Below are positions 1 through 64,000 of a stretch of 64,000 bases of DNA, piece by piece. Both the position numbers and the translations under genes were made by a program. Every line of letters begins with the position of its first letter. The first letter of the stretch is position 1. This DNA comes from Glycomyces lechevalierae (GTDB lineage: Bacteria > Actinomycetota > Actinomycetes > Mycobacteriales > Micromonosporaceae), in assembly GCF_027622945.1 (NCBI RefSeq), contig NZ_JAPZVQ010000023.1:1-64000 (forward strand). Direction: 5' to 3'. The notes beneath the pieces are model-generated. The model did no database searches and was not told the DNA's origin. It was given only the letters and a program-made list of their open reading frames with translations.

Positions 1-1351
1 AGCCGATGTAGGCGTCGGGCCTGACGATCACGACCTCACCGGAGGGGTGGGCCGAGGCCGCGTTCGCTGTGAACGCGCCGTCGTAGGCCTCGGCGCTGTC
101 GAGGACGGCGAACCTGCCGCAGTGCAGGGACTCGTAGAGGCGGGTGCCGTCGGCGAGGTCGATGTCCTTGGCGCGCTTGCCCACCAGGTGGTGCTCGCCG
201 TGGGCGTGCGGGTAGTGGATGGCGATGCCGCTGATCATGCCGGTGGCCTTGCGCATGACCGTCTTGAGGCGCAGGGCGGTGCCGATGGCGACGCCGCGCA
301 CGGCCTGGGCGACGCGGGAGCGGTTGGCGGCCACGCGGACCAGGGCGCCGCTGGAGCGCAGGACCTGCTCCCCCACCGGGTGGCGTTCGGCCTCATAGGT
401 GTCGAGGAGCGCGGGGTCGGCGCCGCGCAGGACGGCCGCGAGCTTCCAGGAGAGGTTGGCCGCGTCCTGGAGGCCGGTGTTCATGCCCTGGCCGCCGGCC
501 GGGGAGTGGCAGTGCGCGGCGTCGCCGGCGAGGAAGACGCTCCCGGCGCGGTAGGTCGGGGCCTGGCGCTCGTCGGAGTGGAAGCGGGAGGCCCAGCGCG
601 CGTCGTGCATCCCGAGGTCGGTGCCGAGCGAGAGCTTCATGGCGGTGCGGATCTCCTCGAGGTCGACCGGCGCGTCGTCGGGCTGCTGGTCCGCGGCGTT
701 CCAGGCGATGACCCGCCAGTAGCCGTCGCCGAAGTCGGCGACGAAGCAGAACGCGCCGTCGGCCCCGGCGGTGAGCGGGTTCCGCGCGGGCGGCTCGGCG
801 AGCTTCACGTCCGCGAGCATGATCGATTTCAGGACCGCCTCGCCGGGGAAGGGGATGCCGACGGCCTCGCGCACGGCCGAGTGCACGCCGTCGGCGCCGA
901 CGACGTACGCCGTGGTGAAGTCGCCCTCCTCGGTGCGGACGGTCGCCCGGCCGTCGGCCTGGTCGATGCCGGTCACCTTGCAGCCGTAGTGGAACGCGAC
1001 GCCGGCCCGCTCGGCGCGCTCGCGCAGGACCCGCTCGACGTGGTACTGCGGGGTCATGAGGACGCAGGGGAAGCGGGTGTCGAGGTGCTTGAGGCTCAGG
1101 GCGGCCTTGCCGAAGAGGAAGAGCTCGTCGAGCTTGTTGCCGCCCAGGGCGAACAGCCTGTCGGTGAGGCCGCGGACGTCGAGGGCCTCGAGGGTGCGGG
1201 CGTGGACGGCGAAGGCGCGGGAGAGGTTCGAGATCTCGGCGCCGCGCTTCTCGAGCACGGTCACGTTCACGCCGGCTTCGGCGAGGTCGCCCGCGAGGAG
1301 CAGTCCGGTGGGTCCGGCTCCGACGACGATGACTTCGGCTTGCTGGGACAT
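1..1351 (-). CDS. FAD-dependent aromatic hydroxylase/monooxygenase, 3' end cut by window
   Basis: At least 450 residues of a group A flavoprotein monooxygenase (PheA/TfdB/rifampicin monooxygenase-like). The N-terminus carries the Rossmann signature GAGPTGLLLAGDLA for the FAD ADP moiety. A mid-protein VVGADGVHSAVR is the DG motif, and AGDAAHCHSPAGGQGMN is the GD motif contacting FAD ribityl. Members of the family use NAD(P)H and O2 to hydroxylate aromatic substrates; the substrate here cannot be told. The ATG at 1351 follows AGGAGG at good spacing. The C-terminal thioredoxin-like region runs off the left edge. The gene sits alone behind a 24-bp palindrome (1382-1405), which suggests control by a ligand-responsive TetR or MarR repressor. 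Confidence 0.85.
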   Translation of the reverse strand, partial: MSQQAEVIVVGAGPTGLLLAGDLAEAGVNVTVLEKRGAEISNLSRAFAVHARTLEALDVRGLTDRLFALGGNKLDELFLFGKAALSLKHLDTRFPCVLMTPQYHVERVLRERAERAGVAFHYGCKVTGIDQADGRATVRTEEGDFTTAYVVGADGVHSAVREAVGIPFPGEAVLKSIMLADVKLAEPPARNPLTAGADGAFCFVADFGDGYWRVIAWNAADQQPDDAPVDLEEIRTAMKLSLGTDLGMHDARWASRFHSDERQAPTYRAGSVFLAGDAAHCHSPAGGQGMNTGLQDAANLSWKLAAVLRGADPALLDTYEAERHPVGEQVLRSSGALVRVAANRSRVAQAVRGVAIGTALRLKTVMRKATGMISGIAIHYPHAHGEHHLVGKRAKDIDLADGTRLYESLHCGRFAVLDSAEAYDGAFTANAASAHPSGEVVIVRPDAYIG

Positions 1352-1381
1352 GACGTCCTCCTTGGGGGTGGCCCGAGGCGA

Positions 1382-1405
1382 TTAATTCATCACCTGATGA
1401 ATTAA
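1382..1405 (-). promoter_or_regulatory. Perfect 24-bp palindromic operator
   Basis: TTAATTCATCA, then CC, then TGATGAATTAA: an 11-bp perfect inverted repeat. It is AT-rich in a ~70% GC setting and lies 31 bp upstream of the monooxygenase ATG. Size and symmetry fit a TetR/MarR dimer site overlapping the promoter. The regulator is not in this window next to it. Confidence 0.7.
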
Positions 1406-1419
1406 CGATAGGGCAAAGA

Positions 1420-1446
1420 GCGCCCCAAGGGAAGCCCTTGGGGCGC
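1420..1446 (-). terminator. Intrinsic terminator hairpin
   Basis: GCGCCCCAAGGG, 3-nt loop, CCCTTGGGGCGC: a perfect 12-bp stem. On the minus strand it is followed by TCTTTG, a weak U-tract. It insulates the monooxygenase promoter from minus-strand transcription arriving from the 1.5-2.7 kb region. Confidence 0.75.
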
Positions 1447-1483
1447 CTTGTGATCCAGGCGATATCGGGCCGCGGAAACGGCT

Positions 1484-1517
1484 CAGGGCCGCGGGAGGTG
1501 AGCAACCCGCGGCCCTG
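1484..1517 (-). terminator. Second hairpin, perfect 12-bp stem
   Basis: CAGGGCCGCGGG and CCCGCGGCCCTG enclose a 10-nt loop. It lies between the iron box (1534-1552) and the next hairpin (1420-1446). It could be a terminator of the 1573-2736 gene or part of a short structured transcript. There is no clear U-tract on either side. Confidence 0.55.
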
Positions 1518-1533
1518 TATCGTACTGCCGAAG

Positions 1534-1552
1534 AAAGGTTAGCATAACCTAA
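1534..1552. promoter_or_regulatory. Iron box (DtxR/IdeR/DmdR-type operator)
   Basis: The 19-mer AAAGGTTAGCATAACCTAA matches the DtxR-family consensus TTAGGTTAGGCTAACCTAA at 15 of 19 positions, including both AGGTTA/TAACCT half sites. It lies just past the 3' end of the 1573-2736 gene, with no protein gene starting directly downstream on either strand. The match is seen in the sequence; binding is inferred. Confidence 0.6.
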
Positions 1553-1572
1553 CTTCTTCATTCAAGCGGTGC

Positions 1573-2736
1573 TCACCAGCGCAGGAACGCGCCGACGCCG
1601 CCCGCCTTCTCGTCGATCTGCACGCCCTCGCTCAGGATCGACACCCGCGCGTCCGAGGCCAGCGCCATCTCGATCATCGCCTCGCCCAGTTGGGCGTCCG
1701 CGACGGCGCCGGCGAGCTCGGGCTCGACCGGGGCGATCGCGTCCGCGAGGACCGTCCCGTCCGGGATGCGGCGGCCGCTCCACACCGAGTCGCGCTCGAT
1801 GATGAGGCGGTCCACCCGGCCGTCCTGGAGTGCCTCGAGCACGGCCCCGGAGCCCGCGACGGTCTTGCGCGGGGACTCGGCGAAGTCCTCGGTGAGGCGT
1901 GCGTCCCGGGCCGCGCGGGCGGTCGCGATCTCGGGCGCGAGGGCTTGCTGGATCTGCGCGGGCGTGGACTGGCTGAGCACCAGTTTCGAGGGCACGACCT
2001 CGGCCTTGAACCCGTTGAGCGACTTGGAGGAGGCCTCGACGAGTTCGGGTTCGCCGGAGATGACGAGCTGCTCCCAGCCGAAGGTCGCCACGTGCTCCTC
2101 CAGGGTGGAGTGGGCGGCGGCGAGGAACTTCTGCAGGTGCTCGGCGATGCGGTAGTCGAACAGGTCGTGCTGGTTGTTCGCGCTGATGCCGTCGCGTCCG
2201 CCCCAGGCGGAGCGGGTGGCGCTGGGGCCCTTCATGACCCGCCATTCGGCGGTGTCGAGCGCGAAGTGGAGTCCGGAGATCTCCTCGCACTTGCCGAAGC
2301 GGCTGTCGAGCAGCCGCATGCCCTTGCCGTCGACGACGGCGATGCCGGTCGGGGAGCCCTCGGCCCAGGCGCCGAACATCGGGGCGATGTGGGAGCGGGG
2401 GGCGAGGACGACCCGGTCGGTGAGCGGCGTCTGCATCTCGACGCCGTAGGTCTGGCCGCTAGCGAGGCCGACGAACAGGGCGCGGCCGATACCGGGGGCG
2501 CCGGGGCGGACGAGCTGCTCGAGGTCGAGCTTGAGCTCCTCCAGCCGGCGGCCGAGCGCGGCGCGCGTGCCGTTGTCAACGGCTTCGTGCAGTTGCTTGA
2601 GGCCCTGGTCGAGCCGGGTCTTCCAGGGCGGCTGGGAACCTTCCTGCCGGGGGTCGGCGTTGACGTAGAGCGAGAGCACGCCGGTGTCGTCGCGCAGTTT
2701 CACCAGCCTGAGTTGTGTCTCGCGGTCCATCGGCAT
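1573..2736 (-). CDS. aeRF1/VLRF1-like release-factor-related protein
   Basis: A 387-residue protein beginning MPMDRETQLRL with the segment GVLSLYVNADPRQ near the N-terminus. It has a basic, Gly/Asn-rich loop, WGGRDGISANNQHDLFDYR (about 180-200), followed by a helix and a C-terminal domain. This layout resembles the actinobacterial Vms1/eRF1-like (VLRF1, aeRF1) family, whose loop Gln acts in peptidyl-tRNA hydrolysis during ribosome rescue. I recognise the family by overall pattern, so the role is tentative. The ATG at 2736 has GGAGG 8 nt upstream; a second ATG (MDRE) lies two codons in. No obvious operon partner. Confidence 0.5.
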   Translation of the reverse strand: MPMDRETQLRLVKLRDDTGVLSLYVNADPRQEGSQPPWKTRLDQGLKQLHEAVDNGTRAALGRRLEELKLDLEQLVRPGAPGIGRALFVGLASGQTYGVEMQTPLTDRVVLAPRSHIAPMFGAWAEGSPTGIAVVDGKGMRLLDSRFGKCEEISGLHFALDTAEWRVMKGPSATRSAWGGRDGISANNQHDLFDYRIAEHLQKFLAAAHSTLEEHVATFGWEQLVISGEPELVEASSKSLNGFKAEVVPSKLVLSQSTPAQIQQALAPEIATARAARDARLTEDFAESPRKTVAGSGAVLEALQDGRVDRLIIERDSVWSGRRIPDGTVLADAIAPVEPELAGAVADAQLGEAMIEMALASDARVSILSEGVQIDEKAGGVGAFLRW

Positions 2737-2828
2737 GGCTATCGCCTCCTCGATCGAGCGGATTCGCCTCAGGATATTCCCGGAGGTTCCCGTTCGTGAA
2801 GGTTTCGCCAGTTACGCCTGAAAGGTTC

Positions 2829-3545
2829 TCAGATAGTGCAGCCGTCGGGGCCGCACGCCTCGGCGCCGTCGGCGCCGGTGATCGTGGTGATCGCCGGCCG
2901 CTTTTCGCCCCAAGCCTTTTCGAGGATCTCGGCGAACAGCTCGGTGGGCTGGGCGCCGGAGACGCCGTACTTCTCGTCCACGACGAAGAAGGGCACCCCG
3001 GTGGCGCCGAGCGCGGCCGCTTCGGCCTCGTCGGCGCGCACGGCCTCGCGGTAGGCGGCGGGGTCGTCGAGCACGGCGACGACCTCGTCCTTGTCGAGCC
3101 CGGCGGCGACGGCCACGTCGATCACGCGCTCGCGGTCGAAGATCGAGGCCTCGTCCGCGAAGTTGGCGGTGTAGAACGCCTGCCATGCCTCGGATTCGAG
3201 GCCGCGCTCGGAGGCGAGGTGCAGGAGGCGGTGCAGGTCGAAGGTGTTGCCGTGGTCGCGGCCCTCGGTGCGGTACTCGAGGCCTTCGGCCTTGGCGAGG
3301 TCGCCGAGCCGGTACTCCCCGGCCTGCGCCTGGGCCTGGCTCATGCCGTACTTCTTGACGAGCATGTCCACGACCGGGGCGGTGTCGCCCGGGGCGCGGT
3401 GCGGGTCGAGTTCGAAGGACCGGTGCCGGACCTCGACGTCGACCTTGCCCTCGAGCTGCTCCACGGCCTTGTCGAACCGGGCCTTGCCGACGTAGCACCA
3501 CGGGCAGGCGATGTCGGACCAGATGTCCACGCGTAGCTTTTCCAC
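2829..3545 (-). CDS. DsbA family oxidoreductase (FrnE-like)
   Basis: About 238 residues with the N-terminal thioredoxin-fold segment RVDIWSDIACPWCYVGKARF. The CPWC motif is typical of the FrnE/2-hydroxychromene-2-carboxylate isomerase-like DsbA branch, which acts in cytoplasmic thiol-disulfide chemistry. A second typical block, GATGVPFFVVDEKYGVSGAQP, holds the cis-Pro loop (GVPFF). The C-terminus ends in Cys-rich EACGPDGCTI, which is slightly unusual. The frame stays open to 3611, but family members normally start right before the first beta strand, so I favour the GTG at 3545. The SD there is weak and the start is uncertain. There is no signal peptide. Confidence 0.85.
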   Translation of the reverse strand: MEKLRVDIWSDIACPWCYVGKARFDKAVEQLEGKVDVEVRHRSFELDPHRAPGDTAPVVDMLVKKYGMSQAQAQAGEYRLGDLAKAEGLEYRTEGRDHGNTFDLHRLLHLASERGLESEAWQAFYTANFADEASIFDRERVIDVAVAAGLDKDEVVAVLDDPAAYREAVRADEAEAAALGATGVPFFVVDEKYGVSGAQPTELFAEILEKAWGEKRPAITTITGADGAEACGPDGCTI

Positions 3546-3700
3546 GAACCCCACAACACTTGAAGCTTCCACAGAATTCCGGCCTGTGCCGCACGCCATC
3601 CGCGCGCCCACGATGCGAACCGCCCCGCCACCCTCTCCTCGCGCCCAAGTCCCCGTTCAGGTACCCTTTCTCAGGCTCGGCGCGCTCCCGCGCGCCCTCC

Positions 3701-3772
3701 GGGTGCTTAGCTCAGCGGTAGAGCACCTCCCTTACAAGGAGGTGGTCACAGGTTCGATCCCTGTAGCACCCA
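3701..3772 (+). tRNA. tRNA-Val (anticodon UAC)
   Basis: Acceptor GGGTGCT (3701-3707) pairs with AGCACCC (3765-3771), with discriminator A at 3772. The D stem is GCTC/GAGC. The anticodon stem CCTCC/GGAGG encloses CTTACAA, giving anticodon TAC. The T arm is ACAGG TTCGATC CCTGT. Length is 72 nt; 3' CCA is not encoded. The gene borders an accessory region (3.8-8.6 kb), as tRNA genes used for integration often do. Confidence 0.96.
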
Positions 3773-3777
3773 CTAAC

Positions 3778-3839
3778 CTGATAACCCGGACATTCGGATG
3801 GTTACGCCTCATGCCGAATGATCCGGGTTTGGTTATCAG
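3778..3839 (+). repeat. Long imperfect inverted repeat just after tRNA-Val
   Basis: CTGATAACC at 3778-3786 pairs with GGTTATCAG at 3831-3839. The inner arms (CGGA..CATTCGG and CCGAATG..TCCGGG) pair with a small bulge, enclosing about 16 nt. It may terminate the tRNA transcript, although no T-run follows, or it may be the end of an inserted element. Confidence 0.6.
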
Positions 3840-3848
3840 TGGTTAGGG

Positions 3849-3879
3849 CCGAACTTCCGCGTCGAGCTGGCGGTCCGTC
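3849..3879 (+). repeat. 31-bp direct repeat, left copy
   Basis: A 31-bp sequence starting CCGAACTTCCGCGTCG is identical to 6607-6637 and oriented the same way. Weaker similarity continues beyond it. The two copies bracket the sigma factor/oxidoreductase module. Confidence 0.85.
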
Positions 3880-4060
3880 ACAAGGGGCTGATCGACTACA
3901 GGCAATCCGAGTTCGTGGCCTCCTCACCCCGGGTCGCCTGCGCGCTTCCCGAATGCGCCGATCGCACCATCCAGCTCGTACCGTCCTGGGCCGATCTGAC
4001 GCTCTCGATTATCCTCGCCCTGGCATTTGTGGCCGCCATTGCAGCGTTCGTGCTGCGAGT
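3849..4060 (+). pseudogene. Internally deleted relic of the 6647-7633 membrane-protein gene
   Basis: In one frame this stretch reads PECADRTIQLVPSW followed by a hydrophobic segment (LSIILALAFVAAIAAFVL). That matches LECSDRTIQLVPSW plus the last membrane segment of the protein encoded at 6647-7633. The shared 31-bp direct repeat sits upstream in both places. The central ~300 bp of the intact gene and all of its C-terminal soluble domain are missing, and no start codon with an SD is present. I read it as a decayed duplicate. Confidence 0.65.
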
Positions 4061-4101
4061 GTCTCGACGTCCGCGCACTTCGCATCAGCATCGGAGGATT
4101 C

Positions 4102-5031
4102 ATGGATGCCGCCCCGGATGAGTTCGATGCCCACCAGCCCCGGTTGCTCGCTGTCGCCTACCGACTGCTGGGGTCGGCGGCTGATGCCGAAGACGCCGTC
4201 CAGGATGCGTACCTGCGGTGGCAGGGGGTCGATCGTGCGGGCATCGAGGTGCCGGAGGCGTGGCTGGTCAGGACTGTCGCGAACCTGTGCATGGACCGGC
4301 TGGGGTCGGCACGGGTGCGGCGGGAGCGGGTTTTCGAGCATTTGCCGGAGCCGGTGTTCGACGGGGACCCGATGCTTGGGCCCGCCGAGACCGCGGTGCA
4401 GCGGGAATCGGTGTCGCTGGCGGTCTTGCAGTTGATGGAGCGGCTGACGCCGACCGAGCGGGCGGTGTATGTGCTTCGGGAGGCCTTCGGCTACTCGCAT
4501 AAGGAGATCGCCGAGATGCTGAGCGTCTCGGAGGCCGCCAGTCAGCAGCATCTCCACCGGGCCCGGGCCCGCGCCTCCAGAGCGCCTCGGCAAGAGGTCG
4601 ATCAGGTCGAGGCGCGGCGCGTGGTCGAAGCGTTCCTGGCCGCGGCCGCGACCGGGCGCATCGAGGCACTGGTGGCGATCCTCGCCGAGGATGCGACAGC
4701 GGTCTCCGACAGCGCCGGGCTACTCGACGAGCCGATTCGATACCTGGGTCGGGCGGCGGTCGCCGCGTACCTGCGGGCTGCGTACAAGCCGACCCCGGCC
4801 AAACACCGGCTCATCGGCGGCGCCCCCGCGATCTACGCGGACCTGGTCAGCGGCGCCCCGGCGGCGGTCGCGGTCATCGACGGCAAGGTCGTCGGTGTCA
4901 TGACCGTCGAACTCGACGGCGGCGGCCGCATCGCCGCGTTGCGCAGCTACGCCGCCCCGGATCGCCTTGCGCGCCTGAGCGAGCGGTGGGCCCGCCGGGC
5001 GCACGGCGAGCCACTCCTCGCGGTTTGGTGA
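4102..5031 (+). CDS. ECF41-type RNA polymerase sigma factor (SigJ-like, SnoaL-like C-terminus)
   Basis: A 309-residue sigma factor. Region 2 covers about 10-70 and region 4 with its helix-turn-helix about 105-160 (YSHKEIAEMLSVSEAASQQHLHRAR). A C-terminal SnoaL/NTF2-like domain covers about 168-300. The family hallmarks are present in slightly varied form: HLPEP at 80-84 (WLPEP in the family), DGGGR at 272-276, APDRL at 285-289 (NPDKL). The ECF41 extension controls activity in place of a separate anti-sigma factor. The ATG at 4102 has GGAGG upstream. A weak ECF41-like site (TGTC, 16-nt spacer after the heptamer, CATC; 4060-4086) hints at autoregulation. The partner gene follows after 98 bp. 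Confidence 0.92.
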   Translation: MDAAPDEFDAHQPRLLAVAYRLLGSAADAEDAVQDAYLRWQGVDRAGIEVPEAWLVRTVANLCMDRLGSARVRRERVFEHLPEPVFDGDPMLGPAETAVQRESVSLAVLQLMERLTPTERAVYVLREAFGYSHKEIAEMLSVSEAASQQHLHRARARASRAPRQEVDQVEARRVVEAFLAAAATGRIEALVAILAEDATAVSDSAGLLDEPIRYLGRAAVAAYLRAAYKPTPAKHRLIGGAPAIYADLVSGAPAAVAVIDGKVVGVMTVELDGGGRIAALRSYAAPDRLARLSERWARRAHGEPLLAVW

Positions 5032-5069
5032 AGCACCGGCTGTGAAGCCGATCTCGATCCCTCCCCGGC

Positions 5070-5097
5070 TGTCAGGAATCGTCGTGCCTCCTTCGTC
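5070..5097 (+). promoter_or_regulatory. Candidate ECF41-dependent promoter
   Basis: TGTCAGG at 5070-5076 and CGTC at 5094-5097, separated by 17 nt. The reported ECF41 consensus is TGTCACA, about 16 nt, CGTC. It lies 33 bp before the oxidoreductase ATG and directly downstream of the ECF41 gene. Confidence 0.6.
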
Positions 5098-5129
5098 TAG
5101 TCGCATCACCGACACGAAGGAGCGCAGCC

Positions 5130-6242
5130 ATGACGCACCGCATCGTCATTCTGGGGGCCGGATACGCCGGTCTGACCGCCGCCCGCAGGCTCGGCACCCT
5201 GCTCAAAGGCTCGGACGCCGAGATCGTTCTGGTCAACGACCGGACCGACTTCGTCGAACGCCTCCGCCTGCACCAGGTCGTCGCCGGGCAGGATTTGCCC
5301 CGCTACGAGTTGGCCGACCTGCTCCGCGGAACGGGCGTGCGACTCCAGTGCGCGCGCGTGGAGACCGTCGACGTGCACGGCCGCAAGGTGTTCGCCGACG
5401 GCGAGCCGATCGGCTACGACTCGCTCGTCTACGCCCTGGGCAGCGCGGGAGCCCCGCTACCGGGCGATGCACACGCCTGGAGCGCGGCCTCCCCGGTCGC
5501 GGCACTGCGTCTGCGGGGCAGGCTCGCCCGGGCCGCAGCCGGGGAACGTGTGCTCGTGGTCGGCGGCGGTCTGACAGGCCTGGAGGTGGCCTCGGAGATC
5601 GCAGAGGCCCGGCCGGACCTGTTGGTCGCACTGGTGACCTCGGGCGGGCTCGGCCACTGGCTCGTGCCCGGAGTGCGCACGCATCTGCGGCGCGGTTTCG
5701 AGCGGCTGGGAGTCGAAGTCCACGAAGGCGTCCGAGTCCGGGAGCTCACCGAGGACGGCGCGGTGTTCACCGATGCGACGCGCTTCGAAGCGGATATCGC
5801 GATCGGCGCCACCGGGTTCACCCCCAACCCGATCGCGGCCGATTCGGGACTCGAGGTGAACGAATGCGGCCAGATCGTCGTGGATCCTGCGATGCGCTCG
5901 GTCTCGCGTCCCGAGGTGTTCGCTATCGGCGACGCCGCCTGGGCGATGGGCCCAGCCGGTCGGCCCCTGCGAATGTCGTGCTCGTCGGGAATGCCGACCG
6001 GCTGGCTCGCCGCCGGACACCTCGCCGCCGAGATCGCCGGTCGCCGCCCGCCGATCGTCCAGATCCGGTACTTCCACCAGACGGTCAGCCTCGGCCGCCG
6101 CGACGCGGTGGTGCAGTTCGTGACCGCAGATGACCGGCCCAAACGCGGCTACCTGACCGGGCAGGCCGCAGCGCGGTACAAAGAGGCGCTGTGCCGGATC
6201 GCGGTGTGGAGCTTCAAGCACGACCTTCCAACGGGGCGGTGA
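5130..6242 (+). CDS. NDH-2-like NAD(P)/FAD-dependent oxidoreductase
   Basis: A 370-residue two-dinucleotide-domain flavoprotein. It starts MTHRIVILGAGYAGLTAARR (FAD GxGxxG) and has a second nucleotide site VLVVGGGLTGLEVASEIAE near 140-160. FAIGDAAWA near 270 is the FAD GD motif. NDH-2 relatives pass electrons from NAD(P)H to quinones. No C-terminal membrane helix is visible, so it is probably soluble or peripheral. ECF41 sigma factors typically regulate one neighbouring oxidoreductase, epimerase or carboxymuconolactone decarboxylase, and this gene fits that role. SD: GAAGGAG before ATG 5130. Confidence 0.88.
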   Translation: MTHRIVILGAGYAGLTAARRLGTLLKGSDAEIVLVNDRTDFVERLRLHQVVAGQDLPRYELADLLRGTGVRLQCARVETVDVHGRKVFADGEPIGYDSLVYALGSAGAPLPGDAHAWSAASPVAALRLRGRLARAAAGERVLVVGGGLTGLEVASEIAEARPDLLVALVTSGGLGHWLVPGVRTHLRRGFERLGVEVHEGVRVRELTEDGAVFTDATRFEADIAIGATGFTPNPIAADSGLEVNECGQIVVDPAMRSVSRPEVFAIGDAAWAMGPAGRPLRMSCSSGMPTGWLAAGHLAAEIAGRRPPIVQIRYFHQTVSLGRRDAVVQFVTADDRPKRGYLTGQAAARYKEALCRIAVWSFKHDLPTGR

Positions 6243-6262
6243 ATGACGGGACCGAATCCACA

Positions 6263-6359
6263 TCAGACACGGCCGCCGAGGCCGATACCGGCCTTGGCGA
6301 GGACGTTGTACAAGTGGCGCAACGAGATGTGGTGAGCGGTGCGCGATCGGTACTCCAAC
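6263..6359 (-). pseudogene. Short C-terminal-like coding remnant
   Basis: On the minus strand an open stretch reads RTAHHISLRHLYNVLAKAG and ends at a TGA at 6265-6263, with no start or upstream body. I do not recognise the parent gene. It lies among other debris between the oxidoreductase and the 6.6-kb gene. Weak support. Confidence 0.25.
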
Positions 6360-6422
6360 GGCAAGCTAGTTCGCCGCAGCCGCTACGCCAGTCGCCACCC
6401 GCATCAGTGAAATCAACGGCAA

Positions 6423-6455
6423 GGCGGGGCGGGCCCGAAGCGGGCCCGCCCCGCC
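6423..6455 (+). terminator. Strong intrinsic terminator
   Basis: GGCGGGGCGGGCCCG, AAG loop, CGGGCCCGCCCCGCC: a perfect 15-bp GC stem downstream of the FAD oxidoreductase. Confidence 0.8.
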
Positions 6456-6481
6456 TGCCACAGCATCACAGCATGCAGGGG

Positions 6482-6601
6482 CTATCGACCGGCCTTCGCG
6501 ATGCTCGCAAGCACAAGTCGGTCGGCACTGCGGCGGCTGATACCGAACTCAGCCGCCAGGTGCTTCTTGCAGGCCCCAGCCCGGACCGCCTCAATGAGGC
6601 G
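6482..6601 (-). pseudogene. Truncated helix-turn-helix fragment (resolvase-like tail)
   Basis: The minus strand reads RLIEAVRAGACKKHLAAEF then GISRRSADRLVLASIAKAGR and a stop. It is 39 codons and a stop codon lies directly before it. The pattern (AVRAGxxxxxLAxxFGISRRSxxR) is the helix-turn-helix found at the C-terminus of serine recombinases and in small transposon-linked regulators. It has no start codon. With the direct repeat at 6607-6637 it marks recombination debris. Confidence 0.5.
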
Positions 6602-6606
6602 CTAGA

Positions 6607-6637
6607 CCGAACTTCCGCGTCGAGCTGGCGGTCCGTC
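6607..6637 (+). repeat. 31-bp direct repeat, right copy
   Basis: Identical to 3849-3879. It lies directly before the intact membrane-protein gene, just as the left copy lies before its relic. Confidence 0.85.
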
Positions 6638-6646
6638 GCATGAGGA

Positions 6647-7633
6647 TTGATCAAGTACGGTCATACCGTGTTCATGGTCGCCTTCTTCCTCCTCATGCCG
6701 GCGGCGCTGATCGCCTGCATACGTGCCGCGCGAGAAGCCGTGCGCGCCCGTCACGCGGGGCGGCCGAGGCCGCACTTCGACCTCCTCGCTGTGACTTTCG
6801 GGCTGCTCGGTCTGGCTCTGCCCGTACAGGCCTACGGGCAGTCGACGATGTTCTACTTCATGATCGACGAGCAATGCCCCGCCCGCGACGCGGGAGACTT
6901 CGTCGATTTCCAGGAACGCATCCTGCCGGTCAGCGGCGTCCTCGAATGCAGCGATCGCACCATCCAGCTCGTACCGTCCTGGGTCAATCCGGCGCTCTCG
7001 GTGCTCCTGACCCTGACACTTGCGGCTGCCATCGCGGCCTTGGCGCTGTGGCAGCGTGACCGCCGCCTCGGGCCGCAGCGGTGCGTCCGTGGCGGCCGGG
7101 AAGCTCCGCAAGAAGGCACTACGAGCCAGCAGGGACCTCATGCAAACCGTCTGCGTTGGGACGAGGTCAGCGACTGCTTCAACCCCGGCCTCATGGGGGC
7201 ACTGCCTGATCTGCTGGTACCCGCGACCTCGGTCGACGACTGGCAATCGGTGCTCGATCTCATCGCCGAGCGCGGCTGGACGCACCAGTACTCCGAGGGG
7301 GCGAGAGTCCTTCCGGTCCCACGCGCGGAGACGATCTTGGCCCTCCCGCTGAATGAGGAGTGCGCGCAGTTGAAGGTCTGGCCGGCTGCCGAAGTGCTGG
7401 TGATCTTCCGGTTCCATTCACCGGAGGCGATCGATTTCGATGTCGATCTTCGTGAGCTCCAAGGCCAGCAGCGCCTGGACCTGTTCTGCGCGTTCCTGAC
7501 CGAGATCGGACGGCGGCTGGGAAAGCGGGTGCTGATGGATGCCGAGGGAGGGGACGGTGCTCGTCCCGTGCTCGGGTACGAGGTTGCAAAAGACCGAGTG
7601 GTCGTGATGGCAAGCCCGTTCGTCAGGCGATAG
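6647..7633 (+). CDS. Hypothetical membrane protein with C-terminal soluble domain
   Basis: About 328 residues. Hydrophobic segments lie near 8-25 (VFMVAFFLLMPAALIAC), 45-65 (LLAVTFGLLGLALPVQA) and 130-155 (LSVLLTLTLAAAIAALAL). A soluble domain of about 160 residues follows, beginning LRWDEVSDCFNPGLMGALPD. The soluble part contains WQSVLDLIAERGW and resembles SUKH/immunity-like actinobacterial proteins only loosely; no function is assigned. The start is doubtful: TTG at 6647 gives the full frame, but GTG 6668 or ATG 6674 are possible. A decayed partial copy lies at 3849-4060. The gene converges on 7641-8114. Confidence 0.6.
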   Translation: MIKYGHTVFMVAFFLLMPAALIACIRAAREAVRARHAGRPRPHFDLLAVTFGLLGLALPVQAYGQSTMFYFMIDEQCPARDAGDFVDFQERILPVSGVLECSDRTIQLVPSWVNPALSVLLTLTLAAAIAALALWQRDRRLGPQRCVRGGREAPQEGTTSQQGPHANRLRWDEVSDCFNPGLMGALPDLLVPATSVDDWQSVLDLIAERGWTHQYSEGARVLPVPRAETILALPLNEECAQLKVWPAAEVLVIFRFHSPEAIDFDVDLRELQGQQRLDLFCAFLTEIGRRLGKRVLMDAEGGDGARPVLGYEVAKDRVVVMASPFVRR

Positions 7634-7640
7634 ACCGGCC

Positions 7641-8114
7641 CTACGGAAGATCCTTCAGGCGAAGGTCGCCTGCCCAGCTTTCGCAGCGGACTCGACCGGT
7701 CGCGAAGGTCAGGTCGAGACCGATGCGCCCGGTGAACGGTTCGTAGTCCTCCCGTGCGCCGAGGATGTCCTCCCCGAGGTGACTGCCGAACGGTGTCTCG
7801 CGGCCGCTCTCACGCACTTCGACGCGTCCTCCCTCGCCCAGGTCATAGCCTGCGTGCGGCTTGGACGCATCGACGATGAGGCACCAGTCCGAGCCGGTGG
7901 TGATCCGTATCGGCCCTTCGCGTTCAACGGTCAGCCACACGTCCAGCGGGTCCGTGGACCGACCGTCTGCATGCCAAGACCACGAGGCCGTGACCTTCAC
8001 GAGGCGACACCCAATCAGGCGCTGGGGTGAGATCCCAGGACCGTGCAGGGCGCACTCGCTCGACTGTTCAAAGTCCATAAGCCACGCTATCGCCAGCCGT
8101 GGCGGCAGCGACAT
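7641..8114 (-). CDS. Hypothetical protein, small accessory gene
   Basis: 157 residues if started at ATG 8114 (MSLPPRLAIAW), or 145 from ATG 8078 (MDFEQSSECAL). It is a beta-rich sequence with many Trp and charged residues, e.g. KVTASWSWHADGRSTDP and GSDWCLIVDASKPHAGYD. There is no signal peptide or membrane segment. I do not recognise the family. It sits tail to tail with the 6.6-kb membrane protein with only 7 bp between them. The open frame continues further upstream, but that part is low-complexity Pro/Ser sequence antisense to debris and is not convincing. Confidence 0.55.
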   Translation of the reverse strand: MSLPPRLAIAWLMDFEQSSECALHGPGISPQRLIGCRLVKVTASWSWHADGRSTDPLDVWLTVEREGPIRITTGSDWCLIVDASKPHAGYDLGEGGRVEVRESGRETPFGSHLGEDILGAREDYEPFTGRIGLDLTFATGRVRCESWAGDLRLKDLP

Positions 8115-8177
8115 CCCGTCGCTATTGGACGTGGTCCAGGCGGGCACACGTTCGAGCCGCCCGTCGAGCCGACTCGC

Positions 8178-8212
8178 GGCCTCACCCCGAGAACGACCCT
8201 CGGGGTGAGGCC
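8178..8212 (-). terminator. Hairpin, perfect 14-bp stem
   Basis: GGCCTCACCCCGAG and CTCGGGGTGAGGCC with a 7-nt loop. It lies directly past the stop of the CPBP-like remnant and is probably its original terminator. Confidence 0.65.
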
Positions 8213-8217
8213 GGGTG

Positions 8218-8453
8218 TCAGTGGGTTGCGGTGGTGGTGGGCGGCGAGGTGAGTGCGGGTCCGGTTGTGCGGGTGGACCTCCAGATGATCGCGGTGATGA
8301 CGATGACGGCGAGGGTGGGGATGAGTTTGGTGGGTGAGCCGGTGCCGGCGGAGCGGTCGGAGAGTGCGGCGCCGAGGTCGATGCGCAGCAGCGGTGCGCC
8401 GATGAAGGCGACGGTGTTGAGGAGGGCGTGGAGGACGATCGCGACCTCCAGGC
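8218..8453 (-). pseudogene. C-terminal remnant of a CPBP-family intramembrane protease
   Basis: The minus strand encodes GLEVAIVLHALLNTVAFIGA, a TM segment (LIPTLAVIVITAIIW) and a polar tail ending at 8218. HALLN preceded by a hydrophobic helix resembles the last conserved HxxxN motif of CAAX/CPBP proteases. Everything upstream of that motif, including the catalytic EExxxR block, is gone, and the open frame switches to unrelated sequence near 8455. I infer a truncated gene. Confidence 0.5.
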
Positions 8454-8462
8454 CTCGGGGTC

Positions 8463-8534
8463 CAGAAGCGGTACTCGCTGAACGATTACCACGCCTCGTG
8501 GAGCAGCACGACCGGCGGCGGCTCGAGCATCTAG
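8463..8534 (+). pseudogene. C-terminal scrap of an unknown gene
   Basis: The plus strand reads QKRYSLNDYHASWSSTTGG and ends at TAG 8532-8534, followed within 20 bp by a terminator. It abuts the truncated CPBP fragment head to head, as expected at a deletion junction. Parent gene not recognised. Confidence 0.35.
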
Positions 8535-8549
8535 CCGCGAGGACGAGAC

Positions 8550-8578
8550 GGGCCCGGCGGAAGACCGCCGGGCCCTTT
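8550..8578. terminator. Bidirectional intrinsic terminator
   Basis: GGGCCCGGCGG, AAGA, CCGCCGGGCCC, then TTT on the plus strand. It lies 4 bp from the end of the minus-strand monooxygenase gene and serves both sides. Confidence 0.8.
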
Positions 8579-8581
8579 GCT

Positions 8582-9571
8582 CTAGCGCTGCATGGCCTTC
8601 GCGGTGAGTTCGACCGAGCGGACGCGGTCGGGGACCTCTTGGGCGTGGTGGGCGGTGATGAGCTCGTCCGCGCGGACCTTGTCGGCGAAGTCCTCAAGGT
8701 AGGCGCGCACGTCCTCGGCGGAGCCAGTGGCCGTGTACTTCGTCATCGTCGAGAGCTGCTGCCCGCCCGCGGAGGCGAGGAAGGCGTCGATCTCGGCGTC
8801 GGTGTACTCGCGGCCGCCCTGGCCGCGGGCGATGAAGGCGCGGGCGCGGTTGCGGTAGGCGATCGCGCGCTGGGCCTCGGCCTCGTCGCGGTCCTCGGCG
8901 GCGAAGACGTTCACGCCGGCGATCACGTAGGGCTTGTCGAGCTGTTCGGAGGGTTGGAACTCCTCGCGGTAGGCGGCCACGGCCTCGAAGAGGGCGTCCG
9001 GCGCGAAGTGCGAGGCGAACGCGTACGGCAGGCCGAGCTGCGCGGCGAGCTGCGCGCCGAAGAGAGAGGAGCCCAGGAGGTAGAGGGGCACTTCGTTCTG
9101 GGGGACGGGCACGGACTGGACGCCGGGCACGCGGGACTCGCCGCGGAGGTACCCCTGGAGTTCGAGCACGTCCTGCGGGAAGGTGTCCGCGGAGGTCGCG
9201 TCGCGGCGGATGGCGCGCATGGTCGGGCGGTCGGTGCCGGGGGCGCGGCCGAGGCCGAGGTCGATGCGGCCGGGGAAGAGCGTCTCGAGGGTGCCGAACT
9301 GCTCGGCGATCACCAGCGGCGAGTGGTTGGGGAGCATGATGCCTCCCGCGCCGAGGCGGATGGTGTCCGTGTGCTCGGCGACGTGGCCGATGACGACGGC
9401 CGTGGCGCTGGAGGCGATGGTCGGCATGTTGTGGTGCTCGGCGTACCAGACGCGGCGGTAGCCGCTGCGTTCGGCGGCTCGGGCGAGTTCGACGCTCGCC
9501 GCGAGGCTTTCGCGCGCGGACCGTCCCGGCGCGATCGGCGCCAGGTCGAGGATCGACAGGGCTACGGGCAT
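8582..9571 (-). CDS. LLM-class flavin-dependent oxidoreductase (luciferase-like, group 1)
   Basis: A 329-residue TIM-barrel flavin monooxygenase. It opens [11 protein letters not shown] and has the family block [19 protein letters not shown]. The FMN-site region is [20 protein letters not shown] and is followed by [14 protein letters not shown]. This is the MsnO8/YhbW-like branch, whose substrates are mostly unknown. The ATG at 9571 has GGAAAGAGG upstream. It lies 16 bp behind an arsR-type gene and is clearly co-transcribed, so the regulator probably controls it. Confidence 0.92.
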
Positions 9572-9587
9572 GAGGTGCCTCTTTCCG

Positions 9588-9881
9588 TCACAGGCTGCGG
9601 TGCAGGTCTTCGGTGAACGCGCGGATGCGCGCCTCGTCCCGGCGGTAGTAGATCCACTGGCCGCGCCGCGTGGCCTGGAGGAACCCGGCGCGCTGGAGGA
9701 TCGCGAGGTGCGCCGAGACCGTGGAGGCGGAGGCGCCGGACTTCTGCTGGATCAGCCCCGCGCACACGCCGAGCTCCGCCGTGTCCCCGCACGGGAAGTT
9801 GGCCTCGGGCTCCTTGAGCCAGTTGAGGATCCGCAGGCGGGTCTCATTGGAGAGCGCCTTGCACTCGTCGAGCACGTCCAC
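9588..9881 (-). CDS. ArsR/SmtB-family winged-helix repressor
   Basis: 97 residues. The DNA-recognition helix is [19 protein letters not shown] and the wing is [13 protein letters not shown]. Cys at 7, 31 and 40 ([12 protein letters not shown]) could sense metal, thiol or oxidant; no standard ArsR CxC metal motif is present. The start is GTG at 9881, with a second GTG two codons later. It heads a two-gene unit with the luciferase-like monooxygenase. Probably autoregulated through 9894-9911. Confidence 0.88.
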
Positions 9882-9893
9882 CGTCCTTCGGCA

Positions 9894-9911
9894 TTTCGCT
9901 AATTTCCGAAA
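9894..9911. promoter_or_regulatory. Candidate ArsR operator
   Basis: TTTCG, 8 nt (CTAATTTC), CGAAA: an AT-rich interrupted palindrome 13 bp upstream of the arsR-type GTG. Position and size suit an autoregulatory site. Not tested. Confidence 0.4.
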
Positions 9912-9955
9912 CTATACCTTTCGGGCGTGGACGGCATCATGAGCCCGGTCACGGG

Positions 9956-11479
9956 TCAGTCGTGCGGATGCGGCTCGAGCGGCTTCGTCGTCGGGCCCTG
10001 GAGGACCGCGCCGCTGGTGGCGTACCGCGAGCCGTGGCACGGGCATTCCCAGGTGCGCTCGGCGTCGTTGAAGGCGACGATGCAGCCCATGTGCGTGCAG
10101 GTGGCCGAGACGATCTGGAGCCCGCCGTCCTCGTCGCGGTAGACGGCCCGCAGCCCGCCGTCGAGGCGCATGACCGCGCCTTCGCCGGGGCCGAGCTCGG
10201 CGGGGTCGGACGGGGCGGCGTGCGGGAGGCGGTCACCGAGGTAGTGCCCCATGACCTTGGCCCCGGCGGAGGCGAGCCGGCCGGCCTCCTTGAGCAGGTG
10301 GAACCGGCCCGGGTCGAACAGCCCTGCCCACGGCGGCGGCGTGCCCGCCATCGTGTCGGCGATGGTCCGCGCGGCCGCGACCCCGTTGGTCATCCCCCAG
10401 CCGCCGAATCCGCAGGCGACGTAGACGCCGTCCTCACCGGGCATGCGGCCCACGAACGGGACCCGGTCGGTGGTCGTGAAGTCCTGTGCGGCCCACCGGT
10501 ATTCGATCTCGCCGACATCGAAACGCCCGGTCATCCAGGCACTGAGGCGGTCGAGCCGTCCGGTCGTGTCGGGGTCGCCGGGCGTGAACTTCTCGCCGGC
10601 GACGATGAGGAGCCGCCTGCCCTCGCCGTAGGGGGCGGTGCGCACCGAGCGCACGTGTTCCTCCTGCGTGAGGTACATGCCGCCGGGGTCGGCCGATGCG
10701 GCGATCGGCGCGGCCACGACGGGTTCGCGGCGGGGCGTCAGGCGCGCGATGATCTTCATCGGGGCGAACACCGGGAACTGGGTGGCCATCACGACCTCGT
10801 CGCAGCGGACCTCGCCGCCGCCCTGGACGGCGAGCACGTGGCGGCCCTCGTCCCGTTCCAGGCCGGTCACGCGCGACTGCTCGAAGACCTGCCCGCCGTG
10901 CGCGACCAGGTCGGCGGCCAGCGCGAGCAGGAACCGACGCGGGTGGAACTGGGCCTCGTTCTCGACCCGCACCGCGCCCGCGACCTCGTACGGGAGGCCG
11001 GTCTCGGTCGTGAACTCGGCGTGGAGGCCCGCGGCGCGCGCGGCCTCGGCCTCGTCGCGCAGAGCCGCGACCCCGTCTTCGGACTCGGCGTAGATGAACG
11101 ACGGGGCCCGTTCCAGCTCGCAGTCGATGCCGAGTTCATCCGCGACGGCCGCGACGTGCTCGATTGCGCCGGTCTGCGCGTCCGCGTAGTTCCGGGCCGC
11201 GGCGGCGCCGAAGGCGTGTCGCAGATGCGAGTAGATCTCGCCGTGCTGGGCGCTGAGCTTGGCGGTGGTGTTGCCGGTGACGCCCGCGACGATGCGGTCG
11301 GCTTCGATCACGGCCACCGAGCGTCCCGCACGGGCGAGCTCCCAGGCGGTGCACAGGCCCGTGATGCCCGCGCCGATGACGGCGACCTCGGTTGCCACCC
11401 GGTCCTCGACGGGCGGGTACGCCGTCGCCTGCGTGGAGGCGATCCAGTAGGACTCGGGGGGGACCAGTGGAGCATTCAT
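9956..11479 (-). CDS. FAD-dependent oxidoreductase with C-terminal Rieske [2Fe-2S] domain
   Basis: 507 residues. A DadA/glycine-oxidase-like FAD domain (VAVIGAGITGLCTAWELARA near 30-50) is followed by a Rieske domain at about 410-500. The Rieske ligands are visible: C461-T-H463 and C479-P-C-H482, with C466 and C481 positioned for the stabilising disulfide. This fusion is common in actinobacteria and cyanobacteria; substrate unknown. The FAD domain keeps the C-terminal glycine block GVYVACGFGGWGMTNGVAAA. The start ATG 11479 (MNAPLVPPESYW) is standard for the family. Next gene upstream is the GyrI-like protein, 28 bp away. Confidence 0.92.
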   Translation of the reverse strand: MNAPLVPPESYWIASTQATAYPPVEDRVATEVAVIGAGITGLCTAWELARAGRSVAVIEADRIVAGVTGNTTAKLSAQHGEIYSHLRHAFGAAAARNYADAQTGAIEHVAAVADELGIDCELERAPSFIYAESEDGVAALRDEAEAARAAGLHAEFTTETGLPYEVAGAVRVENEAQFHPRRFLLALAADLVAHGGQVFEQSRVTGLERDEGRHVLAVQGGGEVRCDEVVMATQFPVFAPMKIIARLTPRREPVVAAPIAASADPGGMYLTQEEHVRSVRTAPYGEGRRLLIVAGEKFTPGDPDTTGRLDRLSAWMTGRFDVGEIEYRWAAQDFTTTDRVPFVGRMPGEDGVYVACGFGGWGMTNGVAAARTIADTMAGTPPPWAGLFDPGRFHLLKEAGRLASAGAKVMGHYLGDRLPHAAPSDPAELGPGEGAVMRLDGGLRAVYRDEDGGLQIVSATCTHMGCIVAFNDAERTWECPCHGSRYATSGAVLQGPTTKPLEPHPHD

Positions 11480-11507
11480 GGCCCCCGGGTACCCCGAGTG
11501 GGGCGGA

Positions 11508-12128
11508 TCACTCCACGGGTTTGACGGGCTGGCGGAGGATCGTCTTGAGCTTGGCGGGGGCGGTGCGGCGGGCGTCGCTGAGGTAGATCTCGTGGTGGTC
11601 GCCGTTGAAGGTGAGCTTGTTGTACGGCAGGTAGTGCTCGTGGAGGCGCTGCAGGACGGGCGTCTCGGAGTCGTAGGAGCCGATGTGCAGGGTCTGGACG
11701 CACAGGCCCTCGGTGAAGGAGACGAGCCGCAGGCCCTCGAAGGCGGGGTTGGGGTGCTTCGCGGCGGCCTCGCCCGCGGCGGCCACGACCATCTCCTCGG
11801 TGATCCACTCGGGCTGGCCGATCATCATGGTCCACTCCCAGGCGCTCTTCTCGCGGGTGAGGAACACGGCGGGGTCGTCGGCGCGCCAGAGGCCTTCCAT
11901 GGGGGCGACGACGAAGTCCCTGCCGAGGGTGCGCTTGCTGGCGAACTTCAGCGTGTAGGCCGTCCCGTAGAGGGCCGCGACGGCGTCGGCGTACGCGTCG
12001 GCGGTGTTGGGGTCGCCCTTGCCGTCGACGGCCAGGTAGCGGAACTCGGGCACCTCGACGACGGCGAACGCGTTGCGCGGCGGCGCGTAGAGCTGTTTGT
12101 AGGCCTTCTTGACGTCGTACTTCTCCAT
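11508..12128 (-). CDS. GyrI-like small-molecule-binding domain protein
   Basis: 206 residues beginning MEKYDVKKAYKQLYAPP, with VVEVPEFRYLAVDGKGDPN and later SEWTMMIGQPEWITEEMV-type segments. This matches the standalone GyrI-like (SOUL/BmrR-like ligand-binding) family often annotated DUF2154/GyrI. Relatives bind hydrophobic cations or act in stress responses; the ligand here is unknown. ATG at 12128. It is probably co-transcribed with the FAD/Rieske gene 28 bp downstream. Confidence 0.8.
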   Translation of the reverse strand: MEKYDVKKAYKQLYAPPRNAFAVVEVPEFRYLAVDGKGDPNTADAYADAVAALYGTAYTLKFASKRTLGRDFVVAPMEGLWRADDPAVFLTREKSAWEWTMMIGQPEWITEEMVVAAAGEAAAKHPNPAFEGLRLVSFTEGLCVQTLHIGSYDSETPVLQRLHEHYLPYNKLTFNGDHHEIYLSDARRTAPAKLKTILRQPVKPVE

Positions 12129-12184
12129 GCCCGCAGTGTCCCATCCGGGTACGACACGTCACGTCGAGAGGCGAAAGGGCGGGT

Positions 12185-13408
12185 TCAGATCGCGGTCGGG
12201 ACCCGGGTGGTCACGAGGCCCACGTCGCCGAGGAAGCGCTCCAACGCGATCGTCGCGATGCCCGTGGCGACGGAGTTGCCGCGCACGGTGGAGACCTCGA
12301 TGGCGAGGTCGGCGGCGGAGTCGCCGGGGGCCTCCTCGAGCACGCGGCGGCGCACGGCCGGGATGAGGTGGTCGCCCAGGGCCCAGGCGGTCCAGCCGGT
12401 CAGGGTGATCATCTCGGGGTTGACGATCGCGCAGAGGTCGGCGATCGCCGAGCCGAGGTACCGGGCGGTGAGTTCGAGGGTCTCGGTCAGCGCCGGGTGC
12501 GCCGGGGGTTCGAGGGCGGCCGCGAGCGCGCCGATGAACTCGCGCTGCATCGGCACGGAGGCGAGCGGGTGCTCGGGGGCGATCGCGGCGAGGGTCTGCT
12601 GGATGCCCGCCGCGCCCACGTAGGCCTCGACGCATCCTTTTCGGCCGCAACGGCATCCGCGGCCGTCGAGGGCGAGGAGGCTGTGGCCCCACTCCCCCGC
12701 GCCGTTCTGGGCGCCGCGCAGGATCGTGCCTTCGAGGACGATGCCGGCGCCGACGCCGGTGCCGAGGTTGACGGTGATCATGCTCTTGTGGCGCCGGCCC
12801 GCGCCGAACCAGAGCTCGGCGGTGGCGATGGCCTTGAGCGGGTTGTCGACGACCATCGGCAGGCCGATGCGCTCGCGGAGCCGGTCGACGTGCAGCCACG
12901 GCGCGTTCGGGACCACCACGGAGACCTCGGTCCAGCGCTGCATGCCGCCGGGGAGCGAGATGCCGACGCCGAGCACGTCGTCGCGGTCGGCGTGCGCGTT
13001 CTCGAGCGAGGCGTCGAGCGCCCGCACGATGCCGTCGATGACGTAGTCGTACTCGTCGTGGTGCTCGTCCGTGGCGACCTCGGCGGAGGCCAGTTCGTCG
13101 AGCGCGGAGTCGAACACGGTCGCGCGCACGTACGTCTCGGCGACGTCGACGCCCACGATGCGGCCGCGGTTCCCGTTGAGGCGCAGGGTGGTCGTGGGCC
13201 GTCCGATGCGCCCGCCGGTGCGGCGGGCCTCGGTGACGATGCCGCCTTCGAGCAGGTCGCTGACCACGGTGGCCACCGTGGCGTTGCTGAGGCCCGTCTC
13301 GGCGGCCAGGTCGCCCCGGCTCGCCTCGCCCGCCGCCAGCAGCGCGTGCAGCACGTCGAGCCGCGACTCGCTGCGGATGTCGCGCGAGGTGCGCCTGGTG
13401 ACGGCCAT
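12185..13408 (-). CDS. ROK-family transcriptional regulator of the sugar operon
   Basis: 407 residues. An N-terminal winged HTH (LSNATVATVVSDLLEGGIV, about 40-60) precedes a ROK kinase-like domain with GVDVAETYVRATVFDS. The Zn cluster CRCGRKGCVEAYVG has the conserved Cys triad. ROK repressors (XylR/NagC/Mlc type) bind a sugar in the kinase fold and release DNA. ATG 13408 follows AGGAG. It is the last gene of the ABC-GH35 operon, 17 bp after the GH35 stop. The region upstream of its ATG stays open, in the ROK frame, through the poly-G tract into the GH35 coding region. Confidence 0.93.
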   Translation of the reverse strand: MAVTRRTSRDIRSESRLDVLHALLAAGEASRGDLAAETGLSNATVATVVSDLLEGGIVTEARRTGGRIGRPTTTLRLNGNRGRIVGVDVAETYVRATVFDSALDELASAEVATDEHHDEYDYVIDGIVRALDASLENAHADRDDVLGVGISLPGGMQRWTEVSVVVPNAPWLHVDRLRERIGLPMVVDNPLKAIATAELWFGAGRRHKSMITVNLGTGVGAGIVLEGTILRGAQNGAGEWGHSLLALDGRGCRCGRKGCVEAYVGAAGIQQTLAAIAPEHPLASVPMQREFIGALAAALEPPAHPALTETLELTARYLGSAIADLCAIVNPEMITLTGWTAWALGDHLIPAVRRRVLEEAPGDSAADLAIEVSTVRGNSVATGIATIALERFLGDVGLVTTRVPTAI

Positions 13409-13425
13409 GTGGACTCCTGGGTTCG

Positions 13426-16029
13426 CTACTGGGGTCGTGGGGGGGGGGGGGGGGGGGGGGCGGCGGGGCCGCCCGCCTGGCGCGGCCGCGCCCCGCCGGC
13501 GGTGCCGTGGACCAGCAGGCGCACCGCGCCGGTGTTCCATGATCCCGGACTCCAGAGTCGACCGGGGTCCCCGCCCGTGAACTTCGGCCGGGCCGCGTCG
13601 TCGAGCCAGACGCGTCCGAGCAGTTCGCCGCGCGCGAACGCGCTGACGCGCACCTGCCCGCCCTCGAACCGCAGGGAGCGGCCGCCGGGCGGGACGGGAA
13701 CGTCGAGCCAGACCTCTTCGCCCGCACCGAGTTCGAGCGGGAGCACGACCTCGGTCCCGGCACTGTCCTTGGCGGACAGCGCGAGGAGGGCGTGGTCGGG
13801 CTGCGCCTCGACCTGCCAGTCTCGCACGGCCTCCAGGCGCAGCAGCGTCGCACCGCCGCCGTCGACCGGCCAGTGCGGCATGGTGATCGCGATCTCGTGG
13901 CCTTCGCCGGGGGCGAAGTGGACCCACGGGTCGTTGGGGCTCACGATGCTCGACGCGCCGTCCACGGTGATCTCGCAGGGCGTCTGGAGTCCATCGAGGT
14001 GCAGCGCGTAGTGGCTGGTGCCGTCCACGGGCAGGTCGCGCCGGTAGGTGACCGGGCGTCCGATCCGGGTGCTGCTCCAGCCCGCGAGGGTCCGCACGGG
14101 CGCCGGGTCGCCGGCCCACTGCTCGCCGCCGTCGACGGTCCACAGTGAGGCGATGTCCTCGCTCGCGGCGATCGCCCAGACGCGGCCGAGGCCGCGGAGC
14201 GACCCGATCGCGAGGCCGGGCAGGCGCGAGTCGTCGAAGTTCGCGTGGCCCCAGGTCTCCACGGTGGCGTCGAGGCGCGAGGCCCCGGCGACCGGGACAC
14301 GGACCGTGGCACCGAAACGCGCGATGCTCGCCAGCGCGGTGCCGTCGAGGGCGAGGTCGACGATGTCGCCGGCGCCTTCGATGAGCAGTTCGCCGATGCC
14401 GTCCACGGCGGCCGCGTAGTGGGTGCGGCCGCGGTAGACGCCGATCTCCTCCGAGGCCGGGGGCCGCTCGTGCGCGGTGGTCTCGCCGGTTCGGGTCTCG
14501 AGTTCGAGACGCGTTGCGCTGGTGAGGATCTCGGGCTCGGGCAGGGCCGGGGCGATGACGCCCGCGGTGCCGTCGGGCGCGGGCACGTCCTCGGGGTGGT
14601 GGACCACGACGGTCCAGCGGTCCGCGCCCGAGGCGATCTCGGTGACGATCGATCCGCCGTGTGCGGGCGCGTCGATCGCGACGCGCTGCACGCCTCCGGC
14701 GCCTTCGAGCGCGATCGTGCTCGCCGTGCGGGCGGCGAACTCGAGGCCTTCGGGTCCGGCGGCGACGAGGTCGGCCGAGGCGAACCGGAGCGTGCCGGGG
14801 AGGCCGAAGCCCGCGAGCGGCAGGTCGCGCAGGACCAGCGCGCACGAGAAGGGCGCCAAGGCGATCGCGGTCTCGGGCAGGCCGTCCGCGGCCGCGAACA
14901 CGGCCGTGCCGGGCTCGTCGCCGAGGTTCGGGACGCCGGTGAGCGTGCCGCCGCCGTCGAGCAGGAGCCGGGACGGGGAGTCGCTGGTCGGGACGTCGGC
15001 GCTGATCCCGTCGGCCGCGGCGGTGGTCGCGCGGGCGAGGGCCGGGCCGAGGGTGCGGGCGAGGGCCGCGAGCGTGCGGGCCTCGGCCGTCTCCGGGCGG
15101 GCCTCGCCCACCGGGGAGAGGTAGCCGCCGAAGTCGTAGTCGTGGGTCATGAACCCGCCGGGGTCGCCCCAGTTGCCGACCGAGGGCGTGTACCCGAGGT
15201 CGTAGCCGGAGGCCTGGAGGTACGGCGCGAGCAGGGTCGCGCCGCTCGCCATGAGCCTGCGCAGCGTCGTGTGGGCCCGGTTGGTCTCGGTGACGAGCAG
15301 CGGGAGTCCCTTGGCGCCCACGAGGTCCGCGTACCGGCGCACTTCGGCCTCGACGAACGGCGAGCGGTCGTCGGGGTAGAAGTTGAACGCCGGGGCGATG
15401 CCGTCGACCCCGCCGGTGGCGCCGATGAGGTCGCCCTGGCCGGCGCAGGCGACGAGCGGCACGTCGATGCCGTGGCCGATCGCCATGTCCCGCAGGGCGG
15501 TCAGGTAGGCGTGGCGGTCGTGCGTGTCGAAGAAGTCGAGCTCGTTCTCGAGCTGCACGGCCACGACGCTGCCGCCGCGGCCCCACTGGCGGGCGGCGAG
15601 GATCGGCAGGGCCTGGTCGAACCAGCGGCCCACGTGCTCGAGGAACTTCGGTTCCGCTTGGCGCAGTTCGAGTCCGTCTTCGAGCGCGAGCCAGGACGGC
15701 AGCGCGCCGCCGTCCCATTCGGAGCAGATGTACGGGCCGGGCCGGGCGATGACGGCGAGGCCGGCCTCGTGGGCGAGGTCGAGGAACGCGCCGACGTCGC
15801 GGCGGCCCTCGAAGTCCCATGCGCCGGGGGCGGTCTCGTGGAAGTTCCACGGCAGGTAGACGTCGATCGCGCGGTATCCGGTGGCGCGCACCTGCGCGAG
15901 CCGCGCCTCCCAGACCTCGCGGGGAAGCCGGAAGTAGAACAGCGACGCGCACAGCAGCGCTTCCTCGCGGTCGTCGAGGACGAGCCCAGAGCGTCCGAGC
16001 CGGACGGTCGCGGTGGACGGATCAGTCAC
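13426..16029 (-). CDS. GH35 beta-galactosidase
   Basis: 867 residues. The GH35 signature is RPGPYICSEWDGGALPSWL at 96-114. The acid/base sits in QLENE (E163), and the nucleophile is a candidate Glu in VTETN (E249). Beta-jelly-roll domains follow. No signal peptide is seen, so it is probably cytoplasmic and acts on galactosides imported by the adjacent ABC transporter. The GTG at 16029 overlaps the stop of the permease gene (GTGA), indicating translational coupling. The C-terminus ends in a poly-Pro run coded by a 22-C tract on the coding strand, so its last residues depend on tract length. Confidence 0.93.
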   Translation of the reverse strand: MTDPSTATVRLGRSGLVLDDREEALLCASLFYFRLPREVWEARLAQVRATGYRAIDVYLPWNFHETAPGAWDFEGRRDVGAFLDLAHEAGLAVIARPGPYICSEWDGGALPSWLALEDGLELRQAEPKFLEHVGRWFDQALPILAARQWGRGGSVVAVQLENELDFFDTHDRHAYLTALRDMAIGHGIDVPLVACAGQGDLIGATGGVDGIAPAFNFYPDDRSPFVEAEVRRYADLVGAKGLPLLVTETNRAHTTLRRLMASGATLLAPYLQASGYDLGYTPSVGNWGDPGGFMTHDYDFGGYLSPVGEARPETAEARTLAALARTLGPALARATTAAADGISADVPTSDSPSRLLLDGGGTLTGVPNLGDEPGTAVFAAADGLPETAIALAPFSCALVLRDLPLAGFGLPGTLRFASADLVAAGPEGLEFAARTASTIALEGAGGVQRVAIDAPAHGGSIVTEIASGADRWTVVVHHPEDVPAPDGTAGVIAPALPEPEILTSATRLELETRTGETTAHERPPASEEIGVYRGRTHYAAAVDGIGELLIEGAGDIVDLALDGTALASIARFGATVRVPVAGASRLDATVETWGHANFDDSRLPGLAIGSLRGLGRVWAIAASEDIASLWTVDGGEQWAGDPAPVRTLAGWSSTRIGRPVTYRRDLPVDGTSHYALHLDGLQTPCEITVDGASSIVSPNDPWVHFAPGEGHEIAITMPHWPVDGGGATLLRLEAVRDWQVEAQPDHALLALSAKDSAGTEVVLPLELGAGEEVWLDVPVPPGGRSLRFEGGQVRVSAFARGELLGRVWLDDAARPKFTGGDPGRLWSPGSWNTGAVRLLVHGTAGGARPRQAGGPAAPPPPPPPRPQ
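13439..13460. repeat. Homopolymer of 22 G (plus strand)
   Basis: An uninterrupted G run lies inside the last codons of the GH35 gene, encoding poly-Pro on the minus strand. It is by far the longest homopolymer in the window. One added base would place the GH35 frame in register with the downstream ROK gene with no stop between. Confidence 0.9.
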
Positions 16030-16958
16030 TTCACACCAGCACTTCCACCTTGGAGGTTCATTTCGTACAGGTACTTCTGGCCGAGGTAGTAGATGACGAT
16101 CATGGGCATGGTGAGGATGATCGACCCGACCATGACGAGGTTCCACGGCGGGAGCTGCATCTCGTTGCTCGTGCCCGTCATGTACTGCAGGCCCAGCGCG
16201 AGCGGCATCTGCTCTTCGGCGTTGAGGTAGATGAGCGGGCCCATGAAGTCGCCCCACGCGTGCGTGAGCGTGAAGATCGCGATCGCGGTGAGGATCGGCC
16301 ACATCATGGGCAGGATGATCCGGCGGTAGACGCCGAAGTAGCCGAGGCCGTCCATCTGCGCGGCTTCGTCGAGCTCCCCGGAGATGCGGGAGACGAACTG
16401 CCGCACCAGGAACACGTTGAACGCGTTGGTGAAGAAGTTCGGGATGATGAGCGGCAGGTAGGTGTTGACCCAGCCGAGCTCCTTGAACAGCAGGAACTGC
16501 GGGATCATGGTGATCTGCGCGGGGATCATCATGGTGGCGAGGACGATCATGAACATGACGCCCTTGCCGGGGGCGCGCAGCCGCGCGAAGGCGTAGCCGA
16601 CGAGCGAGGACGAGAGCACCTGGCCGACGGCGGAGAGGGTCGCGATGATGACCGAGTTGCCCACGAACCGCCCGACGGGCAGGCCGGTGGCGGTGAAGAC
16701 CTCGGTGAAGTTGCGCCACTCGAACTCGCCCGGGATGACGGTGAACGCGTTCTGCGAGCTGGTGAGGTCGCTCGCGAGCGCGATCGAGATCATGAGGATG
16801 AACGGCACGAAGAAGATCGCCGAGACGACCAGCAGCACCGCGTAAGTGGCGGGCGAGGCCTTGAAGACCGAGAGGCCGCGGGTGGCGAAGTCCTTGTCGG
16901 GCTTGCCTTTCGAGTCGGCCGCGACCACGTGGTCGGGGCTTTCGGTGGCGAGTGCCAT
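16026..16958 (-). CDS. Sugar ABC transporter permease 2 (MalG/CUT1 type)
   Basis: 310 residues with about six membrane segments; the first is TYAVLLVVSAIFFVPFILM. The permease EAA loop is ELDEAAQMDGLGYFGVYRR, which contacts the ATPase. The ATG at 16958 overlaps the stop of the first permease (TGATG). The stop overlaps the GH35 start. No ATPase gene lies in the operon, which is usual for CUT1 systems that share MsiK. Confidence 0.93.
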   Translation of the reverse strand: MALATESPDHVVAADSKGKPDKDFATRGLSVFKASPATYAVLLVVSAIFFVPFILMISIALASDLTSSQNAFTVIPGEFEWRNFTEVFTATGLPVGRFVGNSVIIATLSAVGQVLSSSLVGYAFARLRAPGKGVMFMIVLATMMIPAQITMIPQFLLFKELGWVNTYLPLIIPNFFTNAFNVFLVRQFVSRISGELDEAAQMDGLGYFGVYRRIILPMMWPILTAIAIFTLTHAWGDFMGPLIYLNAEEQMPLALGLQYMTGTSNEMQLPPWNLVMVGSIILTMPMIVIYYLGQKYLYEMNLQGGSAGVK

Positions 16959-17845
16959 CAGCGCACCTCCGTCTCGTAGAAGACCCATTTGCGGGACGTG
17001 CGGAACGCGATCAGGGTGAAGGCCATGATCACGATGAAGAGCAGCCATGCGACGGCCGAGGCGTAACCGAAGTGGTAGAACTTGAACGCCTCGTCGAACA
17101 GCAGCGGCACCATGGTCTTGCTGGCGTTGTTCGGTCCGCCCGCGGTGAGGATGTACACCTGCGAGAAGATCTGGAACGCCCCGATCAGCCCCATGATGAG
17201 GTTGAAGAAGATCACCGGGGTGATCTGCGGGAACGTGACGGACCAGAACTGGCGCCACGGGCTCGCGCCGTCGATCTCGGCGGCTTCGTAGAGCTCGCGC
17301 GGGATGCCGTTCATCGCCGAGAGCAGGAGCACGGTCGCCCCGCCGGCGCCCCAGGCGGAGAGCACGATGAGCGCGGGTTTGACCCAGGACTCGTCGATGA
17401 GCCAGTTGGGCCCGTCGATGCCGAACCAGCCGAGCAGGTCGTTGAGCGGGCCCGAGGGCGCAAGGACCATCTTGAAGACCATGGCCGTCGCGACGAGCGG
17501 GACGAGCGTGGGCAGGTAGATGAAGGTCCGGAAGAGCTTGCGCCCGCGCACCCGCTTGTTGAGCAGGTTCGCCAGCCACACGCCGATGACGAGGCCGAGC
17601 GGGACGGAGACCGCCGCGTAGTAGAAGGTGTTCCACAGCGCCTTCCAGAAGACCGGGTCCTCGGTGAGCGCTTCGGTGTAGTTCTGCAGCCCGACCCATT
17701 CGGGCGGCGTGAACGAGTCCCACTCCGTCAGTGAGATGTAGACGGAGGCGATCATGGGGCCGAGCAGGAACCCGACGAAACCGATCAGCCACGGCGAGAT
17801 GAAGAGCCAGAAGTACAGCGCTTCCTTCCTGCTGCGGCGGGACAT
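16958..17845 (-). CDS. Sugar ABC transporter permease 1 (MalF/CUT1 type)
   Basis: 295 residues from ATG 17845 (MSRRSRKEALYFW), with six predicted membrane segments. The EAA loop is ELYEAAEIDGASPWRQFWS. The N-terminal membrane segment contains LFISPWLIGFVGFLLGP, typical of MalF-like permeases. The SD is weak, and the preceding 90 bp are very GC-rich and carry a strong hairpin (17868-17900). Works with permease 2 and the lipoprotein encoded upstream. Confidence 0.92.
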   Translation of the reverse strand: MSRRSRKEALYFWLFISPWLIGFVGFLLGPMIASVYISLTEWDSFTPPEWVGLQNYTEALTEDPVFWKALWNTFYYAAVSVPLGLVIGVWLANLLNKRVRGRKLFRTFIYLPTLVPLVATAMVFKMVLAPSGPLNDLLGWFGIDGPNWLIDESWVKPALIVLSAWGAGGATVLLLSAMNGIPRELYEAAEIDGASPWRQFWSVTFPQITPVIFFNLIMGLIGAFQIFSQVYILTAGGPNNASKTMVPLLFDEAFKFYHFGYASAVAWLLFIVIMAFTLIAFRTSRKWVFYETEVR

Positions 17846-17867
17846 CTTGGTGCGGGGGCGGGCCCCG

Positions 17868-17900
17868 CCGGAGCGGGGCGCGGGGGGCGCCCCGCTCCGG
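17868..17900 (-). terminator. Intercistronic hairpin between binding protein and permeases
   Basis: CCGGAGCGGGGCGC, 5-nt G loop, GCGCCCCGCTCCGG: a perfect 14-bp stem in the gap between the lipoprotein stop and permease start. Such hairpins commonly give partial termination or 3' stabilisation, so that the binding protein is made in excess. Confidence 0.65.
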
Positions 17901-17937
17901 GGGCTTCGCCGACGTGGTTCGACATCGGAGGCTCGTC

Positions 17938-19209
17938 CTACTCGATGATGGACTCGAGCTGCGTCTGGATCTTGTCGAGTTCGGTCTTGGCGTCGCCGCC
18001 CTCGTTCCAGAAGGTGCCGAGGTTGTCGTTGAACGCCGCCTGCATCTCCTCCCACTCGGGGATGAAGGGGGCGCGGAAGATGAACTCGGAGGACTCGCCG
18101 AACGCGGCCATGTTCAGGCCCTCGGGAGCCCACGCGGGCTTGAGGAACGCGTCGGACTGCTGCACCTGGATGTTGGCGGGCACGTCCTGGGCCTTGTCGA
18201 TGATGACCGTCTGGGCCTCGGTGTCGGTGAGGAAGTCGATCGCCTCGAAGGCCTTCTGCGGGTTGTCGCTGTCGCGGGTGATGGACAGGCCGGAACCGAA
18301 GGCGGAGACCGCCTGCTCCTGGCCGCCCCACAGCGGCGCGATGCCCCAGTTGATGTCGGACTCGAGGAGTCCGCCGATGCCCCAGAAGCCGGTGGCGTTC
18401 ATCGCGACGGTGCCCGCGGCGAAGGCGGGGTCGCCGCCCATGTCCGGGCCCATGTCCGCGTACTCGGCCGCGGTCGGGGCGTAGTGGTACTTGTACTGCA
18501 GGTCGTTGGCCCACTGGAGCGCGTCGACGACCTCAGGGGAGTTGACCGTGGGCTTGCCGCTGTCGTCGATGATCTGCCCGCCGTTCTGGTAGGCGAAGCT
18601 CCACCACTGGGCCCACCAGCCGGCGCCGGAGAAGCCCCACTGCTCGCCGGGGACGGTCAGCTTCTCCATGGCGGCCTGGGCGTCCTGCTGGGTCCACTCG
18701 GCCGTCGGGTACTCGACGCCGGCGGCGTCGAAGAGGTCCTTGTTGTAGTAGAGGATCATCGCGCCGGAGCGGTCGGGGATCGCGTAGGTCTCGTCCTCGT
18801 AGGTGTAGAGCGAGCCGACGGGGCCGAAGCGCTCCTCCATGTCGAGGCCGGCGTCGTCGATGTACTCGTCGAGCGGCAGGAGCTGGCTCTTGGAGGAGTA
18901 CGAGTTGACGTTCTCGGCGACCTGCATGATGTCGGGGCCGTCGCCGCCGGCGATCATCGTCTGGACCTTCTGGGCGTACTGGTCCGAGGGGATGAGCTGG
19001 AGATCGATCTTGGTGTCGGGGTTCTCGGCCTCGAAGAGGTCGATGCGGGCCTGGTAGGTCTCCTTGTCGAGGTCGCCGCCCCAGACGACCATCTTCAGGG
19101 GGCCGTCGTCGCCGGAGTCGCCGCCGCCGCACGCGGCGAGGGCCGTCGCACCGATCAGCACCGTCGCACCGAGAGCGGCGCCTCTGCGCCACAAAGCCTT
19201 GTCCACCAT
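17938..19209 (-). CDS. Sugar ABC transporter substrate-binding lipoprotein (family 1)
   Basis: 423 residues. The signal peptide ends in the lipobox LAAC (C27), followed by a Gly/Asp-rich linker. A family 1 extracellular solute-binding fold follows (LKMVVWGGDLDKETYQARID, then PDTKIDLQLIPSDQYAQKVQ). With the GH35 enzyme in the operon, a beta-galactoside or galacto-oligosaccharide ligand is likely but inferred. ATG 19209 has AAGGAGG upstream. It is the first gene of the five-gene operon. Confidence 0.93.
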   Translation of the reverse strand: MVDKALWRRGAALGATVLIGATALAACGGGDSGDDGPLKMVVWGGDLDKETYQARIDLFEAENPDTKIDLQLIPSDQYAQKVQTMIAGGDGPDIMQVAENVNSYSSKSQLLPLDEYIDDAGLDMEERFGPVGSLYTYEDETYAIPDRSGAMILYYNKDLFDAAGVEYPTAEWTQQDAQAAMEKLTVPGEQWGFSGAGWWAQWWSFAYQNGGQIIDDSGKPTVNSPEVVDALQWANDLQYKYHYAPTAAEYADMGPDMGGDPAFAAGTVAMNATGFWGIGGLLESDINWGIAPLWGGQEQAVSAFGSGLSITRDSDNPQKAFEAIDFLTDTEAQTVIIDKAQDVPANIQVQQSDAFLKPAWAPEGLNMAAFGESSEFIFRAPFIPEWEEMQAAFNDNLGTFWNEGGDAKTELDKIQTQLESIIE

Positions 19210-19284
19210 GTCTTCCGCCTCCTTGCGGTCGGGGGGTTCGGACGCCGGCGGGCCGCCGGCGCGAGTTAAGACAAGGCAAAATCT

Positions 19285-19303
19285 AACCCATAGATAAAGG
19301 GTT
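19285..19303. promoter_or_regulatory. Candidate ROK operator upstream of the sugar operon
   Basis: AACCC, 9 nt (ATAGATAAA), GGGTT: an AT-centred interrupted palindrome 76 bp upstream of the lipoprotein ATG. ROK proteins bind AT-rich interrupted palindromes near their operons, so the ROK protein encoded last in the operon is the natural candidate. Inference. Confidence 0.4.
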
Positions 19304-19484
19304 GGATAGATCCGCCTGATAACGATTTCGACGCGATGAACATGGGATGACAGGCGGACACTGGCAGCCGGGGCCGCCATAAGCTAGCATTCCTATCGTT
19401 TTACTAGACTTCCATTTCGGGCGGCATTATGGTGTGATGCACGCCTGTGAGTCGTTCCCCCCGAATACCGCGAAAGAGCCTGCT

Positions 19485-21248
19485 ATGCCCCAGAGAGAAC
19501 CCCGCCGAGGCCTGCGAACCAGCGCCCTCGCCGCCGTCACCGCCGTCCTCGCCCTCACCCTCACCGCGTGCGGCGGCGACGGGTCCGGCGACCCGACCGG
19601 GGCCGGCTTCGAGGACTGCGCCACCGAGCCCACCACCTGCAACTCCGGCCCCCGCAAGGAAGGCGGCGACCTCGTCTGGGCCGTGGGCGGCAAGTGGGAG
19701 GCCTGGGGCCAGGCCGACATCTACGGCTCCAGCCTGTCCACCTCGGTCATCAACCAGCCGCTGCGCCCCACCGTCTTCACCTACGACCAGGCCGGCGAGA
19801 TCCACTACAACGACGGCATCTACTCGGCCGCGCCCGAACTCCTCGCCGAAGCGCCGATGACCGTGGCCTACCACCTCAAGCCCGAGGCCACCTGGGGCGA
19901 CGGCACGCCCATCGGCCTCGACGACTTCATCTGGCACTGGAAGGCCACCTCCACCGACGAGGCCCAGTGCGCCGGCTGCACCCCCGCTACCGACTACGGC
20001 TCCAACGTGGCCTCGATCGAGCAGGGCGAGGACAACACCATCGTCGTGACCTACAAGGACGGCTACCTCGACGCCGAGTGGTTCGCCGCGCAGGTCATCA
20101 CCCACCCCGCGCACATCGCCGAGGCCCGCGGCCACGCCGACTGGCGCACCGACCCGGCCGTCATGGCCGCGTCCATCGCCGACTTCTCCGAGAACCCGCC
20201 GCTCGACTACAGCGCCGGACCGTTCAAGATGGTCGAAGGCGTGCTCGGCGACTACGCCAAGTACGTGCCGAACCCCGAATGGACCGGATCGCAGCAGTCG
20301 ACGCTGGACTCCTTGACGCTCAAGTACATCGAAGGCGCCGACGCGATGGCCACCGAGCTGCGCCAGGGCACCATCGACGGCGCCGCGCCCTCCAGCTTCG
20401 ACCCCGAGATCCTCGACCAGCTCGCCGACGACCCGGAGCTGAAGTTCAGCGTCGCGCCGCAGTCCGGCTGGTCCCACATCGACGCGAACTTCGACAACCC
20501 GTTCCTCGCGGCCGAACCGCTGCGCCGGGCGATCTTCACCGCGATCGACGCGGACGAGATGAACGCCCGCGCCTACGGCACCGCCTACGAGGACACCGAG
20601 ACGATGTCCAACGTGCTCTTCCGCCCCGACTCGGAGTACTGGACCGACCAGATCGGCGACTCCGGCCTCGGCTCGGGCGACCAGGACGCGGCCCGCGCGA
20701 TCCTCGAGGACGCCGGGTACACCTGGGACGGCGACGCGCTCCTCACCCCTGAGGGCCAGCCGGTGTCCCTGCGCTTCCGCACCGGCATCGAAGGCGAGGC
20801 CTTCACGCCGATCATCCAGGACCTCGTCATCACCTACCTCGGCGACCTGGGCATCGACCTCACCACCGACCCGATCCCGGCCGGCGAGCTCAACACGGTC
20901 CTCGAAGAGCGCGACTGGGACCTGATCCTGTTCTCCTGGATCGAGACCCCGCTGTTCGCGTCCTCCGCCGCCGACTACTGGGGCGAGGGCAACCACACCG
21001 GGTTCCAGAACGACGAAGTGGACGCCGTCATCGCCGAACTCGCGACCACCCTCGACCGCGACCGCGCGGCCGAGCTCAACAACCGGGCCGCGCAGATCTC
21101 CCTCGACCAGTCGGTGCAGCTGCCGCTGGCGTGGACGCCGCAACTGGTCATGGTCAACAAGGACGTCGTGAACGTGCGCGACAACTGGGCGACCACCATG
21201 CGTGTCTTCTACAACGTGGGCGAGTGGGGCTTCCTCGGAGAGGAATAG
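19485..21248 (+). CDS. ABC transporter substrate-binding lipoprotein, family 5 (peptide/nickel type)
   Basis: 587 residues. Signal peptide with lipobox LTAC (C29). The family 5 fold has VAYHLKPEATWGDGTPIGLDDFIWHWKA as its hallmark block (near 125-150) and EPLRRAIFTAIDADEMN later. It binds peptides or similar ligands outside the cell. The ATG at 19485 is preferred over upstream starts because it puts the basic n-region directly before the hydrophobic core. No permease or ATPase genes flank it, so it is an orphan component. Its stop codon lies inside a 25-bp tandem duplication. Confidence 0.9.
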   Translation: MPQREPRRGLRTSALAAVTAVLALTLTACGGDGSGDPTGAGFEDCATEPTTCNSGPRKEGGDLVWAVGGKWEAWGQADIYGSSLSTSVINQPLRPTVFTYDQAGEIHYNDGIYSAAPELLAEAPMTVAYHLKPEATWGDGTPIGLDDFIWHWKATSTDEAQCAGCTPATDYGSNVASIEQGEDNTIVVTYKDGYLDAEWFAAQVITHPAHIAEARGHADWRTDPAVMAASIADFSENPPLDYSAGPFKMVEGVLGDYAKYVPNPEWTGSQQSTLDSLTLKYIEGADAMATELRQGTIDGAAPSSFDPEILDQLADDPELKFSVAPQSGWSHIDANFDNPFLAAEPLRRAIFTAIDADEMNARAYGTAYEDTETMSNVLFRPDSEYWTDQIGDSGLGSGDQDAARAILEDAGYTWDGDALLTPEGQPVSLRFRTGIEGEAFTPIIQDLVITYLGDLGIDLTTDPIPAGELNTVLEERDWDLILFSWIETPLFASSAADYWGEGNHTGFQNDEVDAVIAELATTLDRDRAAELNNRAAQISLDQSVQLPLAWTPQLVMVNKDVVNVRDNWATTMRVFYNVGEWGFLGEE

Positions 21249-21282
21249 GAAGCACAGCCTCGGAGAGGAATAGGAAGCACAG
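21233..21282 (+). repeat. Exact 25-bp tandem duplication over a stop codon
   Basis: The unit starting CCTCGGAGAGGAATAGGAAG is repeated exactly at 21233-21257 and 21258-21282. The first copy contains the TAG of the family 5 binding protein. Confidence 0.95.
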
Positions 21283-21313
21283 TTTGGACGAGAGCGCCGA
21301 CAAGTAAGTCAAA

Positions 21314-21354
21314 CGAAAGGGCCGGGCGCAGCAGGACCGCGCCCGGCCCTTTCG
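21314..21354 (+). terminator. Strong intrinsic terminator
   Basis: CGAAAGGGCCGGGCGC and GCGCCCGGCCCTTTCG: a perfect 16-bp stem with a 9-nt loop, ending the family 5 binding protein transcript. Confidence 0.85.
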
Positions 21355-21370
21355 CCTCAGCCGGGCCGCC

Positions 21371-21408
21371 GACTCGAACCTGCGACCATCGGATTAGAAG
21401 ACCGATGC
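21371..21408 (-). pseudogene. Fragment of a tRNA-Arg(UCU) gene
   Basis: On the minus strand the segment runs from an anticodon arm (CATCGG, loop TCTTCTA, CCGATG) through a variable loop to GCAGGTTCGAGTC of the T arm. The anticodon would be TCT. The acceptor 5' half, D arm and the closing half of the T arm/acceptor 3' end are missing. Sequence after the T loop (GGCGGCCCGG) does not pair. It is therefore a 38-nt remnant, not a functional tRNA. Confidence 0.7.
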
Positions 21409-21442
21409 GGCACCAATCGCGCCCCGCTCCATTCGCCTCGCC

Positions 21443-21448
21443 TAGGCT
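21443..21448 (+). promoter_or_regulatory. Leaderless -10 element (TAGGCT)
   Basis: TAGGCT followed by 7 nt and the ATG at 21456. There is no SD, so the transcript probably starts at the start codon. Confidence 0.5.
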
Positions 21449-21455
21449 CGGATCC

Positions 21456-22397
21456 ATGAGCGAAGCGGCTGAGGTCAAGTCCGAGAGCGTGATCACGGTG
21501 ATCATCGCCGCGCTGATGAACCTCTGCATCGCGCTGGCGAAGCTCGTGGCCGGGGTCGTGGGCGGTTCGGCCGCGATGGTCTCGGAGGCCGCGCACTCCG
21601 CGGCCGACACCGTCACGCAGGTCATGCTGTACATCGCCTTGCGCAACAGCGTGAAGCCGGCCGACGCCGCGCACCCGTTCGGGTACGGCAGCACCGCCTA
21701 CCTTTGGGCGGCGCTCGCGGCCGCGTTCACGTTCGTGGCCGGCGGCCTGTTCTCCATCACGCACGGCTTCCACTCGCTGCACGGCGGCGCCGAGCGCGAC
21801 TATCTCATCTCCTATGTGGTCCTTGCGATCTCGTTCGTGCTCGAAGGCGTCTCGTTCATTCGGACCATCGTGCAGGTTCGGCGCGAGTCGCGGTACTGGG
21901 GCGTCCACCCGATCCGGTTCCTGCGGCGGACGCCCGACACGAGCGTGAAGGCGGTGTTCCTGGAGGACTTCGCCGCACTCATCGGCCTGCTGCTGGCCGC
22001 CGGCGGCCTGGCGCTCACCCAGGCCACCGGCGACCCGGTGTACGACGGCACCGCCTCGATCCTCATCGGCGTGCTGCTGCTCGTGATCGCGGTGCTGCTG
22101 GGCCACGCGAACATCTCGCTGCTCATCGGCAAGAGCCTGCCGCCGCGCTTCGTCGACGCCGTGCGGACCGAACTCGAAGCGGGCGATGACATCGCGGCCG
22201 TCCAGGAGCTCCTGACCCTCCAGCTCGGACCCGCCTCGGTGATGGTCGCCGCGAAGATCGACTTCCGCGACAACGCCACCGGCGAGGCCATCGAGCGCAC
22301 CTGCCGCGACCTCGAGGCGCAGCTGCGCGAACGCTTCCCGATGGTCGCGTACGTCTTCCTGAGCCCCTGGGGCGAAGCCGAAGAGGTCACCCGCTGA
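21456..22397 (+). CDS. Cation diffusion facilitator family transporter
   Basis: 313 residues with six membrane segments. The CDF signature is GGSAAMVSEAAHSAADTVTQ near 35-55 (metal ligands expected in EAAHSAAD), and the second is in FLEDFAALIGLL. A short C-terminal cytoplasmic CDF domain follows (IDFRDNATGEAIERTCRDLE). It exports divalent cations (Zn, Mn, Fe or Co) against protons; the metal is not predictable. No SD is present; the ATG looks leaderless. Its 3' end overlaps the convergent lipoprotein gene by 11 bp. Confidence 0.92.
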   Translation: MSEAAEVKSESVITVIIAALMNLCIALAKLVAGVVGGSAAMVSEAAHSAADTVTQVMLYIALRNSVKPADAAHPFGYGSTAYLWAALAAAFTFVAGGLFSITHGFHSLHGGAERDYLISYVVLAISFVLEGVSFIRTIVQVRRESRYWGVHPIRFLRRTPDTSVKAVFLEDFAALIGLLLAAGGLALTQATGDPVYDGTASILIGVLLLVIAVLLGHANISLLIGKSLPPRFVDAVRTELEAGDDIAAVQELLTLQLGPASVMVAAKIDFRDNATGEAIERTCRDLEAQLRERFPMVAYVFLSPWGEAEEVTR

Positions 22398-23550
22398 TGG
22401 CCGCCTGGGCCTGGGCGATGAGGTCGCGCATGTCGTTCTGCCAGGCGAAGGTCGCGTCCTCGACCTCGAGGTAGTAGTGGAGCTGCGCCTGCTGCCAGGC
22501 GTCCACCGCGGCCGCGCGGTACCCGGATTCGTCGCCGCATTCGGCGAAGTCGACCGCCAGCGCCCGCTCGAAGTCGAGCCAGCCCTGCGGGTCGTCGGGG
22601 TCGGGAACGTCGCCGGGCGGGTCGGGCCAGTTGGTGCCCGCGTCCGGGTAGGAGTTGAGCGCGTACTCGCCGTCGCCCGCCGCGGAGAGGTAGGAGTGGA
22701 CGAACAACTGTCCTTCGTAGAACTCCCAGCCCTCGTGGCCGCGCCCTTCGAGGCAGTCGAGGAGGTCGCCCTCGGCGTCGGCGGTGCCCTCGGTGTAGCG
22801 GTCGGTCATCGCGGACCAGTCGCCGTTCGGCGGCTCGGGCCGCAGGTCGGCGGCGGTCCAGCCCTCGTCCATGCCGTCGAGCGTGCTCTGGCCGTAGACC
22901 GCTTCGAGCATCTGGAGCTCGCAGCCGCCGGGCGGGGGCGTCATCTGCCCGTCGGACTGGCCTTCGCGTTGGGAGCGTTCGATCCCGGCGAGGTCGGGGT
23001 GCATGTACTCGGCCCAGGCCTGGCCGCCGTAGGCGACGTACCAGGCGAACTGGTCCTCTTCAGGCTGGGTGAAGAACTCCGGCAGCTCGTCGTCGTCCTG
23101 GCCGTTGAAGACGATCGTCGTCCAGCCCATGTCCGCCTGGAACTCGGACCATTCGGCGTCGAGTTCGTCGCCGCCTTCGACGGTCTCGTACCCGTCGATG
23201 CTGGTCCACTGCCAGAAGCCGCGCCGCTGCGCGTCCTCGACGGTCGGCAGGAACCAGTCGTAGGGCGAATGGTCCATGAAGGACTCCCGCTCCTGGGCGA
23301 GGGCGGCCTCGAGCTCGAAGGGGTCGTGGAGGTCGAATCCCTGCGCCTCCAGGCAGGTCTGCACGATGCGGGACTCGGCCTCGTCGAGTTCTTCGGTGAG
23401 GCGGCGGCTCTCGTTGAAGGTGTCGGTGAGCTGCCGCTCGTACTCGCCGTAGTCGAGGTACTCGTCTTCGGGCTCCCCGGCGAACCAGGAGCAGCCCGAG
23501 GCGGTGCAGAGCACGGCCAGGCCGATGACGGCGGTCTTCGTTCGCGGCAC
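22387..23550 (-). CDS. Hypothetical Trp/acid-rich secreted lipoprotein
   Basis: 387 residues from GTG 23550, with GAAGGAAGG upstream. Signal peptide with lipobox ASGC (C20), then a strongly acidic, Trp- and Tyr-rich mature protein. Three spaced Cys are seen (in VQTCLEAQGF, GGCELQM, LLDCLEGRGH) plus FAECGDESGY, so disulfides are likely. The repeated pattern CLxxxGF/GH and the FAECGDESGYR block resemble a family of uncharacterised actinobacterial lipoproteins. Function unknown. Convergent with, and overlapping by 11 bp, the CDF transporter gene. Confidence 0.75.
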   Translation of the reverse strand: MPRTKTAVIGLAVLCTASGCSWFAGEPEDEYLDYGEYERQLTDTFNESRRLTEELDEAESRIVQTCLEAQGFDLHDPFELEAALAQERESFMDHSPYDWFLPTVEDAQRRGFWQWTSIDGYETVEGGDELDAEWSEFQADMGWTTIVFNGQDDDELPEFFTQPEEDQFAWYVAYGGQAWAEYMHPDLAGIERSQREGQSDGQMTPPPGGCELQMLEAVYGQSTLDGMDEGWTAADLRPEPPNGDWSAMTDRYTEGTADAEGDLLDCLEGRGHEGWEFYEGQLFVHSYLSAAGDGEYALNSYPDAGTNWPDPPGDVPDPDDPQGWLDFERALAVDFAECGDESGYRAAAVDAWQQAQLHYYLEVEDATFAWQNDMRDLIAQAQAAISG

Positions 23551-23631
23551 GGCGACCTTCCTTCTCCCGGGGGCTTCGCCGCACAGACGCCCCGAGGGCC
23601 CGCGCCGGTTGCCTGTGCCGGAATGGAAAAG

Positions 23632-23655
23632 GGCCGCCGGGAAGCCCCGGCGGCC
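23632..23655 (-). terminator. Intrinsic terminator of the peroxiredoxin gene
   Basis: GGCCGCCGGG, 4-nt loop, CCCGGCGGCC, followed on the minus strand by CTTTTCC. Lies 16 bp past the peroxiredoxin stop. Confidence 0.8.
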
Positions 23656-23671
23656 GCTCTTCATTCAGGTC

Positions 23672-24133
23672 TTAGGCCAGTTCGGACAGGGCCTTCTGCC
23701 AGGCGCCCTGGTCGCGGGCCTCGCCGGGCATGTTCATCTCGGCGAAGCGGACGACGCCCTGCTTGTCGATGACGAAGGTGCCGCGGTTCGCCATGCCCTT
23801 CTCGTCGTTGAAGACGCCGTAGGCCTGGGCGACCTCGCCGTGCGGCCAGAAGTCGGAGAGCAGCGGGAACTCGAAGCCCTCGCGCTGCGCCCAGACCTTG
23901 TGGGCGAACGGGGAGTCGATGGAGACGCTGAGGACCTGCACGTCGTCGCTCTGGTAGGCGTCGAGGTTGTCGCGGATGCCGCACAGCTCGCCCTCGCACA
24001 CGCCGGTGAACGCGAACGGGTAGAACACGAGCAGGACGTTCTTCTCGCCGAGGAAGTCGGCGAGGCTGACCTCTTGGTTGTTCTGGTCCTTCAGGGTGAA
24101 GCCGGGGGCCTTGGTTCCGGGTTCGATCGGCAT
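23672..24133 (-). CDS. Peroxiredoxin (AhpE-like)
   Basis: 153 residues with the peroxiredoxin block FYPFAFTGVCEGELCGIRD. The peroxidatic Cys is C46 and a possible resolving Cys is C51 (CEGELC). Mycobacterial AhpE has the same FTG-C-xGEL context but lacks the second Cys there, so this may be a two-Cys variant. It reduces peroxides in the cytosol. ATG 24133 follows GAGGAG. Single-gene unit with its own terminator; the DUF3052 gene lies upstream in the same direction. Confidence 0.92.
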   Translation of the reverse strand: MPIEPGTKAPGFTLKDQNNQEVSLADFLGEKNVLLVFYPFAFTGVCEGELCGIRDNLDAYQSDDVQVLSVSIDSPFAHKVWAQREGFEFPLLSDFWPHGEVAQAYGVFNDEKGMANRGTFVIDKQGVVRFAEMNMPGEARDQGAWQKALSELA

Positions 24134-24262
24134 GCGCGCTCCTCGCGGTGCGGCCCTCGGCGGAGGGCCTTCAGTGGTCTCTGACGCGGTGAACGTTATC
24201 GCCAGGCGTCCGCGCCGGCCACCGGACCCGCCGGAAGCGGGCCCGCGCGACATTCCGGGGTG

Positions 24263-24679
24263 TCAGCGGCGGGCGACGACCATGCGGGAGGCGACCCAGT
24301 CCGGGGAGGCGTTGAGGGTCTTCGTCGACTTGAGGCCGGCGAGGGTCGTGGACTCCTCGATGTCGGCGGGCTCGATGTGGCCGGGGCGACCGGCCTTGGG
24401 GGTGAGGAGCCAGACCACGCCGTCGTCGGCGAGGGGGTCGCGGGCGTCGAGGAGGAGGTCGACCAGGTCGCCGTCCTCTTCGCGGCACCACAGGAGCACC
24501 GCGCCCACGATCTCGTCGGAGTCCTCGTCGAGGAGTTCGCCGACCGCCTCGATGACGGCGCTGCGCAGGGCGGCGTCGACATCGGTGTCGAAGCCGATCT
24601 CCATGACGGACTCGACGCCGTCGAGTCCCAGTCGCTGCACCACGCTCGATGAGTCCACCGGGCTGCTCGGAGCGTTCAC
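24263..24679 (-). CDS. DUF3052 family protein
   Basis: 138 residues. It opens VNAPSSPVDSSSVVQRLGL and contains the family block VWLLTPKAGRPGHIEPADIEE and a C-terminal NASPDWVASRMVVAR. DUF3052 genes stand divergently upstream of aceE in many actinomycetes, as here. The biochemical role is unknown. GTG 24679 has GGAGGGG at good spacing. Confidence 0.88.
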   Translation of the reverse strand: MNAPSSPVDSSSVVQRLGLDGVESVMEIGFDTDVDAALRSAVIEAVGELLDEDSDEIVGAVLLWCREEDGDLVDLLLDARDPLADDGVVWLLTPKAGRPGHIEPADIEESTTLAGLKSTKTLNASPDWVASRMVVARR

Positions 24680-25057
24680 TTCGTCCCCTCCATAGGTCGG
24701 GCTGCCAGAGCGTCCCGCTCTGCTCTGCACAGCATATGAAGTAGACCATATGAGCCGTGGCATATCCAGCGCTCGCGCGGGCGGGGGAAAAGAGGTGCGG
24801 CGGGCCGGTTCGCAAAGCCGCCGAGGGGGTTCGTGCGGACACGTTCACATGGCGGTGATCTCGCTTTCCGGGACGCGATTCGCGGCGTTGCAGGTGAGCG
24901 CGTTTCATGGTCGCGGGGAGTGTGGGCGCCGTCGCATCAAGGCGGGTGGGTCGACGATGCTCGCGGTAGATTCAAGGGAGGATGGTAGAAAACGATGACA
25001 CTCTGCTGCCTGAAGAGCAACCCTGCAAAGCCGCAGTCTTAGAACGAGGGATCGCCC
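24680..25057 (+). promoter_or_regulatory. Divergent DUF3052/aceE control region
   Basis: 378 bp between the divergent starts. I see no strong palindrome. A short frame, ATG 24982 to TGA 25092 (36 codons plus stop), has GGGAGG directly against its ATG and runs over the aceE start in another frame; coding is doubtful. The aceE SD is a modest GAGGG. Confidence 0.35.
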
Positions 25058-27790
<2,733 letters not shown>

Positions 27791-27801
27791 TACGCGCCTA
27801 C

Positions 27802-27840
27802 GACGAAGGGCCGCAAGCGGATCGCTTGCGGCCCTTCGTC
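27802..27840. terminator. Strong intrinsic terminator, 18-bp stem
   Basis: GACGAAGGGCCGCAAGCG, GAT loop, CGCTTGCGGCCCTTCGTC: a perfect stem 11 bp past the aceE stop. It also serves the convergent thioredoxin gene. Confidence 0.88.
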
Positions 27841-27889
27841 ATGCCGTGGCACCGGACGGGTCCGGCCCGCGGCTGAGGAGTCCGGAGGC

Positions 27890-28258
27890 CTAGGCCTCGG
27901 CCTCCTCCTTCTCGATCTCGGCGCGAACCGCGTCCATGTCGAGTTCCTTCACCTTGCCGATGATCTCCTCGAGCGCGGCCGGCGGCAGCGCGCCGGGCTG
28001 GCTGTAGAGGAGGATGCCGTCGCGGAACGCCATGAGCGTCGGGATCGACTGGATCCCCGCCTCGCCCGAGAGCTCCGGCTGGTCCTCGGTGTCGATCTTC
28101 CCGAAGACGACGTCAGGGTGCTTCTCGCTCGACGCCTCGAACGTGGGCGCGAACATCTTGCACGGGCCGCACCAGTCGGCCCACCAGTCCACCAGCACGA
28201 TCTCGTTGCCGGTGACGGTCTCCTCGAAGTTGTCCTTGGTCAGTGCAACCGTGGCCAT
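27890..28258 (-). CDS. trxA: Thioredoxin
   Basis: 122 residues with the active site DWWADWCGPCKMFAP (C30, C33) and the cis-Pro loop GIQSIPTLMAF. Cytosolic protein-disulfide reductant. It carries a ~15-residue acidic C-terminal extension (DAVRAEIEKEEAEA) beyond the usual end, seen in some actinobacterial paralogues. ATG 28258 has GAGAGG upstream. Stands alone, divergent from the fatty-acid regulator. Confidence 0.95.
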   Translation of the reverse strand: MATVALTKDNFEETVTGNEIVLVDWWADWCGPCKMFAPTFEASSEKHPDVVFGKIDTEDQPELSGEAGIQSIPTLMAFRDGILLYSQPGALPPAALEEIIGKVKELDMDAVRAEIEKEEAEA

Positions 28259-28375
28259 GGGGCCGCCTCTCTGTCGTGGCTTCTGTGGTGCTCTTCCGCG
28301 CAACAGTAGTGGCGGCCGAGGTATTCCGACAGACGGCCATGCGCGGCGCGCGCCACGTCTGGCAGGCTATAGGGC

Positions 28376-29545
28376 ATGGATCTGGCCACGACCATTCAGA
28401 ACATCGAACGCTCCTCGTCGGCGTTGACGACCCAGTCGCTCACCCGGATGGACGAACGCCTCCCCTGGTTCCGCGACCTCCCCGCCGAGCAGCGCTCCAT
28501 GGTCACCCTGGTGGCCCAAGCCGGCGTGCGGCAGTTCCTCGAATGGCTGCGCAACGGCGGCGAGGACCTGGGCACCTCCGACATGGTCTTCGAGGCCGCC
28601 CCCGTCGAGCTCGCCCGCGCCATCAGCCTCCAGCACACCGTCGCCCTCATCCAGGTCGTCATCGACGTGGTCGAGGAGCAGGTGCCCGCGCTCGCCGCCG
28701 ACGGCGAGACCGACCAGCTCCGCGAGTCGGTGCTGCGCTTCAGCCGCGAGATCGCGTTCGCCTCCGCACGCGTGTACGCCCGCGCCGCCGAGACGCGCGG
28801 CGCCTGGGACGCCCGCCTCCAGGCGATGCTCGTCGACGCGCTCCTGCGCGGCGACAACTCCGACGAGCTCATCTCCCGGGCCGCCGCCCTCGGCTGGTCC
28901 GAGACGCAGACGATCACCGTCGTCTGCGGCGCCACCCCCGGCGGCGAGGCCACCCTCGTGCTCCACTCCGTCCAGCGCGCCGCCCGGCGCCTCGGGCTCG
29001 ACATCCTCGCCGGCGTCCACGGCGCCCGCCTCGTGCTCCTCCTCGGTGGCGTCAAAGAGCCCGTCGAGATCGTCGAGAAGCTCACCGGGCAGTTCGGCGA
29101 CGGCCCGATCGTGGTGGGCCCCACCGTGACCGGCCTCGCGGACGCCTCCACGTCCGCGCTCGCGGCCGTCGCCGGCCACCGGGCCGCCCCGGCCTGGCCG
29201 GACGCGCCCCGGCCCGTCACGGCCACCCAGCTCCTCCCGGAGCGGGCCATCGCGGGCGACGAGGAGGCCCGCCGGGGCCTGCGCGAGAGCGTCTACCTGA
29301 CGCTGCGCCGCGCGGGCGGCGAGCTGTTGGAGACCATGGACGCGTTCATCGCCTCCGGCGGCGTCCTCGAGGGCACCGCCCGCGAGCTGTACGTCCACCC
29401 CAACACGGTCCGCTACCGCCTCCGCCGCATCCAGGAGGTGACCGGTTTCTCCCCCACCGAACCGCATGAGGCCTTCGTCCTCCGTGTGGGGTTGACCATA
29501 GGACGCCTGGAGAACGCTTCGGGCACCCGGCGTTCTCGCAGTTGA
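28376..29545 (+). CDS. fasR: PucR/CdaR-family regulator of fatty-acid synthesis (FasR-like)
   Basis: 389 residues. The C-terminal PucR helix-turn-helix is ARELYVHPNTVRYRLRRIQEVTGF near 335-360. The middle GGDEF-like/CdaR region starts about 150. Its place directly before fabD-fabH-acpP-fabF matches streptomycete FasR, which activates that operon. The symbol rests on synteny plus domain type. No SD precedes ATG 28376. The intergenic region downstream contains a likely target palindrome. Confidence 0.88.
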   Translation: MDLATTIQNIERSSSALTTQSLTRMDERLPWFRDLPAEQRSMVTLVAQAGVRQFLEWLRNGGEDLGTSDMVFEAAPVELARAISLQHTVALIQVVIDVVEEQVPALAADGETDQLRESVLRFSREIAFASARVYARAAETRGAWDARLQAMLVDALLRGDNSDELISRAAALGWSETQTITVVCGATPGGEATLVLHSVQRAARRLGLDILAGVHGARLVLLLGGVKEPVEIVEKLTGQFGDGPIVVGPTVTGLADASTSALAAVAGHRAAPAWPDAPRPVTATQLLPERAIAGDEEARRGLRESVYLTLRRAGGELLETMDAFIASGGVLEGTARELYVHPNTVRYRLRRIQEVTGFSPTEPHEAFVLRVGLTIGRLENASGTRRSRS

Positions 29546-29571
29546 CAACGAGTGTTGTAGATTCCCTACAA
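29542..29571 (+). promoter_or_regulatory. fabD operon promoter with TTGTAG/CTACAA palindrome
   Basis: TTGACA (29542-29547) resembles a -35 element. Just downstream, TTGTAG, ATTCC, CTACAA (29555-29571) is a perfect interrupted palindrome in the only non-coding gap of the cluster. It is the best candidate binding site for the adjacent PucR-type regulator. Confidence 0.55.
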
Positions 29572-29638
29572 GAACCGAACGGGCTTTCAGTCTCCCGACT
29601 GCTCCCGTATCACCTGTTGTCGATGCGAAAGTCTTAGT

Positions 29639-30565
29639 GTGCTTGCCATTCTCGCTCCCGGGCAGGGCTCGCAGAAGCCCGGGTTCCTGACGCCGTGGAT
29701 CGAAGACCCCTCCGCCGAGGCGCGCCTCCGCGAGTGGTCCGAGATCATCGACCTCGACCTCGTCCGACTCGGCACGACCGCCGAGCAGGACGAGATCACC
29801 GACACCGCCAACACCCAGCCGCTCCTCGTGGCCGCCGGGCTGCTGGCCGCCGAGCGGCTGCTCACCGGCGACCTCGCCGAGGCCGACCTCGTCGTCGCCG
29901 GGCACTCCGTCGGCGAGCTGACCGCGCTCGCGATCGCCGGGGTCCTCACCCCCGAGGCCGCCGTCCGCCTCGCCGCCGTCCGCGGCCGCGAGATGGCCGC
30001 CGCCTGCAACATCGAGCCGACCACGATGGCCGCCGTCCTCGGCGGCGTCGAAGAGGACGTGCTCACCGCGATCGAATCGGCCGGGGCCTGGCCCGCGAAC
30101 CGCAACGGCGCCGGGCAGATCGTCGCCGCCGGACCGGTCGCCGCCATCGAGAAGCTGACCCAGAACCCGCCGGAGAAGGCGCGGATCATCCCGCTCAAGG
30201 TCGCCGGGGCGTTCCACACCCCGCACATGGCTCCGGCGCAGGAAGCGCTCGAGGCCGTGGCCGCCGAGATCGCGACCGCCGACCCGGTCCGGACGCTCCT
30301 GTCCAACCGCGACGGCAAGGCCGTGGCCTCGGGCAAGACCGCCTTGCAGCAGATCGTGGCACAGGTCACCTCACCGGTCAGGTGGGACGCCTGCATGAGT
30401 ACGCTTGGAGAACTGGGCGTCACGGCGGTCATCGAGCTGCCGCCTGCAGGGACGCTCACCGGACTGGCCAAGCGGGCACTCAAGGGCGTGGAGCGTGTCA
30501 ACGTGAACACCCCCGAGGACCTGGCTGCCGCCACCGGACTCGCGAAGAATGAAGGAGCCGAGTGA
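29639..30565 (+). CDS. fabD: Malonyl-CoA:ACP transacylase
   Basis: 308 residues, GTG start with no SD. Opening LAILAPGQGSQKPGFL gives the oxyanion Gln, GHSVGE carries the catalytic Ser90, and VAGAFHTPHM carries the catalytic His (H193). Loads malonyl groups onto ACP for type II fatty-acid synthesis. Its TGA overlaps the fabH GTG by 4 nt, so translation is coupled. Confidence 0.97.
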   Translation: MLAILAPGQGSQKPGFLTPWIEDPSAEARLREWSEIIDLDLVRLGTTAEQDEITDTANTQPLLVAAGLLAAERLLTGDLAEADLVVAGHSVGELTALAIAGVLTPEAAVRLAAVRGREMAAACNIEPTTMAAVLGGVEEDVLTAIESAGAWPANRNGAGQIVAAGPVAAIEKLTQNPPEKARIIPLKVAGAFHTPHMAPAQEALEAVAAEIATADPVRTLLSNRDGKAVASGKTALQQIVAQVTSPVRWDACMSTLGELGVTAVIELPPAGTLTGLAKRALKGVERVNVNTPEDLAAATGLAKNEGAE

Positions 30566-31515
30566 GCGTCAACGGATCGCGCGTCGTCAGCGTCGGGCAC
30601 TACCAGCCGGAGAAGATCCTCACCAACGCCGACCTCGCCGAGATGGTCGACACCAACGACGAGTGGATCGTCTCTCGTGTCGGCATCAAGGAGCGCCGCA
30701 TCGCCGCCGACGGCCAGAAGGTCGCCGACCTCGCGATCGAGGCCGCCCGCAACGCCATGGAGAACGGCGGCTTCACCGCCGCCGACATCGACATGGTCAT
30801 CGTCGCCACCGTCTCGGCGAAGGACCTGTGCCCGAACACCGCCTGCCGCGTCTCCGACGCGCTCGGCATCGGCGCGCCGGCCGCCATCGACATCAACACC
30901 GCCTGCTCGGGCTTCGAGTACGCGCTGGCCCAGGCCGACATGGCCATCCGGGTCGGCAGTGCCAAGCGCGCCATCGTGATCGGCGCCGAATGCCTCAGCG
31001 CGGTCACCGACTGGGAGGACCGCTCCTCGTGCGTCCTCTTCGGCGACGGCGCGGGCGCTGTCGTGGTCGAGGGCACCGACGACCCGGAGCTGGCCATCAG
31101 CCCGGTCCTGTGGGGCTCCGAGCCGGCGATGAGCGACGTCATCCGCATCGAGGAGGACGTGCCGTTCATCAAGCAGGCCGGCCAGACCGTGTTCCGCTGG
31201 GCCACCACCCAGCTCGCGCCGCTCATCGAGCAGGTCGCCGAGCGGGCGGGCCTCAAGATCAGCGAGCTCGCGGCCTTCGTGCCGCACCAGGCGAACCTGC
31301 GGATCATCCAGGGCATCGCCAAGCGCCTCGACTTCAGCGACGACTGCGTCATCGCCGAGGACATCGTCTACTCCGGCAACACGTCGGCGGCATCGGTGCC
31401 GCTGGCCCTGTCGAAGTTGGTACAAAGTGGCAAGGTGGCCTCCGGCGCCCCGATCCTCCTGTTCGGATTCGGCGGCGGACTCACCTACGCCGGGCAAGTC
31501 ATCCGCTGCCCGTAA
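30562..31515 (+). CDS. fabH: 3-oxoacyl-ACP synthase III (initiating condensing enzyme)
   Basis: 317 residues. Cys-His-Asn triad: C115 in NTACSGF, His in VPHQANLRI, Asn in YSGNTSAASVP. Condenses a short (often branched) acyl-CoA with malonyl-ACP. GTG 30562 overlaps the end of fabD. The acyl carrier protein gene follows after 20 bp. Confidence 0.97.
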   Translation: MSVNGSRVVSVGHYQPEKILTNADLAEMVDTNDEWIVSRVGIKERRIAADGQKVADLAIEAARNAMENGGFTAADIDMVIVATVSAKDLCPNTACRVSDALGIGAPAAIDINTACSGFEYALAQADMAIRVGSAKRAIVIGAECLSAVTDWEDRSSCVLFGDGAGAVVVEGTDDPELAISPVLWGSEPAMSDVIRIEEDVPFIKQAGQTVFRWATTQLAPLIEQVAERAGLKISELAAFVPHQANLRIIQGIAKRLDFSDDCVIAEDIVYSGNTSAASVPLALSKLVQSGKVASGAPILLFGFGGGLTYAGQVIRCP

Positions 31516-31535
31516 TTATCGAGAGGAAATAACTC

Positions 31536-31778
31536 ATGGCTCATTCTCGTGACGAGATCCGCGAAGGCCTGTCCGACATTCTCGAAGAGGTCGCGGGCGT
31601 CAACCCCGACGATGTCGCCGACGGCAAGTCGTTCACCGACGACCTGGACGTCGACTCGCTCGCCATGGTCGAGGTCGTCGTCGCCGCTGAAGAGAAGTTC
31701 GGTGTGAAGATCCCCGATGACGAGGTCGCCAACCTGAAGACCGTCGGCGACGCCGTCTCCTACATCGAAAAGGGCTAA
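31536..31778 (+). CDS. acpP: Acyl carrier protein
   Basis: 80 residues, acidic, with the phosphopantetheine site DVDSLAMVE (Ser41). ATG 31536 follows GAGAGGAAAT. AT content is slightly higher than its neighbours, as usual for highly expressed ACP genes. Carries intermediates for FabD, FabH and FabF. Confidence 0.98.
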   Translation: MAHSRDEIREGLSDILEEVAGVNPDDVADGKSFTDDLDVDSLAMVEVVVAAEEKFGVKIPDDEVANLKTVGDAVSYIEKG

Positions 31779-31780
31779 AT

Positions 31781-32998
31781 GTGACTGAGGTAGTCGTGAC
31801 CGGGCTCGGCGCGACCACGCCCCTCGGCGGGGACGTGGCGTCGACCTGGGAAGCGCTCGTGGCCGGTCGGTCGGGCGTGCACCTGCTCGAGCACGAGTGG
31901 GCGCAGGAACTCCCCTGCCGTATCGCCGCCGAGCTGGCGGTGGAGCCGTCCGAGGTCCTGCCTCGGGTGCGGCTGCGCCGTCTGGACCGCTCCGAGCAGA
32001 TCGCGCTGGTCGCGGCTCAGCAGGCGTGGGACGACGCGGGGCTGAGCGACGACCTCGACAAGGAACGCCTGGGCGTCGTCTTCGGTTCCGGCATCGGCGG
32101 GGCGCTGACGCTCCTCGCCCAGGACGACATCCTGGAGGAGAGCGGCGCCCGCAAGGTCTCGCCGTTCACCGTGCCCATGCTCATGCCCAACGGTCCCGCC
32201 GCAGTAGTCGGCCTGGAATTCGGCGCCCAAGCCGGCGTGCACGCCCCCACCAGCGCGTGCGCCACCTCGGCCGAGGCGATCTCCTGGGCCGCCGACATGA
32301 TCCGCGTCGGCCGTGCCGACGTGGTCGTGGCGGGCGGCGCGGAGGCGGTCATCGGCGGCCTGCCGATGGCCGGGTTCTCCTCGATGAAGGCCATGTCGAC
32401 CCGCAACGACGACCCGACGCACGCCTCCCGGCCCTGGGACCGCGACCGCGACGGGTTCGTCATGGGCGAAGGCTCCGGCGCGCTCATCCTGGAGCGCCGC
32501 GACCACGCCGAGGCGCGCGGGGCGAAGATCTACGCCGTCGTGGCGGGCTCCGGGCTGACCTCCGACGGGTACGACATCGTCCAGCCCGACCCGGAGTGCC
32601 GGGGCGGCGGCCGGGCGATGGCGGCGGCCATCAAGCAGGCCGGCATCGACCCGAAGGAGATCGGCCACGTCAACGCCCATGCGACGTCCACTCCGGTCGG
32701 CGACATGGCGGAGGTCAAGGGCATCAAGCGCGTCGTGGGCGACCACGTGGTGCTGACCGCGACCAAGTCCATGACCGGGCACCTGCTCGGCGGCGCGGGC
32801 GCGGTCGAGTCGATCGCGGCGATCCTGGCGATCGTCGAAGGGGTCATCCCTCCGACGATCAACCTCGACAACCCCGACCCGGGCCTGGACCTGGACGTCG
32901 CGGCGAACGAGGCGCGCAAGGTCGAGCTGAACGCCGCGCTCAACACGGCCTTCGGCTTCGGCGGCCACAACGCCGCGCTCTTGTTCACGAAGGCGTAG
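31781..32998 (+). CDS. fabF: 3-oxoacyl-ACP synthase II (elongating condensing enzyme)
   Basis: 405 residues, GTG start 2 nt after the acpP stop with AAGGG inside the acpP end. Cys-His-His triad: C160 in TSACATS, His in NAHATSTPVGD, His in KSMTGHLLGGAG. Elongates acyl-ACP chains. Last gene of the operon, before a strong terminator. A 12-bp duplication of its last codons (ACGAAGGCGTAG at 32987 and 33022) lies just downstream. Confidence 0.97.
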   Translation: MTEVVVTGLGATTPLGGDVASTWEALVAGRSGVHLLEHEWAQELPCRIAAELAVEPSEVLPRVRLRRLDRSEQIALVAAQQAWDDAGLSDDLDKERLGVVFGSGIGGALTLLAQDDILEESGARKVSPFTVPMLMPNGPAAVVGLEFGAQAGVHAPTSACATSAEAISWAADMIRVGRADVVVAGGAEAVIGGLPMAGFSSMKAMSTRNDDPTHASRPWDRDRDGFVMGEGSGALILERRDHAEARGAKIYAVVAGSGLTSDGYDIVQPDPECRGGGRAMAAAIKQAGIDPKEIGHVNAHATSTPVGDMAEVKGIKRVVGDHVVLTATKSMTGHLLGGAGAVESIAAILAIVEGVIPPTINLDNPDPGLDLDVAANEARKVELNAALNTAFGFGGHNAALLFTKA

Positions 32999-33046
32999 CC
33001 GGAGTGAACCGGCTGCACCGGACGAAGGCGTAGCAGCAGTAGTAAC

Positions 33047-33084
33047 CTGAAGGGCCCCAACGCTTTCGGGTTGGGGCCCTTCAG
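33047..33084 (+). terminator. Terminator of the fatty-acid operon
   Basis: CTGAAGGGCCCCAAC, 8-nt loop, GTTGGGGCCCTTCAG: a perfect 15-bp stem. Confidence 0.85.
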
Positions 33085-33424
33085 CGCGTCTGCGGGAGTC
33101 CGGTTTCGGGCGTGTCCGGGGGCGACGCGTGTGCCTGCGGGCCTTGGGTCTCGGGCGTGTCCGGGAGCGTCTCGGAGCGCCTACCACAAAACAGACATAA
33201 GAGGGACCCGGCCTCCGCGAGCTGGCGAGCCGTAACTTTGGTCAGCGCAGAAATCCTCCCGGGGTACGACATTCCCCGAACTTGATCCTTCCTCGGGATG
33301 ACCCAGGTCGGTACCGCGGACGGGAGCTTTCGGCGGCGGTCGCGAATACCGTGAATCGAGCCCGTTTTCCATAGACTCGAACCGGAAGCCAGTGCACACC
33401 CGCCACGATCCGAAGGAGACCGTC
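33085..33424 (+). other. Non-coding gap upstream of DUF418 gene 1
   Basis: About 340 bp. It contains TCGGGCGTGTCCGGG twice with a 45-bp period (33106-33120, 33151-33165). Otherwise it holds only the promoter region of the DUF418 gene. No convincing gene on either strand. Confidence 0.4.
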
Positions 33425-34630
33425 GTGTCCACCGCGACCCCTCTCGCCACGACCGGCCCGCCCGGCCCGCCCGTCTCGATCAGCAAGGGCGAGCGCTCGC
33501 TCGCCCCCGACATCGCGCGCGGCGGGATGCTCCTGTTCATCGCGCTCGCCAACGTACCGATCCACCTGTGGGGCATGGGCGTCGACGCCTACGGCCACAA
33601 CACGGGCCAGTCGGGCGCCGACCACGTCGCGCTGTTCATCGAGCAGCTCGTCATCGCCGAGCGTTCGCGGCCGATGTTCGCCGTCCTCTACGGCTTCGGG
33701 ATCGCCATCATGGCCTCGCGCATGTTCGCGCGAGGCATGGACGCCAAGGGCGTCCGCAGGATCATCCGCCGCCGCTCTTCGTGGCTGCTCCTGTTCGGAT
33801 TCATCCACGCGGTCTTCCTCTTCTGGGGCGACATCCTCGCCCCCTACGGCGCGACGGGCCTGATCGCCCTCGCGTTCGTGCACCTCTCCGACAAGGCGCT
33901 CAAGCGGTGGCTGTGGGGTTCCATCGCGTATGTCGTGCTCATCGGCAACGTGCTCATGGCATTCCTCTTCACCTCCGGGGGCGGCGGCGGGGCGCCCGAG
34001 GTCGAACTCCCGCCGTACCTCGCCCAGATGGTGCTCGGCGCGGTCGTCTCGCCGGTGGGCGTCCTCGGCCTCGTCATCAGCGGCTCGTTCTTCCCGCTCG
34101 TCATCGCGGGCATGATGCTCCACCGCGCCGGCTGGATCGAGCACCCTGAGGCGCATCTGCCGCAATTGAAGCGGGTCTTCGCCTCCGGCATGGCCGTGAA
34201 CGTCCTCAGCTCGCTTCCCGTGGCGCTCATCGCCCTCGGCGCCTGGGAGCCCGCGCACGGCCTCTGGGTCGCCTCGGTCTACCTGACACTGCTCGGCGGC
34301 CTCTACGCCGGGATCGGCTACATCTGCGGCTTCGCGCTCCTCGCCCACAAGCTCCGCGGCTACGGCCGCCGAGGCGTCCCCGGGGCCCTCGCCGCGGTCG
34401 GCGAGCGCTCGCTCACGAGCTACCTGCTCCAGTCGTTCATCATGGCGCCGCTGCTCACCGCCTGGGGCCTCGGCCTCGGCGAAGACCTCGGCTACCTCGG
34501 GGCGTTCGGCGTCGCGTTCGGCACCTGGCTGGCGACGGTGGCCGTCGCGGTCGCGCTCGACAAGGCCGGGAAGCGCGGCCCGTTCGAGGTCCTGCTGCGC
34601 CGCCTCACCTACGGCCCCAAGCGGAGCTAG
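33425..34630 (+). CDS. DUF418 membrane protein, paralogue 1
   Basis: 401 residues from GTG 33425 (AAGGAG upstream). Multi-pass protein with about eight hydrophobic segments. It starts ERSLAPDIARGGMLLFIALAN, a typical DUF418 N-terminus, and ends with the DUF418 block VGERSLTSYLLQSFIMAPLL and GPFEVLLRRLTYGPKR. DUF418 proteins resemble acyltransferase-3-type membrane proteins, but their activity is unknown. A second paralogue follows 173 bp downstream in the same orientation. Confidence 0.85.
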   Translation: MSTATPLATTGPPGPPVSISKGERSLAPDIARGGMLLFIALANVPIHLWGMGVDAYGHNTGQSGADHVALFIEQLVIAERSRPMFAVLYGFGIAIMASRMFARGMDAKGVRRIIRRRSSWLLLFGFIHAVFLFWGDILAPYGATGLIALAFVHLSDKALKRWLWGSIAYVVLIGNVLMAFLFTSGGGGGAPEVELPPYLAQMVLGAVVSPVGVLGLVISGSFFPLVIAGMMLHRAGWIEHPEAHLPQLKRVFASGMAVNVLSSLPVALIALGAWEPAHGLWVASVYLTLLGGLYAGIGYICGFALLAHKLRGYGRRGVPGALAAVGERSLTSYLLQSFIMAPLLTAWGLGLGEDLGYLGAFGVAFGTWLATVAVAVALDKAGKRGPFEVLLRRLTYGPKRS

Positions 34631-34648
34631 AAGCCTCCCCGTCCACTG

Positions 34649-34676
34649 GGGCTCCACCTCGTTCGCGGTGGAGCCC
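34649..34676 (+). terminator. Terminator between DUF418 paralogues
   Basis: GGGCTCCACC, 8-nt loop, GGTGGAGCCC, then TTTC. The two paralogues are therefore probably separate transcripts. Confidence 0.75.
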
Positions 34677-34803
34677 TTTCACCTCCGTGGCGCTCGGGTC
34701 GTGCTGGCGGTACCCGCTTTCGGGGGACTGCACTACTGCGCCGCTCCCCCGTTTTCCCTACCGTGAGAACCGAACCCAGACGACCCTCCCGATAGGAACC
34801 TCC

Positions 34804-35991
34804 GTGACCCGCACCCTTGAAGTCGGCGCCGCACCGCCGACGCCGATCGCCAAGTCCGAGCGCTCGCTCGCGCCGGACATCGCGCGCGGCTTCATGCTCC
34901 TGTTCATCGCCCTCGCCAACGTCCCGGTCCACTTGTGGGGCATGCGCCTCGACGACTACGGCCACAACACCGGGCAGTCGGCCGCCGACCACATCGCCTA
35001 CTTCGTGGAGCAACTGCTCATCGCCGAGCGCTCGCGGCCGATGTTCGCCGTCCTCTACGGCTTCGGCATCGCCGTCATGGCCACGCGCATGTTCGCGCGC
35101 GGCACGGACGTGAAAGGCGTCCGCAAGGTCCTGCGCCGCCGCTCCTGGTGGCTCCTCGCGTTCGGCTTCCTCCACTCCACCTTCCTGTTCTACGGCGACA
35201 TCCTCGCCCCGTACGGCGCGATGGGCCTGATCGCCCTGTTCTTCGTGCACCTCTCCGACAAGTCGCTCAAGCGGTGGCTGTGGGGCTCGATCGCGTACGT
35301 CGCGCTCGTCGGCAACGTGATCATGGCGTACCTCTTCACGACCAACGGCCAGCCGCCGGAGATCGACCTCCCGCCGTACCTCGCCCAGGTCGTCTTCGGC
35401 GCGATCGCCTCGCCCACGAACGCCATCGGCGTCGCGGCCACCGGCATGTTCGTGCCGCTCATCATCGCGGGCATGATGCTGCACCGCGCCGGCTGGGTCG
35501 AGCACCCCGAGGCGCACCTGCCGCAGCTCAAAAAGCTCTTCATCTCCGGCATGATCGTGAACGTCCTCAGCTCGCTTCCCGTGGCGCTCATCGCCCTCGG
35601 CGCCTGGGAGCCCGCGAAGGGGCTGTGGGCCGCCGCGGTCTACCTGACGCTGCTCGGCGGCATGTACGCCGGGCTCGGCTACATCTGCGGCTTCGCGCTC
35701 CTCGCGCACAAACTGCGCGGTTACGGCCGCCGCGGCATCCCCGGGGCCCTCGCCGCGGTCGGCGAGCGCTCGCTCACCAGCTACCTGCTGCAGTCATTCG
35801 TCATGGCGCCGCTCCTGACCGCGTGGGGCTTCGGCCTCGGCGAAGACCTCGGCTACCTCGGGGCCTTCGGCGTCGCGTTCGGCACCTGGCTGGCGACGGT
35901 GGCCGTCGCGGTCGCGCTCGACAAGGCCGGGAAGCGCGGCCCGTTCGAGGTCCTGCTGCGCCGCCTCACCTACGGCCCCAAGCGGGCCTGA
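34804..35991 (+). CDS. DUF418 membrane protein, paralogue 2
   Basis: 395 residues, GTG 34804. Same topology as paralogue 1 and highly similar throughout (ERSLAPDIARGFMLLFIALA at the start). The C-terminal part is nearly identical at DNA level: 120 bp at 35866-35985 match 34505-34624 exactly, third codon positions included. The middle of the genes has diverged more. This indicates tandem duplication followed by recent gene conversion. Function unknown. Confidence 0.85.
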   Translation: MTRTLEVGAAPPTPIAKSERSLAPDIARGFMLLFIALANVPVHLWGMRLDDYGHNTGQSAADHIAYFVEQLLIAERSRPMFAVLYGFGIAVMATRMFARGTDVKGVRKVLRRRSWWLLAFGFLHSTFLFYGDILAPYGAMGLIALFFVHLSDKSLKRWLWGSIAYVALVGNVIMAYLFTTNGQPPEIDLPPYLAQVVFGAIASPTNAIGVAATGMFVPLIIAGMMLHRAGWVEHPEAHLPQLKKLFISGMIVNVLSSLPVALIALGAWEPAKGLWAAAVYLTLLGGMYAGLGYICGFALLAHKLRGYGRRGIPGALAAVGERSLTSYLLQSFVMAPLLTAWGFGLGEDLGYLGAFGVAFGTWLATVAVAVALDKAGKRGPFEVLLRRLTYGPKRA

Positions 35992-35999
35992 TCGAGACT

Positions 36000-36027
36000 C
36001 CCCCGCGTCGCATTGCCGACGCGGGGG
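36000..36027 (+). terminator. Intrinsic terminator
   Basis: CCCCCGCGTCG, 6-nt loop, CGACGCGGGGG, then TT. Ends the second DUF418 transcript. Confidence 0.8.
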
Positions 36028-36063
36028 TTCCGCCCGTTCCGGGCGGCGTGCCACAATACGCGC

Positions 36064-36603
36064 GTGCAAGTGAGGCAGACTCCGTTCCGACTGCTGCGGG
36101 CCGCCGTGTTCGCAGCGGTCTCGGCGTCCGCCTCGCTCCTGCTGCACCTGTGGAGCGGCGGGCACGCGCCCGGCCCGCTCCAGTTCGCCGCCGCCGCGTT
36201 CCTGCTCTTCGCCGCCGCTTACGCGGTCGGCGGACGCCAGCGCGGCTTCCTCGCCCTCGCTCCACTGTGCTTCGCGGCCCAGTACGGGCTGCACGAGTTC
36301 TTCGAGCTCGGTGCCACTGCCACTGCGGGCCATGCGGACGCCGCGGGCGCGGGCATGTGGCTGGTGCACATCGCGGCGGCGCTGGCGCAGGCGTCGTGGC
36401 TGGCGCGCGGCGATGCCGCGTTCGCGAGGCTGCTCGACGCGTTGACGCTGTTCGTCGCGCGCGTGATCCGGATGGTCGGCGCGGGCGTGCTCGTGGTGAT
36501 CCGGCCGCGCCGGTTCGTGCTGCGGGCGCAGGCGCCGCGTCCGGTCCCGGCGGTGCGCACGCAGATCTCCCATCGCGGTCCGCCGCGGTTCGTTTTCTCC
36601 TGA
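36064..36603 (+). CDS. Small four-helix membrane protein, unknown family
   Basis: 179 residues from GTG 36064. Hydrophobic segments lie near 8-28 (LLRAAVFAAVSASASLLLHLW), 38-54, 60-75 and 95-115, and a basic Pro-rich tail ends the protein (RPVPAVRTQISHRG). His residues sit next to membrane segments (LLLHLWSGGH, YGLHEFFEL, LVHIAAALA). The layout resembles membrane proteins found beside PepSY/copper or iron genes, but I cannot name a family. It is 80 bp upstream of, and probably co-expressed with, the PepSY-DyP fusion gene. Confidence 0.65.
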   Translation: MQVRQTPFRLLRAAVFAAVSASASLLLHLWSGGHAPGPLQFAAAAFLLFAAAYAVGGRQRGFLALAPLCFAAQYGLHEFFELGATATAGHADAAGAGMWLVHIAAALAQASWLARGDAAFARLLDALTLFVARVIRMVGAGVLVVIRPRRFVLRAQAPRPVPAVRTQISHRGPPRFVFS

Positions 36604-36683
36604 GTCCTTTTGTCCCCCAGCGCCTTCGGCGCTGACTCCTGCCCGGGGAGCGGTGTGCTCGCGGGCTGCTCAGAAAGCGAACC

Positions 36684-39353
36684 ATGTCGAATAGACCCAA
36701 GTTTTGGGCTGCCCTGCGGCAGCCGCTGCTTCGGCTGCATTTCTACGCCGGGGTGCTCATCGCCCCGTTCCTGCTGGTCTCGGCCGTGACCGGGCTGGCT
36801 TACGCGCTCTCCTATCCGGTGGAGGACGCGCTGTACTCGGACCTGCGCACCGTCGATGTCGGTGAGGAGCGGTTGAGCCTCGCCGACCAGGTCGACGCCG
36901 TGACTGCGGCGCATCCGGACTGGCCCGTGACGGCGGTGCGGCCGGCCGCCGAGGCGGACGCCTCGACCGGGGTGCTCGTCGACGACGGTGTCGACCGCGA
37001 GTCGGGCGCGGTCGCCGTCGTCTACGTCGATCCTTACACCGGGGAGGTGCTGGGCGAGTCGACCTCGTACGGGTCCTCGCAGGCCGGGCCGGTGCGCGAG
37101 TGGATCTCGACGCTGCACCGGAGCCTGCATCTCGGCGACCCGGGCCGCCTGTACAGCGAGCTCGCGGCGAGCTGGCTGTGGGTGGTGGCGCTGGGCGGCC
37201 TGGTCCTGTGGGTCTCCCGGAAGCGCCGGAGCCTGCTCGTGCCGCGGCCGTCCGGTGCGGGCCGGTCGCGGACGCTCGCCTGGCACGGCCCGGTCGGCTT
37301 CTGGCTGGTCGCGGTGCTCTTGTTCCTGTCCGTGACCGGGTTGACCTGGTCGAAGTACGCGGGCGAGCGCGTCACGGAGCTGCGCCAGGCCTTGGACTGG
37401 ACGACGCCGTCGGTCACGGTCGACGCGGGCGGCGACCACAGCGGTCACGGCGGGCACGAGTCCTCGGCGACCGCTTCGCCGTTCGCGGTCACGCTGCTCG
37501 ACAGCGTCCACGAGACCGCGCTCGACGCGGACATGAACGGCCCCTTGCAGATCACGCTGCCCTCAGGTTCGGGCACGCAGTACCTGGTGGCGGAGACGCG
37601 CCGGTCGCTGCCGGTGGAGCAGGACCAGTTGGTCGTTGACACCGCTTCGGGCGCACCGGAAGTGGTCGAAGAGTCGCGGTTCGCGGAGTGGCCGTTCATG
37701 GCGCAGGTGACGAACGTGTTCATCGCCGCGCACATGGGCCTGCTGTTCGGGCTGGCGAATCAGTTGCTGCTGGCGGCGGTGATGATCGCGCTGGTGTGCG
37801 TGATCGTGTGGGGTTATCGGATGTGGTGGCAGCGGCGCCCACTGCGCAGTCAGCGCGCGCTCGTGGGGCGGCCGTATCCGCGCGGGTCGCTGCGGCGGCT
37901 GCCGTGGCCGGCCGTGGCGGTGATCGTGGCGGTCGCGGCCGGGGTCGGCTGGTGCTTCCCGCTGCTGGGGATCTCGCTGGCGGCGTTCGTCGTGGTCGAT
38001 GTGCTCGTCGGTGTGTGGCAGCGGTTCCGCAAGCCGCCCAGGGAACACCAGGGCGAGCCGCAGCTGTCGCGCCGCACCGCTCTCGCGGGGGCGACGATCT
38101 CGGCGGCGGTCGGTGCGGGCGTGGGGATGGCGATCGCGTCGTCGCAGTCGGACGGCGGTGAGGCTGCCGCCGAGGCGCCGGGCGTGGAGCCGTTCTTCGG
38201 AGACCGGCAGGGCGGTATCGAGACGCCCGCGCAGCAGCACGCGCTGTTCGCGTCGTTCACGTTGTCGGACACCGAACTCGGGACCGGCGAGGCCCTCGAC
38301 GCCGCCGCGATCGCCGCGAACCTGCGAACCCTGTTGCAGGACTGGTCGGCGGCCGCCGCGGCGCTCGCCGCCGGTGAGGCGCCGCCGAAGGCCGCGATCG
38401 ACGGCGACGACCAGTTCGACGCGGAGGCCGTCTCGGCGGGCCTGGATCCGGCGCGGCTCACGGTGACGTTCGGGCTCGGCCCGGGCGCGTTCGCGAAGGC
38501 CGGGCTGGAGGCGGCGCAGCCGTCGAAGCTGGTGGAGCTGCCCGAGTTCGCGGGCGACAAGCTGAACCCGGCCTGGTCGGGCGGGGACCTGCTCGTGCAG
38601 ATCTGCGGCGACGACCAGCAGGTGGTGAGCGGCGCGTTCCTGGAGCTGCGGAAGCGGGCGGTCGCCGCCGCGAAGCTCGGCTGGGTGCAGCAGGGCTTCT
38701 CGTCACGGCCTTCCGACGGCGGCACGCCGCGGAACCTCATGGGGTTCAAGGACGGCAGCGCGAACCCGGAGACCGGCTCAGCGGAGTTCGACGCGCGGGT
38801 GTGGGCGGTCGACGGGGAGCCGTCGTGGTTCGAGGGCGGCACGTACCTGGTGTTCCGCAAGATCCGGATGCGGCTGCCGGACTGGTCGATGCTCTCGGCG
38901 GAGGACCAGAACCTGACGTTCGGGCGCGAGCGCGATTCAGGGGTGCCGCTGAGCGGCGGCGGCGAGTTCGACCACCCGGACTTCGAGGTCCTCGACGCGT
39001 CGGGGCTGCCCGCCGTCCCGGCGGACGCGCACATCGCGGTCGTGCACGACGCGCCGATGGTGCGGCGCGGCTACAACTACGACTACGGGTTCCTGACGCA
39101 AGGGGACGTGAGCTCGGACGAGGCCGAGGACGGCCATCTGGACGGCCACATGCACGCCGCGCACCCCTATGACGCGGGGCTGCTGTTCGTGTCGTTCCAG
39201 GCCGATCCGCAGGCGTTCATCGACGCGCAGGAGAAGATGGCGGCCTCGGACCGGTTGAGCGAGTTCATCACCGCCGAGGGCAGCGCGGTGTTCGTGCTCC
39301 CGCCGGGCGCGCCCGAGGGCGGTTACGTCGGGCAGGGCCTGTTCGGAGCCTGA
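36684..39353 (+). CDS. PepSY-TM protein fused to a DyP-type peroxidase (EfeB-like)
   Basis: 889 residues. Residues 1-455 form a PepSY-associated membrane protein with segments near 18-42, 160-178, 205-222, 350-378 and 405-440. A metal-ligand-like run H252-x2-H255-x2-H258 lies in the second extracytoplasmic part. Residues 462-490 are a twin-Arg segment (SRRTALAGATISAAVGAGVG) like an EfeB Tat signal, but internal. Residues 500-889 are a DyP/deferrochelatase domain with GFKDG at 687-691 and the proximal-haem His candidate H827; LVFRKIRM holds the usual Arg. Predicted to handle haem or ferric iron at the outer membrane face. A PepSY-DyP fusion is unusual. Confidence 0.88.
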   Translation: MSNRPKFWAALRQPLLRLHFYAGVLIAPFLLVSAVTGLAYALSYPVEDALYSDLRTVDVGEERLSLADQVDAVTAAHPDWPVTAVRPAAEADASTGVLVDDGVDRESGAVAVVYVDPYTGEVLGESTSYGSSQAGPVREWISTLHRSLHLGDPGRLYSELAASWLWVVALGGLVLWVSRKRRSLLVPRPSGAGRSRTLAWHGPVGFWLVAVLLFLSVTGLTWSKYAGERVTELRQALDWTTPSVTVDAGGDHSGHGGHESSATASPFAVTLLDSVHETALDADMNGPLQITLPSGSGTQYLVAETRRSLPVEQDQLVVDTASGAPEVVEESRFAEWPFMAQVTNVFIAAHMGLLFGLANQLLLAAVMIALVCVIVWGYRMWWQRRPLRSQRALVGRPYPRGSLRRLPWPAVAVIVAVAAGVGWCFPLLGISLAAFVVVDVLVGVWQRFRKPPREHQGEPQLSRRTALAGATISAAVGAGVGMAIASSQSDGGEAAAEAPGVEPFFGDRQGGIETPAQQHALFASFTLSDTELGTGEALDAAAIAANLRTLLQDWSAAAAALAAGEAPPKAAIDGDDQFDAEAVSAGLDPARLTVTFGLGPGAFAKAGLEAAQPSKLVELPEFAGDKLNPAWSGGDLLVQICGDDQQVVSGAFLELRKRAVAAAKLGWVQQGFSSRPSDGGTPRNLMGFKDGSANPETGSAEFDARVWAVDGEPSWFEGGTYLVFRKIRMRLPDWSMLSAEDQNLTFGRERDSGVPLSGGGEFDHPDFEVLDASGLPAVPADAHIAVVHDAPMVRRGYNYDYGFLTQGDVSSDEAEDGHLDGHMHAAHPYDAGLLFVSFQADPQAFIDAQEKMAASDRLSEFITAEGSAVFVLPPGAPEGGYVGQGLFGA

Positions 39354-39367
39354 TGGTGATGGCGGCG

Positions 39368-39397
39368 GTGCGGGCCGCTCGCAGGAGCGGCCCGCAC
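39368..39397. terminator. Bidirectional terminator
   Basis: GTGCGGGCCGCTC, 4-nt loop, GAGCGGCCCGCAC. Between the convergent PepSY-DyP and purC genes. Confidence 0.85.
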
Positions 39398-39403
39398 CCT
39401 CGT

Positions 39404-40243
39404 CTACTGCTGCCAGCGCCGGCCGGTGAGGAGTTCGTAGGCCTCGATGTAGCGGGCGAGGGTCGCGTCGATGACGGCTTGCGGGAGTTCGGGCGCTTCA
39501 GCGTCGTCGGGGGTCCAGCCGGTGGACTTGGCCCAGTCGCGCACGTACTGCTTGTCGAAGGACGGCTGGGTCTGGCCGGGCTTCCAGGCGGCGGCGTCCC
39601 AGAAGCGGGAGGAGTCGGAGGTGAGCACTTCGTCGGCGAGGCGGAGGGTGCCGTCCGCGTCGATCCCGAACTCGAGTTTCGTGTCGGCGATGATGATGCC
39701 CTTGGCGAGGGCGATCTCGGCGCCGCGGCGGTAGACCTCGAGGGTGAGGTCACGGACGCGGGCGGCGAGGTCGGCGCCGACGAGTTCGGCGGTCTCCTCG
39801 TAGGTCATGGGAAGGTCGTGGTCGCCGACGTTTCCCTTGGTGGTCGGGGTGTAGATCGGGGCGGGCAGGCGCGAGCCGTCGACGAGGCCTTCGGGGAGGG
39901 CGATCCCGCAGACGGTGCCGGACTTGTCGTACTCGGCGAGGCCGGAGCCGGTGAGGTAGCCGCGCACGACCGCTTCGACCTTGACCATCTCGAGGCGCTT
40001 CACGCGCACGGCACGGCCGGCGAACTCGGCGGGCACGTCCTCGGCAGAGATCACGTGGTTGGGGACGATGTCGGCGAGCTGCTCGAACCACCACAGGCTC
40101 AAGGCGGTCAGGAGCGCGCCCTTGCCGGGGACGGGGGTCGGCAGGACCACGTCGTAGACGCTGACGCGGTCGGAGGCGACGAGGACGAGGTCGCCGCCGT
40201 CGGCGTACACGTCGCGCACTTTGCCCTGGTGAATGAGTTCCAC
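39404..40243 (-). CDS. purC: SAICAR synthetase
   Basis: 279 residues beginning MELIHQGKVRDVYADGGDLV. Phosphoribosylaminoimidazole-succinocarboxamide synthase block EAVVRGYLTGSGLAEYDKSG, ATP-grasp-like IIADTKLEFGIDADG and DEVLTSDSSRFWD. Catalyses the ATP-dependent addition of Asp to CAIR in purine synthesis. Length and motifs fit the larger (yeast-like) form. Monocistronic here. Confidence 0.97.
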   Translation of the reverse strand: MELIHQGKVRDVYADGGDLVLVASDRVSVYDVVLPTPVPGKGALLTALSLWWFEQLADIVPNHVISAEDVPAEFAGRAVRVKRLEMVKVEAVVRGYLTGSGLAEYDKSGTVCGIALPEGLVDGSRLPAPIYTPTTKGNVGDHDLPMTYEETAELVGADLAARVRDLTLEVYRRGAEIALAKGIIIADTKLEFGIDADGTLRLADEVLTSDSSRFWDAAAWKPGQTQPSFDKQYVRDWAKSTGWTPDDAEAPELPQAVIDATLARYIEAYELLTGRRWQQ

Positions 40244-40354
40244 GGTTGCTCCCCTACTCGACTGCTCCCATTAGACCAGCGGGAACGTCATCCTACGTTT
40301 CTCCGACGCGGCCGCTGTGCGGAGCGACACCTGCCGTCCGGCGCGTGCGCGGCG

Positions 40355-40360
40355 TAGGCT
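40355..40360 (+). promoter_or_regulatory. Leaderless -10 element of lipA (TAGGCT)
   Basis: TAGGCT, 6 nt, GTG start at 40367; no SD. Confidence 0.55.
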
Positions 40361-40366
40361 GGGCCG

Positions 40367-41314
40367 GTGACTTCCGTACAGCCTGAAGGACGCCGGATGC
40401 TGCGCCTCGAAGTGCGCAACGCCCAGACCCCGATCGAGAAGAAACCCTCCTGGATCAAGGTCAAGGCCAAGACCGGCCCGGAATACACCGAACTGCGGGG
40501 CCTCGTCAAGAGCGAAGGCCTCCACACGGTCTGCCAAGAAGCCGGTTGTCCCAACATCTACGAATGCTGGGAGGACCGGGAGGCGACGTTCCTCATCGGC
40601 GGCTCCCAGTGCACCCGCCGCTGCGACTTCTGCCAGATCGACACGGGCAAGCCCGAGGCGCTCGACCGCGACGAGCCGCGGCGCGTCGCCGAGTCCGTGC
40701 AGACGATGGGCCTGAAGTACGCCACGATCACGGGCGTCGCCCGCGACGACCTCGAGGACGGCGGCGCGTGGCTCTATGCCGAGACCGTCCGCCAGATCCA
40801 CGCGGCCGTCCCCGGCTGCGGCGTCGAACTGCTCATCCCCGACTTCAACGCGGTTCCCGAGCAGCTCGCCGAGGTCTTCTCCTCGCGCCCCGAGGTGCTC
40901 GCGCACAACGTCGAGACCGTGCCGCGCATCTTCAAGCGCATCCGGCCCGCGTTCCGCTACGAGCGGTCCCTCGAGGTCATCACGAAGGCCCGCGAGGACG
41001 GCCTGGTCACCAAGTCGAACCTCATCCTCGGCATGGGCGAGACGCGCGACGAGGTCTCGCAGGCGCTCAAGGACCTGCACGCCGCGGGCTGCGAGCTCAT
41101 CACGATCACGCAGTACCTGCGCCCGACCAAGCGGCACCACCCGGTGGACCGCTGGGTCAAGCCCGAGGAGTTCGTGGAGCTCACCGCCGAGGCCGAGGAG
41201 ATCGGTTTCGCGGGCGTCATGAGCGGCCCGCTCGTGCGCTCCTCGTACCGCGCCGGGCGTCTGTACCGACAGGCGATCGACGCCCGCTCGGCGACGCTTG
41301 CGAGCCGTAAATGA
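40367..41314 (+). CDS. lipA: Lipoyl synthase
   Basis: 315 residues. Radical-SAM cluster CTRRCDFC (C82, C86, C89) and auxiliary cluster C56-x4-C61-x5-C67 in [13 protein letters not shown], with the family [10 protein letters not shown] near the C-terminus. Inserts sulfur into octanoyl groups on E2/GcvH proteins and so supports the pyruvate dehydrogenase encoded at 25 kb. The GTG lacks an SD and appears leaderless. DUF4191 follows, a very common actinobacterial lipA neighbour. Confidence 0.97.
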
Positions 41315-41355
41315 GTGCAGCCTGCGGCCCCCGCGTAACCTTCCGACCCGCCCAT

Positions 41356-41361
41356 TAGAAT
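41356..41361 (+). promoter_or_regulatory. Leaderless -10 element (TAGAAT)
   Basis: TAGAAT, 7 nt, ATG at 41369; no SD. Confidence 0.55.
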
Positions 41362-41368
41362 TGACGGC

Positions 41369-42064
41369 ATGGCAAAGCAGCAGGAAAAAGAGACGTTCGG
41401 CTCCCGGATGAAGACCATCGGGATGGCGATCAAGTTCACGAACGAGCGGGACAAGCTGTTCCTGCCGCTCGAGGCCGCGGCCGTCCTGCTGCCGTTCGTG
41501 ATCATCACCGCTCTGGTGGTCTTCGCGAAGTTCTCGCTGCTCTGGTACGTCAGCGCCCTGTTCGTGGCGCTCCTGGCCGGCTTGATCGTGCTCAACATGC
41601 GCACGAGCAAGGTGGTGAACAAGGAGGCCGTCGGCAAGCCGGGCGCGGCGTACGCGCTCATCGACGGCATCCGCGGCTGGCAGGTGACGCCCGGCGTGGC
41701 GGCCCTGTCGGAGACGCAGATGGTGCACCGCGCGGTCGGCAAGGCCGGCGTGGTCCTCCTCGGCGAGGGCGGCGGCAAGGTCCGCAAGCTCCTCGGCCAG
41801 GAGAAGAAGCGCATCTCGCGCGTGGTCGGCTCGACCCCGGTCTACACGTTCCTCGTCGGCGAGACCGCCGGCGACGACTTCTCGGTGACCGAGGTCCGCA
41901 AGCGGCTCATGAAGCTGCCCAAGAACATCGACTCCAAGGACGCCAACCACATCGCCAAGCGCCTCGACGCGCTCGGCGTCGGCATGGCGATCCCGAAGGG
42001 CCCGATCCCGACGAGCGCCAACGCGGGCAAGGGCGCGCGCCGCGCCATGCTCCGCGGCCGCTAA
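41369..42064 (+). CDS. DUF4191 membrane protein
   Basis: 231 residues with two adjacent membrane segments (about 32-75: EAAAVLLPFVIITALVVF and WYVSALFVALLAGLIVL). A cytoplasmic domain with GKAGVVLLGEGGGKVRKLL and a basic C-terminus (KGARRAMLRGR) follow. This family regularly follows lipA in actinobacteria; function unknown. ATG 41369 appears leaderless. Confidence 0.9.
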   Translation: MAKQQEKETFGSRMKTIGMAIKFTNERDKLFLPLEAAAVLLPFVIITALVVFAKFSLLWYVSALFVALLAGLIVLNMRTSKVVNKEAVGKPGAAYALIDGIRGWQVTPGVAALSETQMVHRAVGKAGVVLLGEGGGKVRKLLGQEKKRISRVVGSTPVYTFLVGETAGDDFSVTEVRKRLMKLPKNIDSKDANHIAKRLDALGVGMAIPKGPIPTSANAGKGARRAMLRGR

Positions 42065-42096
42065 ACGGCAGCGCCGCAACACATCCGGAACATGCA

Positions 42097-42126
42097 ACGG
42101 CCCGGCGGGGAAACCCGCCGGGCCGT
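42097..42126 (+). terminator. Intrinsic terminator
   Basis: ACGGCCCGGCGGG, GAAA, CCCGCCGGGCCGT. Ends the DUF4191 gene and lies before the convergent DUF3040 gene. Confidence 0.85.
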
Positions 42127-42164
42127 TCGCTCGCTGCCGCTCGTGCCGCAGCGCGAAAGTCTGT

Positions 42165-42575
42165 CTAGAAGATGTCGCCGTTGTCGCGGCGGCGGCGCCA
42201 CCGCTCCTCCATGCGGGAGGTGAAACCACCGGGCTTGGGGGATTTCGAGCCGCCGACGGAACGGCTCGCTTTGCCGTCGACCGCCTTCAGCTTCACATTC
42301 GTGCCGCGGCGCTGCGCCCAGAGGCCGAGGATCAGACCGCCGAACATGAGCACCGCGCCGATCGGCGCGCCGAACATGGCGACGTCGCCCCCGGCGATCA
42401 CGGAGCCGATGACGACGCCGATCCCGATGACCGTGACGATGCCGGCGAGGATGAGCCTGCGCCGGGTCACATGCGCCGGGTCGTGGGCGCGCACAGCAGA
42501 GGCGAACTGCGGGTCTTCGGACAAGGACTGCTCGATTTGCTCGAACAGGCGTTGTTCGTGGTCGGAGAGCGGCAC
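42165..42575 (-). CDS. DUF3040 membrane protein
   Basis: 136 residues. N-terminal MPLSDHEQRLFEQIEQSL is the DUF3040 hallmark. Two membrane segments (LILAGIVTVIGIGVVIGSVI and FGAPIGAVLMFGGLILGLW) and a basic tail follow. GTG 42575 has GGAGGAG upstream. Role unknown. dinB follows upstream in the same direction, 170 bp away. Confidence 0.92.
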   Translation of the reverse strand: MPLSDHEQRLFEQIEQSLSEDPQFASAVRAHDPAHVTRRRLILAGIVTVIGIGVVIGSVIAGGDVAMFGAPIGAVLMFGGLILGLWAQRRGTNVKLKAVDGKASRSVGGSKSPKPGGFTSRMEERWRRRRDNGDIF

Positions 42576-42745
42576 GACACTCCTCCTGCGTTAGTGCTCG
42601 ACGGGGCCTCCACCAAGCCGGCGGCCCCACTGCTTGCATCCAAGTCTACGAGGCTTTCGCCCGAGGCGGAAGGCAGTTCGTGCTTGAATCAGTCCGTTCT
42701 GGCCTCGATGCGCGTGCTGACGGAGCCGCCTCGGCACAATAGCGC

Positions 42746-43990
42746 TCACCGGTCCGGGTTCCCCGATTCGCGGGTGTCTACACGCGAGTCCCGGCGCGTC
42801 AGCCGACCCGCCGAGCGGACGGCTCCTTTCCCGAATTTCGCGCTCGCCAGATCGATCGCGGTCTCGATGTCGCGCCACCCGTGCTCGGGTTCTCCGAGCG
42901 CCACCTGCCGGCCCACGGCGGCGGCCTCGACCAGGTGATCGAGCTTCACGCCGATGAGCCGCACGGGCGCCGTCGCCGCGGTGTCCGCGAGTTCCCTTGC
43001 GGCGGCGTAGATCTCGCGGCCCACGTCGGTGGGCGCGGCGAGCATCCGCGAGCGCGTGATGGTGCGGAAGTCCCCGAAGCGGATCTTCACGGTCACGCCG
43101 CGGCCCGCCCAGCCCGCGGCCCGCGCCCGGGACGCCACTTTGCGCGACAGTTCGAGGAGCACCGGCCCCCACACGGCGGCGTCGGGCGCGTCGCGGTCGA
43201 ACGTGGTCTCGTTGCTGATCGACTTCTCGACCCGCTCGGGCCGCACCGGCCGCGGGTCGATGTTCCGCGAGAGCGCATACAGGTGCTCGGCGCTGGCGGT
43301 GCCGACGGACGCGGCGAGGCTGTCGACGTCGAGCCGGGCGAGGTCCCCGACCGTGCGCATGCCGAGCCGGGTGAGCTTCTCGGCGGTCTTCTCGCCGATG
43401 CCCCACACGGAGCGGATCGGCAGGCGGTGCAGGAACTCGAGCTCGGTCGCGGCGGGGACGACGCCGAGCCCGTCGGGTTTCGAGGCCTCGCTGGCGAGCT
43501 TCGACAGGAACTTGGTGGAGGCGATGCCCACGGTGCAGGTGATGCCGTGCTCGGCGCGCACGCGCTCGCGGATCCCCTGGGCGATCTCGACGGGCGAGCC
43601 GATGAGCCGCCGCGCGCCCGCGACGTCGAGGAACGCCTCGTCGACCGAGATCGGCTGGACGTGCGGCGTGTACTCGCGGAAGATCGCCATGACCGCGCGC
43701 GAGACTTCGCCGTACGAGGTGGTGGGGGTGATGAACACGCCGTGCGGGCAGCGGCGGCGCGCGATCGCGGTCGGCAGCGCCGAGTGCACGCCGTACTTGC
43801 GGGCCTCGTAGGAGGCGGCGGAGACGACGCCGCGCGGGCCGAGCCCGGCGACGATCACGGGCTTCCCGCGCAAGGTCGGGTCGCGCGCGATCTCCACGGA
43901 CGCGAAGAACGCGTCCATGTCGACGTGCATGATCCCGAGCCCCTCGTCGGACAGCCCGGGCCCGATGAACCGATGAAGATCGCTGACCAC
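42746..43990 (-). CDS. dinB: DNA polymerase IV (Y family)
   Basis: 414 residues. Catalytic Asp in GIMHVDMDAFFASVEIA, the SVDEAFLDV block and the helix-hairpin-helix VWGIGEKTAEKLTRLGM. No C-terminal beta-clamp motif is obvious; the protein ends in a basic tail (RRDSRVDTRESGN). Error-prone translesion synthesis. The GTG at 43990 lies 6 nt after TAGGCT and lacks an SD, so it is probably leaderless; no SOS box was found. Confidence 0.94.
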   Translation of the reverse strand: MVSDLHRFIGPGLSDEGLGIMHVDMDAFFASVEIARDPTLRGKPVIVAGLGPRGVVSAASYEARKYGVHSALPTAIARRRCPHGVFITPTTSYGEVSRAVMAIFREYTPHVQPISVDEAFLDVAGARRLIGSPVEIAQGIRERVRAEHGITCTVGIASTKFLSKLASEASKPDGLGVVPAATELEFLHRLPIRSVWGIGEKTAEKLTRLGMRTVGDLARLDVDSLAASVGTASAEHLYALSRNIDPRPVRPERVEKSISNETTFDRDAPDAAVWGPVLLELSRKVASRARAAGWAGRGVTVKIRFGDFRTITRSRMLAAPTDVGREIYAAARELADTAATAPVRLIGVKLDHLVEAAAVGRQVALGEPEHGWRDIETAIDLASAKFGKGAVRSAGRLTRRDSRVDTRESGNPDR

Positions 43991-43996
43991 ACCGGA

Positions 43997-44002
43997 AGCC
44001 TA
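43997..44002 (-). promoter_or_regulatory. Leaderless -10 element of dinB (TAGGCT)
   Basis: TAGGCT, 6 nt, GTG 43990, the same geometry as lipA. Confidence 0.5.
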
Positions 44003-44051
44003 GCCACCCCCACCGACAACCGGCGCGCTCAAGCCGCCCGCCACGCCCGGC

Positions 44052-44222
44052 CCCGGGTATGGGACGAACCGGGCACTGTCGTACCTCCAGGGCACCATCG
44101 AAACCGGGGGCGGCTCCGCACGAACACACCCGACCTCGGGTACAGGACAAGCCGGACACGACCCGAAACCGTCGTACCTCCAGGGCATCATCGAAACCGC
44201 GGGCGGCCGCGCCGACACACCC
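44052..44222. repeat. Two degenerate tandem units of about 80-90 bp
   Basis: Both units contain TCGTACCTCCAGGGCAYCAT followed by CGAAACCGSGGGCGGC, and both end near ACACACCCG. They lie in the gap between dinB and the phosphodiesterase gene. No convincing ORF; a minus-strand frame repeats PWRYD but has no SD. Confidence 0.6.
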
Positions 44223-44258
44223 GCTCCCGGGGGCGAGCCGCCCCCCCCCGCTGCCCGC

Positions 44259-45419
44259 TCAGCCGTTGCGGTAGCTCCACAGCGGGACGGCCATCTCCGC
44301 GGCGGTGAGCCCGCCGTGGTGGCCGATGAGGCGCGCCACGTGCGGCGGTTCGCCTTCGACGCCGACGATCGCGAACGTGTCCCGGCACGCCACCACGAGG
44401 TCGCCGATGCGGTCGCGGCTCGACTCGGTGACCTTGGGGCCGAACCAGCCGCGGTCGATCGCCTCGTCCTTGTCGATCACCTCGGCGCGGTCGCCCACGG
44501 CCTCGGCCCACGCCTGCCGCACGTCCTCGACCGCGCCCGGCGCCGCGTACAGGTACCGCATCCGCCCGTCCCCCGCGACCGCCTCGACGTCGGTCAAGAG
44601 GTCGGGCCGCCGGTCCACGTGCAGCCGGTCGGTGATGTTCACCATGCCGTGGTCGGCCGTCACCAGCAGCGCCGCGTCCCTGGGCAGGCCCGTGAGGATC
44701 CCGTCGATCGCCTCCGCGACCTTCGCGACCGCTTCGAGCCACTGCGGCGAGCCGATCCCGTGGAAGTGCCCGGCCGTGTCGACGTCGGGCAGGTAGGCGT
44801 ACACGAGGCTGCGGTCCCCGCGCGCCAGCGCCGCGAGGGTGCCCTCCGCGACCTCGTGCGGGGCGATCGCGGGGAGCCAGTCGGCGCCTCTGTAGATCGC
44901 GCGGGTCAGGCCGGTGTCGCGGAACGTGCCGTTCGAGACGATGGTGCAGACGACGCCGCCGGCGTCGGCCTGCTCGAAGCAGGTCGGCTCGGGCTGCCAG
45001 GTCTCGGGGTCGGGCGCGCCCTCCCAGCGGATGTGGGTGACGAGGTCGCCGGTGTCGGGCACGCGCACGGTGAAGCCGATGATGCCGTGCTCTCCGGGCG
45101 GGAGCCCGCACGCGAGGGACGCGAGGCTGATCGGGGTGGAGGACGGCACCGTGGCGGTGATCGGGGTGAGGGTGCCGAGTTCGCCGTGGTGCATGGCGCC
45201 GACGGTGGCGCTGGCCTGGGCGGCCTGGCCGAGGAGGTGGAAGCCGAAGCCGTCGAGGAGGAGCACGGCGACACGGCGGACGCCGGCGAGCTCGCTGCTG
45301 CGCAGGTTCACGCCTCGGGTGGGGATTCCAAGGGCCGCAAGGGCGGTCGGCATGACATCGGCGAGTGTGCCGGTGCCGTAGGCGGGCCGCATCGCCGTGA
45401 GGTACGGGCTCGTAGGCAT
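44259..45419 (-). CDS. Alkaline phosphatase superfamily phosphodiesterase/nucleotide pyrophosphatase
   Basis: 386 residues. Metal and nucleophile block RRVAVLLLDGFGFHLLG and TVPSSTPISLASLACGLPPGEHGIIGF (nucleophile Thr or Ser), then YLPDVDTAGHFHGIG, LLVTADHGMVNITD and HHGGLTAAEMAVPLW supply Asp/His ligands for two Zn ions. No signal peptide. Substrate unknown. ATG 45419 is preceded by TAGCCT and 6 nt, with no SD: leaderless. Confidence 0.92.
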   Translation of the reverse strand: MPTSPYLTAMRPAYGTGTLADVMPTALAALGIPTRGVNLRSSELAGVRRVAVLLLDGFGFHLLGQAAQASATVGAMHHGELGTLTPITATVPSSTPISLASLACGLPPGEHGIIGFTVRVPDTGDLVTHIRWEGAPDPETWQPEPTCFEQADAGGVVCTIVSNGTFRDTGLTRAIYRGADWLPAIAPHEVAEGTLAALARGDRSLVYAYLPDVDTAGHFHGIGSPQWLEAVAKVAEAIDGILTGLPRDAALLVTADHGMVNITDRLHVDRRPDLLTDVEAVAGDGRMRYLYAAPGAVEDVRQAWAEAVGDRAEVIDKDEAIDRGWFGPKVTESSRDRIGDLVVACRDTFAIVGVEGEPPHVARLIGHHGGLTAAEMAVPLWSYRNG

Positions 45420-45425
45420 GGCCCG

Positions 45426-45431
45426 AGGCTA
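45426..45431 (-). promoter_or_regulatory. Leaderless -10 element (TAGCCT)
   Basis: TAGCCT, 6 nt, ATG 45419. Confidence 0.5.
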
Positions 45432-45617
45432 GCCGGTTTCGTGTCGGTTCGGCCATACCACGCACCGATGGGGGCATGCCGCTTCGCGCGCGGTGCGTGG
45501 GCGGCGGGTGACCGGTGCTGCGCGGGCCCGCGTCTGCGGCGGTCACGTTCGAGCAGGCCCCAAGCGCTCGGTGGCTGCGGGTCGGCGCGTTCCGGGATGC
45601 GATGCGAAATGCGCTCA

Positions 45618-45623
45618 TAGTCT
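45618..45623 (+). promoter_or_regulatory. Leaderless -10 element (TAGTCT)
   Basis: TAGTCT, 6 nt, ATG 45630. Confidence 0.5.
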
Positions 45624-45629
45624 GGTGAC

Positions 45630-46742
45630 ATGTCCCAGACTCCGAACGATGGCGTGCCGCCTGAAGGAGGGGACCCGCGGGAGTCCCCGCAGGCGGGCGG
45701 CTGGCAGCCGCCCCAAGAGCCCGATCCGCAGTACCCGGTCGGCGGCTCCGGCCCGCAATCCTCGACGCCCGGTCCGCAGCAGCCCGGCTGGCCTCCGCCA
45801 CCCGAAGGCAGCGGTCCGCAGCAGCCCGGCTGGCCTCCGCCACCGGGAGGCAGCGGCCCGCAGTATCCTGGGGGCTGGCAACCCCAAGGCGCGCAGCAGT
45901 ATCCGGGCGGGCAGCCACCGCATTATCCGCCGCCGGGCGGCCCGGGCGCGTACGGGCAGCCGCCGTACGGGCCGCCGCCTCCCCAGGGCGGCAAGCGGAA
46001 CGGTCTCATCATCGGTGTCGTGGTCGCCGTCGGCGTCCTCATCGCGGGCGTCCTCGTCGTGCTCGGCGTGAACATGATGGGCGGCGGGGACGACGACAAG
46101 GAGGTCGCGTCCAATCCGAGCGCTTCGGGCGCTCCCTCCGAGCAGCAGCCGACCGATGACGAGCCCGGCCGCGCGGACGTGCCGGTCAGCGCGTGCCTGC
46201 CGTACGAGCCGGTGGTCGGCTCGTCCGGGTTCGACTTCTCGACCCCGTGCGACAGCGCGGACGCGTTCTGGAAGGTCACGAACTCGAGCGACACGACCGG
46301 GGCCGCCGTGACCCCCGACGGACTCATCGCGGACACGCAGGTCGCCGCCGACCTGTGCGGCGAGGAGTACACCCGGCTCGAGTTCGGCGAGCTGTGGAAG
46401 GACTGGTACTTCACGTACGACACGACCACGTACACCGTCGAGCAGCTGGTCTGCGTCGAGGCGCTCGGCAATCCCGACGCGTCCGGGCGCGTGCCGATCA
46501 TGCCGGACGTCGGCTCGTGCTTCGACGACAGCGACCGGTGGTGGACGGTCCCCTGCGACCGGCCCGAGGCCCTGTACGTCGTGGTCGACACGGTCGCGAT
46601 CGATCCGCCGCGGACCATGTCGCTCGAGGAGGCCGGCGCGGAGGCCGCGCCGTGCTCCGGCGGCGCCAACTACTGGCAGGTCGTCGACGCCGACGGGCGC
46701 ACCACGGATGTCCTGTGCGGCGATCCGCTATTAATCGCGTGA
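45630..46742 (+). CDS. Pro-rich single-pass membrane protein with extracellular Cys domain
   Basis: 370 residues. A Pro/Gly/Gln-rich cytoplasmic N-terminus (about 1-120) contains near-repeats GPQQPGWPPPPxGSGPQ. One membrane segment follows (about 123-148, LIIGVVVAVGVLIAGVLVVL), then an extracellular domain with about seven Cys (VSACLPYEP, STPCDSAD, ADLCGEEYT, QLVCVEALG, GSCFDDS, VPCDRPE) likely in disulfides. This layout is widespread in actinobacteria, sometimes near kinase or secretion genes; function unknown. Leaderless ATG. Confidence 0.8.
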   Translation: MSQTPNDGVPPEGGDPRESPQAGGWQPPQEPDPQYPVGGSGPQSSTPGPQQPGWPPPPEGSGPQQPGWPPPPGGSGPQYPGGWQPQGAQQYPGGQPPHYPPPGGPGAYGQPPYGPPPPQGGKRNGLIIGVVVAVGVLIAGVLVVLGVNMMGGGDDDKEVASNPSASGAPSEQQPTDDEPGRADVPVSACLPYEPVVGSSGFDFSTPCDSADAFWKVTNSSDTTGAAVTPDGLIADTQVAADLCGEEYTRLEFGELWKDWYFTYDTTTYTVEQLVCVEALGNPDASGRVPIMPDVGSCFDDSDRWWTVPCDRPEALYVVVDTVAIDPPRTMSLEEAGAEAAPCSGGANYWQVVDADGRTTDVLCGDPLLIA

Positions 46743-46746
46743 GTCC

Positions 46747-46777
46747 GGGCGCCTGCGGGCCGGACCCGCAGGCGCCC
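46747..46777 (+). terminator. Intrinsic terminator
   Basis: GGGCGCCTGCGGG, 5-nt loop, CCCGCAGGCGCCC, then TT. Confidence 0.85.
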
Positions 46778-46817
46778 TTCACTGCCGCTTCACCTGCGCC
46801 CCTTTTCTAGGGCGCCC

Positions 46818-47480
46818 TCACACCTCGGGGATGTCCAGGCCCGACCGGTACGCGATGGCGACCAGCCCGGCCCGGTCGCGCGCGGTGAGCTTCGACAGGA
46901 GCTTCCCCACGTGCGTGCGGACCGTGGCGGGGCTGATGAACAGCCGCTCGCCGATCTCGTCGTTGGCGAGGCCGGTGGCGACCCAGCGCAGGATCTCCAG
47001 TTCACGCTCGGTCAAGCCGGCCAGGCCCGGGTGCGGCCTCCCGGTACTGGTGCCGCGCTCGGCGTACGCGTTGATCACCTTGCGGGTCACGTCGGGGCTG
47101 AGCAGCGAGTCGCCGGCGGCGGCGAGGCGCACGGCCTTCAGCAGGTCCTCGGGCGGCGCGTCCTTCATGACGAACCCGGCGGCCCCGTTGGAGAGCGCGT
47201 CGAAGATGTAGTCGTCGACCTCGAACGTGGTGATCATGACGACGCGGGTGGCGGCGAGGTTCGCGTCCCTGCCGATGCGCCGCAGCACTTCGAGGCCGTC
47301 GATACCGGGCATGCGGATGTCGAGCAGCGCCACGTCGGGCCGCAGCCGCGAGACCAGGTCCCAGGCCTCCTGCCCGTTCTCGGCCTCGGCGGCGACGTGG
47401 ATGTCGTCCTCGCTGTTGAAGAGGTTGCGCAGCGCCATCCTGATGAGGCTCTGGTCGTCGGCGATCACGAGTTCGATCAT
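46818..47480 (-). CDS. NarL/LuxR-family response regulator
   Basis: 220 residues. Receiver domain with phospho-acceptor D54 (ALLDIRMPG) and acidic pocket ADD at 7-9, with K in MKDAP. The C-terminal LuxR HTH is LTERELEILRWVATGLANDE with TVRTHVGKLLSKL. ATG 47480 has GGAGGA upstream. The cognate histidine kinase gene lies 47 bp upstream in the same direction. Confidence 0.95.
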   Translation of the reverse strand: MIELVIADDQSLIRMALRNLFNSEDDIHVAAEAENGQEAWDLVSRLRPDVALLDIRMPGIDGLEVLRRIGRDANLAATRVVMITTFEVDDYIFDALSNGAAGFVMKDAPPEDLLKAVRLAAAGDSLLSPDVTRKVINAYAERGTSTGRPHPGLAGLTERELEILRWVATGLANDEIGERLFISPATVRTHVGKLLSKLTARDRAGLVAIAYRSGLDIPEV

Positions 47481-47527
47481 GCGGAGTCCTCCGTGGACGG
47501 GTGCGGCGGGGCGGGTGCGGCGAGACC

Positions 47528-48673
47528 TCAAGTGTCACTGCGGTTGTAGGGCATGTCGGCTTTCACGGCGAAGCCGCCGCCGTCGCGTTTGGGCGCGGCG
47601 CTGAAGACGCCGCCGCTGGTGAGCACCCGTTCCATCATGCCCGTGACGCCCTGCCCGATCTTGTCCAGGTCGATCGGACCGCCGCGGCCGTCGTCCTCGA
47701 CGAGGATCCGCACCCACCTCGGGTCGCAGTAGATCCGGACCGTGGCCTTCGACGCCTCGGCGTGCCGGATGACGTTCGTCAGCGATTCCTGGACCACCCG
47801 GTACGTGGTCGCGGCGATGTTCGTCGGCACCGCCTCGGGCTCGCCCGTGACCTCGTACTCGACCTCGAGCCCGCCGGTCCGCACCGCCTCCACAAGGGAC
47901 GGTATGTCGGCGATCGCGCCGGTCGGGCGCAGCTCGGGCTGGCGGCCCTGCCGCAGCGGCGCGAGCGTGGCGCGCAGGTCCTGGAGCGCCCGGGTCGAGG
48001 CGTCCCGGATGGCCTGCAGGTTCTCGACGACCTCGGGCGGCGTGCCCGGCCGCTTCTCCAGGACATGAAGGGCCACACCGGCGTTCATGCTGACCACGGC
48101 CAGGCTGTGCCCGACCACGTCGTGGATCTCCCGGGCCATCTCCACGCGTTCGTCGGCCCGGTACCGCTCGCGTTCGGCCTCGCGTTCGCGCGCCCTCGCG
48201 TGCCGGGCCTCGCGGACGATCCGGCCGCCCGCGGCGGGGATGGCGAGCCACACGAAGGTGATGCTCGCGTTCACCCAAAGGTCGGTGATCTCGCCGAGGA
48301 CGAACGTCTGGTACGCGGTATTGACCGCGAACAGCCCGGGCAGGACGAACAGGAGGCGCTTGAGCGGCCGCGCGAACGCCAAGGAGAACACCGCCACGGC
48401 CGGGAGCATGTAGATCGGACCCTCGGGCAGCCCCAGGTACAGGTACAGGTACAGGCCCGCGAGGGTTCCGGCGAGCGCGACCTCCGGCCAGCGCCGGCGC
48501 ACCGCCAGGAACGCGGCGGTCGCGGCGATGAGCGCGAACGCGAGCGGCCCGGGGCGGTGGTCCGGGGCGGCCCCGACGGTCGTGCCGCTCACGAGGAGCG
48601 CGAGCAGCACGGCGAGCCCGATGTCGAAGACGGGGGCCGGGATCCTGGTCCGGGCGGCGGTCGGCGTGGTCAC
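47528..48673 (-). CDS. Sensor histidine kinase (HisKA_3/NarL-partner type)
   Basis: 381 residues. An N-terminal membrane block of about four to five segments (18-145) is followed by an Arg/Glu coiled coil (AREREAERERYRADERVEM). The HisKA_3 site is REIHDVVGHSLAVVSMNAG. The ATPase has N-box QESLTNVIRHAEA and G-box VEDDGRGG. Phosphorylates the response regulator encoded downstream. No extracellular sensor domain of note, so it likely senses through the membrane. GTG 48673 is leaderless (TAGCCT, 6 nt). Confidence 0.95.
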   Translation of the reverse strand: MTTPTAARTRIPAPVFDIGLAVLLALLVSGTTVGAAPDHRPGPLAFALIAATAAFLAVRRRWPEVALAGTLAGLYLYLYLGLPEGPIYMLPAVAVFSLAFARPLKRLLFVLPGLFAVNTAYQTFVLGEITDLWVNASITFVWLAIPAAGGRIVREARHARAREREAERERYRADERVEMAREIHDVVGHSLAVVSMNAGVALHVLEKRPGTPPEVVENLQAIRDASTRALQDLRATLAPLRQGRQPELRPTGAIADIPSLVEAVRTGGLEVEYEVTGEPEAVPTNIAATTYRVVQESLTNVIRHAEASKATVRIYCDPRWVRILVEDDGRGGPIDLDKIGQGVTGMMERVLTSGGVFSAAPKRDGGGFAVKADMPYNRSDT

Positions 48674-48679
48674 GAGTCC

Positions 48680-48685
48680 AGGCTA
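48680..48685 (-). promoter_or_regulatory. Leaderless -10 element (TAGCCT)
   Basis: TAGCCT, 6 nt, GTG 48673; drives the two-component operon. Confidence 0.5.
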
Positions 48686-48726
48686 CGGTCCGGCGGCCCG
48701 AGCGCCTTCGGCGTCAGGACGTAATC

Positions 48727-48752
48727 GCGTCTACGCGCCTCGACGTAGACGC
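48727..48752 (-). terminator. Hairpin after the methyltransferase gene
   Basis: GCGTCTACG, 8-nt loop, CGTAGACGC. No U-tract; probable weak terminator. Confidence 0.5.
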
Positions 48753-48778
48753 ATCGGACGATCGGCCGGGCGGCCCGG

Positions 48779-49549
48779 TCAGCGCATGGGCTTGCGGGCG
48801 AACAGGTGGATGTGGGTCGCCATGTCCCGGAAAGGGATCCGCGAGGCGGTGGCGAGCTCGAACTCGCGCAGGGCCTCGCCGGTGCCCGTCTCGGCCTTCG
48901 CTGCCGTGGCGGAGATGAGGTCGCCGACGACGCCGACGCCGTGGACCTGCTCGGTGACGAGCCCGGAGCCGCCGACGAGCGCGGTGAGGGTCGCGGTCTC
49001 GAAGCGGCGCTTGATCGTGTCGCGGCCCTCGATGATGCCGTCGACGTTGGCGAGCAGGTCGAGCGCGGTCTGGAAGTTGCCGGCGAGGGCCTTCCCGAGG
49101 ACGGCGGCGATGCGGTTGGCGACGAGGATGCTCACGGCGCCGCCGGGCGCGCAGACGCGGCCGAGGGCGTCGAGGGCGGCGTCCGGGTAGTCGACCATCT
49201 CGAGGACCGAGTGGCAGAGGACGAGGTCGGCGCTGCCGGGCTCGGCCACGTCGGGGAGCTCGTCGGCGTCGGCCTGGACGGCGCGGACGCGGTCGGTGAC
49301 GCCGGCGTCGGCGGCGCGCTGGCGAAGGGAGGCGAGCGCGTTGGCGCTGGGTTCGACGACGGTGACGTCGTGGCCGAGTTCGGCGAGGGGGACGGCGAAG
49401 CCGCCGGAGCCGCCGCCGACGTCGAGGATGCGGAGGGTCGCTCCGGTGCCTGCGGCGAATCGCTCGATCTCGGCCGACAGGACCGACCACACGACGGCCA
49501 TGCGGGGGTGGTGCCCGGTGTGCGTGATCTCTTTGGGAATGTCGACCAT
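48779..49549 (-). CDS. SAM-dependent methyltransferase
   Basis: 256 residues, class I fold. SAM motif I ILDVGGGSGGFAVPLAELG (near 42-60), acidic end of strand 2 VVEPS, motif II region QADADELPD and LVLCHSVLEMVDYPDAALD. Resembles CmoA/UbiE-like small-molecule methyltransferases; substrate unknown. The ATG at 49549 is leaderless (TAGGCT, 7 nt). Confidence 0.9.
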   Translation of the reverse strand: MVDIPKEITHTGHHPRMAVVWSVLSAEIERFAAGTGATLRILDVGGGSGGFAVPLAELGHDVTVVEPSANALASLRQRAADAGVTDRVRAVQADADELPDVAEPGSADLVLCHSVLEMVDYPDAALDALGRVCAPGGAVSILVANRIAAVLGKALAGNFQTALDLLANVDGIIEGRDTIKRRFETATLTALVGGSGLVTEQVHGVGVVGDLISATAAKAETGTGEALREFELATASRIPFRDMATHIHLFARKPMR

Positions 49550-49556
49550 GCGCCAC

Positions 49557-49562
49557 AGCCTA
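49557..49562 (-). promoter_or_regulatory. Leaderless -10 element (TAGGCT)
   Basis: TAGGCT, 7 nt, ATG 49549. Confidence 0.5.
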
Positions 49563-49615
49563 GCGCCGCCGCGCCGCACGGGGTAGGAGGGCGGGGAGAG
49601 AGGGCAGTGGGAAAC

Positions 49616-49790
49616 GTGAACGGAGGGTCCCGGCAAATCGGACATCGATGGGTCCCGCTGCGGCGTCGCTTGCGAGCCGCACAGGAGCACCGCACCAGTG
49701 GCACGCGGGTGCGACACGATCCGTTGGCGCTGAATGTGAACGGAGGGTCCACGCAAAACGGACATCGATGGGCCCCCGGTTCTAACCCTG
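49616..49790 (+). repeat. Two-box dispersed repeat, copy A
   Basis: About 175 bp. The box GTGAACGGAGGGTCC.. GGACATCGATGGG occurs at 49616 and again at 49736, exactly 120 bp apart. The spacer carries TTGCGAGCCG, GAGCAC and GTTGGCGCTGAA. The element ends in GGCCCCCGGT..AACCCTG. A second full copy lies in inverted orientation at 53254-53429. No conserved reading frame. Confidence 0.85.
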
Positions 49791-49810
49791 CCACGCTGGA
49801 CCGACAGAAC

Positions 49811-49847
49811 ACGGCTGCCCGGTCCCTTGGGGGGACCGGGCAGCCGT
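49811..49847 (-). terminator. Strong terminator, 16-bp stem
   Basis: ACGGCTGCCCGGTCCC, 5-nt loop, GGGACCGGGCAGCCGT. Ends the epimerase/WecG transcript. Confidence 0.85.
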
Positions 49848-49860
49848 GAACATGTTTCGG

Positions 49861-50625
49861 CTAGTCGCGCAGGAACGGGGGCCGTTTGCGGATCTCCCGC
49901 AGGTAGGCCGGGTTGTTCTGGAAGTAGCGGCGCCAGAGGCGCTTGGGCTCCTTCGTGAGCCGGTAGAACCATTCGAGGCCGTTGCGCTGCATCCACGGCG
50001 GGGCCTGCGGGACGAGCCCGGCGTGGAAGTCGAACGCGGCGCCGACGCCGAACATCGCGGGGGCGTTGAGGCGGTCGCGGTGGGCGGCCATCCAGCGCTC
50101 CTGCTTCGGCGTCGAGAGCCCCACCCACACCAGTTGCGCGCCGGAGTCGTTGATGCGCTTGACGATCGCGTCGTCCTCCTCCTCCGTCAGGGGACGGAAG
50201 GGCGGCGAGTACATGCCGGCGAACTTGACGCCGGGGATGCGCTCGGCGAGCTTCTCGGCGAGGAGTTCGGGCACGCCGTCCTTGCCGCCGTAGAGGAACG
50301 AGGTCCAGCCGCGTTCGGCGGCGCGGGCGAGCACGTTGAGCATCAGGTCGGGCCCGTAGACCCGGTCCATCCAGTCGGCGCCGGCCTTGTGCCCGGCCCA
50401 CACCATCGGCATGCCGTCGGGCGTGGTGAGCCCGGAGGCGTTGTGGATGGCGAGCAGTTCGGGGTCGCGCTGGGACTCCATGACGCCGTGCACGCCGGTG
50501 ACGCACACGTAGTGGCGTTCACCGGTCTCGACCCAGCGGGTGACCTCGGCGAGCGCCATGTCCTGGTTGACGGTGGAGACGCCGACGCCGAGGACGTCGA
50601 CGCGGCGGAGCTTCGGGTCGGACAT
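49861..50625 (-). CDS. WecG/TagA/CpsF-family glycosyltransferase
   Basis: 254 residues with the family core TTPDGMPMVWAGHKAG and FLYGGKDGVPELLAEKL, then WVGLSTPKQERWMAAHRDRL and GVGAAFDFHAG. WecG/TagA enzymes move ManNAc-type sugars onto undecaprenyl-PP-GlcNAc at the membrane during surface polymer assembly. Its ATG overlaps the epimerase stop by one base (TGATG), so the two are coupled and may supply and transfer the same sugar type. Confidence 0.92.
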   Translation of the reverse strand: MSDPKLRRVDVLGVGVSTVNQDMALAEVTRWVETGERHYVCVTGVHGVMESQRDPELLAIHNASGLTTPDGMPMVWAGHKAGADWMDRVYGPDLMLNVLARAAERGWTSFLYGGKDGVPELLAEKLAERIPGVKFAGMYSPPFRPLTEEEDDAIVKRINDSGAQLVWVGLSTPKQERWMAAHRDRLNAPAMFGVGAAFDFHAGLVPQAPPWMQRNGLEWFYRLTKEPKRLWRRYFQNNPAYLREIRKRPPFLRD

Positions 50626-51608
50626 CAGAGGCTGTACTTGGCCTTGACCTCGTTGTAGACCCACTCGTAGGTCTTGGTCATGCCCTCGCGGAGGCTGATC
50701 GAGGGCTCCCAGCCGTAGTACTTCTGGATGAGCGTGTTGTCCGAGTTGCGGCCGCGCACGCCCAGGGGGCCGTCGATGTGCTTGAGCTCGATGTCGATCC
50801 CGGCGATGTCGGCGACCAGGTAGTACAGGTTGTTGATCGTGGTCAGCTCGGAGGAGCCGAGGTTGAGCGGCTCGGTGACGTCGCCGCGCGTGAACATCTT
50901 GGTGCCGTGGACGCAGTCGTCGATGTAGGTGAAGGAGCGGGTCTGCTCGCCGTCGCCCCAGATCTCGACCGTCTTCTCGCCCTTGAGGGCGGCGAGGGCG
51001 ATCTTGCGGCAGGTCGCGGCGGGGGCCTTCTCGCGGCCGCCGTCCCAGGTGCCCTCGGGCCCGTAGATGTTGTGGTAGCGGGCGATGCGGGTCTCGAGGC
51101 CGAAGTCCTCGCGGAAGTGGCGGCACATGCGCTCGGAGAACAGCTTCTCCCAGCCGTAGCCGTCCTCGGCGTCGGCGGGGTAGGCGTCCTCTTCCTTCAG
51201 GGGCGCGATGTTCGCCTCGGTCTGCTTGTAGCCGGCGTAGACGCACGCGGAGGAGGAGTAGAAGAAGCGGCCGACCTCGGCGTCCTTGGCGGCCATGAGC
51301 ATGTGGGTGGAGGGGAGGACCGAGAGCATGCACAGGGCCTTGTTGTTCTCGATGAAGCCCATGCCGCCCATGTTGCAGGCGAGGTTGTAGACCTCGGCGG
51401 CGCCGTCGCCGACGGCTTCGCGGCAGGCCTCGAGGTCGGCGAGGTCGCGCTGCAGGTTCTCGGTGTCGCCGTGGACCTGGTACCACTCGTCGAGGGGCTT
51501 GACGTCGACGGCGCGAACGCTCTTGCCCTCGGCGAGGAGGCTCGCCACCAGGTGCCCGCCGATGAAGCCACCGGCTCCCGCCACTACCGCGTCCACGCTT
51601 GCCGCCAT
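50625..51608 (-). CDS. GDP-mannose 3,5-epimerase-like SDR enzyme
   Basis: 327 residues. NAD site GAGGFIGGHLV, catalytic SSSACVY and YGWEK (Tyr-x3-Lys). The segment MGGMGFIENNKALCM and GTWDGGREKAPAATCRK closely follow the plant GDP-D-mannose 3',5'-epimerase signatures (MGGMGFI, EGTWKGGREKAPAAF). The expected product would be GDP-L-galactose or GDP-L-gulose. ATG 51608 follows GAGGAG at 5 nt; an upstream GTG at 51614 is less likely. Partner gene wecG-like follows. Confidence 0.88.
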   Translation of the reverse strand: MAASVDAVVAGAGGFIGGHLVASLLAEGKSVRAVDVKPLDEWYQVHGDTENLQRDLADLEACREAVGDGAAEVYNLACNMGGMGFIENNKALCMLSVLPSTHMLMAAKDAEVGRFFYSSSACVYAGYKQTEANIAPLKEEDAYPADAEDGYGWEKLFSERMCRHFREDFGLETRIARYHNIYGPEGTWDGGREKAPAATCRKIALAALKGEKTVEIWGDGEQTRSFTYIDDCVHGTKMFTRGDVTEPLNLGSSELTTINNLYYLVADIAGIDIELKHIDGPLGVRGRNSDNTLIQKYYGWEPSISLREGMTKTYEWVYNEVKAKYSL

Positions 51609-51664
51609 CGTCACTCCTCAAGGTTTCGGATACGGGGAAAGAAGCCTCAGCCTACCCGTCGCGT

Positions 51665-52642
51665 TTACACGCCCACCAGCCGGGAAATGGGGTGTAAGTC
51701 ACCTTTGGGGGCGGTGTCAGAGGCGGGGTCGGGGGCGCTCGCGGGCTCGTTCGGGGTCTCGTTCGCGCCGCGCCGCAGCAGCTGCGCGGGGCTGATCACG
51801 AACAGGTCCGGGTCGGGGTCGGCGGCGATCGCGGCCTCGACGCGCGGGGCGACGCAGTAGAGGCGGGTCTTGGGGTCGCCGAGGAGCCGCCGGACGTAGC
51901 GGAGGCGCTTGAGCTGGCGTTCGACCATCTGGAACTTCCAGCGGATCGTGCCGAGCGCGATCGGCTCGCCGGTCTCGCTCCACGCGGCGAGCTCGATGGT
52001 GCGGAGCTGCCGGAAGCGCGGGTCGGGGACGGTGAGCCGCGTGGTCTGCGCCGCGGCCGGGTCGTTGAGCGCCCATTCGCGGGCGAGCCGGTGGAACTCG
52101 GGGCGGCACACGTACCGGTCCCAGCGGGCGTGGGTCATCCGCCACAGTTTGTCGGTGATGTAGCCGCGGCGCCAGCGCGCGAGGTGCACGGCGAGCACCG
52201 CGTAGTGGAAGCGCGCGAGGCGGTGCTCCATGGTCCAGAACGGCGCGTCGGGCTCGAGCGGGTTCGCTTCGGCGCGGATCAGGCCGGCCTGCTCGAGGTG
52301 CGGGAGGAGGACGTCGAGGTCGGCTTCGGAGAGGCCGGTGACGGCGCGCAGGTCGTACGGGGTGCGGGGCCGGGTGGTGATGGCGGCGAGGACGTCGTCG
52401 GTGGGCTTGTCCGGGGCTTCGCCGAGGACGTCGGCGACGGCGTTCGCCGCGACCTCCAGGAACGGGCCCTCGGGGCGCAGGAACTTGGCCTTGACCCAGG
52501 TGTCGGCGTCTTGGCGGGTCTGTGGCAGGTCGCCGGCCTGCGCGAGGAGCGCGGGGTCGGAGCCGAGGGTGGCGTGGACGCTGACGGCCGTCTCGGGGTC
52601 GGCCACGCCCACGGAGAGGATGGACTCGCGCAGTTCGTTCAT
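51665..52642 (-). CDS. DUF234-like winged-helix protein lacking the ATPase domain
   Basis: 325 residues. A winged helix near 85-125 (LRAVTGLSEADLDVLLPHLEQAGL) is followed by the segment DAPFWTMEHRLARFHYAVL and a region resembling the C-terminal nuclease-like domain of archaeal-type ATPases (DUF234). In that family one expects EIDVVA and an ECKW-like motif; here the equivalents read TIELAAW and TIRWKF, so the catalytic acids seem lost. The N-terminal P-loop ATPase is absent, since the first 80 residues show no Walker motif. SD weak. Function unknown. Confidence 0.6.
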   Translation of the reverse strand: MNELRESILSVGVADPETAVSVHATLGSDPALLAQAGDLPQTRQDADTWVKAKFLRPEGPFLEVAANAVADVLGEAPDKPTDDVLAAITTRPRTPYDLRAVTGLSEADLDVLLPHLEQAGLIRAEANPLEPDAPFWTMEHRLARFHYAVLAVHLARWRRGYITDKLWRMTHARWDRYVCRPEFHRLAREWALNDPAAAQTTRLTVPDPRFRQLRTIELAAWSETGEPIALGTIRWKFQMVERQLKRLRYVRRLLGDPKTRLYCVAPRVEAAIAADPDPDLFVISPAQLLRRGANETPNEPASAPDPASDTAPKGDLHPISRLVGV

Positions 52643-52675
52643 AGCGATGCCGATGCTACACAGGCGCTGCGCGGG

Positions 52676-53179
52676 TCACAGTTCACGGAACATGAGGTGC
52701 ATGCCGACCAGGCCCTGGGTCGGATGGCGGAAGGTCTCGGGGAGGACCGCGAGGGTGCGGAAGCCGAGGGCGTGCCAGAGGTCGACGGCGCGGGTGTTGG
52801 TGGCGACGACCGCGTTGAACTGCATGGCGGTGAAGCCGTCCGCTTTGGCGCGGGCGAGTGCCGCCGCGCCGAGCGCGCGGCCGACGCCCTTGCCGCGCAC
52901 GGCGGGGTCGACCATGAAGCCCGCGTTGGCGATGTGCGACCCCCGGCCGGGCTGGTTCGGGTGGATCTCGGCGATCCCGACGACGCGGCCGTCGACCGAT
53001 CCGTCCTCGACCACGGCGACGAGCGCGCTGGCGGGCGCCTCCTTCTCGATCCAGAAGGCGCGCAGCCGTGCTTCGGGAGTGTCGGCCTCCCACAAGAAGT
53101 GCTCGCCGGAGGCGACGATGGGAGCGGCGAACGCCCACACGGCAGGCCAGTCCTCGGGGCGCGCATCACGGATCTCCAT
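52676..53179 (-). CDS. GNAT N-acetyltransferase
   Basis: 167 residues starting MEIRDARPEDWPAVW. Acetyl-CoA site VDPAVRGKGVGRALGAAAL (R-x-x-G-x-G/A), then ATNTRAVDLWHALGF. Typical RimI/YhhY-like size; substrate unknown. ATG 53179 lies 8 nt after TACGCT with no SD, perhaps leaderless. Confidence 0.9.
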   Translation of the reverse strand: MEIRDARPEDWPAVWAFAAPIVASGEHFLWEADTPEARLRAFWIEKEAPASALVAVVEDGSVDGRVVGIAEIHPNQPGRGSHIANAGFMVDPAVRGKGVGRALGAAALARAKADGFTAMQFNAVVATNTRAVDLWHALGFRTLAVLPETFRHPTQGLVGMHLMFREL

Positions 53180-53253
53180 GGCATGGAAGCGTAGTCGAGG
53201 CCCCCTCACGACGCCAGCGCGCCGACGGGCGGCCTGATGTCGTACCCGCCTGT

Positions 53254-53429
53254 CAGGGTTGCGACCGGGGGCCCATCGATGTCCGATTCGCGAAGACCCT
53301 CCGTTCACGTTCGGCGCCAACGCGAATCGTCGGACCCTTATGCCAGGGTGCTGTGCTCATTGCCGGCTCGCAAGCTTCGCCGGGTACCGGGGCCCTTCGG
53401 ATGCCCGATCTGCCGGACTCTCCGTTCAC
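53254..53429 (-). repeat. Two-box dispersed repeat, copy B (inverted)
   Basis: The minus strand carries GTGAACGGAGAGTCC at 53429 and GTGAACGGAGGGTC at 53308 (121 bp apart), with the same spacer words TTGCGAGCCG, GAGCAC, GTTGGCGC and the same end GGCCCCCGGT..AACCCTG as copy A. Its left edge sits 2 bp past the stop of the monooxygenase gene. Confidence 0.85.
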
Positions 53430-53431
53430 GT

Positions 53432-54586
53432 TCAGCGCGGCGGCTGCCAGTCCGACAGCGAGGCCGCCTGGTTCTGCACCCACGAGTCCGGCACCGCCCG
53501 CAGCAGGCTCTTGGTCATCCCCCGGCCGCCGGAGGCGATCGTGTGGACCCGTCGCGAGAGGCGGGCGACCCGCTTGATGCGGGCGAGGCGGGCCCGGTCG
53601 TAGGAGGCGAGCGCCGCCGGGACCGATTCGGGGGTGCGCCGCAGCGCCCACCCGAGGGTCACCGCGTCCTCCAGAGCGAGGCTCGCGCCCTGCGCGAGGA
53701 TCGGCGCGACGCCGTGCGCGGCGTCGCCGAGCAGCACCAGGCCGCCCTGGCCGACCGGCTGGTGCAGGACCGGCGGGATCGGCCACACGTACCGGACCGA
53801 CTGCTGCGTCAGCTCCGAGGGCCGGGTCGCGGCGATGAACTTGCCGACCGGGTCGGGCCAGTCGGCGAACCACCGGTTGATGAGCTCGTACTGGATCTGC
53901 GGCGACTCCGGCCGCATCCCGCCCGGCACCGTCGCCCACCAGCACGCCCCGGCGTGCCCGAGGTCGCCGTAGCCGAAGCGGCGGCGGTCGGGCCCGTAGA
54001 TCTCCACGGCGTCCGTGGTCCGCTCGGGCGCCCGATGCGCGGGCACGAGACCCCGGAAGCACACCACCCCGGCGTCCACTGTGGGCGAACCGGGGGCGAT
54101 GAGCGGCCGCGTCGGCGAGTCGATGCCGTCCGCCGCGACCACGAGTTCGGCGTCCCAGCGGCGCGACGCGTCGCCCGCCGCCAGGTCCACCATGTCGATC
54201 CGGTCGACCTGCGTCGCCGGGTGCACCTGGACGTTGTCCCCCAGCCGCGACACCAGCGCCTCGTACAGCATCGCGGTGTGCACCATCACTGAAGGCGTGC
54301 CGTCGTCGGCCCCGAGCATCGCCGCCGCGAACGAGCTCGACAGGCGGTCCTCGTTGCGGATCTCGAAGCGGTCAACCGGGGTCCCGGACGCGTCGAGCTG
54401 CGCGTCGACCCCGAGCGCGCGCAGCGCGCGCACGCCCGAGGCCCACAGGACCATGCCCAGGTCCTCGCCTTTGAGGCGCTCGCGCCGCTCGAGCAGCGCG
54501 ACCCGCCAGCCCAGCTTGGACAGGACGATCGCGCTGGCGAGCCCGGCGACGCCGGCGCCGACGACTACGGCTCTTCGGTTCTGCAT
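53432..54586 (-). CDS. FAD-dependent monooxygenase (UbiH/salicylate hydroxylase-like)
   Basis: 384 residues from ATG 54586 (MQNRRAVVVGAGVAGLASA); GTGs at 54595/54592 are alternatives. FAD motif GAGVAGL, DG motif VVAADGIDSPTRPLIA, GD motif VLLGDAAHGVAPILAQGASL. Hydroxylates an unknown aromatic or polyketide-like substrate. Its 3' end abuts the dispersed repeat B (CGC TGA ACGTGAACGG), so the C-terminus may have been trimmed by that insertion. lgt lies directly upstream in the same direction, 21 bp away. Confidence 0.9.
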   Translation of the reverse strand: MQNRRAVVVGAGVAGLASAIVLSKLGWRVALLERRERLKGEDLGMVLWASGVRALRALGVDAQLDASGTPVDRFEIRNEDRLSSSFAAAMLGADDGTPSVMVHTAMLYEALVSRLGDNVQVHPATQVDRIDMVDLAAGDASRRWDAELVVAADGIDSPTRPLIAPGSPTVDAGVVCFRGLVPAHRAPERTTDAVEIYGPDRRRFGYGDLGHAGACWWATVPGGMRPESPQIQYELINRWFADWPDPVGKFIAATRPSELTQQSVRYVWPIPPVLHQPVGQGGLVLLGDAAHGVAPILAQGASLALEDAVTLGWALRRTPESVPAALASYDRARLARIKRVARLSRRVHTIASGGRGMTKSLLRAVPDSWVQNQAASLSDWQPPR

Positions 54587-54607
54587 CTGCACCACCCGGG
54601 GGAGGGG

Positions 54608-55630
54608 TCAGCTCTCGGTCTTGTCCGCGTCGGCCGGGGGCTCGTCGGCGTGGGTCTCGTCGGCGATCACGTCGTCCTCGGGCCGGTCGGGTTCGGGGTC
54701 GGCCTCGGTCGCGGCGCCGCCGATCTCGCCCGGCTCGGCGCCCTTGGGGAGGCCGCCGTTCACGTAGCCTGCGGCCTTGGCTTCGGCGGAATTCCAGTCC
54801 ACGAGCACGCGCTCGCCGCCGTCGAGGACGAACACCTGGCGGGTGCCGCGGGCGCGGATCAGGTAGATCACGGCGAGGACGACGACGATGACGCTCATCC
54901 ACTGGTTGAGGCGCAGCCCGGCGAAGGCCTCGGCGGGGTCGATGCGCAGGCCCTCGATCCAGAACCGGCCGATGCCGTAGAGGGCGACGTAGAGGGCGAG
55001 CGCGCGCCCGGCCCCGAACTTGACCTTGCGGTCGGCGGCCCAGACGACGAGCGCGACGCCGAGGTTCCACAGCAGTTCGTACAGGAACGTCGGGTGGAAC
55101 GTCGAGTACTCGAGGTAGCCGAAGACGCGGTGCTCGCGGTCGATCGACACGGCCCACCAGGCGTCGAGCGGCTTGCCGTACAGCTCCTGGTTGAACCAGT
55201 TGCCGAGGCGGCCGATCGCCTGCGCGACGGGCAGGCCGGGGGCGATGGCGTCCGCGGTCATCGAGAATTTCAGGCCGAGCTGGCGGCAGGCGAACCAGAC
55301 GCCGACGCCGCCGAGGAGGATCGCGCCGGGGATGCCCAGGCCGCCCTCCCAGACCGCGAGGATCTTCCACGGGTCGCCGTCGGCGCCGAAGTAGGCGTCG
55401 GGGCTGGTGAAGACGTGATAGAGGCGGCCGCCGACGATGCCGAAGGGCACGGCCCACACGGCGATGTCGAGCACGGCCCACTTGGGGGCGCCCCGCGAGC
55501 GCATGCGCGCTTCGGCGATCCAGCAGGCGGCCACGATGCCGGCGATGAGGCACAGCGCGTAGGCGCGGATCGGGATGGGGCCGAGGTGCCAGACGGACTC
55601 CGACGGGCTCGGGATATAAGCGAGGTCCAC
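54608..55630 (-). CDS. lgt: Prolipoprotein diacylglyceryl transferase
   Basis: 340 residues, seven membrane segments. Lgt signature block GRLGNWFNQELYGKP and the HVFTSPDAYFG / WEGGLGIPGAILLGG regions. An acidic C-terminal tail (about 290-340, Glu/Asp/Pro-rich) is longer than in E. coli, as in other actinobacteria. Attaches diacylglycerol to lipobox Cys, as needed for the three lipoproteins in this window. Conserved position after trpA. Confidence 0.96.
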   Translation of the reverse strand: MDLAYIPSPSESVWHLGPIPIRAYALCLIAGIVAACWIAEARMRSRGAPKWAVLDIAVWAVPFGIVGGRLYHVFTSPDAYFGADGDPWKILAVWEGGLGIPGAILLGGVGVWFACRQLGLKFSMTADAIAPGLPVAQAIGRLGNWFNQELYGKPLDAWWAVSIDREHRVFGYLEYSTFHPTFLYELLWNLGVALVVWAADRKVKFGAGRALALYVALYGIGRFWIEGLRIDPAEAFAGLRLNQWMSVIVVVLAVIYLIRARGTRQVFVLDGGERVLVDWNSAEAKAAGYVNGGLPKGAEPGEIGGAATEADPEPDRPEDDVIADETHADEPPADADKTES

Positions 55631-55757
55631 GACGAGTAAACCTATCGGTTGCGCGAGCGGCGGGTGGCACGGGCCCGAGCCGGTCCCACGGGCCGCCTCC
55701 GAAGCGGCCCTGCCGGTTTCGCAAAAGCCGCAAAACGTACCGCCACGGGTACGGGAA

Positions 55758-55785
55758 GGCCCCGCGGGCCTGAACCCGCGGGGCC
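55758..55785 (-). terminator. Terminator after trpA
   Basis: GGCCCCGCGGG, 6-nt loop, CCCGCGGGGCC, 12 bp past the trpA stop. It separates trp from lgt. Confidence 0.8.
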
Positions 55786-55796
55786 GTCTCGAGTGG

Positions 55797-56588
55797 TTAC
55801 CGGCGCACGCCCGCGGCGAGGTCCGCGGTGAGCTCGGCGAGCTTCTGGTGGCCCGACGGGATGTCGTCGGAGTCCAGGTAGCAGTTGACGATCGCGGAGC
55901 CCACGATCACGGCGTCGCCGTACGCGCCGATCTCGGCGGCCTGGTCGCCGCTGCGCACGCCGAGGCCCACGCCGATCGGCAGGTCGGTGTGCTTGCGGGT
56001 GCGCTCGACGAGCGCCGGCGCGACCGCGGACGTGGCGGCCCGGGCGCCGGTGACGCCCATGACCGACTGCGCGTACACGAACCCGCGGCACACGGCCACG
56101 GTCGAAGCGATCCGCTCCTCGGTGGACGACGGCGCGACCAGGAACACCCGGTCCAGGCCGTACTGGTCCGACGCGGCGATCCATTCCTCGGCCTCGTCCG
56201 GGATGAGGTCGGGCGTGATGAGCCCGGCCCCGCCGGCGGCCGCGAAGTCGCGCGCGAACCGCTCGACCCCGTACCGCTCCACCAGGTTCCAGTACGTCAT
56301 GACGAGGATCGGCACGCGCCCGGCGACCGCCTCGGTCACCTCGAACACCTGCTTGGTCCGGAACCCGCCGGCGAGCGCCTGGTCGGCGGCCTTCTGGATC
56401 GCCGGCCCGTCCATGACCGGGTCCGAGTACGGCAGGCCCAGCTCGATGATGTCGGCCCCGTGGTCGATCATGATGTCGACGGCCTTGATCGAGTCGGCCA
56501 GCGTCGGGTAGCCCGCGGGCAGGTACCCCACCAGTGCCGCCCGGCCCTCGGCCCGGGTCTTCGCGAAAGCGTCAGCAGCGTGCAGCAC
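55797..56588 (-). CDS. trpA: Tryptophan synthase alpha chain
   Basis: 263 residues, GTG 56588. Core YLPAGYPTLADSIKAVDIMI, catalytic Glu in DIIELGLPYSDPVMDGP, and GFVYAQSVMGVTGAR. Cleaves indole-glycerol phosphate; indole is channelled to TrpB. Starts 2 bp after the trpB stop. Confidence 0.97.
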   Translation of the reverse strand: MLHAADAFAKTRAEGRAALVGYLPAGYPTLADSIKAVDIMIDHGADIIELGLPYSDPVMDGPAIQKAADQALAGGFRTKQVFEVTEAVAGRVPILVMTYWNLVERYGVERFARDFAAAGGAGLITPDLIPDEAEEWIAASDQYGLDRVFLVAPSSTEERIASTVAVCRGFVYAQSVMGVTGARAATSAVAPALVERTRKHTDLPIGVGLGVRSGDQAAEIGAYGDAVIVGSAIVNCYLDSDDIPSGHQKLAELTADLAAGVRR

Positions 56589-56590
56589 CC

Positions 56591-57790
<1,200 letters not shown>

Positions 57791-57875
57791 GGTTCTTCGC
57801 TCCCCTTCGCAACTCGCTGCCCGGGCGCGCGCGTCGCGCACCTCAGGGCTCACCTGTGTGTGTTCGCCGCGAACA

Positions 57876-58676
57876 CTACAGCGGGCGCGGCGTCGCCGGG
57901 TGGGACCCGGCGGTGACCAGCTCGGCGACGGCGTCGCGCGGGCTCTTCTGCTTGACGACGCCTTCCCCGACGAGTACGGCGTCGGCTCCGGCGCTGGCGT
58001 AGCGGATGAGGTCGCGCGTGCCCCTGACGCCCGATTCCGCGATCTTGACGACGTCGCGGGGCAGGCCGGGGGCGATGCGCTCGAACACGGAGCGGTCCAC
58101 GTCGAGCGTAGTCAGGTCGCGGGCGTTGACGCCAATGACTTTGGCGCCGGCGCGCAGGGCCCGGTCGGCCTCGTACTCGGTGTGGACCTCGACGAGGGCG
58201 GTCATGCCGAGGCCTTCGATGCGCTCGTGGAGGGAGACGAGGGTGTCCTGGTCGAGGGCGGCCACGATGAGGAGCACGAGGTCGGCGCCGTGGGCGCGGG
58301 CTTCGAGCACCTGGTAGGGGGAGACCACGAAGTCCTTGCGGAGGACCGGGATCTGGACCTTGGCGCGGACGGCGTCGAGGTCGTCGAGGCTGCCTTTGAA
58401 GTAGTGCTGCTCGGTGAGGACCGAGATGACGGCGGCGCCGCCCGCGGCGTATTCGGCGGCGAGCACGGCCGGGTCGGGGATGTCGGCGAGGGCGCCCTTG
58501 GACGGCGAGGCGCGCTTGACCTCGGCGATGACGCCGCCGCCGGAGAGCGCGGCGTACCCGTCGAGGGCGGGGCGGGCGGCCTCGGCGCGCTCGCGGATCT
58601 GCTCGATGGGGGTCGCGGTCTGGCGCCGTTCGAGATCGGCGCGGACTTCGGTGATGATCTGCTCCAGCACGTTCAC
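57876..58676 (-). CDS. trpC: Indole-3-glycerol-phosphate synthase
   Basis: 266 residues, GTG 58676. Active-site blocks [51 protein letters not shown] and AESGVRG. The start codon directly follows the stop of the preceding membrane-protein gene. Confidence 0.97.
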
Positions 58677-59231
58677 CTAAGATCGTCCCTTCTCCTGCGC
58701 CGATGCCGTGATATTAGGCGACGAGGGGTCCTCGCCGGAGTCGAGGGCGTTCCACAGCGACACCGGGTCCTCTGCTATGGCGGCGTTGCCGTCGGGTGCC
58801 GCTTCGTAGCGGTCGCTCGCGCTGGGCCAGGAGCCCGCGCGGGCGGTGGTGGCGGCGCCGGCGGCCGCGAGGACGAGCGCGGCGGCGCCCATGGCGATCG
58901 GCCAGGGCCCGGCGTCGAGGTTGAGGGCGCCGCCGAGGGCGGCCGCGAGGCCGGCGAGGGCGGCGACGACGCCGAGGGCGCGGCGGGCGCGGTTGCCGGT
59001 GGCGAGCATCGCGAGGAAGGCCGCGCCGCCGGCGAGCGCGCACGGCAGGGCCCAGGAGGCGAGGTCGGTGCCGGCCTGGGCGGTGGTGGCGGTGATCCCG
59101 GCGTGGCCGGTGTCGGTGGTGGTCGTCCAGTCGCGGGAGGCGGCGAGGGCGGCGACGGCGGCCGCGAGGACGCCTGCGAGGAGGACGCGGGTGCGCTCGG
59201 CGGCGCGGGTCTCGCCGGCTGCTTCGCTCAT
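58677..59231 (-). CDS. Trp biosynthesis-associated membrane protein (TIGR02234-like)
   Basis: 184 residues with four membrane segments ([74 protein letters not shown]) and a polar Ser/Pro C-terminus. Position between hisI and trpC is diagnostic for this actinobacterial family. Function unknown. ATG overlaps the hisI stop (ATGA). Confidence 0.9.
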
Positions 59232-59572
59232 GCGATCTCCCTTCCGGTGAAGCAGGTGCGGGTGCCGGTGTGGCAGGCGGGGCCGGTCTGGTCCACCTGG
59301 AGCAGGACGGTGTCGCCGTCGCAGTCGACGGCGACCGAGACGACCGCCTGGTGGTGGCCGGAGGTCTCGCCCTTGACCCAGTACTCGCCGCGGCTGCGCG
59401 ACCAGTAGGTGGCCTTGCGGGTGGCGACGGTGCGCCGCAGTGCCTCGGCGTCCATCCACGCGAGCATGAGGACTTCCCCGGTGTCGTGCTGCTGCGCGAT
59501 GGCCGGGACGAGCCCGTCGGCGTTGAACGTGAGGTTCGCGATCACGTCGTCGCTGGTCTGTCCTGCTTCCAC
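59228..59572 (-). CDS. hisI: Phosphoribosyl-AMP cyclohydrolase
   Basis: 114 residues from GTG 59572. HisI blocks [38 protein letters not shown] and [15 protein letters not shown] with the metal-binding Cys. Third step-group enzyme of His synthesis, without a fused HisE. Start uncertain: no SD at 59572. Confidence 0.93.
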
Positions 59573-59652
59573 GTCTACTGATTGTGATCGCTCCCCGCCG
59601 CGGTCCGCCACCCGGGCCCGGTCGGGAGTGCATCGTGGGATTCTCGGGGGTT

Positions 59653-60321
59653 ATGGAGCGCCCTTATGTGATCGTTTCGGCCGCGATGAGCATCGACGGC
59701 TATTTGGACGACGTGTCGCCGGACCGGCTGATGCTGTCGAACGCGGCGGACTTCGACCGGGTGGACGCGGTGCGCGCGGGCGTGGACGCGATCGCGGTCG
59801 GCGCGGGCACGGTCCGCGCTGACGACCCGCGGCTGCTCGTGCGCTCGGCCGGGCGCCGGGAGGAGCGGGAGGCGTCGGGCCGCCCGGCGTCGCCGCTGCG
59901 GGTCGTGTTCTCGCCCTCGGGGGACCTCGACCCTGAGGCGCGGCTGTTCGACGGCGAGGGCGGCCCGGTCGTCGTCTACACGAGCGAGGCGGGCGCGGCG
60001 GCGTGCGCGCTCGCCCCGGAGGCCGCGGAGGTCGTCCCGTTCGGCGCCGTCCTGGAGCTCCCCCGGGCCCTGGCGGACCTGGCCGCGCGGGGCGTGGAGC
60101 GGCTGCTCGTGGAGGGCGGCGGCACGATCCACACCCTGTTCCTCGCCGAGGACGCCGTGGACGAGATGCACCTGGCGGTCGCGCCGTTCCTGCTGGGGAG
60201 CCTGGGCGGGCCGCGGTTCGTGCACGCGGCCGCGTTCCCGCAGTCGCCCGAGCGGCCGCTGCGGCTGGCCGAGACGCGCGCGATCGGGGAGGTCGCGCTG
60301 CTGGTCTACCGCCGGGACTGA
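59653..60321 (+). CDS. RibD C-terminal-domain/dihydrofolate-reductase-fold reductase
   Basis: 222 residues. Opens RPYVIVSAAMSIDGYLDDVS, with VDAIAVGAGTVRADDPRL and the NADPH block GVERLLVEGGGTIHTLFL, all hallmarks of RibD_C pyrimidine reductases. No deaminase domain is fused. It could act in riboflavin or a related deazaflavin/pterin reduction. ATG 59653 follows a G-rich SD. Divergent from hisI. Confidence 0.88.
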   Translation: MERPYVIVSAAMSIDGYLDDVSPDRLMLSNAADFDRVDAVRAGVDAIAVGAGTVRADDPRLLVRSAGRREEREASGRPASPLRVVFSPSGDLDPEARLFDGEGGPVVVYTSEAGAAACALAPEAAEVVPFGAVLELPRALADLAARGVERLLVEGGGTIHTLFLAEDAVDEMHLAVAPFLLGSLGGPRFVHAAAFPQSPERPLRLAETRAIGEVALLVYRRD

Positions 60322-60363
60322 CCGCCCCGCGGGCTCCCGGAAGTGGCCGAACCGGGGCGTTTC

Positions 60364-60395
60364 GTCACTTATGGTGACTGGAGTGCCACTCCAGT
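60364..60395. promoter_or_regulatory. Two adjacent palindromes upstream of the BCCT gene
   Basis: GTCAC-TTATG-GTGAC (60364-60378) overlaps ACTGGAGT-GCC-ACTCCAGT (60377-60395). Both are perfect; the second lies 21 bp before the ATG at 60417. Candidate operator or mRNA hairpin for osmotic or substrate control. Confidence 0.45.
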
Positions 60396-60416
60396 CCGAC
60401 GAACGGAGCCCTGCCC

Positions 60417-62165
60417 ATGGCTGCGACCGAGACGCCGCCCACCGATCCCGCGGAGGTCCCGCCCCCGCCCGCGCCGCCGGTCGAGGCGGAGGAGCGGCAG
60501 GCCACGCACCCGGTCGACCAGCCCGTGTTCTGGATCAGCGCCGTCGTGATCCTCGCCGTCATCGTCGTCGGCGCGGTCTTCCCCGACCAGTTCGAGACCG
60601 GCTCCACCGCCGCCCTCAACTGGGTGATCGTGAACTTTGCGTGGCTGTTCATCATCGCAGGGAACATCTTCGTGGTCCTCGCGATCTACATCGCCGTGAG
60701 CCGCTACGGCAACATCAAGCTCGCCGCGAACCCCGACGAGGAGCCCGAGTTCGGGACGCTCCCGTGGATCTCCATGATGTTCGCCGCCGGCATGGGCATC
60801 GGCCTCATGTTCTACGGCGTGGCCGAGCCGCTCGCGCACTTCTTCGACGCGCCCCCGCCGCTCGAGCTCGACCCCGCCTCCCCCTACTTCAACGACCAGC
60901 TCACCGAGGGCGCGCTCGTCTACTCGTTCTTCCACTGGGGACTCCACCCGTGGGCGATCTACGCCGTCGCCGGCCTCGCCCTCGGCTACTCGACGTTCCG
61001 CAAGCAGCGCGGCAACAACATGAGCGACGCGTTCGCGCCGCTCACCGCCGGGAAGGCCTGGGGGCCGCTCACCGGCAAGGCCATCGACCTGCTCGCCGTG
61101 TTCGCCACGGTCTTCGGCACGGCCGCGAGCCTCGGCCTCGGCGCGCTCCAGGTCGCCGTCGGCCTCGACATCGTCGTGGGCGTGCCCGGCTCGAAGCAGC
61201 TGGAGCTCATCGTCATCATCGCGCTGACGGCCGCGTTCGTCGCCTCGGCGTTCTCGGGCGTGCACCGCGGCGTCAAATGGCTGTCGACGACGAACGTGGT
61301 CCTCGCCCTGTTCCTCGTCGTGTTCGTGTTCTTCGCCGGGCCGACCCTGTTCATCCTCGACGCCTGGCCCAGCGCCGTCGGCGGCTACCTCACCGACCTC
61401 GTCGGCATCTCCAGCGCCACCGGCGCGTTCGGCGGCTCCGACTGGATGGGCACCTGGACGATCTTCTACTGGGCGTGGTGGCTCTCGTGGGCGCCCTTCG
61501 TCGGCACCTTCATCGCCCGCATCTCGCGCGGGCGCACCATCCGCCAGTTCATCGTCGGCGTCCTCCTCATCCCCTCGGCCGCTTCGACACTGTGGTTCGC
61601 GATCCTCGGCGGCACCGCCCTGTGGCAGCAGAACCACGGCCAGGACTTCAGCGGCGCCGTCGCCCTCGGCGAGGAGTACACGCTGTTCGCGGTCCTCGAG
61701 TCGCTGCCGCTCTACAGCCTCCTCTCCGGACTCTCCATGGTCCTCGTCGCGATCTACTTCGTGACCGGCGCCGACTCGGCCTCGCTCGTCCTCGGGTCCC
61801 TCTCCAGCCACGGCTCGCTCGCGCCCAAGAAGCCCCTCGTCGTGTTCTGGGGCGCGACGATCGGCGCCGTCGCCGCGGTCCTCCTGCTCACCGGCGGCCT
61901 GCAGGGGCTCAAGAACGCGACGATCATCGTGGCCCTGCCGTTCGTCGTCGTCATGCTCCTGCTGTGCGTCTCGCTCATGAAGGAGCTCACCCGCGACCCC
62001 GCCGCGCATCCGCTCCGCTACCAGTTGCGGCACAAGGGCTTCCGCGACGCCATCCGCAAACTCGTGGGCGAGGAGGTCTCCCGCACCGCCGAACGCAACC
62101 GGTGGGGCCGCAGCCGCCTGCGCTTCGGCGTCGGGAACGGCAAGCGGACCAGCACGGACGAGTGA
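60417..62165 (+). CDS. BCCT-family betaine/choline/carnitine transporter
   Basis: 582 residues, 12 membrane segments. BCCT hallmarks: MMFAAGMGIGLMFYGVAEPL, VYSFFHWGLHPWAIYA and the Trp-rich FYWAWWLSWAPFVGTFIARI. A Pro/Glu-rich N-terminal tail (1-34) and a basic C-terminal tail (RNRWGRSRLRFGVGNGKR) suit osmosensing. Takes up quaternary ammonium osmolytes with Na+ or H+. ATG 60417 has CGGAG upstream. Confidence 0.96.
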   Translation: MAATETPPTDPAEVPPPPAPPVEAEERQATHPVDQPVFWISAVVILAVIVVGAVFPDQFETGSTAALNWVIVNFAWLFIIAGNIFVVLAIYIAVSRYGNIKLAANPDEEPEFGTLPWISMMFAAGMGIGLMFYGVAEPLAHFFDAPPPLELDPASPYFNDQLTEGALVYSFFHWGLHPWAIYAVAGLALGYSTFRKQRGNNMSDAFAPLTAGKAWGPLTGKAIDLLAVFATVFGTAASLGLGALQVAVGLDIVVGVPGSKQLELIVIIALTAAFVASAFSGVHRGVKWLSTTNVVLALFLVVFVFFAGPTLFILDAWPSAVGGYLTDLVGISSATGAFGGSDWMGTWTIFYWAWWLSWAPFVGTFIARISRGRTIRQFIVGVLLIPSAASTLWFAILGGTALWQQNHGQDFSGAVALGEEYTLFAVLESLPLYSLLSGLSMVLVAIYFVTGADSASLVLGSLSSHGSLAPKKPLVVFWGATIGAVAAVLLLTGGLQGLKNATIIVALPFVVVMLLLCVSLMKELTRDPAAHPLRYQLRHKGFRDAIRKLVGEEVSRTAERNRWGRSRLRFGVGNGKRTSTDE

Positions 62166-62218
62166 GGCCGCGCGCCGCTGCTATTTTATGGGATGACCGT
62201 GCGGCGGAAGGAAACCTC

Positions 62219-63181
62219 ATGAAGGCGATCGTGGTCGAGCAGACCGGCGGGCCCGGCGTGATGCGCGTGCTCGAAGGCGACGACCCGGGCCCCCGCCCGG
62301 GCCAGATCGCCGTCAAGGTCGCCGCCGCCGGCGTCAACTTCATCGACGTCTACCACCGCACCGGCGCCTACGGCCTGCCCGTGCCGTTCACCCCCGGCCT
62401 CGAAGGCGGCGGGTACGTCGCCGCGATCGGCGCCGGCGTCACCGGCTTCGCCGTCGGCGACGAGGTCGCATGGAAGAGCGTCCCCGGCTCCTACGCCGAC
62501 CTCGTCATCGGCGACGCGGACGAGTTCGTGCCCGTCCCCGAGAAGGTCGCCGTCGAGACCGCCGCCGCCGTCATGCTCCAGGGCCTCACCGCCCACTACC
62601 TGTGCAACACGGTCTATCCCGTCCAGGAGGGCGACACCGTCATCGTCCACGCCGCCGCCGGCGGCATGGGCCTCCTCCTCACCCAGATGGTGAAATCCAA
62701 GGGCGGCAAGGTCATCGGCACTGTCTCCACGGACGCGAAGGCCGAACTCGCCCGCCAGAACGGCGCCGACCACGTCATGCGCTACGAGGGCTTCGGCGCG
62801 AAGGCCCGCGAACTCACCGGCGGCGAAGGCGTCGCCGCGGTCTTCGACGGCGTCGGCAAGACCACCTTCAGCGAAGGCCTCGGCGCCCTGCGCCGCCGCG
62901 GCGTCATGGCCCTCTTCGGCCAGTCGAGCGGCCCCGTCCCGCCCGTCGACCCGCAGCTCCTCCACAAGGGAGGCTCGCTCATCCTCACCCGCCCCACCCT
63001 CGGCGACTTCACCGCGACCCGCGAGGAGTACCTGTGGCGCGCGGGCGAGGTCTTCCAGATGATCGAGGACGACGACCTCCTCGTGCGCGTCGGCGAGACC
63101 TTCCGCCTCGAAGAGGCTCCCGAAGCCCACCAGGCCCTCGAAGCCCGCAAGACCACCGGGAAGCTCCTGCTCATCCCCTGA
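62219..63181 (+). CDS. NADPH:quinone oxidoreductase (zeta-crystallin type MDR)
   Basis: 320 residues. MKAIVVEQTGGPGVMRVLEG start, GVNFIDVYHRTGAYGLP, coenzyme motif VHAAAGGMGLLLTQMVKSKG (AAxxGxG) and FDGVGKTTF. No catalytic Zn ligands, as expected for QOR. One-electron reduction of quinones with NADPH. GGAAGGAAACC precedes the ATG. Confidence 0.95.
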   Translation: MKAIVVEQTGGPGVMRVLEGDDPGPRPGQIAVKVAAAGVNFIDVYHRTGAYGLPVPFTPGLEGGGYVAAIGAGVTGFAVGDEVAWKSVPGSYADLVIGDADEFVPVPEKVAVETAAAVMLQGLTAHYLCNTVYPVQEGDTVIVHAAAGGMGLLLTQMVKSKGGKVIGTVSTDAKAELARQNGADHVMRYEGFGAKARELTGGEGVAAVFDGVGKTTFSEGLGALRRRGVMALFGQSSGPVPPVDPQLLHKGGSLILTRPTLGDFTATREEYLWRAGEVFQMIEDDDLLVRVGETFRLEEAPEAHQALEARKTTGKLLLIP

Positions 63182-63233
63182 CGGCCGTACCCCCCGGGGG
63201 TAACCGTCGACGGCGCGGCTACCATCGGCGACC

Positions 63234-63716
63234 ATGGATGCGACACCGCCTCAGATCCGGCGCGCGACCGGAGCCGACACCGACCGCGTCAACACGCTCA
63301 TCCACGCCTCCAGCGCCTACCACGGCGAATACGCGCCGATCCTCGACGGATACCGGCTTGGCCCCGACTACCTCGAACGGCACCCCACCTACCTCGCCGT
63401 CGACGAGCACGACACCCTCATGGGCTTCTACTCGCTCCTCGTCGACCCCGCCACCCTCGCAGAGCACGGCTTCGCACTCCCCGAACTCAACCTGCTCTTC
63501 GTCGACGACCGCTTGCAGGGCAAAGGCATCGGCCGCCGACTGATCGGCCACATGCTCGACCTCGCCAGATCCGAAGGCATCACGGAGATCCGCGTCGTGT
63601 CCAATCCCCCGGCCGAACCGTTCTACCGCAGCGTCGGCGCCGAGAAGACCGGCACGGTCCCGCCGACGCCCCCGCGCGTCACCTGGGAGCGGCCGGAACT
63701 GCGGTTCCGGCTGTAG
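63234..63716 (+). CDS. GNAT N-acetyltransferase
   Basis: 160 residues. Begins MDATPPQIRRATGADTDRVN, acetyl-CoA loop VDDRLQGKGIGRRLIGHMLD and SNPPAEPFYRSVGAEKTG. Substrate unknown. TACCAT lies 8 nt before the ATG with no SD, so it may be leaderless. The 3' end overlaps the convergent AraC-type gene by 38 bp. Confidence 0.9.
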   Translation: MDATPPQIRRATGADTDRVNTLIHASSAYHGEYAPILDGYRLGPDYLERHPTYLAVDEHDTLMGFYSLLVDPATLAEHGFALPELNLLFVDDRLQGKGIGRRLIGHMLDLARSEGITEIRVVSNPPAEPFYRSVGAEKTGTVPPTPPRVTWERPELRFRL

Positions 63717-64000
63717 CCTCCCGCTCCCGGAAGGTCCGCCGGTACACCGACGGCGACACGCCCAGGACCGCCCGCAGATGCTGGCGCAGCGAGACACCCG
63801 TCCCGAGCCCGGCGTGCCGCGCGATCTGATCCACGGTGAGCTCGCTCGACTCGAGCAGCCGCCGGGCGTGGTCGACGCGCTGGCGGGTGAGCCACTGCGC
63901 CGGGCTCTGCCCGGTCTCCTCGCGGAACCGGCGGGTGAAGGAGCGGCGGCTCATCCGGGCCCGGGCCGCGAGCTCGTCGATCGACAGTGGACGGTCGAGG
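63679..64000 (-). CDS. AraC-family regulator, C-terminal DNA-binding domain (5' part beyond window)
   Basis: The last ~107 residues are visible. Two HTHs: SIDELAARARMSRRSFTRRF and LTVDQIARHAGLGTGVSLRQ, with the linker ETGQSPAQWLTRQRVDHARRLLESSE. The wording fits GlxA/FtrA-type AraC proteins that carry an N-terminal DJ-1-like domain, but that part is outside the window. Its end overlaps the GNAT gene. Confidence 0.88.
   Translation of the reverse strand, partial: LDRPLSIDELAARARMSRRSFTRRFREETGQSPAQWLTRQRVDHARRLLESSELTVDQIARHAGLGTGVSLRQHLRAVLGVSPSVYRRTFREREATAGTAVPAAPR

Follow-up and report, generated by a model that had tools for sequence, protein, structure and literature searches.

Two inverted repeat copies consist of tandem units

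Within the 64,000 nucleotides of Glycomyces lechevalierae DNA analysed here (the window, on contig C16 of a 5.6-Mb genome), a 3.4-kb block of genes is framed by two inverted copies, A and B, of a repeat with two short boxes. What is this repeat, and does it act on the block that it frames? The preliminary description of the window had located both copies correctly; their full extents are 49613–49806 (copy A) and 53238–53433 (copy B), and their inverted arms comprise 108 nt aligned at 78% and a further 44 nt at 89%. It was also right that each copy holds two boxes about 120 bp apart, with starts at 49616 and 49736 in copy A (plus strand, 120 bp) and at 53295 and 53416 in copy B (minus strand, 121 bp), and that in copy B the first box is the diverged one. 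Both A and B are built of two tandem units, each about 76 bp long (Table 1).

Table 1. Features of the locus in window coordinates; R1 is the sequence profile of the repeat unit described in the next section
Feature	Position	Strand	Evidence	Remark
Unit A2	49732–49806	−	R1 match, E 1.0e-19; sequence	Near full length
Unit A1	49613–49716	−	R1 match to box part 49613–49656, E 1.6e-11	Nested palindrome 49662–49681
Unit B1	53238–53312	+	R1 match, E 6.7e-21	Near full length
Unit B2	53328–53433	+	R1 match 53361–53433, E 7.4e-9	Nested palindrome 53362–53381
Methyltransferase gene	48779–49549	−	Pfam Methyltransf_11	Downstream of and co-directional with copy A cores
FAD-binding monooxygenase-like gene	53432–54586	−	Pfam FAD_binding_3	Faces copy B
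PafBC-class exact motif TTGTCGG-N10-TAGGCT	43997–44019	−	Pattern match	Yardstick, not a family unit

Unit A2 has its core at the high end, with a minus-strand TGTC from 49806 and a −10-like CAGGGT at 49785–49790; the second box of copy A lies towards the other, low end. Unit B1 is laid out as TGTCGTACCC-N6-CAGGGT, a G-run, and then the intact box CGGACATCGATGGG on the opposite strand. The core of unit A1, TGTCGCACCC at 49707–49716, is degenerate, and by inspection its −10-like position is without the last T. The core start of unit B2 was placed by inspection, and the end of this unit abuts the stop codon of the facing monooxygenase-like gene. Of the spacer reported as common to the two copies, TTGCGAGCCG..GAGCAC is part of a small nested palindrome common to units A1 and B2, and the letters GTTGGCGC belong to the linker joining the two units of a copy. 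Since the palindrome and the linker letters are common to A and B, copy A may be a copy of copy B.

The block itself carries genes whose labels as WecG, epimerase/GDP-mannose dehydratase, and GNAT agreed with Pfam; for the gene at 51665–52642, labelled DUF234-like, there was no Pfam match at E ≤ 1e-3. The nearest named relatives of the epimerase gene are in G. niveus (98%) and G. algeriensis (97%). Because the block is flanked by inverted arms, it had been suggested that A and B form a recombination site by which the block between them is inverted or moved, but we give this reading next to no chance. All four flanks of sites A and B are collinear in four relatives (G010, G002, G009, and G015), and three of the four were found in a fifth (G016). 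The genes of L031–L036 likewise align in a single orientation, cross-hits between repeats aside. This holds also where the copies are absent. An invertible segment would be expected in both orientations and with a recombinase; the block has one orientation in the relatives compared, and no recombinase is encoded by the six genes in and beside it that were scanned with Pfam.

The units belong to a multicopy family found in Glycomyces

That the repeat has further copies, as the preliminary description supposed, was borne out by blastn of copy A, which gave 12 genomic hits at E ≤ 1e-3, counting A and B themselves. The box GTGAACGGAGRGTC, with at most one mismatch, matched 22 places versus one for the reversed control; six of the 22 (L014, L015, L017, L018, L028, and L029) are without the rest of the unit and look chance-like by inspection. 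A sequence-only profile, R1, was built from 15 units and gave 58 matches in the source genome at E ≤ 0.01, of which 17 span nearly the whole unit and the others are partial; two pairs of matches are probably duplicates arising from the overlap of contigs C16 and C22.

Counts of R1 matches per genome refer to the candidates scored (at most 150, 79, or 24 per genome). Among these, R1 matches occur in 20 of 22 Glycomyces genomes: 15, the source genome included, have at least 28–69 each (14 of the 21 others), G015 has 12, four have 1–3, and two have none. In wider samples, searched with stricter filters and few candidates scored per genome, R1 matches were found in at least three of 61 genomes of the family and at least five of 200 genomes of the order, all of them Glycomyces. 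A recA tree of 21 genomes groups the five element-poor genomes in a single clade (support 0.996), which suggests that expansion of the family, or its loss, happened once; this tree is without G012, whose recA match is partial. The exact box pattern was absent from the viral contigs searched, unit B1 had no match in the plasmids or phages searched, and a narrow search of the open-licence literature found no description of this Glycomyces repeat family. Taken together, these results point to a large, long-lived non-coding family, so far confined to Glycomyces in the samples searched, of which most Glycomyces genomes hold a few tens of full or partial copies.

The unit is a conserved linear motif with no fold detected

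We aligned 168 distinct units, having dropped 10 of 178 without a clear TGTC, on the strand opposite to that of the preliminary description. Read in this direction, the unit starts with TGTCR-N11-YA-NNN-T. The bases of TGTC are conserved at 0.88, 1.00, 0.99, and 1.00 and R at 0.98; then come one free base, ACCC at 0.87–0.93, six variable bases, and the Y-A-NNN-T element (A 0.96, T 0.98), with four Gs later at 0.93–0.99. A17 and T21 co-occur in 159 of the 168 units, compared with 0–5 at offsets −5 to +7. The first base of this −10-like element is C in 112 units and T in 42, so that most units read CAnnnT, and the family does not conserve the first T of TTGTC. Some 45 conserved bases past the G-run carry TCCGATTTG and GACCCTCCGTTCACGTT, which are the originally described boxes read backwards. 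The same core also occurs with other tails.

No coding part was found in the unit. A reading in which ATG or GTG before a conserved TCC serves as start codon (96/111 units) was dropped because indels break the frame and, by inspection, changes are not limited to third positions.

The idea of a structured RNA, also raised in the preliminary description, found no support. RNAalifold on 15 units returned eight pairs, of which a single one shows changes at both positions; mutual information across 111 units revealed linkage between subtypes and no base-pair covariation; and folding z, computed for 40 units taken from the 111, was near zero (means −0.43 and −0.60 for the two orientations, the latter being that of the preliminary description). 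The only Rfam match in the window was a tRNA. We also abandoned a core hairpin, CCCCNN..NNGGGG, that had looked convincing by eye in selected examples, because across 137 cores its arms paired no better than shuffled ones. In the same cores, no register of a stem with compensating changes, as expected of a REP element, clearly beats shuffled partners. The CGTC-tagged REP palindromes, with stems of 8–9 bp and loops of 4–5 bases, are similar in being intergenic, present in many copies, and often located between convergent genes, and their CGTC tag is often changed to TGTC (PMC3733652); the arms of the Glycomyces units differ in showing no such pairing, and actinobacteria are not named in the text of PMC3733652.

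Units are intergenic and are not aimed at the next gene

Genes were called with our own codon-usage gene caller. Six of the 168 units had no flanks; in 161 of the 162 that could be scored the core lies outside called genes, in agreement with the multicopy, non-coding, intergenic element proposed at the outset, and the one unit with its core in a called gene was left out of the following counts. Convergent gene gaps are the commonest class (56/161 units). Co-directional downstream genes were found for 68 of 161 units (57 of 131 arrays), so as a rule the units are not promoters of their neighbours. At the locus studied here, the cores of copy A point at the start of the methyltransferase gene, and a transcript from copy B would run antisense to the 3′ end of the monooxygenase-like gene.

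A facing stop codon is found no more than 20 nt from the tail, or box, end in 29 of 74 arrays, versus 13 of 78 for the core end. Together with the prevalence of convergent gaps, this would suit a unit that, in the orientation originally described, is a terminator or 3′-UTR element of the gene whose stop codon precedes it. We regard this as highly improbable: in that orientation there is no excess folding (mean z −0.60), site A and a site on C15 have, by inspection, a distinct GC-rich inverted repeat next to the end of the gene, and the TGTCR and YANNNT letters would be left unexplained.

The unit core resembles PafBC-type damage promoters

The RecA-independent damage promoter of mycobacteria (RecA-NDp class; Gamulin 2004 as cited in PMC5656591; PMC6789036) is printed as tTGTCRgtg-8 nt-TannnT (PMC5656591). 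PafBC is described as working via this motif (PMC6789036, PMC8223512) and as being switched on by ssDNA (PMC11804915). The unit core, TGTCR-N-ACCC-N6-YANNNT, looks like a promoter of this PafBC type, with the G-run at the predicted transcription start.

Glycomyces genomes provide their own yardstick. All 22 have TTGTCGG-N10-TACCGT upstream of recA, 84–93 bp from the RecA domain. A search of the source genome for TTGTCRG-N10-TANNNT gave 11 occurrences, against none for the reversed control. Three of the 11 are followed by recN, recA, and the DNA polymerase IV gene (all above NCBIfam cut-offs), the last at 42746–43930 inside the window. A fourth precedes polA (E 1.7e-104; under the NCBIfam cut-off because its first 497 residues alone were scanned), and a fifth precedes a DExH helicase gene, which we take to be HelY-like, in part from its place near pafBC. 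The remaining six are a family unit (C15:44038) that matches the full pattern exactly, an intragenic one, one without a called gene after it, and three before unscanned genes. For polA, recN, and the helicase gene, the start codon is 30 nt from the motif start, a distance that suggests leaderless transcripts; on this spacing, the G-run of the units would correspond to +1. The source genome also encodes a protein with a PafC HTH domain (PF19187, E 1.1e-38) beside a second WYL protein, the NCBIfam search giving no name to either of the two.

The units are thus like a PafBC promoter, whose motif stands before recA, polA, recN, and dinB-type genes of the same genome, in TGTCR and in its fixed spacing from the A and T of the −10-like element (159/168 units). 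By hand calculation, an unrelated conserved element of equal length would show this geometry on either strand about once in 100 cases. They differ in standing alone in dozens of intergenic places, often in tandem, in their −10-like element (CA in 112 and TA in 42 of 168 units, against TA in the recA promoters of 22/22 Glycomyces genomes), in the roughly 45 conserved non-coding bases that follow, and in not being placed before a gene to be driven (68/161 units co-directional). Because of this placement and the mixed −10, we call the units promoter-like by their geometry and do not file them as PafBC promoters.

We see about an even chance that the units are free-standing promoters of the damage type, from which short RNAs, non-coding or antisense, would start. 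Under this model, DNA damage would yield ssDNA that activates PafBC; PafBC and the housekeeping RNA polymerase would recognise the unit core; and a short RNA beginning with Gs would start from the unit and either end within the intergenic gap or extend, in antisense, into the 3′ part of the gene that faces the unit. The copy number, distribution, geometry, placement, and conservation of the units and the PafC gene were observed; we infer that the cores would fire, that PafBC rather than another WYL regulator would be the actor, and whatever function the RNAs may have.

The main rival, which we consider rather unlikely, is that the units are sequence-specific DNA-binding sites other than promoters, bound by another WYL regulator or by a protein of chromosome organisation or repair, with a motif that happens to resemble the PafBC core. 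It would fit a linear motif conserved without structure, the lack of bias to co-directional genes, and the predominance of CAnnnT. It would also fit the numbers of WYL proteins, which are present in 22 of 22 Glycomyces genomes (3–9 matches each) with a mean of 7.6 matches where R1 matches number 12 or more (16 genomes) versus 4.5 in the six others, as raw counts whatever the genome size. Against it, the spacing and letters of the units agree with the recA, polA, recN, and polymerase IV promoters of the same genome, and one unit matches the full motif exactly.

A broader version of the promoter reading, possible although doubtful, is that Glycomyces has remade the PafBC promoter as a genome-wide set of dozens of stand-alone non-coding units, many of them in tandem or facing other genes, through which damage would lead to short RNAs that are conserved in sequence and unstructured or antisense; the different tails on one core would then suggest several classes of such RNA. 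If the units fire, the PafBC damage response gains in Glycomyces a non-coding arm that gene-centred regulon lists would miss. Even if they are silent, dozens of short sites whose motif is conserved across species, and which were seen in a single genus, point to a DNA- or RNA-binding role not described so far.

Unit sites are mostly kept between species

Orthologous gaps were compared at 12 sites (the best-scoring 12 of 22) in five near relatives (of 21), giving 60 gaps, which include gaps with N or low-complexity sequence (the C3 site in G009 and G015) and a missing flank (G016). At least one unit was recognised in 37 of the 60, in the same orientation in 36; the other 23, in which no unit was recognised, may hide losses. 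Of the five relatives, four (G010, G002, G009, and G015) have a unit at site B, one (G010) has a unit at site A, and none has a unit at C32:216866.

Column identities were compared among 54 units at these sites, leaving out truncated units and those under 25 bits; the pairs are not independent. Identity in motif, G-run, and tail columns is 0.82–0.96 whether the two units are orthologous, paralogous, or unrelated. Identity in spacer columns 10–15 is 0.50 in ortholog, 0.35 in paralog, and 0.36 in unrelated pairs, and in the upstream 30-bp flank it is 0.43, 0.31, and 0.31, respectively. This pattern indicates vertical descent without homogenisation within a genome, the motif being kept while the rest drifts; part of the difference between motif and spacer is inherent in the method, since R1 demands the motif and motif-less units go unrecognised.

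These data bear on the suggestion of a MITE-like element. Dispersed copies, tandem pairs, both orientations, the nested palindrome, and sites (A and C32:216866) filled in no more than two of the six genomes could all be old debris of a MITE- or REP-like mobile repeat that is now functionless. This is improbable in our view, since by inspection neither terminal inverted repeats (unit ends) nor target duplications (six aligned sites) were seen, motif columns are kept while spacers diverge, and site positions are common to species; a recently mobile MITE is disfavoured by the same observations, the sites being mostly kept between species. Mobile promoters likewise place promoter-like sequence at many intergenic positions by promoter propagation. 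The Glycomyces units differ from them in that most tested sites are common to species and there is no preference for a co-directional next gene. The 13E12 repeats of mycobacteria are linked to damage-inducible promoters and are protein-coding, unlike the Glycomyces unit as far as examined. DUF222/13E12 genes were also considered as the source of the core and set aside; in two contigs inspected, solo cores stand among unrelated genes.

Core sequence, its tails, and WYL-domain content

The core of the unit, i.e., its PafBC (RecA-NDp)-type promoter-like start (TGTCRNACCC-N6-YANNNTTG..GGGG), is also joined to several other recurring tails. The strict core pattern matched 19 times in G. lechevalierae (G000), 33 times in G008, and 7 times in G016; there were no matches in a further Glycomyces genome, G004, and reversed controls gave none. 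We compared 22 Glycomyces genomes for the WYL domain; match counts, uncorrected for genome size, averaged 7.6 in the 16 genomes with at least 12 matches to the unit profile R1 versus 4.5 in the 6 others. As the end of contig C16 (G000 C16:78000-83437) and part of C22 (C22:2500-7500) carry the same genes, unit matches in these two regions were probably counted twice.

Other repeats

A small palindrome with a sequence near GACGGCTCGCAAGCTTCGCC constitutes a second dispersed repeat. Among 103 sequences, this pattern had 16 distinct matches with at most 4 mismatches, versus 2 matches, not deduplicated, for the reversed pattern. The palindrome lies within some units, in both orientations, and elsewhere occurs alone, without a unit.

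Locations of palindrome copies and of cores with other tails
Feature	Location	Sequences	Evidence
Palindrome	window 49662-49681		pattern match
Palindrome	window 53362-53381		pattern match
Palindrome	window about 41290-41309		pattern match
Palindrome	other sequences	L255, L241 and others	pattern match
Core with other tails	G000 C29, C22, C19, C12, C6 and other contigs	L199-L201, L380-L396	

The G. algeriensis gap matching site A, the gap with copy A (L032, L317), holds a different tandem array of ~110-nt repeats with TTGCGAGCGGACCGG, and a reading frame is also present there. At 45770-45853 of the window, a reading frame carries two 42-bp direct repeats, 95% alike, in its proline-rich portion.
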